A DNA stretch of 38,499 nt from Pedobacter psychrophilus (GTDB lineage Bacteria; Bacteroidota; Bacteroidia; Sphingobacteriales; Sphingobacteriaceae), in assembly GCF_001652725.1 (NCBI RefSeq), contig NZ_LWHJ01000033.1, forward strand, positions 1-38,499. The letters are read 5' to 3'. Under the pieces are notes generated by a model, which was not told where the DNA came from, searched no databases, and was given only the letters and a program-made list of their open reading frames with translations. Positions 1 through 38,499 of the stretch are shown here, in pieces (the first letter of the stretch is position 1; each line of letters opens with the position of its first letter). The position numbers and the translations under genes were made by a program.

Positions 1-431
1 TCTAATAAAATATCATATCCCATTTCTAGCGCCTTCATGCAGGGTTCGTAATGTAAATTATCAGGTGTAGAGATAATTACTGCGTCTGCAAATTTTGGTC
101 TTTTGAAAACATCTTCCCAAGTATCAAATCTGTTTTTATCTTCAATATTATGGATTTTAGCATAGCGGTCATTCCGATATTTTACTGGTTCTGCTACTCC
201 TATAATATCCATTTCCTGAGGAAACTTTGCTGCAAAACCTCCATAAATCATTCCTCTGTTTCCAGCTCCAATCGTAATTATAGTAATAGCCTTATCTTGA
301 GGTTGATGCGACTTATTTGGTGGAATATTATAGATAAAAGAATTGTCACCAATGGCTCCTAGCACATCTGTGCTAATTACAGTTGCTCCCAACGAGATAC
401 TCAGGGTTTTTAAAAGATTTCTTCTGTTCAT
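1..431 (-). CDS. Gfo/Idh/MocA family oxidoreductase, Tat-exported (partial, C-terminus outside window)
   Basis: Only the first 143 codons are present; the gene continues past base 1. The start at 431 gives an N-terminus with a twin-arginine pattern (NRRNLLKTL) and a hydrophobic stretch, so the protein is probably exported folded with its cofactor by Tat. A nucleotide-binding Rossmann motif GAGNRG lies near residue 71, followed by an acidic-ended second strand (GVAEP) and the family-typical segment ADAVIISTPDNLHYEP. Family members oxidise or reduce sugars and sugar derivatives with NAD(P). Some Tat-exported relatives are NAD-dependent glycosidases (GH109), and the visible part cannot separate these options. 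It is the last visible gene of the minus-strand PUL, 92 nt after the phosphodiesterase gene, which suits a role in processing a released sugar. Family assignment is firm; substrate is unknown. Confidence 0.88.
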   Translation of the reverse strand, partial: MNRRNLLKTLSISLGATVISTDVLGAIGDNSFIYNIPPNKSHQPQDKAITIITIGAGNRGMIYGGFAAKFPQEMDIIGVAEPVKYRNDRYAKIHNIEDKNRFDTWEDVFKRPKFADAVIISTPDNLHYEPCMKALEMGYDILL

Positions 432-469
432 TTCTAATTACTGTTTACACAAATTTAGATGATTCCCAA

Positions 470-518
470 TTAAACCATTAACAAATTTGTTGACAAACTT
501 GGTGATTATGTGGTTTAA
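470..518. promoter_or_regulatory. Inverted repeat in the gap before the oxidoreductase gene
   Basis: TTAAACCA (470-477) is matched by TGGTTTAA (511-518). Inside the loop is a perfect 12-bp palindrome, AACAAATTTGTT, at 480-491. No T-run follows on the minus strand, so it does not look like an intrinsic terminator. It may be an operator or an mRNA-processing hairpin upstream of the oxidoreductase gene. In AT-rich DNA a chance origin is possible. Confidence 0.25.
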
Positions 519-523
519 CCCTG

Positions 524-1762
524 TTATTTTAAGACCTGCTTGGCAAGTGCTCCCGTACCATCGTTAACTTCTGGCTTTAGACGAAGTGCTTTCATTACCA
601 TATCATAAAGATCTACAGTTGGAAAAGATTCGATTGTTAAATTCTTTTTAAATGCTGGGCCCCAAGCATAAAATGTGGCATGCATATCTTTTACTTCGTA
701 AGGATTAAATCCGTGAGAACCCTTTGGAGTTTTAGTAAAAAGATTAGGCCATTTTGCCATCAAAATAATATCTCCAATACGATTATATTTATCTTCTTTC
801 ATATCAAAATGCAAATCTTTTGGTAAGTCTTTTTGTAAATAGACTGTATAATTAGGAGTTTTTTCAGCTTTTAGTTTATTGTACAAGGGCATAATATCTT
901 CACGTTCCTTTGCATGTATGCTTAATAGTGCCCTATGATCTACAACTACATATTTAGCAGTATCAATAATAGAAGGTTTTTTTATAGGATTGTTTTGCTC
1001 AATACTTGTCATTCCGTGGTCTGATACGAAAACTACGTTTACAGGTAAACCAGTTTGTTCAATAGCAACTTGTAGCTGAGCTATAAAAGAATCTATTTCT
1101 CCAACAGCTTCATCAGTTTCCTCAGCTTCGGGTCCAAAACCATGACCAGCATGGTCAGTTTCGTTATTGTAAACCGCAATAAAATGTGGACGTACTTTTT
1201 CTGGAAGTGAAAGCCATTTTTTTATGATGTCCACACGCTCAGTCATTCCAATACGTGATTTTCCGTAATCATAATAATAACTTGTTTGCACTCCATTAAT
1301 CTTTTGTTTAGAACCTATAAAGCCAAGGCTTGCAGTAATCATCCCTTGTTTTTCTGCACTTATCCAAATTGGGTCGTTTGTTAACCAATTGTTGCCACCA
1401 TCTTTTAATTTTTCAAGAACGGGGTCATAGAATGAATTCCCTATAATGCCATTATGTACTGGATATAAGCCTGTTACTAAAGCATAGTGATTTGGACCCG
1501 TTGATGAAGGAAAAACAGGGATCATAGACTTGGCCTTAACTCCACTATTTGCTTGTTTTAACAAATTTGTTGCTTTGTATTTTTCGGCGTAGTCATACCT
1601 GAAACCGTCTGCCGATATAAAAATCATGTACGGACTTTTCATCTGTTCAGCAGTGTTCTCCCTTGGCGGTTTTACCCTTTGCTTGGTAACATCTTGCGCA
1701 TCGCATTTGAAAATAAACACTGTTAAAACAGCAATGCTTGCAATTATTGATTTACGTATCAT
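524..1762 (-). CDS. Secreted type I phosphodiesterase / nucleotide pyrophosphatase-like protein (alkaline phosphatase superfamily)
   Basis: This 412-residue protein starts with a signal peptide (cleavage near residue 22, CDAQ). It has the ectonucleotide pyrophosphatase/phosphodiesterase (ENPP/NPP) fold markers in order: metal ligand D52 in SADGF, nucleophile T88 in the STGPNHY motif, D203 and H207 in ETDHAGH, D248-H249 in SDHGM, and H350 in GSHGF. The full two-zinc ligand set seems intact, so it should be an active hydrolase of phosphodiester or phosphate-ester bonds in the periplasm. NPP relatives act on nucleotides, lipids or other diesters; sequence does not reveal the substrate. It lies 29 nt downstream of a GH2 gene in the PUL, so a phosphate-bearing substituent on the glycan is a reasonable inference. 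It is not a sulfatase: it lacks the C/S-x-P-x-R motif. Confidence 0.9.
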   Translation of the reverse strand: MIRKSIIASIAVLTVFIFKCDAQDVTKQRVKPPRENTAEQMKSPYMIFISADGFRYDYAEKYKATNLLKQANSGVKAKSMIPVFPSSTGPNHYALVTGLYPVHNGIIGNSFYDPVLEKLKDGGNNWLTNDPIWISAEKQGMITASLGFIGSKQKINGVQTSYYYDYGKSRIGMTERVDIIKKWLSLPEKVRPHFIAVYNNETDHAGHGFGPEAEETDEAVGEIDSFIAQLQVAIEQTGLPVNVVFVSDHGMTSIEQNNPIKKPSIIDTAKYVVVDHRALLSIHAKEREDIMPLYNKLKAEKTPNYTVYLQKDLPKDLHFDMKEDKYNRIGDIILMAKWPNLFTKTPKGSHGFNPYEVKDMHATFYAWGPAFKKNLTIESFPTVDLYDMVMKALRLKPEVNDGTGALAKQVLK

Positions 1763-1791
1763 GATTGTGTTTTTATTTTTTTTTTCTAAAA

Positions 1792-4332
1792 TTATTTGAC
1801 TTCAATTTTCAAACTTGTTGTTGGTAAAGCTTCGCCGCTTGCCTCCAAAACTATGTTTCCCAGCTCTTCCGTAGATTGTATCACTACCAAACATTTACTT
1901 TTAAACGCTCTTCTTTTGGACGAAGTGTAATCCGTTAAGTCTAAAGGATCACCATTATCTGTTCCTTTAATTTTTCCGCTGCCGCTGATTTTGAATGATA
2001 AAAGTGGCGAAGCTTGCGGAACAGGAACTCCTTGTTCATCAGTAATGGTTATCTCACAAAGCAATACGTCTTTGCCATCTGCAGTCATGCTTTTTTCTGT
2101 AGTGCTAATCTGGATTTTTGCAGGTTTTCCGGCCGTTTTTACAATTTCTTTAGCTACTAGTTTACCACCTTTAAATCCGGTCACTACCAACTCTCCGGGC
2201 TGGTACGGAATATCCCAAACCAGTTGTTCGCCCAAATAAGGTTTTGTTCCTAAGTCTTTACCGTTCAGATGTAAGTTCACTTCGTCACAATTGGTATAAA
2301 CTACCATCGGAATAACTACCCCTTCTTTTCCCGGATGCGTCCAATGAGGAAGCATGTGAACCATTGGTTTATCTGTCCACAAGCTTTGATATAAATAATA
2401 ATGATCTTTTGGAAAGCCACAAATGTCAATTACCCCAAAATTTGCCATTCTGGAAGGCCATTGGTTTGTTTCTCCCAAATAATCATAAGCAGTCCACCTA
2501 AATTGCCCAATAACATAAGGAAGTTCTAAAGTGTGTTGCCATGCTTTTCTTGCGCTAGAACGTACGGTTGCGTTATCATAAGATGATTGATAAAATAGAT
2601 TGCCAGACCATGGTTGGAAATTAGGGATGTCAATAAATTTAAAATCATTATAATATTTAGTGGTTTGTTCTTCTGGAAATACTTCTTCTTTGCTTAGGTC
2701 TTCTATTGGGAAAACTTTTTCTGCTAAACCACCCATTTTACCGGCTTGTTTAGAGTTGATTTCCCATGGTGCAGGAAAATCTCTTCGCCTCCAATTGGTT
2801 TTAGTTCTATAAACACCTCTGGTTTGGTAGGTATGAGGAACTTCGGTTCCAATCATTGGTACATTGGGGAATGCGTTGTGGTATTTTTCATAAACGCCTA
2901 TCTCCTCACCATCGCCATTAAAGCCTTTTACATCTAAATTAGTAATGGCTTCATCCCCTTTCATTCCTCTTGTTGGGTCAACGCCACCTTGAGTAACTGG
3001 TCTTCCAGGGTCAAGCTGATGAATTAAGTCGATTAGTTTTGTTTGGGTTTCTACCGTTGGTTTCCTTACCTCGTTTCCTATTGACCACATAATTACCGAG
3101 GGATGATTTCTATCTCTTAAAACTAAATCTGTTAAATCCTGTTTCCACCATTCATCAAAATAATTGCCATAATCATCTGCTGCTTTTGCAACTTCCCATC
3201 CGTCAAAAGCCTCATCCATTACCATCATTCCCAAACTATCGCACATGTTAAAAAACTCAGGTGGAAAAGGATGATGCGATGTTCTAATAGCATTTGTCCC
3301 CATAAATTTCAGCTGCTTCAACCTACCAAACAGCACTTCATCAGGTACGGCAACGCCAAATAAGCCAGCGTCTTGGTGCAAACAAACCCCTTTTATTTTC
3401 GTGTTTTCTCCATTAAGTTTAAAACCCCACTCGCCACTAAATTCTATTTTACGAATACCGAAATTTAACGAGTACTCGTCCACTACCTTTCCTTTTGTAG
3501 AGATTGAGAATTTTACTTTGTATAAATATGGATGTTCAATTGACCATAGCTTTGCCGATATAATATCGAAAACATAATTTTGAGAATTTTGTCCTGATTT
3601 TAAACTGATATTATTCGTGGTGGATTTAACTATTTTTCCTTCGGGATTGAGAATATCTATTTTTAGTGTTGAAGAAGTGGCTTTAGCTTGCTCGCTTAAA
3701 ATATTTAGATTGATGCTAACTTTTGCATTTTTTTCATCAACATCTGATTGTATTTGTAAATCTCTATCATTAACATAAACAGGATCAGTTACTTTTAACC
3801 AGACATGTCTATAAATTCCAGAACCGGTGTACCAACGCCCGCTCAAAGGTTTGGAATGATCTACTTTCACGGTAATCTCATTCTCCCCTTTTTTTAGATA
3901 CTTGTTTAGGTTATAAGTAAACCCAATATAACCGTTGGGTCTTTTGCCTAAAAAATGCCCGTTAAGCCAAACTTCACTGTTCAGATAAACTCCGTCAAAA
4001 ACGATAGAAACTTGCTTTTCTAGTTGTTCATCGGTAATGTTGAACTTCTTTTGATAATAACCAATGCCAGCCGGAAGATATCCCGACTGCCAGTCGCCAT
4101 TAGTTTCACTATAACTACCCTCAATACTCCAATCATGTGGAAGATTTAAACTTCGCCAGCTTAAGCTTTCGGGCTGAGACTTTATTTTGGCTTCGTCTGG
4201 ATTAAGAATAAACTTCCAATCTTTATCAAAATTGAGCAATTGCCTTGTTTCCGCAGATTTAGCTTTTGGCTGCGCTTCAGAAGAAAACGCGACTAGCTCT
4301 AAACAGCAGAAAAACACAAGTAAGAATCTCAT
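1792..4332 (-). CDS. Glycoside hydrolase family 2 enzyme (beta-galactosidase-like, with C-terminal Ig-like domains)
   Basis: The 846-residue protein has a signal peptide (about 1-20), a jelly-roll sugar-binding domain (about 30-185), an Ig-like domain (about 190-295), and a TIM barrel (about 300-640). The acid/base is E421 in MWSIGNE and the nucleophile is E497 in PMIGTE. A DUF4982-like domain (about 660-730) and a bacterial Ig-like domain (about 738-845) follow. This is the layout of many Bacteroidota GH2 exo-enzymes, which are beta-galactosidases, beta-glucuronidases or beta-mannosidases. Both catalytic glutamates are present, so it should be active in the periplasm. The gene lies 21 nt after a sulfatase gene and 29 nt before the phosphodiesterase, suggesting it cuts terminal sugars once substituents are removed. 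Substrate identity is inferred only from context. Confidence 0.92.
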   Translation of the reverse strand: MRFLLVFFCCLELVAFSSEAQPKAKSAETRQLLNFDKDWKFILNPDEAKIKSQPESLSWRSLNLPHDWSIEGSYSETNGDWQSGYLPAGIGYYQKKFNITDEQLEKQVSIVFDGVYLNSEVWLNGHFLGKRPNGYIGFTYNLNKYLKKGENEITVKVDHSKPLSGRWYTGSGIYRHVWLKVTDPVYVNDRDLQIQSDVDEKNAKVSINLNILSEQAKATSSTLKIDILNPEGKIVKSTTNNISLKSGQNSQNYVFDIISAKLWSIEHPYLYKVKFSISTKGKVVDEYSLNFGIRKIEFSGEWGFKLNGENTKIKGVCLHQDAGLFGVAVPDEVLFGRLKQLKFMGTNAIRTSHHPFPPEFFNMCDSLGMMVMDEAFDGWEVAKAADDYGNYFDEWWKQDLTDLVLRDRNHPSVIMWSIGNEVRKPTVETQTKLIDLIHQLDPGRPVTQGGVDPTRGMKGDEAITNLDVKGFNGDGEEIGVYEKYHNAFPNVPMIGTEVPHTYQTRGVYRTKTNWRRRDFPAPWEINSKQAGKMGGLAEKVFPIEDLSKEEVFPEEQTTKYYNDFKFIDIPNFQPWSGNLFYQSSYDNATVRSSARKAWQHTLELPYVIGQFRWTAYDYLGETNQWPSRMANFGVIDICGFPKDHYYLYQSLWTDKPMVHMLPHWTHPGKEGVVIPMVVYTNCDEVNLHLNGKDLGTKPYLGEQLVWDIPYQPGELVVTGFKGGKLVAKEIVKTAGKPAKIQISTTEKSMTADGKDVLLCEITITDEQGVPVPQASPLLSFKISGSGKIKGTDNGDPLDLTDYTSSKRRAFKSKCLVVIQSTEELGNIVLEASGEALPTTSLKIEVK

Positions 4333-4353
4333 AAAAAAATCTCTAATTATTCT

Positions 4354-5858
4354 TTATTCGTCAATATCATCGCCTTTAGGCTTGATTGGCTTATTTTTAA
4401 CTTGTTCTTTTCCGTAGTGGGGATTTGGTTCAACTGCTAATTTCGCATCAGTTTTTTTAATCCACGCTAGTAACTCTGCAAGCAACTCATCTCTTTTTGG
4501 CTTATTGATATTCGCCATGTTTTTTTGCTCGCTTATATCGCTTTTCAAATTATAAAGCTCAACTGCGTTATTGGTATTAACTGTTTTTAACCCGCCATCT
4601 AAAGCCCATTCTTCGTGGTAAAGCAGCAATTTCCAATCTCCTTTTCTAATGGTAGTCACCGGTCTTGATCTAAACTTATCATCTCTCGAACCTGGATCTG
4701 GGCCATCTAGATAACCTGGAAAATGCCAGAAAATAGATTTACGCTCCAATTGACTACCGCCCTTAAAAAGTTTCACCAAACTTCGCCATCCAAGATGTTT
4801 CCATCCTTATTTTTTCTTCCGGCTACGTCGATAAATGTTGGATAAAGATCAACGTTGATGATAGGTACGTTGTTTTGTGTTCCCGGTTTAATGACACCCG
4901 GCCAACGAGCAATAAAAGGTTCTTTAATTCCACCGTCGTAATACATTCCTTTAAAACCTCTTAATGGGGTTTGTGGAGATTGTGGAAGTCCGCCATTATC
5001 TGAGGTGAAAATTACTAGCGTATTGCTGTCTAAACCTAAGTCTTTGATTTTCTTCAACAAAATTCCAACACCATCATCCATTTGACCATTCATTGATGCG
5101 TATTTTTTGTTGCTCTGAAATTTCCCATCTGGTCTATCCTTGAACTTTTCGACCATTTCTTCTCTAGCTTGAATTGGCATGTGTGTTGCGTGGTGCGAAA
5201 CATATAAAAAAAATGGCTTATCCTTATTGTTCTCTATAAACTCGCAAGCGCCGTTTGTTATCTTATAAATGTACTTAGGGTCGTTGGTTTTCGCCATCTC
5301 TTCTTTCGAAGGAACATTGTAAGAACTATCTACATCAAAACCTTGGTCCGCAGGCATTGTATTGCTACTTTCATTCCCTAAATGCCACTTACCGAACATA
5401 GCCGTTTTATAACCAGCATCTCTCATTGCCTCTGCAACAGTATAAATATCAGGTCTTAATTTGCTGGTGTTCGGAATAGGAATGGTTCTCATTTGATTAA
5501 TAGGACCTCTTTCTGTGTTATAAACAGCGTATATTCCATGACGAGGAGTATATTCTCCAGAGATTAAACAAGCTCTACTTGGTGCACAATTTCCTGCACT
5601 GGCATATGCGTTGTTGAAAATCATTCCCTGTTTTGCCAGCGCATTAATATTTGGTGTGTCATAAAAATCAGAACCTGTAAAGCCTGCATCTTTATAGCCC
5701 ATATCGTCAATAAGAATTAAAACTACGTTTGGCTTTTTGGTTTGCGCAGTTGATTGAAATGAAGTAAAGAGCACAAAAAGTCCAATGAGAATTTTGCCGA
5801 CTAATTTGACACTTGAAGTGTTTTGTTGTTTTATTAAGTTTCCTATTTTGTTTTTCAT
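4354..5858 (-). pseudogene. Sulfatase (arylsulfatase family) interrupted by a one-base frameshift
   Basis: Two overlapping frames together make one sulfatase. The 5' part (5858 to 4773, 361 codons) has a membrane-spanning signal segment, metal ligands D51-D52, the formylglycine motif C91-A-P-S-R, and K157/H159 in GKWHLG. It then ends after LDGEVW. The 3' part (read from about 4779 to 4354) resumes with LVKLFKGG and the family's C-terminal segment. Adding one base near 4779-4783 restores LDGESLVKLFKGG and an uninterrupted protein of about 501 residues, a normal sulfatase length. The catalytic half is intact but the C-terminal subdomain is detached, so the product is probably inactive unless this is a sequencing error. 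The restored enzyme would remove sulfate esters from the glycan in the periplasm. It sits in the operon 37 nt after the esterase gene. Confidence 0.88.
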
Positions 5859-5895
5859 GATTGAACTATTTGTGTGATTATAGCATGTATAAATG

Positions 5896-6741
5896 TTAAT
5901 TAGTCACTGGTTTAATTGCGATGAGGGCGAAATCAGACGGTTCTTTTTCTTGTGCTCCTTTTGCCAATCCTATTGTTCTTAAAAAGTTAATGGCTTTTAC
6001 GTTGCTTGCTTCTTTCCAACCTTCTTTATTAAAGAATCCATGGTTTTCTCCTTTTGCGACCCATAATTTTGACACAATTTTATGCTGATTCAAAAGTTTT
6101 AAAAATTCTTCACCACCGGGTTTGAATTTATCTTCGCTACCGAAAAAAAGAATGGAAGGTGGTGTTGATTTGTTAACCAAATTTAAAACACTAGGATTGT
6201 ATCTTTTCTCTGGAATATAAGCGGGATTGTATAATATCAAAGCTTTTACCTTCGTGGATATTTTGAGGTTATCAGAAACTTCATTGATATCATTATTCAA
6301 AGCCACTTCGGTTGCTAAAAATCCACCGGCAGAACCGCCTCCCAATAAAACTATATTGGTGTCTATTTGAAGTTTTTCTGCGTTTTCTTTAATCCATCTT
6401 ACAGCAGATTTAGCATCCCTAATACATTGCTCCACCTGACTTTGAGCATTCGGATCGCCTTTAGGCAATAAATGATAATTTGCGGTAACCGTTACCAATC
6501 CTCTTTCAGAAAAAAACTGGCATTGCTCTTTCATTTGCTCTTTTTTTCCAGTAACCAAACCTCCTCCGTGGAAAAAAATAATCACAGAAGATTTTTTAGC
6601 ATCTTTTATGGTAGGCTGATAAACATCCAGTTTTAGCTGCTCACCATTAATGTTTTTATATTGATGTGTACTTACTTCCTGTGCAAAAGCAAAAAAAGTC
6701 GCAATCATCAAAAACAATATAAAAACATACTTTTTCATCAT
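5896..6741 (-). CDS. Secreted alpha/beta-hydrolase esterase (BD-FAE/HSL-like)
   Basis: This 281-residue protein has a signal peptide ending near FAFAQ (about residue 21). The oxyanion-hole motif HGGG is at 58-61. The nucleophile is S137 in GGGSAGG, and the triad is completed by D204 in GSEDKF and H234 in GENHGFF. This is the pattern of hormone-sensitive-lipase-like and carbohydrate esterases that remove acetyl or feruloyl groups from polysaccharides. The gene begins 2 nt after the stop of one sulfatase gene and ends 37 nt before another, so translation is probably coupled and the job is likely de-esterification of the same glycan. Carbohydrate deacetylation is an inference; short-chain carboxylesterase activity is the safe statement. 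Confidence 0.9.
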   Translation of the reverse strand: MMKKYVFILFLMIATFFAFAQEVSTHQYKNINGEQLKLDVYQPTIKDAKKSSVIIFFHGGGLVTGKKEQMKEQCQFFSERGLVTVTANYHLLPKGDPNAQSQVEQCIRDAKSAVRWIKENAEKLQIDTNIVLLGGGSAGGFLATEVALNNDINEVSDNLKISTKVKALILYNPAYIPEKRYNPSVLNLVNKSTPPSILFFGSEDKFKPGGEEFLKLLNQHKIVSKLWVAKGENHGFFNKEGWKEASNVKAINFLRTIGLAKGAQEKEPSDFALIAIKPVTN

Positions 6742-6743
6742 TA

Positions 6744-8809
6744 TTAATTTAAAAACGCAGTTTCTGGAATGGCTTCTTTTCCTTTTCCAGACGTACTCCA
6801 GCTTAGTTTAAGCTGTGTAGTTCCAGTAGAATTACTCAGTTTGAAATGGTGCAACTTTATAGGATGCAAACCCGCTTTCAATTTCATCACCGCGGTTTTC
6901 TCTTCGCCAGCTGTATAATTAAAATCCTCGTCTATAACAGAAATATCATGAATCCTTAGAAACGCCTTACTGCCTGTAGATAAGTAGAAAGTATATTGTC
7001 CATCTGTTGGAACATTAATATATCCTTCAAAAACCACTAAATTTCCTTTTTCTATAGTTGCATTAGGAGCAGCCACTTTTGTTTTTGCTATTGGTTTTAA
7101 TAGCGCAGTTTGTGGAATCCAATGTTCGTTAACAGCAAAAGCTTTCTTTACTAAACCTTTCTTAGCTTTTTTGATATCAACAGCAGGGACAAATGCTTCA
7201 TCGTAAGGTCTTTCCGCTTCTTCATCTGGTTTACGCATTTGTAAAATTTTATCTTTCATTAGCGCTTGTAAATAAGGTTCTGATTTTGCCAAATCATTAG
7301 CTTGTTTAGGATCTTTTAAAATGTTATAAATCTTAAAATCATCTCTGGCTGATTTTATCTCATACCTTACTCCTACTATATCCCCAACTCTTAGCATTTG
7401 CATTTGACCACGCTTAATTCCCCTGCGACCTGGTTCAAACTCTTTATACTCGGAAGTACGACTTGGATGAACATACTCGACATAAATATTACTTGGTGCT
7501 TGTTTACCTTTTCCTGTTAGTGAAGGAATTAAAGAAACGCCATCAGACCTAAGCGGTGCTTTAAAGCCTGCTGCTTCGGCAAAGTCGGCATCCAATCGTA
7601 AGAGATATTTGGGGTTTTAACAACTGTATTAGGTTTTATTTTACCTGGCCACCAAACAATAGTGGGTTCTCTTTCGCCACCTTCTAAAACATCTCTTTTG
7701 ATGCCATCGAAAGGACCAAAGCTGTTAAAAAAGTCTGCTTCATAATCAACAAATGACTTTGGTAAGTAAGATTCTTTAGAAGGACCATTATCTGAAGTAA
7801 AAACTACCAAGGTATTTTCGGCGATATTTAAATCTTTCAACAACTGAATTAAATCACCAATTTGATCGTCAATTCTGTGGTTTACGCTTGCAAATCTTTT
7901 GTAAGTATCTGGCCAAGCAACTTCTGGCGTATTTGGGTTACTGTCATCATCATAAGTTGCATTTGCGTAAGCTGGATAAACGTAACTGTCTGGCTTTCCA
8001 GATGCTGTATTAATCATTTCTCCTTTTTTTCCTAACCATTTCATCCCACCGTTTAAACCTCCACCAGCGGGGTAAGCTTGTGTAGGTAATTCTAAAACAG
8101 CGTGTGGTGTATCATAAGCTAAGTACATAAAAAAAGGTTTTTCTGCTTCGGCACCTTTTTGGTGTTTGATGATGTAATTTTTTGCAACCGCAGTAAATAA
8201 ATCACCAGTATAACATTTATCCAATCCTGAACTTACTTCGGTATAATTTTCCCAAACATCTTTAGCACCTTTATATAAACCTTCTTTTGGATAATGCTCA
8301 TGTCCATCGCCGTGACCGATATAACCATAGTAATAATCAAATCCTCTTTTTAAAGGATGTGCAGGCCAAGAGTTTGATTTATCTTTTCCTTGCAAACCCC
8401 ATTTCCCAACAGCGGCGGTGATATATCCTTGTGCTTTCAATGTGTTTGCTATGGTGTAATTATCTTCCAAAGCTTTATCAAATTGGTTGTCTCGCACATT
8501 TGCATGGCCTTGACTTACACCCAATAAAATAGATGCTCTTGATGGCGCACAAACAGGCGCTGCAGCATATTGTTGAGGCAAAATTGCACCTTCTGCCGCC
8601 ATTTTATCTAACATTGGTGTAATCATCCATGGTTCGGTTCTATCGTTTTTCGCTTTTCTTTGGTTTTGAAAAAAGACACCAACATCTCCATAACCCATGT
8701 CATCCACCAAAATAAAAATGATGTTGGGTTTTGTTTTTTGATCTGATTTTTGAGCAAAAGACATAGCTGCTAGTAAGCAGATAAAAAGGGATAAAATTGT
8801 TACTTTCAT
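6744..8809 (-). pseudogene. Sulfatase with C-terminal PA14-like domain, interrupted by a one-base frameshift
   Basis: The 5' frame (8809 to 7529, 426 codons) carries a signal peptide, D36-D37, the formylglycine motif C87-A-P-S-R, K136 in GKWGLQG, and a TSDNGP metal motif. It ends in an unrelated tail after YDWMPT. The correct continuation (FAEAAGFKAPLRSDG) lies in the next frame and runs to 6744. One extra base in the short T-run (minus strand) at 7581-7583 would join them into about 688 residues. The C-terminal 110 residues (GYINVPTDGQYTFYL and following) look like a PA14-type beta-sandwich, a carbohydrate-binding module seen on some sulfatases. The motif is GKWGL rather than GKWHL, a known variant. 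The gene lies 34 nt after the upstream sulfatase gene. The catalytic core lacks its C-terminal part, so the product is inactive unless the lesion is a sequencing error. Confidence 0.88.
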
Positions 8810-8843
8810 TAGATCTAAAATTATTTGTGAAGCACAGCCAATA

Positions 8844-10418
8844 CTAGTTGGTTTTGGATGTTCTAGAATTTGGATTTTGTTCTATTTGCTTTAAAAGACT
8901 TTTAAGTGATTCGACCGTTTCTGGATGTTTGCTAGCTAAGTTTGTTTGCTCTCCAGCATCTATTTTAATATTATAAAGCTGCGGTTCTGTGTTATTTCCA
9001 GTTTCTATATTGGTAAATTTATTATATGATTTCCCGCTTGATGGATCAATATATTTCCAATCTCCCTTAATGATGGCTAGCCCTTGGTTGTGCGAAATGA
9101 TATAATCCCTTCCTACTTTATCCTTCCCCATTAGGGAATTTAATAATGGAAAACTATCTGGCGCATCTTGTGCATCTAACTTTTGTTGGCAGAGTTGCGC
9201 CATCGTAGCAAACAAATCTACTTGACTAATTTTAGCTGATGATTGCGTTCCAGCTTTCACTTTGCCGGGCCATTTAACAATAAAAGGAACACGAGTTCCA
9301 GCTTCAAACTTGCTGTATTTGCCCCCTCTAAATTCGCCTGCGGGTGTATGTCCGTTCAACATTTCTACAGCTTTATCTTTATAACCATCATCTACCACTG
9401 GTCCGTTATCACTACTAAAAACGATAAGGGTATTGTCTGATAATTTTAGGCTATCAAGAATATGAACAATTTGGCCTACCGTCCAATCTAACTGTAAAAT
9501 AGCATCGCCTCTTGGTCCTAGACCGCTTTTACCGACAAACATTTTGTTAGGTGAACGAGGAACATGAATATCGCTTGATGGGAAATAGATAAAAAACGGA
9601 TTACCTTTGTTTTCAGAGATAAAATTCCTAGTCTCATCAATAAATATCGGAGCTAATTCTTCGTCTTTCCATCGGGCAGCGTTTCCGCCAGTCATGTAAC
9701 CAATACGGCTTATGCCGTTTACTATGGTTTGGTCATGCCCATTAGAATACATCATTTTCAATTTTTCTGGATTGTTTTTGCCTGTTGGCTCGTTCCCAAC
9801 TGGATGGGTGTAGCTTACCAACATTGAATCTTTTAAATCAAGGTTAAGGACTTGGTGATCTTTTACAAATACAGTTGGTACACGATCTAAAGTTGCAGGA
9901 ATAATGAAGGAATAATCAAAACCCAACTCTAATGGTCCGGGGCTAATGTAATGGTTCCAATTTGGACCTGGAGAATTGCCTAAACCTAAGTGCCACTTCC
10001 CTAAAACAGCTGTTTTGTAGTTAGCCAATTTGAAAACATCAGCAATGCTTTTCTTTGTTGGATCAATTATTAACGAGGCATCGCCAGTAGCTATACCTGT
10101 ATCTTCTCTGCGCCAAGCATATTGACCTGTTAATAAAGAATACCTAGATGGTGTACAAGTTGCAGAAGTAGCATACCCGTTCTTAAATAAAAGTCCGTGT
10201 GAAGCTAGCTTATCAATATTTGGTGTTTTTACCTTTGTTGCGCCGTAGCAACCCACATCTCCGTAACCCAAATCATCCGCATAAATAAAAATAACGTTCG
10301 GTTTATCTTTATTTGTTTGTGCCATCAATTGGTTTGTGATTGATGGTGATATGAAAAAAAGCAACACAAATATAATGCGGTGCGCAATTTCAAAAAAGTA
10401 TTTTCGATTGTTATCCAT
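8844..10418 (-). CDS. Sulfatase (formylglycine-dependent, arylsulfatase family)
   Basis: The intact 524-residue sulfatase starts with a basic segment and a hydrophobic signal (about 14-34, ending LMAQ). It has metal ligands D48-D49 in ADDLGYGD, the formylglycine motif C88-T-P-S-R, K141 and H143 in GKWHLG, H285 in SSDIHVP, and D337-N338 in SSDNGP. The Cys-type motif needs conversion to formylglycine by a maturase that is not encoded here. It hydrolyses sulfate esters, most likely on oligosaccharides in the periplasm. A roughly 70-residue insertion between GFDYSF and the H285 region may shape the substrate pocket. It lies 55 nt downstream of the LacZ-type gene and is, with the one at 13753-15159, one of only two unbroken sulfatases in this locus. 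Confidence 0.95.
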   Translation of the reverse strand: MDNNRKYFFEIAHRIIFVLLFFISPSITNQLMAQTNKDKPNVIFIYADDLGYGDVGCYGATKVKTPNIDKLASHGLLFKNGYATSATCTPSRYSLLTGQYAWRREDTGIATGDASLIIDPTKKSIADVFKLANYKTAVLGKWHLGLGNSPGPNWNHYISPGPLELGFDYSFIIPATLDRVPTVFVKDHQVLNLDLKDSMLVSYTHPVGNEPTGKNNPEKLKMMYSNGHDQTIVNGISRIGYMTGGNAARWKDEELAPIFIDETRNFISENKGNPFFIYFPSSDIHVPRSPNKMFVGKSGLGPRGDAILQLDWTVGQIVHILDSLKLSDNTLIVFSSDNGPVVDDGYKDKAVEMLNGHTPAGEFRGGKYSKFEAGTRVPFIVKWPGKVKAGTQSSAKISQVDLFATMAQLCQQKLDAQDAPDSFPLLNSLMGKDKVGRDYIISHNQGLAIIKGDWKYIDPSSGKSYNKFTNIETGNNTEPQLYNIKIDAGEQTNLASKHPETVESLKSLLKQIEQNPNSRTSKTN

Positions 10419-10473
10419 AAGTAACCTATGACCTAATTATTTTGAAAAAACTCATAAGTATGACCCACCAATT

Positions 10474-13587
<3,114 letters not shown>

Positions 13588-13752
13588 TTAAAATTTATTC
13601 AATAGTTTTAATTGATTGCAAGTTGGTTTATTGGATGATTGCTGAATTTGTTATCAGAATACCTTAGAACTAAATTGAGAAAAAAACCATCGAAAAGCTA
13701 TTTGTTAGCCAATTTTCATATTCTTTTCTACAATTGTTACAGCCGCTGGTGT

Positions 13753-15159
13753 TTATTCGATACCGGAATATGCGCCTTTTTTGTTTGCTTTTTCGGGGAT
13801 ATAGTTTGAATTTATACTTGGCATCTGGGCGTTTACTTCTTTTCTCCAATTGATCATTAACATTCCCAGCTCATTTACTTTCTCAGGTTGCTCTTTTGAA
13901 AGATTTCTTGTTTCACCGATATCTGTCTTGAGGTTGTAAAGTTCGTAATGCATATCCTCAAAATATTGTATCAGTTTCCAATCTCCATACCTTACAGATC
14001 CGTGTGGTTTATCAAGATGGTAATGTGGATAATGCCAAAATAGCGGTCGATCATATTGCTTATTTTCGGTAATCACTGGGAGAAGAGATTTTCCATCAAC
14101 ATTTTCAGGTTCCTTTGCACCAGCCAAACTCATAATGGTGCTGTAAATATCCATGGTAATTGCGGGTTCATCAATTACTTTTTTACTTTCTATTTTACCT
14201 TTCCAGTATATCAATAAGGGAGTTCTTGTTCCGCCTTCATAAGCCCAGCCCTTACCTTCTTTGAAAGGTTTACTGGTTGAAATTGGCGCTAAAGCTCCGT
14301 TATCTGTTGCAAAAACAATGAAGGTATTCTCTAATAGCTTTTCTTCTTCTAAGGTCTTCATTACCCGGGCAATACTTTCGTCCACGCTTTCAATCATTGC
14401 CGCATATTCCGGATTTTTTTGAGGGTTTGCTCCTTTTAGAAGCGCCTGATATTTTTTAATTTTCTCTTCTTTGCCTTGGATAGGAGTATGAACTGCATAA
14501 TGCGCTAAATTGAGAAAAAAAGGCTGATTTTTCGGTCTCTTTTTAATTAGGTTTATTGCTTCATTTGTTAAGCGATCTGTGAGATATTCGCCGGTTGGTC
14601 CGTCTTCAATCATCTCTAAACCATAAGGAGAAAAGTAGCCATTACTCTTATCATTCTTTATAGGGGAACCTTTAAAGTTACCAGCTATATTTACGTCAAA
14701 ACCTTGATTTTGCGGCCAATATTTTTCCTCATCACCTAAATGCCATTTACCTACATGCCAAGTTTTATAACCTACTTCTTTTAAAGATTCGGCTATCGTT
14801 TTTTCTTTAAGATCAAGATGCATTGTCCAGTCTGGTACTGCTAACTTTGCCCAAGGCATATTTTTCCCCTTTATCCAGTCTGTAACGTGTAAGCGAGCAG
14901 GATATTTCCCTGTCATTAATGCTGCTCTTGTTGGCGAGCAAACGGTACATGCTGAATAAGCATTTGTAAATTTAACGCCGTCTGCCAGCTTATCTATTGC
15001 AGGAGTTTTATAAAAATCGCTCCCGTAAGTACTCAAATCTTGCCGACCCATATCGTCAATAAAAAAAACGACAATATTGGGCTTACTCGAATTTAATGTT
15101 TGTCCGAATGCCGAAAAAAAAGCAATAAGTAAAAGAAGGAACCCAAATATTTTCTTCAT
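13753..15159 (-). CDS. Sulfatase (formylglycine-dependent, arylsulfatase family)
   Basis: This intact 468-residue sulfatase has a signal peptide (1-20, SAFGQ) and metal ligands D35-D36. The formylglycine motif is C74-S-P-T-R, with K138 and H140 in GKWHLG, H224 in YAVHTP, and D286-N287 in ATDNGAL. The substrate-side segment EGGTRTPLLIYWKG and the C-terminal subdomain (FWHYPHY, then a strand-rich tail) are complete. It is the first enzyme gene after the transporter and binding-protein genes, 26 nt behind the DUF1735 lipoprotein gene, so it is co-transcribed with the uptake machinery. The expected role is desulfation of imported oligosaccharides in the periplasm. The exact sulfate position cannot be read from sequence by eye. 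Confidence 0.95.
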   Translation of the reverse strand: MKKIFGFLLLLIAFFSAFGQTLNSSKPNIVVFFIDDMGRQDLSTYGSDFYKTPAIDKLADGVKFTNAYSACTVCSPTRAALMTGKYPARLHVTDWIKGKNMPWAKLAVPDWTMHLDLKEKTIAESLKEVGYKTWHVGKWHLGDEEKYWPQNQGFDVNIAGNFKGSPIKNDKSNGYFSPYGLEMIEDGPTGEYLTDRLTNEAINLIKKRPKNQPFFLNLAHYAVHTPIQGKEEKIKKYQALLKGANPQKNPEYAAMIESVDESIARVMKTLEEEKLLENTFIVFATDNGALAPISTSKPFKEGKGWAYEGGTRTPLLIYWKGKIESKKVIDEPAITMDIYSTIMSLAGAKEPENVDGKSLLPVITENKQYDRPLFWHYPHYHLDKPHGSVRYGDWKLIQYFEDMHYELYNLKTDIGETRNLSKEQPEKVNELGMLMINWRKEVNAQMPSINSNYIPEKANKKGAYSGIE

Positions 15160-15185
15160 TTAAATCGATTATAAAACACTTTTTG

Positions 15186-16076
15186 TTACCATTCTTCAAA
15201 CCGCAAATCAAGTTCTGGTGCTTGTCTTAAAATTAAGGTATCAATTACACTATACTTATTAGTCCCATTTTTGTAATTGTAGTTTAGATAAAATGATTTA
15301 TTTTGGGGATCATAAGTACCAGAACCCGAAACTTCATTAGCTACGTTGCCACTTATTGCAACAGATGTATTATTAATTGCAAGATTTAAAGGAACACCAG
15401 AACTGGTACCAGCACCTGGTGTTTTAATGGAATTTAATGAGTTAGTAAGCATAGCAAATGTTGCATTCTGACTTAAATCTTTTTTGCTATAAACAGTAAC
15501 TGAATTATCGCTCAACTTAGTCTCTTTACCCTTATGGTAATAAGTACCATGGTACGGACTAATATATTTCACCACCAAAATAGTGTAATCTTTTGCAGGT
15601 ACGTTGCTGCTTCCTCTCAAAATAGAATCTGTAGTTGTACTAACAATTCTTAATGGCAAAGCATAGGCTTTTTGAAGTGCATCTGGATCTGCTGTAAATA
15701 ATGCTTTATTTAATGTTAAGGTAACGTCGCCAATTAACTGACCTTCTTTGACAACCATTGTGCTGTTATCACTTATGGTATAGTAATTAGCAGGAAGTAA
15801 TTTAAATACCCCTGCACCAGAAACAGATGTTAGTAACGATGGGTCAATCTCGTATTTAACAGTTTGATCTGACTTATTATTTCTTACGCCACCCAAAGTT
15901 ACTCCGACTTTAAAGCTCATATTATCATAAGCAACAATCGTTCTTAAAGGCTTTTGAGAAGCAAAATATACCACGCTGAAATCGAAATCACTTACGTAAG
16001 AATCATATTTTTTACAAGAGGCTAAAATGAATACCGTTAAAACTATTAAAGATATATTTCTAAATATTTTCATCAT
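15186..16076 (-). CDS. Surface lipoprotein with DUF1735 (BT_3987-like) domain, probable glycan-binding protein
   Basis: The 296-residue protein begins with a lipoprotein signal ending in LASC, making C21 the lipidated residue. An acidic SYVSDFDFS stretch follows, compatible with surface export. Residues about 30-140 match the DUF1735/BT_3987 N-terminal beta-sandwich that accompanies SusCD pairs. The segment starting SPYHGTYYHKG near residue 175 resembles the C-terminal DUF4361-type domain. Such proteins take the SusE/SusF-like position in PULs and are thought to hold glycan at the outer surface. It lies 24 nt after the second SusD gene and just before the first sulfatase gene. There is only one such protein for two SusCD pairs. 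No catalytic motif is visible. Confidence 0.82.
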   Translation of the reverse strand: MMKIFRNISLIVLTVFILASCKKYDSYVSDFDFSVVYFASQKPLRTIVAYDNMSFKVGVTLGGVRNNKSDQTVKYEIDPSLLTSVSGAGVFKLLPANYYTISDNSTMVVKEGQLIGDVTLTLNKALFTADPDALQKAYALPLRIVSTTTDSILRGSSNVPAKDYTILVVKYISPYHGTYYHKGKETKLSDNSVTVYSKKDLSQNATFAMLTNSLNSIKTPGAGTSSGVPLNLAINNTSVAISGNVANEVSGSGTYDPQNKSFYLNYNYKNGTNKYSVIDTLILRQAPELDLRFEEW

Positions 16077-16100
16077 CTTTTTATGTATAAGTTGGGTAAA

Positions 16101-17873
16101 TTACCATCCCATGTTGTTAATTAAGCTCGGACTTTTAGATATTTCATCGTACGGTAATGGCAAATAATAATATTTAATATCATTAAACATTCTTTTTTCA
16201 ACCTGATTTTTTTGATACTGAAAAGTAGTACTATTAATCTTGGTTACAGTTACCCCTGTAATCGTTTCATTTAACGGTAATATCCATCTTCTCATATTAA
16301 AAAATCTATTGTTTTCAAAAGCAAACGTTAGTCTTATTTCATTTTGAATCAATTTTCTAAATTCATTTTTACCCATTGCTGCTACCTCATTAATATAAGC
16401 AACTGAACTTGTATTGGTTAAGCCAGCGGTACTTCTTACATTTTTTATTACATCGGCAGCGGAAAGTGTAGCTCCAGGAGCAATTCCGTTTGGACCATAA
16501 GCCTCATTAGCGGCTTCGGCGTAATTTAAATACACTTCTGCCTTTCTAAGCATAACGTGATAATTAAAGTCAGTTTGAACGTTTTCTGGGTTAAGCAATC
16601 CAGTTTTACTAGACAGCCATTTCCTTAAATAGTATCCTGTTCGGGTTGCATTAGCAAACCTATTTGGCGAATCAAAACCCTCAGCAAATACTTCAATTTT
16701 ACGCCCGTCAAAAATGCTTCCGTTGTAATAAACTGTTAAACTTAAACGTGGGTCTCTATTTGCATAAGGGTTATTAGGGTCAAAGTTAGACCTCGGGTCT
16801 GTTATTGGATATCCGTTTAAAGCAGGAAAAGCTTCTACTAAGTTCTGTGAAGGGCCTGTAGTTGCATTACCAAAATTATAAGGCGGGTATTGAGCTCGCT
16901 CTGTTGAGTTGTTTGTACTAAATCTTCTAAATAAAAAGTCATCAGGAACTGGAGTTAAATTAAAATCTGTGGCTTTTAAACTTCTGTACACACCAATAAT
17001 AGGAATAGCCTCTGCTGCATATTTTGCAGCTCGTTCCCATTTTTGTATATATTGTGCTTGGTTAGTTACGTTAAATTGACCCATTGCTGTTATCTGTGCA
17101 ATACTATTTGGCTGATATGCAGGGCTTGCACCATATACGGTAACTCTAGATTTTAATGCTACACAAGTTTTTTTATTAGCCCTACCAAAACCTTTAATCC
17201 CAACAATATTATCACCTCCTATATATTCTACCGGAAGTAACAATTGTGCTGCATCTAAATCAGCTAAAATTTGCAGCACACATTCTTCATAAGTGTTTCT
17301 AACAATGTTGGTGTTCTTAGCTTCCTCATCTGTTAAAGTTTTTAAAAGAATAGGATAGCCTAAAGCTTGGCCATCATTAGTTTTCCCGCCGTACTGTTGC
17401 AATAATAGAAAACTCCAGTATGCCCTAAGAAATAATGCCTCGCCCTTAAGCCTATCTTTAAACAATTTATCATTTGTTTTACTAGTAAGGTCATAAGTAA
17501 CCTTGTCAGTTAAGCCGTTTTCTAAAAAAAGGTTAATGTTTCTGAGCTGTGTATAATTATTAAACCAACTACCCACTGGGTTGTCTGTTGTAGATAAACC
17601 TCCAGCACCTAAATTGAAAATAGCCGAGTTATAAGAATTGCTCACCGCATTATCAGTTGCTGCATCTAAGAAATTATTACCTAAATAACTGTCAAATCTA
17701 GCCGGAATATTTGCATATGCATTTATCAAAACCCCTTCTGCCTTATCTGGTAAGGTCCAAACAAATTCGTCTCCATAACTGCTGTCTGTTTTAGGATCTA
17801 AGGATTTTTCGCAGGCTCCAAAGAATATTGAGACTGCTAATAAACTATATATTTTTATTTTAAAATGCTTCAT
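16101..17873 (-). CDS. RagB/SusD family nutrient-uptake outer membrane lipoprotein (second pair)
   Basis: This 590-residue protein has a lipoprotein signal with C21 (FFGAC) and the family's typical features. These are the helical TPR-like N-terminal half (FRLKGEALFLRAYWSFLLLQQYGG-type segment near 135-165), the repeated DPRSNFDPNNPYANRDPRLSL region near 355-380, and the C-terminal segment with RNEIRLTFAFENNRFFNMRRW near 515-545. SusD proteins cap the SusC barrel, bind glycan at the cell surface and open like a lid. The gene follows its SusC partner by 12 nt and precedes the DUF1735 gene by 24 nt, so the three are one transcript. It is clearly diverged from the other SusD here, consistent with a different ligand or chain length. 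Confidence 0.94.
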   Translation of the reverse strand: MKHFKIKIYSLLAVSIFFGACEKSLDPKTDSSYGDEFVWTLPDKAEGVLINAYANIPARFDSYLGNNFLDAATDNAVSNSYNSAIFNLGAGGLSTTDNPVGSWFNNYTQLRNINLFLENGLTDKVTYDLTSKTNDKLFKDRLKGEALFLRAYWSFLLLQQYGGKTNDGQALGYPILLKTLTDEEAKNTNIVRNTYEECVLQILADLDAAQLLLPVEYIGGDNIVGIKGFGRANKKTCVALKSRVTVYGASPAYQPNSIAQITAMGQFNVTNQAQYIQKWERAAKYAAEAIPIIGVYRSLKATDFNLTPVPDDFLFRRFSTNNSTERAQYPPYNFGNATTGPSQNLVEAFPALNGYPITDPRSNFDPNNPYANRDPRLSLTVYYNGSIFDGRKIEVFAEGFDSPNRFANATRTGYYLRKWLSSKTGLLNPENVQTDFNYHVMLRKAEVYLNYAEAANEAYGPNGIAPGATLSAADVIKNVRSTAGLTNTSSVAYINEVAAMGKNEFRKLIQNEIRLTFAFENNRFFNMRRWILPLNETITGVTVTKINSTTFQYQKNQVEKRMFNDIKYYYLPLPYDEISKSPSLINNMGW

Positions 17874-17885
17874 TCTCTTAAATAT

Positions 17886-20800
17886 TTAAAATTTAACTGC
17901 TGCACCAAATGAGTATGTATTATAGATAGGGTAATTGGTTACCCCTGCGTTAATTACTTCAGGATCTAGATCTTTGTTTTCTGATAACGCAAATAAGTTG
18001 GTACCTCTAAGAAAAAATTGATAGTTTTTGACAGTTGCATTTGAACTAGAACTTCCTACAGAATAACTTAATTCTACATTTCTTAATCTAAAGAAACTAG
18101 CATTCTGCAACCAAAATGTTGAGTTTACATTATTATTAGATTGAGATAATGTACTTAATTTTGGATATTTGCCACTGGTATTTGTAGCAGAATAACTATC
18201 TAGTGCGAGTACAGAATAATTACTTTCGCCATTATTACGATAATAATTATTGTTCAAAATCCTTTCTGCACCATATTCGGCAGTACCTAAAGCATATAAA
18301 CCAAAGTTTTTATACCTTAAATTTAGATTCAACCCTAAAGCCATTTTTGGAAAACTGTTACCTAAAATTTTGCGGTCTCTTCCGTCAATCACGTTATCGT
18401 TGTTTAAATCTTCGTAAGCTATATCACCCACTTGGTATGCGCCTAAAGTTTGGATTGGTGCCGCATCTATTTCTGCCTGTGATTTAAACAAACCTTTAGC
18501 CACATAACCAAAAATAACATCTGACGGCTGGTTAACGGTTCTCAGATTTTCGTCAGTAAACAAAACATCTGCATTTGATATAACTTTATTTTTACTATAA
18601 ATAAAATTACCACCTATGTTAAAATCTACTTTGCCAACTTTAGTTTGATAGTTTATGTTCCCTTCTAATCCAGAATTTAATGTTTCACCATCGTTTAAAC
18701 GTGGGTAAAGTTGCCCAGCAAGTGCAGAATATTGATTGCCCGGATCAATTACTATGTTGTATCTAAGCGTATTGAAATAGTTAAACTCGAAATTTATACG
18801 ATTTTTGAACGCTAAGCCTTCAACTCCGATATTGACTTCTCTAGATTTCTCCCATTTTAAATCGGGATTACCAATAATATTTAAACTTGTACGCGTAATT
18901 GGAATTGTAGCACCTGGCTGACCAAAAGCGTAGGTTCCGTTATCGTTCCAACGACTATTATACAGGTAAAAAGCTGTTCCTCTTTCATAGCCTAATACAC
19001 CAAAACTTGCTTTCAATTTAAAGAAGTTCAACTTTTTGACATCTTTTAAAAAATTTTCATCACTTAAAATCCATCCAAAACCAACAGCTGGAAAAAAGTT
19101 GTATTTGTTGGCATCTGCATATTTACTACTTCCCATTAAAGCAACCGAACCATCTAAATAAATTTTATTTTTTATTTCATAATTCAAGTTTAAAACGGAG
19201 TTAGTATTTTCAATATCCTGATAAATACCACTATTCTCATTCTTATAATAAAACTGTGTCAAACTTCCTTTAAAATCACTATTATCAAATTTGGTTTGGT
19301 AAGATAATGTTGATGTAAAGCCGTAATTACGTGTAATATTCTCTGCTTGTCTGGTATCGTTATTTGCAGTAATTCTTTTCTGCAGATTTACATAAATAAC
19401 AGTATCAACACCAAGGGAAGTTTTAGTCATTTGACTTGCATAGGTTACTGGACTTAAGCTTCTACCACTTTGAAAAAATTGATAATTATCAAAATTAAAA
19501 ACTGTCTTAATTGCAAAACCTTTAACTAATTTATCTAAGTTTAAATCTAAACCGAAGTTAGTTTGTCCATAGAAATAGTTGTGTTGAGTTTTTCCACCAT
19601 AAACCAAGTTACCGTATAAGCTTGATGGTCTGAGAAAAGATCCGCCTAATGGTGGTACATAGGCTAAACCAAGTGGCGAACCAATACTCAATAGTTGTGG
19701 ATCTGTTAAAAATATAGGGTTTTCATTATTTCTATAATTACTTAAAGCAGAAAAGACTTCATCTTGGTTAAAACTACTCCAAACCCTCCGCTCTACAATT
19801 CCGCTAGCATCTACAAAAGCTTTAAAGCTTGGAGATATTTGAAAGTCAAGGTTTCCACGAAGGTTAATTCTATCTTGAACTGGTGATTTACCTATTTTCT
19901 CAAAACCTTCTGCACCAGTATAGCCTAATATTAAGGCATATTGATTGCCTTTTCCACCACCTGTATAATCAAGATTCACTTTTTTAATCGGTGTGCTATT
20001 TCTCAAAAAATAATCGTAATAGTCAACATCTGGGTATAATTGATCATCAGGACCAGTGCTATTTTTATACCCTTCAATTTGTTGAGCAGTATAAAAAGGG
20101 GTCAATCCATCATTTGCTCTAGCTTGATTATATAATTGTACGTATTGAAAACTATTTAGGTATTCAGGCAATTTTGTTGCCTGGCTCATTCCGTACTCAG
20201 TGCTTACGTTTAGTGCTCTGGTATTTGGTGTTCCTCTTTTAGTTGTTATTAGTACTACTCCATTTGCAGCCCTTGGACCGTAAATTATTTTACTTAAAGC
20301 ATCTTTCAAAACCTCTACATTTTCCACTTCGTGAGGGTTGATAAAATCTAATGGTCTTTCAATACCATCCACAAGAACCAAGGCCCCGTCAGCTCCAGCC
20401 CTCGATAAGCCTCTTACATATAACTCTGAGGAATTATTACCTAATCCACTACTAGTAGAACGTACGTATAAACCAGATAATTTGCCTTGAAGCGTATTTG
20501 AAAGTGATAAGTCGGGAAATTTTTCCAACTCTTCTCCGCTTACTTTACTTACCGCACCAACTAGTTCTCTTTGCGTAGTTTTTTTGTTTAATGGCAAGTT
20601 GATGATGTCTAAATCGGAAGCCAAAAGCAATGATTTTACTAAACTTATCTGCGTTGGGATAGCCTGTGTGCTTAAGTCTATAGATTGCGATTGGTAACCA
20701 AACGCTTGGATTAACAAAACTGCATTTGCACTAGCCTCTACTTTAAAGTCCCCATTTTCGCTTGTATTTACTTTAAACATTCCTTCTCCTACAATTACTG

Positions 20801-20975
20801 TTGCATTAGGTATGGCTTGGCCACTTTCATCAACCACTTTTGAAGAAATAGTGATTGCCGAACTTTTGTTATTTTTTTTTGTTTGCTCTTTATTCTGCGA
20901 ATATCCTGTTTGTGGATTTATTTCGAGTAAAATAAAAACAAACGCAAACAGAAAAATATATATCTTTTTAATCAT
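17886..20975 (-). CDS. SusC/RagA family TonB-dependent outer membrane transporter (second pair)
   Basis: The 1029-residue protein has a signal peptide (about 1-26), a carboxypeptidase-regulatory-like beta-sandwich (about 42-115), a plug domain (about 135-250, ending GPRAANGVVLITTKRG), and a long beta-barrel ending in a C-terminal phenylalanine (AAVKF). It imports oligosaccharides across the outer membrane using TonB energy, with the adjacent SusD as lid. The region between the sandwich and plug (about 120-132, LDIINLPLNKKT) lacks the usual VVVVGYGTQ-type TonB box seen in the other SusC here, so its TonB contact is divergent. It lies 27 nt downstream of the first SusD gene. Confidence 0.94.
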   Translation of the reverse strand: MIKKIYIFLFAFVFILLEINPQTGYSQNKEQTKKNNKSSAITISSKVVDESGQAIPNATVIVGEGMFKVNTSENGDFKVEASANAVLLIQAFGYQSQSIDLSTQAIPTQISLVKSLLLASDLDIINLPLNKKTTQRELVGAVSKVSGEELEKFPDLSLSNTLQGKLSGLYVRSTSSGLGNNSSELYVRGLSRAGADGALVLVDGIERPLDFINPHEVENVEVLKDALSKIIYGPRAANGVVLITTKRGTPNTRALNVSTEYGMSQATKLPEYLNSFQYVQLYNQARANDGLTPFYTAQQIEGYKNSTGPDDQLYPDVDYYDYFLRNSTPIKKVNLDYTGGGKGNQYALILGYTGAEGFEKIGKSPVQDRINLRGNLDFQISPSFKAFVDASGIVERRVWSSFNQDEVFSALSNYRNNENPIFLTDPQLLSIGSPLGLAYVPPLGGSFLRPSSLYGNLVYGGKTQHNYFYGQTNFGLDLNLDKLVKGFAIKTVFNFDNYQFFQSGRSLSPVTYASQMTKTSLGVDTVIYVNLQKRITANNDTRQAENITRNYGFTSTLSYQTKFDNSDFKGSLTQFYYKNENSGIYQDIENTNSVLNLNYEIKNKIYLDGSVALMGSSKYADANKYNFFPAVGFGWILSDENFLKDVKKLNFFKLKASFGVLGYERGTAFYLYNSRWNDNGTYAFGQPGATIPITRTSLNIIGNPDLKWEKSREVNIGVEGLAFKNRINFEFNYFNTLRYNIVIDPGNQYSALAGQLYPRLNDGETLNSGLEGNINYQTKVGKVDFNIGGNFIYSKNKVISNADVLFTDENLRTVNQPSDVIFGYVAKGLFKSQAEIDAAPIQTLGAYQVGDIAYEDLNNDNVIDGRDRKILGNSFPKMALGLNLNLRYKNFGLYALGTAEYGAERILNNNYYRNNGESNYSVLALDSYSATNTSGKYPKLSTLSQSNNNVNSTFWLQNASFFRLRNVELSYSVGSSSSNATVKNYQFFLRGTNLFALSENKDLDPEVINAGVTNYPIYNTYSFGAAVKF

Positions 20976-21002
20976 TTTTTTAGATTTTGTTTTTTCTGAT
21001 GA

Positions 21003-22853
21003 TTACCACCCTGGGTTTTGAACATAATTGAACTGATCGTTAACTTGATTTTGATCTACTGGATACCAGTAATGTTTGTCTTGAAACACCCTAATTTCAG
21101 TAAGCAAGTCAACTACCCTATAATTAAACTGCAAAGTGCTTTTGTTAGCAATAGTTTTATGATTTGCCGCAATTGGTGTAGCTACCATTCCTTTAATAGG
21201 TTTGCTAAAAACGTCTTTTGCTATCATCCATCTTCTTAAGTCATGCCAGCGATGGTTTTCAAACATCAATTCAACAGCTCTTTCGTTTCTAATTCTATCT
21301 CGTAATTTTTCTTTACTGGCAACATATTCTGGTAAAACATTTGGCATACCCACTCTATTTCTAATCACATTTAGCGCTGCCTCTGCAGTTAGTCCATAAC
21401 CTTTTGGGTCTGCAGTTGGTCCGTAAGCTTCGTTCATGGCTTCAGCATAATCTAAATAAACCTGTGCTAAGCGAATATATATGGTGTTTAAATTAAATTG
21501 ATCATAACCATTAGCTGTAACATTAGCAGCTTCCCAAATATATTTTTTGGATACATAGCCACTTGCTGTTCGCCTTCTTGTAGAGGTATTACTTATAACA
21601 TTATCTAAATCCCGTCCGCCTACATACAACTCTTGGTATGCCGGAGTGTTGTTAGGGTTAATTCCCCATTTTTGACCAGGAACAATAATGTTATCGTAAA
21701 ATCTTGGGTCTCTATTCAAATAAGGTTTTTGTGGATCATAACCCGAGCGAGTATCTTCTATTGGATAGGCATTACTGCCATTCTTCATCTCAAACATATC
21801 CACAATATTTTGACTTGGATTGTTAAACGCAGCTGCATCAACTCCGGTTCCTCCAGACAAATACTGAGGTATATAATGCACTCTTAAACCTCTACTTTGG
21901 GCTCTGCGGCCTGCATTCATGTTATACCATATTTCTTCAGGGCTATTGTTTGCCGGCGAATGGTAAAATATACTAGCGTACTCTGAGCCCGGCATTAAAC
22001 GATAATTTGTACCGCCAGCATTTGAAGTTGCGTATTTTATCATATCGTTTGCATATTCTGCGGCTCTTTCGGCTTGTGGAATACCGTAACCATTATTAAC
22101 AGTTGAGGTTAAATTGTTTTGCATCAATGGACTAGCTGCATACAACATAGCCATTTCTTTTACCGCCATAGCTGCCGCTTTGGTGGCTCTTCCAGTCTCA
22201 ATGTCATTCCATTTATGAGGAAGACGTTTAATTGCCTCGTCCATATTGGAAATAACAAACTCGTTAGACTCTGCGTAAGTCTTACGAGGAACATCTAAAT
22301 TATCATTTGCGGTATAAGCCATATCATAAATAGGCAAACCACCAACTCTTTGGATGAGTTGAAAATAATACCATCCTCGCATAAAGTAAGCTTGTCCTAA
22401 AATCTCATCTAACTGTTGTGGAGTAATGTTTGGTACAGATGCAGCTCTTTCTATCACCTTATTGGTTACCCTTAAAAACAAGTAAGCATTTGCCATAACC
22501 GGTCCCTTTTCAGTACCTATATCTGCAGCAATTGCTTTATAGCCAATTTCACCGAAGTTTGGTTTCAACAACCAATCTCCGATGTTGATAGATTGATTTA
22601 AATCGTTATTAACCAAAGAACCACATTCATCAGACAGTGCGTTAATAGATGTTCTTTGTAACAACTGTGATTGCCAGTCATGAATATCCAATAGGCCACG
22701 ATAAGTTGCGTCAAGATATCCTTTTACACCCTCGTATCTACTAAACACATCTTCTTCAGATAGACCGATTTCTCCCTTCTTATCTAGATATTTTTCACAA
22801 CCAGCTGTTGATAATAATATGGTTGCGGCTAAACATATATAAAATTTTTTCAT
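21003..22853 (-). CDS. RagB/SusD family nutrient-uptake outer membrane lipoprotein (first pair)
   Basis: The 616-residue protein has a lipoprotein signal with C19 (LSTAGC) and SusD hallmarks. The helical TPR-like part includes GQAYFMRGWYYFQLIQRVGG near 150-170. A NRDPRFYDNIIVPG segment appears near 380, and the C-terminal RNERAVELMFENHRWHDLRRW segment near 515-540. It would bind glycan at the cell surface and close over the SusC encoded 11 nt upstream. It is 27 nt ahead of the second SusC gene. The two SusD proteins share family motifs but differ along most of their length, so they are not a recent duplication. Confidence 0.94.
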   Translation of the reverse strand: MKKFYICLAATILLSTAGCEKYLDKKGEIGLSEEDVFSRYEGVKGYLDATYRGLLDIHDWQSQLLQRTSINALSDECGSLVNNDLNQSINIGDWLLKPNFGEIGYKAIAADIGTEKGPVMANAYLFLRVTNKVIERAASVPNITPQQLDEILGQAYFMRGWYYFQLIQRVGGLPIYDMAYTANDNLDVPRKTYAESNEFVISNMDEAIKRLPHKWNDIETGRATKAAAMAVKEMAMLYAASPLMQNNLTSTVNNGYGIPQAERAAEYANDMIKYATSNAGGTNYRLMPGSEYASIFYHSPANNSPEEIWYNMNAGRRAQSRGLRVHYIPQYLSGGTGVDAAAFNNPSQNIVDMFEMKNGSNAYPIEDTRSGYDPQKPYLNRDPRFYDNIIVPGQKWGINPNNTPAYQELYVGGRDLDNVISNTSTRRRTASGYVSKKYIWEAANVTANGYDQFNLNTIYIRLAQVYLDYAEAMNEAYGPTADPKGYGLTAEAALNVIRNRVGMPNVLPEYVASKEKLRDRIRNERAVELMFENHRWHDLRRWMIAKDVFSKPIKGMVATPIAANHKTIANKSTLQFNYRVVDLLTEIRVFQDKHYWYPVDQNQVNDQFNYVQNPGW

Positions 22854-22864
22854 GTCGTTGTAAA

Positions 22865-25800
22865 TTAAAAATTAGCTCGTAATCCGAGATTAAACCTTCG
22901 AACAATTGGATATACGCTATCACTACCAGACTCTGGATCTACTCTATCGTCTAAATTAGTGAAGGTTAAAAGATTATTTCCGTTAACATATAATTGCAAA
23001 TTTTTGACTCCAATATTTGTCAAGGTTTGCAATTTAACCTTGTAAGAAGCCTCTGCATTTTTTAACCTTATATAGGATGCATCTCTAAAAGTGTAAGAGC
23101 TGGTATTGTTTTGGTTGTGTGATTTATTAAAAGAATGTAGTGATGGTTTTCCCGGATTTAGAGAATTTTCTGGTGTCCAACGTTCTGTAATGTTTGGTTG
23201 TCCGGAGTATCCAGTTCCAAAATCCCAAAGAAACACACTTGGAAGTTCTGTAAAAACATTTTGGGCTGAATAGAACAATATGTTAAAACCCCAACTCTTA
23301 TAATCAAACCCGAAATTAAGACTGATGGTTTGAAGAGGTGTAGTTGTAAACTCGAAAGGGATTCTATCAAAATCATTTATTATACCATCTCCATTATAAT
23401 CTGCATAAATAAAATCTCCGGGAATGATGCCTGTTTGAGCAACACCAATATTTGGAGTTGTTCCATTATAGATATCATCTAAAGAATTGTAATAACCGGC
23501 TTGTATAAATCTATTTACAGCGCCAATTTGTTTATTAGCAGCTTTTAGATAATCTATAGTACCGCGGGCATCGTCTCTAAAGACAACCCTGTTTTCAGAC
23601 CAATTATAGCTTCCGCCAACATAGTAATTAAAACGCTCACCTAATTTATTACGGTAAACAAGTTGAAATTCTAAACCATGGTTTTTAGTACGGCCAATAT
23701 TTGCAAAAGGTGGTTCGTTTCCAAAAGCTTGAGGAACTGTAGCTCTTTTCATCAAAATATCTTTTCGCTCTTCGTTAAATAAATCTAAGCTTCCTCTAAG
23801 CTTGTTAAAAAAGTCAAACTCAATTCCTAGATTCTGTTTAGTTGCTTTCTCCCAAGTGTTATCTGGGTTTGCAGTGATACCTTCTTCGTAAAGTGGTCCG
23901 AATATGTTATCATCCAAATAGCCAAATCTTACATTTCCACCACTGCCGAACGATTGTAAAAATTGGTCTCCAGAAACTCCTCTATCGCTACCTACAATAC
24001 CATAGTTGTACCTAATTTTTAGGTAATCCAAAACTTTGTTGCCAATCAGTTTTTTCACAAAAGGCTCCTCAGTTACAAGGTATCCAATTGCGCCTGATGG
24101 GAAAAATCCAAACCTCTTACCAGGAGCGAATTTTGAAGATCCAGTATAAGACCCGTTGAACTCCGCAAGATAACGTGATTTGTAGCCGTAAGTTAAACGT
24201 CCAACATAATCTTCTCCAAATTCTCCAATTGGTATAATATTAGCTCCATTACCTTGACGTATTAACGATCTTCGGTTAGCGAGAACTAAACCAGAAACAT
24301 CATGATTTCCAAATTTTCTTATATAATTTAAAGATGCTTCATAATAAAGGTCTCTTGCGTAACTATTAATATCATCATTATTGGCACTTAATGGTTGCAC
24401 TTGTTGAGTATCACTCGGATATCTTACTTCACGGATTAATGGGTAAGATATGCTGCCATCTGCAGCTATCTGTGGGGATGTTAAATCATAACTACGATAG
24501 TATCTTATGGTATTAATGGCACTAAAGTTACCTGTTACACCATTAGCTAAAATTGCTGTTTCATAATCTGAACCTGAAGTATAAGAAACCTTTCCTCTAG
24601 CAGTTAAGCCTTTGGTTATAAAATCAAGTTTTTGATTAATTTGTGCATCATAAAAGCCCTGAAAATATTTATATGTTCTTTGCCCACCATCATTTAAGAA
24701 AACGGACAAATTATCAGCTCCTGCAATAGATTCGCCAATCTCACCGTCTTCGTAACGAAGTGGAAATTCATTCCTTGGCGCTCTTAATAACCGACTAAAA
24801 AATTGTGATTGGCCAAAACCGTCTTCGCCACCACCATCAATGCGGTAAGCTGGCTGGTTTCTGTACCTAAAATTTCCAGAAAAATTGATAGAGAAAACTG
24901 TGGTTTTTGTTAGGTCAAAATCAAAATTTGAACGCCAATTATAACGTTCTACTTTAAAGCTTGGATCGTAATTATCATTTTCCTTGGTATCAAAAATATC
25001 TCCATCATTTAAATAACCAACAGAAACAAAGTATTTCATAAAATCGGAACCACCACGAGCATTTAGATTATAGTTTTTCTGTAACCCTACGCTTCTCAAT
25101 GCCTCTTTATTCCAATCAATCATTGGGAAATATTGATTGTAAGGCCCTGCTTGGTCAATATTATCTCGCCAAGCTTGAATTAATGATTCCGGAATTACCC
25201 TATCAAACTGTTTATCGTTAATAGCTGCCTCGTTAAAAAGCTCCATTGAAGTAATGTAATTTGCCTCGTAATTTTTTGCAGTAGGTGTTTTAAAACCAAA
25301 GTTTGATGAGAAAGAGAATTCTGGTGTTCCTTTAATTCCTCTTTTTGTGGTTATTAAAATCACACCATTAGCACCTCTGGTACCATAAACTGCTGTAGCA
25401 GAAGCATCTTTTAAAACCGAGATTGTTTCAATTTCATTAGGATCAACTTGATTAAGGTCTCGCTCTATCCCATCTACTAAAACAAATGGACTTGAGTCGC
25501 CAAAAGTTGAACGACCTCTAATCAACAAACTTGCATTATCAGAACCAGGCTTGCCATTAGAGTTAACCACTGTTAAACCAGGTAGTAAACCTTGTAACGA
25601 TTCTGAAACAGAAGTAACCCCGCCAACTCGTTTTAAGTCTGACCCTCCTATTTGACTGATAGCGCCAACAACGCTTTCTTTCTTTTGCGTTCCATAACCA
25701 ACTACAACAACATCTTTGAGTTCATTCAATGATGCTTTCAACGTTATGTTTAAAGTACGCACTCCTGTTAAGCTCACCTCTTGATCCGTAAATCCAAGGT

Positions 25801-26113
25801 AAGAAAACTTCAACACGGTAGATCCATCAGGAATATTTATGGAGTATTCTCCATCTAAATTTGTTTGTGTGGCACCTTTTCCGCCAATTACTGAAATGCT
25901 TACGCCGATTAAAGGTTGACCATCTTCATCGATGACTTTTCCAGTGATTATATAATCTGCATTTTTGGTTGCTAGCTTTTCACTGGGTTTGAATAACGAA
26001 GGTCCATCTTTAAAAACATCATTTGCTAAGCTGCTTTTACAGATAAAGAAAACAAACAGCAGGAATGCGATTTTTTTAGAAAATGACACCTTAAAAAGTA
26101 AATGTCGAATCAT
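22865..26113 (-). CDS. SusC/RagA family TonB-dependent outer membrane transporter (first pair)
   Basis: This 1082-residue protein is the first gene of the PUL transcript. It has a signal segment (about 10-30), a carboxypeptidase-regulatory-like domain (about 54-128, starting ITGKVIDEDGQPLIGV), a canonical TonB-box region (about 134-143, VVVVGYGTQ), a plug domain (about 145-260, ending YGTRGANGVILITTKRG), and a beta-barrel that ends with phenylalanine (LGLRANF). No N-terminal secretin/STN domain is present, so signalling to an anti-sigma factor through this protein is unlikely. It imports the PUL glycan with the SusD encoded 11 nt downstream. A promoter and palindrome lie about 100 nt upstream of the start. 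Confidence 0.95.
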   Translation of the reverse strand: MIRHLLFKVSFSKKIAFLLFVFFICKSSLANDVFKDGPSLFKPSEKLATKNADYIITGKVIDEDGQPLIGVSISVIGGKGATQTNLDGEYSINIPDGSTVLKFSYLGFTDQEVSLTGVRTLNITLKASLNELKDVVVVGYGTQKKESVVGAISQIGGSDLKRVGGVTSVSESLQGLLPGLTVVNSNGKPGSDNASLLIRGRSTFGDSSPFVLVDGIERDLNQVDPNEIETISVLKDASATAVYGTRGANGVILITTKRGIKGTPEFSFSSNFGFKTPTAKNYEANYITSMELFNEAAINDKQFDRVIPESLIQAWRDNIDQAGPYNQYFPMIDWNKEALRSVGLQKNYNLNARGGSDFMKYFVSVGYLNDGDIFDTKENDNYDPSFKVERYNWRSNFDFDLTKTTVFSINFSGNFRYRNQPAYRIDGGGEDGFGQSQFFSRLLRAPRNEFPLRYEDGEIGESIAGADNLSVFLNDGGQRTYKYFQGFYDAQINQKLDFITKGLTARGKVSYTSGSDYETAILANGVTGNFSAINTIRYYRSYDLTSPQIAADGSISYPLIREVRYPSDTQQVQPLSANNDDINSYARDLYYEASLNYIRKFGNHDVSGLVLANRRSLIRQGNGANIIPIGEFGEDYVGRLTYGYKSRYLAEFNGSYTGSSKFAPGKRFGFFPSGAIGYLVTEEPFVKKLIGNKVLDYLKIRYNYGIVGSDRGVSGDQFLQSFGSGGNVRFGYLDDNIFGPLYEEGITANPDNTWEKATKQNLGIEFDFFNKLRGSLDLFNEERKDILMKRATVPQAFGNEPPFANIGRTKNHGLEFQLVYRNKLGERFNYYVGGSYNWSENRVVFRDDARGTIDYLKAANKQIGAVNRFIQAGYYNSLDDIYNGTTPNIGVAQTGIIPGDFIYADYNGDGIINDFDRIPFEFTTTPLQTISLNFGFDYKSWGFNILFYSAQNVFTELPSVFLWDFGTGYSGQPNITERWTPENSLNPGKPSLHSFNKSHNQNNTSSYTFRDASYIRLKNAEASYKVKLQTLTNIGVKNLQLYVNGNNLLTFTNLDDRVDPESGSDSVYPIVRRFNLGLRANF

Positions 26114-26180
26114 TTTAATTAGTTAAAATTTTTAGGTTTTAATTATTTGGTTTTGTTTTGCTCGAAACACATTGCAGATA

Positions 26181-26198
26181 ATTTGATGTTTATCAAAT
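26181..26198. promoter_or_regulatory. Inverted repeat in the leader of the PUL transcript
   Basis: ATTTGAT (26181-26187) and ATCAAAT (26192-26198) are 7-bp perfect arms around GTTT. The site is inside the predicted 5' leader of the first SusC gene, about 70-85 nt before the start codon. It could be a regulator-binding site or a small mRNA hairpin. No T-run follows. It is short and AT-rich, so chance is possible. Confidence 0.3.
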
Positions 26199-26206
26199 AA
26201 AATACC

Positions 26207-26250
26207 TAATTGCGCAATTATCAAAATTAGCGTTTCAAAATCTGATTCAA
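26207..26250 (-). promoter_or_regulatory. Predicted PUL promoter with overlapping palindromic operator
   Basis: Read on the minus strand, a TTG (26250-26248) is followed after 18 nt by TAATTTTG (26229-26222), a full match to the Bacteroidota -7 element TAnnTTTG with a -33-like TTG. The predicted start site lies just downstream, where a perfect 14-bp palindrome TAATTGCGCAATTA occupies 26207-26220. That position, on the initiation site, suits a repressor or other dimeric regulator. The resulting leader before the first SusC start (26113) would be about 100 nt. Promoter match is seen in sequence; operator function is inferred. Confidence 0.5.
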
Positions 26251-26356
26251 TTTTACCTAATGGCCATTAATAAAACTTGCAATTTTGTAGCTTAATGTGT
26301 AAAAAATGTAGCCTAAATAGATTTCTAAATTTTTAAAAACACTCTCTTATGCTTTA

Positions 26357-26367
26357 AAAACGGTTTT
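26357..26367. promoter_or_regulatory. AAAAC-G-GTTTT palindrome between the PUL and the GH3 relic
   Basis: An odd-centred perfect palindrome of 11 bp, AAAACGGTTTT, lies between the PUL promoter and the longer palindrome at 26502-26515, with which it shares the AAAAC/GTTTT half-sites. Two related half-site pairs in one intergenic region hint at a regulator-binding pair. Evidence is sequence symmetry only. Confidence 0.25.
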
Positions 26368-26501
26368 ATAAGAAAAGAAGAAATATAGATTTGTAATGCA
26401 TTTTATTTAATTTCAGTTTTTACAATAATATCCCGGTCTAAAAAAGCTAATTTAAAATCCACTATATTATCTAATTAAAAGCTTGCGCCCAGCTAAAAAA
26501 A

Positions 26502-26515
26502 TAAAAACGTTTTTA
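26502..26515. promoter_or_regulatory. Perfect 14-bp palindrome TAAAAACGTTTTTA, LacI-type operator candidate
   Basis: The site has a central CG and A-rich/T-rich half-sites, the typical look of LacI-family operators. It lies about 390 nt upstream of the first SusC start and about 115 nt before the recognisable part of the plus-strand GH3 relic. It may be the leftover operator of that dead gene or a distal site for the PUL. No regulator gene is in the window. Confidence 0.35.
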
Positions 26516-26629
26516 ATTTCACTCAAATTGTATTGGTATATATTGATTTTGGTTTCCTTCATCTCATCTACAATTTTATTAGGTTAAATACAAAGTCACT
26601 TATGTATTTTAGAAAGGATTGCTAGCATT

Positions 26630-27500
26630 GATATATCAGGGATTTCAAAGTTTGGATGTTATTGCAACAGCAAAACATTTTATTGCTTACGATCAAGAAT
26701 TTTGCAGGCATATAGCAAGCAGCGAATTATCTGAATGTACTCTCAGGGAAATATATTTATTACCGTAGGAAGCCGCGATTAAAGAAGCAAAAGTGCAGGC
26801 CATAATGAGTGGCAATAACTTTAATATGGAATACCAAATTCATTGCAATAAACTATTGCTTAAAGATTTATTAAGGTAAGAATTTGGTTTTACTATGATG
26901 GTTATGACCGATTGGCAAGGCCGCAATTATCATTTATATAAACAAAACTTGGTAACGCCATCTGGTTTAACTTTATTAATGTCTAACAATAAAACTTTTG
27001 CTAAGTACATTAACGATTTTTTTACTAAAAATCCATCTAAAAAACCATAAATTAAGGAAAAGTTAAATCAAATGATTTATCCAAATATTTATACTTTTTT
27101 AAAAATGGTGTTTATAATTGGTATCCTCAATATTTAAATTATACTGAAAAAATTATAGCCCACCAAGGAATTGCGGTACAATGTGCAGAAAAGCTATCTG
27201 TTTATTAAAAAACAATATATTGCCAAAAACTAAAACCTTTTACTTACCAGAGAGAATAAAATACACAGTGGTAGAGGAAGAGGGTTTGTAAAAGGATTTT
27301 AACTATGTTGATATTGAAAAAGAGTTAAAATCTGTTTATGGAGACCATTTAACCTGCAAAATTGAAGCTTCTGATGAAGAAGTTAAAAATGCTATTTTTT
27401 TTGTACAGGTTGAACTAAGAATCTATAGAAGGATTTGATATTCCACTAGGAATTTCAAATCCTTACCGGATTACAATCTCGTTGAAATGTTTATCAAACA
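26630..27500 (+). pseudogene. Decayed glycoside hydrolase family 3 gene (internal fragment)
   Basis: Plus-strand translation shows a GH3 core broken by several stops and frame changes. In frame from 26634 I read a VIATAKHF-type segment, ECTLREIYLLP, then a TAG at 26766. EAAIKEAKVQAIMSGNN follows, then a TAA at 26877 and EFGFTMMVMTDWQG, which carries the family's nucleophile-type Asp in TDW. Another TAA follows at 27048. After a shift near 27095 come NGVYNW and AHQGIAVQCAEKLSV, and after a second shift near 27202 comes LLKNNILP, the family's conserved linker motif. A further TAA appears before a faint SIEGFDIPLG stretch near 27420-27450. The N-terminal start and most of the C-terminal sandwich are missing. 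It is a dead beta-glycosidase gene, opposite in strand to its neighbours. Confidence 0.85.
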
Positions 27501-27510
27501 ATAAATTTTT

Positions 27511-27530
27511 AAAAAAAGGCTAAGCTAGCC
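27511..27530 (-). terminator. Intrinsic terminator after the T9SS-exported EEP gene
   Basis: On the minus strand GGCTA-GCT-TAGCC (27530-27518) forms a 5-bp GC-containing stem with a 3-nt loop, followed directly by seven T residues (27517-27511). It is about 43 nt downstream of the stop codon at 27573, in the right place and orientation to end that transcript. Confidence 0.6.
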
Positions 27531-27572
27531 CAAAGCCATCCCTATAAATATTTACCTCAATTTCGCTTGCTA

Positions 27573-29504
27573 TTATTTCACAAATTTTCTCGAACTCGCC
27601 ACTCCGTCAATATCCAATTTAAGTACATACGTACCTTTAGGTAATGTTTGCGTATTGATGGTAAAATTTGAGGTGTTTGCAACATTAGTCGACAGTATTA
27701 CTTTGCCAGTTATATCATATACTTTCGCAGTTAACACGTTTGCAGTTTTAGACAGTAATATGTTAAGGTTTAGAAATACCGGATTTGGATATATACTTAA
27801 AACAATTTCTGCAGTTATTGCTCTAATTGCACTATATGTAAAAGCACCGTCGTTATCAATCATTTTTAAGCGGTAATAATTATTGCCAGCTAATGGGTTC
27901 TTGTCTTCAAAATTATAATAATGATCTCCTGATGTGTTACTGCTTGCAACTTCTCCAATTTTTACAAAATCTGCGCTGTTAGTAGCTCTTTCTATCTCAA
28001 CTTTATTGGTATTAAATTCATTGGTTGTTTTCCAACTTAACTCCACAGTGTTTAACAATTTTTTAGCGTTAAAAGTTAATAAAGCTAAGGGCAATGTAGT
28101 AACTGTACCATAATTTACGTTAGGTCCTGCAATTGGCTTGCTATCAAAACCTGCTTGCGTGGTAAACACAACATTGCCTGTAGATACATAACCTGGAATA
28201 ATAAATCGAGCCCCGTCATCAACCGCTACTTTTAAGCTGCCATTAATTGTAAGATCGTTACTTACCGCACCATCATTATTATTTGTATTACCACGCATTA
28301 TTGATGTTCCCTGTACGTCAATATTATTGAAAATTAGGGTTCTGCCTTGGCTATTACTTCCCCCGCCAATCTCCATTACAAACCCATTGAACAAAACTAA
28401 ATTAGCTGAAGGATGCATAATACTTGCACCTGTGTTTGTTTCAAAAATAACATCGCCTCCCCCATCTGTTCTTGGGCGCAAAGTAATAGTGATAGGGGCT
28501 GCACCAGCTTGTGGAGAACCGTATTCCTTCCCGGTAGTCGGATCAATTTGTGTAGCATCTACCCAAACACCACCAACACGTATTTCCCACCAACCAGCTT
28601 GCCCCCAAGTGTATTTATCCGATCCTGAAATAGAAGTTTTAGTACGATAATCCCGCTCACCCTCAACAGGATTCATATCATAAGTTACAACAACCGGCCT
28701 GTGATCTGATGAATAAGGAGGAGTTTCATTCGGAACATTATAGTTTTTTACTTGCCAAGCTGCATTTCTTGTCATGATATAATCAATACTCCTTTGTGGA
28801 TCTCCGGCAGGTACGGTAGGGGAACAATTATTAATACAAGAATTTACATAATAGTTTTCGATATAATTCATTGTACTCGACCCAACAGTGGTGTTTAAGT
28901 CTCCACATAAAATTATTGGATTTTTCACTGGCTTTAACTCAACTTCAATTGCTTTAATTTGTAGTAAACGAGTTGGTTCGCCCCCAAGAACATCTAAATG
29001 CGTACACGCAATCGTAATTTTTTGGCTTAAAAAAGTAATATCTGCTAAAGCCAATGTTCTTTGTTCGCCCTCATCTCCTTTTGGTAAGGCCAACTGCCTA
29101 ATATTTGTGAGATCATACTTGCTCAAAATGGCGACACCGTATTCGCCTCCTCCCGGTATATTTCTAGCTTTATAAAACTGGTATTTCATCCCCAGCTTAT
29201 CTGCTATCAATTTTGTTTGATGCTGGTTGTTTGATCTATCCACATTCTTATCTACCTCTTGTAAAGCAACAACGTCTGGATTTTCCTTTTGAATCACTGC
29301 TACAATAGCGTCAATATCTATTACTCCAGGTTTTGAGGGAGGGTTTGCATGATGTATATTGTAGGTCATTACTTTAATCTCTTGTGGTGGCTCGGCTAAT
29401 GTATTGCCTTTTACAGCAAATGGCTTGCTGGTTTCACCATGAGCTTTTTCGGTGATGTTTGTTGATAGAAGAAAAATTGATAATAAAAATAAAATGTTTT
29501 TCAT
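27573..29504 (-). CDS. T9SS-exported endonuclease/exonuclease/phosphatase-family hydrolase with sorting domain
   Basis: The 643-residue protein has a signal peptide (about 1-23) and an EEP domain (about 42-276). The catalytic set is N49 in MTYNIHH, E83 in LQEVD, H169 in CTHLD, D202 and N204 in CGDLN, D241, and D267-H268 in SSDHRP. A beta-rich region of unknown family follows (about 285-470), then a fibronectin-like module (about 475-565, LTFNAKKLLNTVELSW and following). A type A T9SS sorting domain (about 570-643) begins IYPNP and ends SSRKFVK. EEP enzymes cut phosphodiester or phosphate-ester bonds in nucleic acids, lipids or inositol phosphates; the substrate here is unknown. The sorting domain implies secretion or attachment at the cell surface. 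The gene begins 24 nt after a paralogous EEP gene, and the pair is likely one operon. Confidence 0.88.
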   Translation of the reverse strand: MKNILFLLSIFLLSTNITEKAHGETSKPFAVKGNTLAEPPQEIKVMTYNIHHANPPSKPGVIDIDAIVAVIQKENPDVVALQEVDKNVDRSNNQHQTKLIADKLGMKYQFYKARNIPGGGEYGVAILSKYDLTNIRQLALPKGDEGEQRTLALADITFLSQKITIACTHLDVLGGEPTRLLQIKAIEVELKPVKNPIILCGDLNTTVGSSTMNYIENYYVNSCINNCSPTVPAGDPQRSIDYIMTRNAAWQVKNYNVPNETPPYSSDHRPVVVTYDMNPVEGERDYRTKTSISGSDKYTWGQAGWWEIRVGGVWVDATQIDPTTGKEYGSPQAGAAPITITLRPRTDGGGDVIFETNTGASIMHPSANLVLFNGFVMEIGGGSNSQGRTLIFNNIDVQGTSIMRGNTNNNDGAVSNDLTINGSLKVAVDDGARFIIPGYVSTGNVVFTTQAGFDSKPIAGPNVNYGTVTTLPLALLTFNAKKLLNTVELSWKTTNEFNTNKVEIERATNSADFVKIGEVASSNTSGDHYYNFEDKNPLAGNNYYRLKMIDNDGAFTYSAIRAITAEIVLSIYPNPVFLNLNILLSKTANVLTAKVYDITGKVILSTNVANTSNFTINTQTLPKGTYVLKLDIDGVASSRKFVK

Positions 29505-29528
29505 AATTTAATTATTTGGTTTTTTAGC

Positions 29529-30383
29529 TTAATCGAGCTTAAAGGTCACCACAACGGGTCTGTGATCCGATGCATAAGTTTCTGCTGTTACACTATGGCG
29601 TTTTACCAACCAGTTTGAATTTCTGGTTAAAACATAATCAATGGTATTCTTTGGATTGACTGCAGGGACGGTTAAACCACAGTGATCAGTACAGGAATTC
29701 TCGAAATACTGTTGTAAAAATTTTATGGATTTGGATCCAACACTGCTGTTCCAATCGCCACATAAAATTATTGGATTTACCACAGACTGTAGTTCCTTTA
29801 CAATGGCCTCGGTTTGTAGTACACGGGTTGGCTCGTCCCTGGCATCCAAGTGGGTACACGCAACAGTAATTTTTTGCCCGGAAAAATTAATATCGGCATA
29901 ACCTAATGTTCTTGTTTCTGCTTTTCCTTCTATTTTGGGCAAGGTCAATTGCCTAATATTTGAAAGCTTATACTTACTTAATATAGCAACACCATATTCT
30001 CCACCGCCTAAATTTATAGTTTTATAAAAGTGATATTCCATATTGAGTTGATTTGCTATAAGTTGCGTTTGATCCTGCTTGTTTGATCTGGGCACTAGCA
30101 TATCTACCTCCTGCAGTGTAACTATATCAGGATTCTCTTTTTTTATTACTGAAACCACAGCATCAATATCTGTAATGCCTACAGCTTTTGACGGAGGATT
30201 TGCATGGTGTATATTGTAACTCATTACTTTAAGCTCTTGTTGATTATAGGTTGGTACCGTGTCTGTCACAATTATCACAGTATTTGCAACAGGCTTTGTT
30301 GTATTGCTTAAAGGTATTTTTCTAGCGCAGGACGATGACAAAAAAAGAATCGCTACGGTTAAAAAAAACATGTTCTTCATCAT
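29529..30383 (-). CDS. EEP-family hydrolase lipoprotein, paralogue of its neighbour
   Basis: The 284-residue protein has a lipoprotein-like signal with C19 (LSSSC) and a single EEP domain. Catalytic residues are N57 in MSYNIHH, E92 in LQEVD, H178, D210 and N212 in CGDWN, D249, and D273-H274 in SDHRP. It closely matches the N-terminal domain of the next gene over its whole length, including the shared NIHHANPPSK and GGGEYGVAILSKY stretches. They therefore arose by tandem duplication, after which one copy gained or the other lost the C-terminal modules. It is presumably anchored in a membrane on the periplasmic or outer face, acting on a phosphodiester substrate. Two adjacent ATG codons (30383 and 30380) could serve as start; the first is used here. 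Confidence 0.88.
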   Translation of the reverse strand: MMKNMFFLTVAILFLSSSCARKIPLSNTTKPVANTVIIVTDTVPTYNQQELKVMSYNIHHANPPSKAVGITDIDAVVSVIKKENPDIVTLQEVDMLVPRSNKQDQTQLIANQLNMEYHFYKTINLGGGEYGVAILSKYKLSNIRQLTLPKIEGKAETRTLGYADINFSGQKITVACTHLDARDEPTRVLQTEAIVKELQSVVNPIILCGDWNSSVGSKSIKFLQQYFENSCTDHCGLTVPAVNPKNTIDYVLTRNSNWLVKRHSVTAETYASDHRPVVVTFKLD

Positions 30384-30867
30384 TTAAAGCACTAATTGTC
30401 AATTACAATCTATGCTCGAAATATCAGTAAGTTTTTTAGCTACTACTATTATTATTGTAATTTAACCTATAACATTTGTCGGCAGTGCTTTCAGATTTAT
30501 TCTTTTTCCAATAAAGTAATTTTCGATTCAGTAATGGTATATCTGGATTTATTCTGGGCTTGTTAGGTTTCGCAAACTCGTCTTAATCTAATGATGAAAC
30601 CTTGCGAGTCTTCTTTTAAAAAAACTGGCTCAATCTATTTTACCTGATTGAACCAATTATTTATTTATAATGCACTTTTTATGAATTTTATGGAGATAAT
30701 TAGGTGGAAATTAATTAAACTTCTATTAACTAGCGAAAGATATATTGCTAATGCTTTAGAGGGATAGACTAACTTGTGCTTCTTGTATATTTTTAAAATA
30801 TTAATATTAATCACCTGCTAAGGGATAAATAGCAAATTTAATCTAAAATCAAAATTTGAACATTCAC
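30384..30867. other. Intergenic region upstream of the EEP pair
   Basis: This 484-nt AT-rich gap should contain the promoter of the EEP pair near its left end and the terminator of the BNR gene (30617-30655). I found no exact match to TAnnTTTG on the minus strand, no open frame with family signals and no RNA gene. The rest appears non-coding. Confidence 0.5.
30617..30655 (-). terminator. Intrinsic terminator downstream of the BNR_4 gene
   Basis: On the minus strand TGGTTCAATC and GATTGAGCCA (30655-30646 and 30635-30626) pair over 10 positions with one G-T, around a 10-nt loop. A short GT and a run of seven T follow (30623-30617). It lies about 212 nt after the BNR_4 stop codon, so that transcript carries a long 3' tail. 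Confidence 0.6.
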
Positions 30868-32199
30868 TTATTTAACTTTCCATTGTAAAACGTTGGCTTT
30901 TTGATCTTTCAAATCAACGGTAGTTTCTCCATCACCTTGCTCTACATTTTGTACAAAGAGATTTAAAACTTTATTGTTTTTCCAAAGTTCTGTATCGTAT
31001 GTGGGTTCCCAAAGGCCTACAGAAGATTTAGTTAAATCTTTAAATTTCCATTTTTCAGAATCCAAATTTTTGCTAATTGCAACGGATACTTTGTTACCTC
31101 TTTCTTCATCTCTAAAAAATATATAAGCATGCTTTTTTTGATTCTTTTCTGTAACAATAAGTAAAGGACGAGAGATAGGAATTCTCTTTGTACCTCCTCC
31201 AGACAATGAAAAAGGAGTTTTTCTGTTTGAAATCTGTTGTGTTTCCCAAGCATTACCTGCTTTATAAATCAACCTATACTGAGGTGTGCTATCGTTTTCT
31301 GTTTTCCAATAACTTACAATGTAGGGATTATCTTTTTCGTCGACCGCAATTGCTGTAGAATTGATTAAATCCGATTTTTCAGGTATTTTTAAAGCATATT
31401 CTGCGGTAGCTGCTGTAATTGGCAACATATACTTTTCGTTAGTACTTTTTTCCCAAGAGATGCCGCCATCTTCTGATTTAGCATAACACATGTCATGGTT
31501 ACTAGATACGTCCGCGGTTTCTCTCCAAACCCAAGAAATATGAATTGCACCCTTATTATCAATAACCATTTGCCAATAAGGGCTGCGCTGATTTTCGCCG
31601 TTAATCCACCCATCTTGTAAGTTTTTCCACTTTTTAGTTTTTATGTCATAACTATTAAGCATTAAACTACCGTTACCAGAACCGCCGTCTCTATACAAAA
31701 ACAAAAGATTTCCGTTTGCTAAGCGATAAAACTCGGGATAGGTCACACTCTTCTCTTTAAATCCAGTCATTGGTATTATCGGACCAAGATCCAATGATCC
31801 TGCTCTTACGCTTTTACAATAGTTAAAAGGGCCACCATGCATCCCCCAAGACATGTGCAAAAAGCCGTCACCGTCAATCATTATACTTATCGATTTATGA
31901 GCATCAGTTGCATCGCCCTTATAAGGAGTAACCTTTAGCTCCCAATCTTTACTATTGATGTCTCTTTTACCCAGTACTACATTTTTTTGCTCATCGTAAT
32001 AAGCTATGTACTGTATGTTTTCAAAAGTTACTAAAGAGTTGCGTCTAAAAATGACCGTATTGACCGAGTTATTTGCCCATGCTAAGCCTGCAGGTATAAT
32101 TTTGGCGCAATTAATAGATTTAATTTGAGCATTTGTAACAAATGCCATTGCAAGTACTGCTACACTAACAACAAGTTTTTTACTACTCAAAATATTCAT
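30868..32199 (-). CDS. Secreted BNR_4 beta-propeller protein, possible polysaccharide lyase
   Basis: The 443-residue protein has a signal peptide (about 1-24, VTNAQ) and matches the BNR repeat-containing family PF15892. The characteristic segment has H101 in TDAHKS, H115 in GDGFLHMSW and H121 in GMHGG. It is followed by an LYRDGGSGNG segment near 168-177 and Asp-box-like turns (SEDGGISWE). The ulvan lyases of families PL24 and PL25 belong to the same fold and use paired histidines from the equivalent repeats, so a lyase acting on an acidic sulfated glycan is possible. Many BNR_4 proteins remain uncharacterised. It has its own transcription unit, bounded by a 300-nt gap upstream and a strong terminator downstream. 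If it is a lyase it would supply the endo-acting step missing from the nearby PUL. Confidence 0.75.
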   Translation of the reverse strand: MNILSSKKLVVSVAVLAMAFVTNAQIKSINCAKIIPAGLAWANNSVNTVIFRRNSLVTFENIQYIAYYDEQKNVVLGKRDINSKDWELKVTPYKGDATDAHKSISIMIDGDGFLHMSWGMHGGPFNYCKSVRAGSLDLGPIIPMTGFKEKSVTYPEFYRLANGNLLFLYRDGGSGNGSLMLNSYDIKTKKWKNLQDGWINGENQRSPYWQMVIDNKGAIHISWVWRETADVSSNHDMCYAKSEDGGISWEKSTNEKYMLPITAATAEYALKIPEKSDLINSTAIAVDEKDNPYIVSYWKTENDSTPQYRLIYKAGNAWETQQISNRKTPFSLSGGGTKRIPISRPLLIVTEKNQKKHAYIFFRDEERGNKVSVAISKNLDSEKWKFKDLTKSSVGLWEPTYDTELWKNNKVLNLFVQNVEQGDGETTVDLKDQKANVLQWKVK

Positions 32200-32499
32200 T
32201 ATATTTTTTAAAATTCAAATTTTTGTATTTAAACGTTATGCTACGTCAGGAATTATTTTTAAAATCTTATGACTCGGTTCCATCAATTGTAAATCTAGAA
32301 CATACTAATAAGCAAAAAAGTTGAACCCGATTCTAAAGTTGTGTGAAAGGCTGTCGGGTATCTTTTTATATCTATACGCAGCCTAACTTGTGTAATTATC
32401 TATTTTTATTTATGGCAACAACTCATCAATTATCCCGGCATATTTGAACCAATTTAATAAAAACCTTTCTAAAATTTAAAAAGCATCAACATCTATCAT
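32200..32499. other. Intergenic region between blh and the BNR_4 gene
   Basis: This 300-nt AT-rich gap must hold the BNR_4 promoter and the end of the crtY-blh transcript. An imperfect hairpin (AGGCTG at 32348-32353 with CAGCCT at 32379-32384, plus inner GTAT/ATAC pairing) followed by TTTC on the minus strand is the best candidate terminator, but it is weak. No open frame or RNA gene is apparent. Confidence 0.4.
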
Positions 32500-33378
32500 T
32501 TAACTTTCTGATTCATATTGTTGGTGAGTTACTAATACATGAGGCAGTGTTATTAAAGATAATAAGATAAAAGCGCCCCCAATATTAAAATTAAAAGCAT
32601 ACAAATAATATCCAAAAAATACCAGCGCAATAATGCTAAAGGGCAACATAGATAAATAAAAATACTTACTACTTTCATTATATTTACCTACAAAATAATT
32701 CTTTTGGTGCCTTAAAGATTGTAATGAATGCCATAAACAAAATACCATTATAAAACCAAACAACAAAGGAGTTAACAGGTACCAAACCAGTATTAAAACA
32801 AATTGAAGTGTATACTTTAATTTGTTTTCCTGGGTATAAATATAAATACTTGATAAGTAAGCGATCGCTAAAATGATTATAAAAACAATTTTCCAAGTCT
32901 GAAAATAAACTGGATAATCTTGATTGATATTATAATCTTGGTTAGGATAAAGCATACTTTTAAAAATCATTGTTGACTCTTCAAAATGTATAACTACCGG
33001 TAGCATGATCAAAAAAAATCCCCATATAATTGCTGGTAAATGCCAAACACTTTTATTCTCATAATTAGACTGACCAAAATGATGGAAGGAGATGATAAAG
33101 AATAAAACCAGGGCTATAGATGGTAAAAAATACCAGGCTAATGCATAAAAAAATATAACTACTAAATAAGAAATTAAAAATTTTACCAAGCCTAATTTAG
33201 ATCTATCTTTTCTGTATAAATAATCGTTAGAGCCATGTGGGATACCTACTAGGCATAAAAAAACACCAGCGATTACTGCTTGTGTTGTAAAGTTAAAATT
33301 GATAAAAAAAATAAATAAAATTAACACCAATTGAACGATGCATTGAACAAAAAAAAGCTTGGTATTGATGTATTTCAT
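32500..33378 (-). CDS. blh: Brp/Blh-family beta-carotene 15,15'-dioxygenase (retinal synthesis)
   Basis: This 292-residue integral membrane protein cleaves beta-carotene into two retinal molecules, the chromophore of the rhodopsin encoded nearby. It has about seven to nine hydrophobic helices and the family's iron-binding histidines: H48 in GIPHGSND, H99/H100 in FHHFGQ, H217 in LWHSLQSLRH, and H280 in LITLPH. The start codon overlaps the crtY stop by ATGA, so translation is coupled. Rhodopsin, lycopene cyclase and Blh together provide a full path from lycopene to the retinal protein, provided lycopene is made elsewhere in the genome. Length and motif spacing are normal for the family. Confidence 0.93.
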   Translation of the reverse strand: MKYINTKLFFVQCIVQLVLILFIFFINFNFTTQAVIAGVFLCLVGIPHGSNDYLYRKDRSKLGLVKFLISYLVVIFFYALAWYFLPSIALVLFFIISFHHFGQSNYENKSVWHLPAIIWGFFLIMLPVVIHFEESTMIFKSMLYPNQDYNINQDYPVYFQTWKIVFIIILAIAYLSSIYIYTQENKLKYTLQFVLILVWYLLTPLLFGFIMVFCLWHSLQSLRHQKNYFVGKYNESSKYFYLSMLPFSIIALVFFGYYLYAFNFNIGGAFILLSLITLPHVLVTHQQYESES

Positions 33379-34598
33379 CTCACAAAAAAATATTTGAATA
33401 ACGACTTTATAAATGGCAATAGAGGTAACTGAGAAAAAATGACCACCTCCTCAAATATAGTAGTTTCTTCATCCAAAAATTTTAGGATTAAAGGCAGCGG
33501 TTGCTTTTTAAAAAGAGTTACAAATATTTTTTTTCCTATATATGGGGTATCACGCAAAATTTGAAGTAATAATATATCATAAAGCCTAAACCTCCATTTT
33601 CTTTTCATTGTAGGCAAGCTGATTTCATTGGAATATTTTAGAGATTTAGCCAATCTTTCCGCATAGTTAAACATCCTTTTAAAGCCATATCCTGCTGTTG
33701 GTTTTAATGCACCAGCCAATGTACCCATGTAAATAACACGTTGATTTTTTTTCAATTTATCCTTTAAATGATCAAATTGTGGAGTCATTGGGATTGCACC
33801 TTTTTCTACTTCTAAAATTTGATATTCTACGCCTTTTAATTTTAATCGTTTTTCAATTTGAGATGTAGCATAATCATAATCTAAAATTTCAGTTCCAAAT
33901 CTGGTGAACTCTATTAAAGCTTCATTTTTTGAAAATGGTAATTCGTAAAAAAATTGAGTATATAAAGATTGATCAACATCAAAATCCATCATTGTCATCT
34001 CTGAAGGGTCAAAGACTGCATTTTTGGTTTTAATTTTATATCCCACAAAAGATTGCCACAAAAAAATCTGATTCTTTTTCTCTGAAGCTTTCTTCCCCAA
34101 ATAAAGGTTTAATTTATCCTGTTCTTTAGGTTTGTTACCTTTTGGCAAAGCCGAAAGAAAAGCATAGTTGCTTTCCCAATTTTGTGAGGTAGTTTGTATG
34201 GTTATATTGTTATCAATTTGATTTACACCAGTAACAGTATCATTTAACCAAAATATAGCGTCATTATGTTTTAGTTTACTTTTTAAATGCTGATAAAAAT
34301 CTTGACTTTTAACATGGTAATATTTATATGGATAAATAGCATTTTTCCCCCCTCGATATAAATTTTTAATGATATGCCATTTTTTACTAATAATTTCTGG
34401 TTCTGCTAAAGGTTTTTTTGCCCAGTAACACCAAGTACGGTCATTAAACTTATCCGAATCATTTTCTACAATGCAAAGGGTTTTATCTTTTAAAAGACCA
34501 TATTTAAGCATAGAATTTGCCAACCACAAACCTGAGGCTCCTGCGCCAACAATTGTAAAATTGTAAAATGATGGATATTTAGGGTTTTGCACTAGCAA
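33375..34598 (-). CDS. crtY: Lycopene beta-cyclase
   Basis: The 407-residue flavoprotein cyclises both ends of lycopene to give beta-carotene, the substrate of Blh. It has an N-terminal dinucleotide-binding motif at 14-26 (FTIVGAGASGLWL), the family motif RTWCYWAKK near 54-62, the DPSEMTMMDFD region with its acidic residues, GAIPMTPQ, and the AGALKPTAGYGFKRM signature. No ATG precedes the nucleotide-binding motif in frame, and a TAA lies three codons upstream. Translation must therefore begin at TTG (34598) or GTG (34592), a non-ATG start that may keep expression low. It is separated from the rhodopsin gene by 133 nt with a terminator and overlaps blh by 4 nt. Confidence 0.93.
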   Translation of the reverse strand: MLVQNPKYPSFYNFTIVGAGASGLWLANSMLKYGLLKDKTLCIVENDSDKFNDRTWCYWAKKPLAEPEIISKKWHIIKNLYRGGKNAIYPYKYYHVKSQDFYQHLKSKLKHNDAIFWLNDTVTGVNQIDNNITIQTTSQNWESNYAFLSALPKGNKPKEQDKLNLYLGKKASEKKNQIFLWQSFVGYKIKTKNAVFDPSEMTMMDFDVDQSLYTQFFYELPFSKNEALIEFTRFGTEILDYDYATSQIEKRLKLKGVEYQILEVEKGAIPMTPQFDHLKDKLKKNQRVIYMGTLAGALKPTAGYGFKRMFNYAERLAKSLKYSNEISLPTMKRKWRFRLYDILLLQILRDTPYIGKKIFVTLFKKQPLPLILKFLDEETTIFEEVVIFSQLPLLPFIKSLFKYFFVR

Positions 34599-34617
34599 TA
34601 AAAATTAATTGGCCTTT

Positions 34618-34656
34618 AAATAAAAAGTCAAGGTATTTTATAAACTATACCTTGAC
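34618..34656 (-). terminator. Intrinsic terminator between the rhodopsin gene and crtY
   Basis: A perfect 10-bp stem, GTCAAGGTAT (34627-34636) with ATACCTTGAC (34647-34656), surrounds a 10-nt loop. On the minus strand the stem is followed by TTTTTATTT. It ends the rhodopsin message about 75 nt after its stop codon. crtY-blh must then be transcribed by read-through or from their own promoter. Confidence 0.7.
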
Positions 34657-34731
34657 CTGTATTTTTTAATTCTAATAAAAAAATTTCAATGTTGATTTTT
34701 ACTTACTAGAGTGATGTTAATTATATGCAAA

Positions 34732-35466
34732 CTACGCAACTGCTTTCCTTGCTTTTGCAGTTTCTGCAGTAGCTACAGAATAAATAACCAATCCAAAACC
34801 GATCTTGTTAATAGCATCTGCCAGGTTGTAGAAAAGGTCAATAGATTTTACCTCAAACACTCCAGATAATAAATTTCCTGGCAATACCATATATCCAATT
34901 GGATAGATAGACCAGCCTAATGTGATGAAAATCTTTAATAAGAACATCGCATTTGCCAAAGCAGGACTGTTTGATAGCTTAGTTAATTTAGCAATATCCC
35001 CAGCAAATACTTCATAAACAATGTATAAATAACCTAATGTAGAAAGTACTCCCCACATAATGTTGTTATCAACACCAGAAGTTTCGCCAATAAATCCAAA
35101 AATTAACATGGCTGCAGCGGCAACAATTAATTTAAACAATGTTGCACCTTTAGCACCAAATGGCTTGGTTAATAAATAAAACTCTACGGCCATTAACGGA
35201 ACTGTTAATGTCCAATCAATGTAGCGTAAAGCGGTTGGGGTTTCATGCGTTGCTAAATAGTAGTCTCTCATGTAGTAATAATGTACTGCTGCAATACCGG
35301 TAATTAATGCTGAAACCAGCAATGAAAGTTTCCATTTTCCATCAACACTTCCTCTTTCAAAGAAAAAGAAAATCGACGATGCAAACATGGCCATGTAACC
35401 AGTAAAGAAAGTGAATGCAATTGGGTCGTCCGTTGGGATAACCATAATGTCTAGTAATGAATTCAT
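34732..35466 (-). CDS. Proton-pumping rhodopsin (proteorhodopsin/xanthorhodopsin-like)
   Basis: This 244-residue, seven-helix retinal protein pumps protons outward when lit, adding to the proton motive force. Helix C reads RYIDWTLTVPLMAVE, giving D84 (counterion), T88 and E95 (donor), the DTE triad of outward proton pumps; H62 pairs with the counterion. K221 in DAINKIGFG is the retinal Schiff-base lysine. M92 occupies the spectral-tuning position (105 in the marine green proteorhodopsin), indicating green absorption, as is usual in Bacteroidota. In helix E, G139 in MWGVLST aligns with Gly156 of xanthorhodopsin, the small residue that leaves a window for a carotenoid antenna; blocked pumps carry Phe there. 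There is no cleavable signal peptide. The genes for making retinal follow directly after a terminator. Confidence 0.96.
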   Translation of the reverse strand: MNSLLDIMVIPTDDPIAFTFFTGYMAMFASSIFFFFERGSVDGKWKLSLLVSALITGIAAVHYYYMRDYYLATHETPTALRYIDWTLTVPLMAVEFYLLTKPFGAKGATLFKLIVAAAAMLIFGFIGETSGVDNNIMWGVLSTLGYLYIVYEVFAGDIAKLTKLSNSPALANAMFLLKIFITLGWSIYPIGYMVLPGNLLSGVFEVKSIDLFYNLADAINKIGFGLVIYSVATAETAKARKAVA

Positions 35467-35770
35467 AATTTATTTTGTTTAAGATTTATTAATAAAAGTT
35501 AAACAAAACAATGTTCATTAAAGTTTAAAAAATATTAATTTTTTAATTTAAGCGAAAAATAAGCGCTCAATAAATAAATTATGGCAACAAATAATTCACT
35601 TTAATAAAAAAATTACAATTATTAAGAATATTGATTATCAGAAATTAACTATAAAACTATTTATTTTACTTAAAATGATTAATCTTATGCTAATTGAAAA
35701 ATTTAAAAAAAAATAGCAACCTTATCATTTAAGGTTGCTAATTAAAAAAATATTAAGAAACAATATCGAA
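35467..35770. other. Intergenic region upstream of the rhodopsin gene
   Basis: This 304-nt, very AT-rich gap contains the rhodopsin promoter, though I cannot assign it exactly (TAACTTTT near 35495-35502 on the minus strand is a one-mismatch -7 element without a well-placed -33). It also holds the terminator of the upstream sugar transporter (35703-35740). No small gene or RNA is recognisable. Confidence 0.45.
35703..35740 (-). terminator. Intrinsic terminator after the sugar transporter gene
   Basis: An 11-bp perfect stem, TAGCAACCTTA (35714-35724) and TAAGGTTGCTA (35730-35740), has a 5-nt loop. On the minus strand nine T residues follow immediately. It lies about 30 nt after the transporter stop codon and insulates the rhodopsin gene from it. 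This is the strongest terminator in the window. Confidence 0.8.
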
Positions 35771-37372
35771 CTAATGCCCTCCTTCAGTTTCAATTTTGTT
35801 TACATCAAAACCCTGAGTTTTTAGTTCTTTACTTACTTTCCAAGCAAAAAACAATAAATATGCAAAGCAAATTACTGGGATTACATAAGAAATGTGAATA
35901 CCGCTTCCGTCGGCTAAAATACCTTGAACAGGTGGAATTATAGCTCCTCCTAATATCATCATAATTAAAAAAGAAGAACCCTGACTGGTGTATTTCCCTA
36001 ATCCGGTAATGGCTAAAGAGAAAATACATGGCCACATAATAGAACAACATAAACCACCGCTAATAAACGAATAGGTAGCTAATTTACCATCGGTTAACAA
36101 ACCAATTATCATTGCTATAACACCTAAAGTAGCAAATACTGCCAACGTTTTAGCTGGTTTTTCCTGACTGTAAAAGAACCCAACAATCAATATCGCAATG
36201 CATATCACATAAATATACATCTGAGAAATATCGGTTCCGGTTACGTGATTAAAGAAAAGAATTACTCCAAAAGCGAAAAAAGGAACAATAACCGTTAAAA
36301 TCCTTTTCATGTTTTTAGAAAGCTTAAAGGCACTTACGGCACCTGTCCACCTGCCTACCATTAAACTACCCCAATACAAGGAAATAAAAGGAGCAATTTC
36401 TGACTCTGTATAATTACCAAAATTAGGTAATTGTAGCAAGGCGCCCATATTACTTTGGATACTAACCTCTACCCCTACGTAAGTAAAAATGGCCAGCATA
36501 CCCAAAACTAATTGCGGGTATTTCATTGCTCCCCAACCATTTGGAGATTTTTTTGCAGCAGTAGAGGCAAAAATTAATGTGAAGACAATAATAGCTAAGG
36601 CCAGATAAACAAAAATAGATTTTGATACAGAAGTGAAATTGGCCAGTATATCTGATGCCAATATCATTAAAAAGGCAATAAACATCACAAACAAAGGCAA
36701 ATTGGTTTTATGACTTGCTTCTATCTGCTCATCGCTTGTTACTTTTGGAAGTTTAGAGATTGCAAAGAATATGGCTACAGCTATAAAAAGACCAGCTAAA
36801 ATATAATACAGGTTATTTATTGATGATATTTCTACTGTTTTTGACATCGCACCAGCTGCGGTCCCGAATAATATTACACTTACAATGATGGGCCCCAAAA
36901 TAGAACCAAAATTATTGACCCCACCTGCAAGGTTTAACCTATCTGCCCCTGTTTCTGGTGTGCCTAAAGCCACTGCAAAAGGATTAGCTGCAGTTTGTTG
37001 AAGTGAAAAACCAATGGCAATCACAAAAAACGAAGTAAGTATTAAGGCAAAAGAACCCGAGTTCACAGAAGGTATCATGGATAAAGCCCCAATTGCCGAA
37101 ATGATTAGTCCGTAGATGATGCCATTCTTAAAACCTATTTTATTTAAAATATCTACCTTAAATATTTGCGATGCATAATATAAAACCAACGAACCAATAA
37201 AATATCCCCCATAAAAAGTAAAATCAATTAATTGCGACTCAAATTGTGTAAGGCTAAAATGTGTTTTACAAAATGGAATAAAAATTCCGTTGCTTGCAGC
37301 CACAAAGCCCCAAAAAAAGAATACGGTAATTAAGGTGTACAAAGCTGAGCTGTAGTTTTTTTGTTCGGACAT
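35771..37372 (-). CDS. FucP-like sugar:proton symporter (major facilitator superfamily)
   Basis: The 533-residue inner membrane protein has about 12-14 hydrophobic helices. Helix 1 carries FFFWGFVAASNGIFIPF. The segment QQTAANPFAVALGTP and following RLNLAGGVNNFGS are typical of the FucP/GlcP group of sugar:H+ symporters. A second half with LYWGSLMVGRW and a C-terminal GGAIIPPVQG motif completes the fold. It probably brings a monosaccharide such as fucose, galactose or glucose into the cytoplasm using the proton gradient. It is longer than E. coli FucP (about 440 residues) because of extra mid-protein and C-terminal helices. It is single in its transcript, bounded by a strong terminator. Because it is proton-driven, rhodopsin pumping could power it, but a functional link is inference. 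The exact sugar is unknown. Confidence 0.88.
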   Translation of the reverse strand: MSEQKNYSSALYTLITVFFFWGFVAASNGIFIPFCKTHFSLTQFESQLIDFTFYGGYFIGSLVLYYASQIFKVDILNKIGFKNGIIYGLIISAIGALSMIPSVNSGSFALILTSFFVIAIGFSLQQTAANPFAVALGTPETGADRLNLAGGVNNFGSILGPIIVSVILFGTAAGAMSKTVEISSINNLYYILAGLFIAVAIFFAISKLPKVTSDEQIEASHKTNLPLFVMFIAFLMILASDILANFTSVSKSIFVYLALAIIVFTLIFASTAAKKSPNGWGAMKYPQLVLGMLAIFTYVGVEVSIQSNMGALLQLPNFGNYTESEIAPFISLYWGSLMVGRWTGAVSAFKLSKNMKRILTVIVPFFAFGVILFFNHVTGTDISQMYIYVICIAILIVGFFYSQEKPAKTLAVFATLGVIAMIIGLLTDGKLATYSFISGGLCCSIMWPCIFSLAITGLGKYTSQGSSFLIMMILGGAIIPPVQGILADGSGIHISYVIPVICFAYLLFFAWKVSKELKTQGFDVNKIETEGGH

Positions 37373-37433
37373 GTTATGAGTTTATAATTTGAGCGTAATT
37401 TGTAATCTAATTTTAATAAATCCAAGTGAATAT

Positions 37434-37470
37434 TAAAAAAGATTTGAAATATATGTTGCAATCTTTTTTA
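37434..37470. repeat. 11-bp inverted repeat upstream of the sugar transporter
   Basis: TAAAAAAGATT (37434-37444) and AATCTTTTTTA (37460-37470) are perfect arms around a 15-nt loop, 62-98 nt upstream of the transporter start. The T-run is inside the stem, so it is a poor terminator. It may be a regulator site. Confidence 0.3.
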
Positions 37471-37481
37471 GCTCTAGATTT

Positions 37482-37491
37482 TAATCGATTA
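37482..37491. promoter_or_regulatory. TAATCGATTA palindrome, possible operator of the sugar transporter
   Basis: A perfect 10-bp palindrome with a central CG lies 110 nt upstream of the transporter start. The form fits LacI-family operators, which often control sugar transporters. Identification rests on symmetry and position only. Confidence 0.3.
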
Positions 37492-37716
37492 CGATATGTA
37501 AAACATAATAGTACAGTTTAAGCTCAAAATAATACTAATCAAATTATGATTTAGCTTAAAGCAGTCTTCTTAAAAAATATCTGGTTGGATCATTAACTAT
37601 CGAACTATTATTTTCTAGCATCTAAACGGGATGTGATAATAATACGTCTTGTTAAAAATATTTTTTTTAATGTTCTGAATTTCAGTATGTTTATTACAGA
37701 AAATTAAACCAAAATA

Positions 37717-38499
37717 ATGAGTGTAGAAGCAAGACCAATTACACATAAAAACAAGAAACGTATTGCTGTTTGGTACCCAAATCAGCAAGAGCTAATTACC
37801 AGGTTTAGAAAATTAGATGATGCCAAATGGAGTGCCAGTTTACAAGTTTGGCATTTGCCAGATACAGCAGAAAACAGAATAAAGTTTAATATAGAGCTTG
37901 AAGAAATACCACATATAAATTTTGATAAAACACAAGAGATAGAAAATTTTAAGAAGTATTTAAACACCAAAAGATACAGTTCTAATACGGTAAAAACATA
38001 TTCTGAAGCCTTACAAACTTTTTTAATGTTTTACAATGATAAGGAAGTAAAAAAAATAGACAATAAGGATGTTATAGATTTTTATGATAAGTATATAATA
38101 GAAAAGAAGTTATCCATTTCTTTTCAAAACCAAGTAGTAAATGCCATAAAGCTTTATTTTAAAACGATAAAAGAAACGGCAATTATTGTAGAAAAGATAT
38201 ACAGGCCAAAAACGCAGAAATTATTACCTAATGTGTTAAGTAAAGAGGAAATTAAGCAAATTTTAAATGCACACTCTAATATTAAACATAAAACTATGCT
38301 CAGTTTAATTTATAGTTGTGGCTTACGCAGAAGTGAATTGATAAATTTAAAACTTACAGATATTGATTCTAAACGAAATATTGTAATTATCAGACAAACT
38401 AAAGGAAAAAAGGATAGAATTGCACCTTTAAGCCTTAAAATATTAGAGATGTTGCGTGATTATTTTAAAATATATAAACCTATAGTTTGGCTGTTTGAA
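37717..38499 (+). CDS. Tyrosine recombinase / integrase (partial, C-terminus outside window)
   Basis: 261 codons are visible from the ATG at 37717 and the frame stays open to the right edge. The N-terminal part has a short beta-type segment with WSASLQVWHLPD, found in many Bacteroidota integrases. A SAM-like core-binding domain follows (about residues 75-160, starting FKKYLNTKRYSSNTVKTY). The catalytic domain then begins near LPNVLSKEEI, with the first catalytic Arg in SCGLRRSEL and the Lys-containing TKGKKDRIAPLS hairpin. The H-x-x-R and nucleophile Tyr lie beyond the window. The enzyme performs site-specific DNA strand exchange; it may belong to a mobile element, integron-like system or phase-variation switch. 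It is the only clear plus-strand intact gene here and is divergent from the sugar transporter. Confidence 0.88.
   Translation, partial: MSVEARPITHKNKKRIAVWYPNQQELITRFRKLDDAKWSASLQVWHLPDTAENRIKFNIELEEIPHINFDKTQEIENFKKYLNTKRYSSNTVKTYSEALQTFLMFYNDKEVKKIDNKDVIDFYDKYIIEKKLSISFQNQVVNAIKLYFKTIKETAIIVEKIYRPKTQKLLPNVLSKEEIKQILNAHSNIKHKTMLSLIYSCGLRRSELINLKLTDIDSKRNIVIIRQTKGKKDRIAPLSLKILEMLRDYFKIYKPIVWLFE

Follow-up and report, generated by a model that had tools for sequence, protein, structure and literature searches.

A predicted proteorhodopsin-type proton pump of Pedobacter psychrophilus with a lineage-wide window glycine and a possible carotenoid antenna

According to PMC12308411, Kin4B8 and two proteorhodopsins, namely EinA29G6 and KR1 from a flavobacterium, can bind xanthophylls that are 3-hydroxylated; KR1 and EinA29G6 are described there as binding zeaxanthin and lutein, and KR1 also binds astaxanthin. 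Additionally, the PDB entry 9jou is titled as the zeaxanthin-bound light-driven proton pumping rhodopsin NM-R1. Given these two sources, the idea that a Bacteroidota proteorhodopsin can carry a carotenoid antenna is already in print. The key window residues of Kin4B8 are Gly153, Thr157, Tyr204, Ser208 and Tyr209 (PMC13093654). PMC12308411 gives Gly153 as equivalent to Gly156 of xanthorhodopsin, reports that Tyr at the Kin4B8 204 place is conserved in all known carotenoid binders and that the S208A variant retains 2% of zeaxanthin binding, and lists xanthorhodopsin and Gloeobacter rhodopsin with Met at the Ser208 place and 4-keto carotenoid partners. In Gloeobacter rhodopsin, the keto ring is considered to be locked in place by G178, T179 and T182 (PMC9151804), and N191, L197 and M211 of xanthorhodopsin were named in PMC3587595. 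Glycine at the window position is commonly taken to indicate an antenna.

The DNA window analysed here is a whole stretch of 38,499 nucleotides from P. psychrophilus (contig NZ_LWHJ01000033.1, positions 1 to 38,499); elsewhere in this text, window refers to the protein. The features of the rhodopsin locus are as follows.

34732..35466, minus strand: rhodopsin of the proteorhodopsin type, 244 residues, with D84, T88, M92, E95 and K221
35050..35052, minus strand: codon of Gly139, which corresponds to xanthorhodopsin Gly156 and Kin4B8 Gly153
34879..34881, minus strand: codon of Pro196, where Kin4B8 has Ser208 and KR1, EinA29G6 and NM-R1 have Thr
33375..34598, minus strand: lycopene cyclase of the CrtY type, 407 residues, 133 bases past the rhodopsin stop
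32500..33378, minus strand: Brp/Blh beta-carotene 15,15'-dioxygenase, 292 residues, overlapping crtY by 4 bases

The 244-residue reading frame matched Pfam Bac_rhodopsin with 139.5 bits (cut-off 24.6) and was the sole match to this family in the 4.0 Mb host genome, which was rated 99.92% complete. In the proteorhodopsin family, an Asp is the proton acceptor, a Glu is the donor and a Lys binds retinal. The helix C set of Asp acceptor, Thr and Glu donor was present as D84, T88 and E95, and these residues, together with M92, G139 and K221, were unchanged in the Pedobacter pump and 14 relatives from its order; helix G K221 and helix B H62 were invariant in 15 of 15 rows. The outward-pump set, the retinal lysine and the M92 residue were as the initial annotation had given them. 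We take H62 to be the helix B His of proteorhodopsins, with its usual role, and M92 presumably confers green absorption, as we assume from the tuning at position 105. The nearest proteins by sequence and by predicted fold were proteorhodopsins. Identity to three proteorhodopsins was 42-45%, in contrast with 30% to xanthorhodopsin (3ddl) and 31% to Gloeobacter rhodopsin (6nwd), which places the pump outside the xanthorhodopsin family. The two best PDB sequence matches, 9jov and 9jou, were practically tied. Fold rank was rejected as a guide to an antenna because 4 of the ten top rows were other rhodopsin kinds. The Pedobacter gene is predicted to encode an ordinary proteorhodopsin that pumps protons outward in green light; from knowledge of the family, light would isomerise retinal on K221, the proton would pass to D84 and then out, and E95 would reload the Schiff base.

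The CrtY-type cyclase matched Pfam Lycopene_cycl with 146.7 bits (cut-off 23.4) and NCBIfam TIGR01790 with 94.9 bits, below the cut-off of 209.5; Blh scored above the cut-offs of both NCBIfam TIGR03753 (147.8 bits, cut-off 95.25) and Pfam BCD (129.2 bits, cut-off 28). The rhodopsin, crtY and blh genes on one strand are a predicted retinal-making set, in which CrtY would make beta-carotene and Blh would cut it to retinal. Loci L035-L086 (52 in all) encode pumps sharing at least 72% identity with the Pedobacter pump; in 50 of them a crtY homologue came directly after the rhodopsin gene on its strand, and in 47 this crtY was followed in turn by a same-strand blh, some of the misses lying at contig ends.

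Quick trees of rhodopsin and crtY were built from the Pedobacter locus and 28 loci picked from 99, mostly for having crtY. The Pedobacter pump joined the Daejeonella and Cyclobacteriaceae pumps in the rhodopsin tree, whereas its crtY joined those of L012, L016, L098 and L103; blh gave the same picture as crtY in L098 and L103, whereas the blh sequences of L012 and L016 were too short to place. The pump was 74-86% identical, over the best segment, to the Cyclobacteriaceae and Daejeonella pumps, whose crtY genes were 25-35% identical to that of Pedobacter, while the four loci of the crtY group gave crtY pairs 47-53% identical with pumps 62-64% identical. Constraining the rhodopsin tree to the grouping seen for crtY cost 118 log units (p-AU 1e-72) and constraining the crtY tree to the rhodopsin grouping cost 349 log units (p-AU 2e-49), the groups tested having come in each case from the other gene's tree. 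The strong conflict between the rhodopsin tree and those of crtY and blh suggests gene exchange within the operon. The pump gene may have been swapped within a kept operon, and replacement of crtY and blh would also explain the conflict. We also observed two lycopene cyclase families in one genome, with CrtY by the rhodopsin and a CrtYcd-type cyclase near crtB (L008:10562-11257), as if separate cyclases served the route from beta-carotene to retinal and the pigment branch. Elsewhere on the contig, two sulfatase-like genes (4354-5858 and 6744-8809) in a long polysaccharide-use region each seemed, by eye, to be split over two overlapping frames, either by a frameshift or by an assembly error.

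The helix E segment MWGVLST had been aligned without gaps to LWGFLST of xanthorhodopsin in the initial annotation, with G139 at Gly156 and Phe at this place in green proteorhodopsin, and alignment with 3ddl and 8cqc confirmed each of these points; in Med12 (4jq6), the residue is Trp. The spread of the glycine was followed in a sample of the order (400 genomes, 22 with a rhodopsin match and 19 above the cut-off), a named-genome sample (the best 80 of 559 related loci) and a phylum sample (395 genomes, 61 with a rhodopsin match). Loci L029-L031 and L033 were excluded as having no usable rhodopsin, all four being below the cut-off and L033 being a fragment. Gly occupied the window column in 100 of 100 aligned rhodopsins, a sample that includes the best 80 of 559 relatives. 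After the addition of 48 of the 68 phylum loci, 148 rhodopsins were tabulated, again including the best 80 of 559 relatives; Gly was present in 138/138 D-T-E and 5/5 D-T-K rhodopsins and Phe in five rhodopsins of other kinds, these counts not being independent, as the tabulated rhodopsins are related and a few are identical. The other 20 phylum loci failed the frame-picking motif and were dropped (17 N-D-Q, one D-T-Q and two others); by eye, WG stood at the window position in 18 of them, 17 of the 18 being of the sodium-pump N-D-Q type (for example L125, L127, L128, L131 and L132).

The match of Gly139 to xanthorhodopsin exceeds chance, but it is a lineage-wide feature. As a distinguishing mark, Gly139 was rejected: a residue common to every sampled Bacteroidota D-T-E rhodopsin does not single out the Pedobacter pump, and the difference from green proteorhodopsin at this site separates lineages. 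Moreover, since the glycine also occurs in the 17 N-D-Q rhodopsins and the D-T-Q rhodopsin, it need not signal an antenna, and a residue invariant among the D-T-E pumps sampled cannot alone tell which of them use a carotenoid. Among the D-T-K rhodopsins with the window Gly (L026, L027, L028, L032 and L163), in which Lys replaces the donor Glu, we observed that L028 had xanthorhodopsin as its best PDB match and that L026, L027 and L032 had a crtY homologue nearby on the opposite strand.

We compared the remaining window residues using a helix F register taken from the ungapped WxxYP motif and from the residue table of PMC12308411. The equivalents of the five Kin4B8 residues in the Pedobacter pump were Gly139, Thr143, Tyr192, Pro196 and Gly197, three of which match, including the Tyr at the 204 place (Y192). 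The Ser or Thr found at Kin4B8 position 208 in Kin4B8, KR1, EinA29G6 and NM-R1 was absent from the alignment row of the Pedobacter pump, which has P196. The claim that the glycine points to a carotenoid antenna therefore stood in part: Gly139 lies at the xanthorhodopsin window place and Thr143 and Tyr192 match Kin4B8, but the glycine is not distinctive and the polar residue of helix F is Pro. By alignment, the replacement of Kin4B8 Ser208 and Tyr209 by Pro196 and Gly197 argues against an antenna, as do L176, T182 and P196 at the places of the xanthorhodopsin residues N191, L197 and M211. The equivalents were also read for G178, T179 and T182 of Gloeobacter rhodopsin, as Gly139, Val140 and Thr143; T179 is replaced by Phe in xanthorhodopsin, and the Thr143 place by Gly in NM-R1. 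Residues 191-210, which include the end of helix F, had a model confidence of about 61. Among the 119 D-T-M-E pumps of the tabulated set, site 196 was Pro in 91, Thr in 21 and Glu, Asp or Ser in 7. The last are natural variants of the site (L083, L084, L102, L105, L133, L136 and L161).

The host genome was also found to carry carotenoid genes on other contigs. On contig C11, a CrtB-like gene matched Pfam SQS_PSY with 153 bits, and its NCBIfam matches, HpnD first with 100.8 bits and CrtB next with 76.6, were all below cut-off; two further genes there scored above their cut-offs, a bifunctional-desaturase-type CrtI with 739.7 bits and a protein with a lycopene cyclase domain with 98.5 bits. Contig C22 encodes CrtD (654.5 bits, above cut-off), a CruF above the Pfam cut-off (101.2 bits) and below that of NCBIfam (76.3 bits), acyltransferase-like and CruG-like glycosyltransferase genes, both far below their cut-offs, and a CrtW homologue with 259.6 bits, below the cut-off of 350, which is preceded by a gene that looked IspH-like by eye. 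The CrtZ homologue on contig C31, to which the NCBIfam search gave no name, was 37-39% identical to three plasmid-borne homologues and shared ten invariant histidines with them; of these references, one is adjacent to crtB within a carotenoid cluster of Pantoea, and one is annotated as beta-carotene hydroxylase. Flexixanthin is a 3-hydroxy-4-keto monocyclic carotenoid. Homologues of 7/8 genes of the flexixanthin set, crtW included, were present in the genome, crtE being the gene outside the search, and from this gene content we infer that the host may make flexixanthin. A literature search that did not use the organism name returned no pigment or binding data for the host, and within the literature searched the words flexixanthin and rhodopsin occurred together in one paper, a Bacteroidetes taxonomy, once each.

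A search of the genome for a crtZ-type hydroxylase, which the initial annotation had proposed as a check on the antenna, did return a homologue, but one is to be expected in this host, as 324/400 sampled genomes of the order have one; crtZ was accordingly rejected as support for an antenna. All 50 rhodopsin genomes examined (50 of the 80 loci that are the best of 559 relatives) had a CrtZ homologue, and within the order it was present in 19/19 rhodopsin-bearing and 305/381 other genomes (Fisher p 0.03, uncorrected for relatedness). CrtW was present in 16/19 rhodopsin genomes of the order compared with 159/381 others (p 0.0005). Within the genus, 15/16 genomes had CrtW, 16/16 had CrtZ and 5/16 had rhodopsin; since CrtW is genus-wide with or without rhodopsin, its link to rhodopsin was rejected and read as shared ancestry.

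CrtW was further surveyed in 80 of 92 listed genomes, of which 78 were counted, two being in the set twice with the same CrtW places. Where the pump shared at least 72% identity with that of Pedobacter, a CrtW homologue was present in all 39 genomes examined. CrtW was present in 44/51 Pro196 genomes and 8/21 Thr196 genomes (p 0.00008), leaving as exceptions the 8 Thr196 genomes with CrtW and 7/51 Pro196 genomes without it. In the family f4, none of the 8 Thr196 genomes had CrtW, a 32-bit match in one of them not being counted. However, the tree shows a single change between Pro and Thr at this site, giving one independent pair, so the association with CrtW is indistinguishable from shared ancestry and was set aside.

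Taken together, we consider it somewhat probable that the Pedobacter protein is a light-driven outward proton pump with a carotenoid antenna of some kind, a zeaxanthin-type antenna being a sub-case. Gly139 would leave a gap beside the retinal ring, Thr143 and Tyr192 would complete a Kin4B8-like window, and a membrane carotenoid could dock at the gap and pass blue-light energy to retinal. The weakest step concerns the pigment, for which a flexixanthin-type carotenoid, monocyclic and 4-keto, may be favoured over zeaxanthin or lutein: Pro196 in place of the polar anchor, Thr143, the ketolase homologue and most of the flexixanthin genes would make a 4-keto ring likelier than a plain 3-hydroxy ring. 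In its specific form, the proposal is that the Pedobacter pump and its Pro196 relatives in Sphingobacteriaceae and Cyclobacteriaceae make up a group of proteorhodopsins that natively use such a carotenoid as antenna, and this is rather doubtful; such a pigment would perhaps be glycosylated and acylated like salinixanthin. If true, this would be a proteorhodopsin that, like xanthorhodopsin, has a ketocarotenoid as its partner, bound in a pocket that lacks the polar anchor for a 3-hydroxy group.

It is quite possible, although short of probable, that there is no antenna and that Gly139 is kept for other reasons across Bacteroidota rhodopsins, with the gap filled by lipid. The invariance of the glycine among D-T-E pumps agrees with this, as these pumps occur in genomes with (55) and without (23) a CrtW homologue, and so do the WG of the dropped rhodopsins of other kinds, the missing polar anchor and the single change at site 196, which leaves no link to CrtW demonstrable. 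Against it, carotenoids bind members of the same family (KR1, EinA29G6 and NM-R1), and Trp (24%) or Phe (2%) takes the glycine place among 150 Gloeobacter rhodopsin homologues (PMC9151804), so the fold can do without glycine. A third reading, that zeaxanthin or another 3-hydroxy xanthophyll is bound as in KR1 and NM-R1 but through different contacts to its ring, is unlikely. In its favour, NM-R1, 46% identical, was solved with zeaxanthin, the host has a CrtZ homologue for which the CrtY encoded beside the pump could supply bicyclic beta-carotene, and the astaxanthin reported for KR1 carries both groups; against it, the anchor is Pro196, the Gly of NM-R1 at the Thr143 place indicates different pockets, and the CrtW homologue could put a 4-keto group on such rings.

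The large Bacteroidota group with Pro for Ser or Thr, together with a ketolase homologue in 39/39 genomes whose pumps share at least 72% identity with the Pedobacter pump, offers a sharp test of what governs the choice of pigment: lacking the polar anchor, such a proteorhodopsin may favour a 4-keto ring in the manner of xanthorhodopsin, or it may have lost the antenna. Compared with known systems, NM-R1 (9jou) resembles the Pedobacter pump in its D-T-M-E set, window Gly and equivalents of Tyr192 and Met193, and differs in having 45-46% identity, Gly for Thr143 and Thr-Pro for Pro196-Gly197. KR1 (Dokdonia eikasta) and EinA29G6 belong to the same proteorhodopsin family and both have the window Tyr, followed by Met in KR1, whereas they carry Thr-Asp and Thr-Glu, respectively, instead of Pro-Gly at the anchor in the residue table of PMC12308411. 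Xanthorhodopsin of Salinibacter (3ddl) and Gloeobacter rhodopsin (6nwd) share the helix E WGxxST and the window Tyr, and xanthorhodopsin also the Met after it; in contrast, both are of another family at 30-31% identity, with Leu for Met92 and Met for Pro196. Finally, green proteorhodopsin (8cqc, 7b03) is likewise a D-T-E pump, with 42% identity and a close predicted fold, but it has Phe at the window and Leu for Met92.
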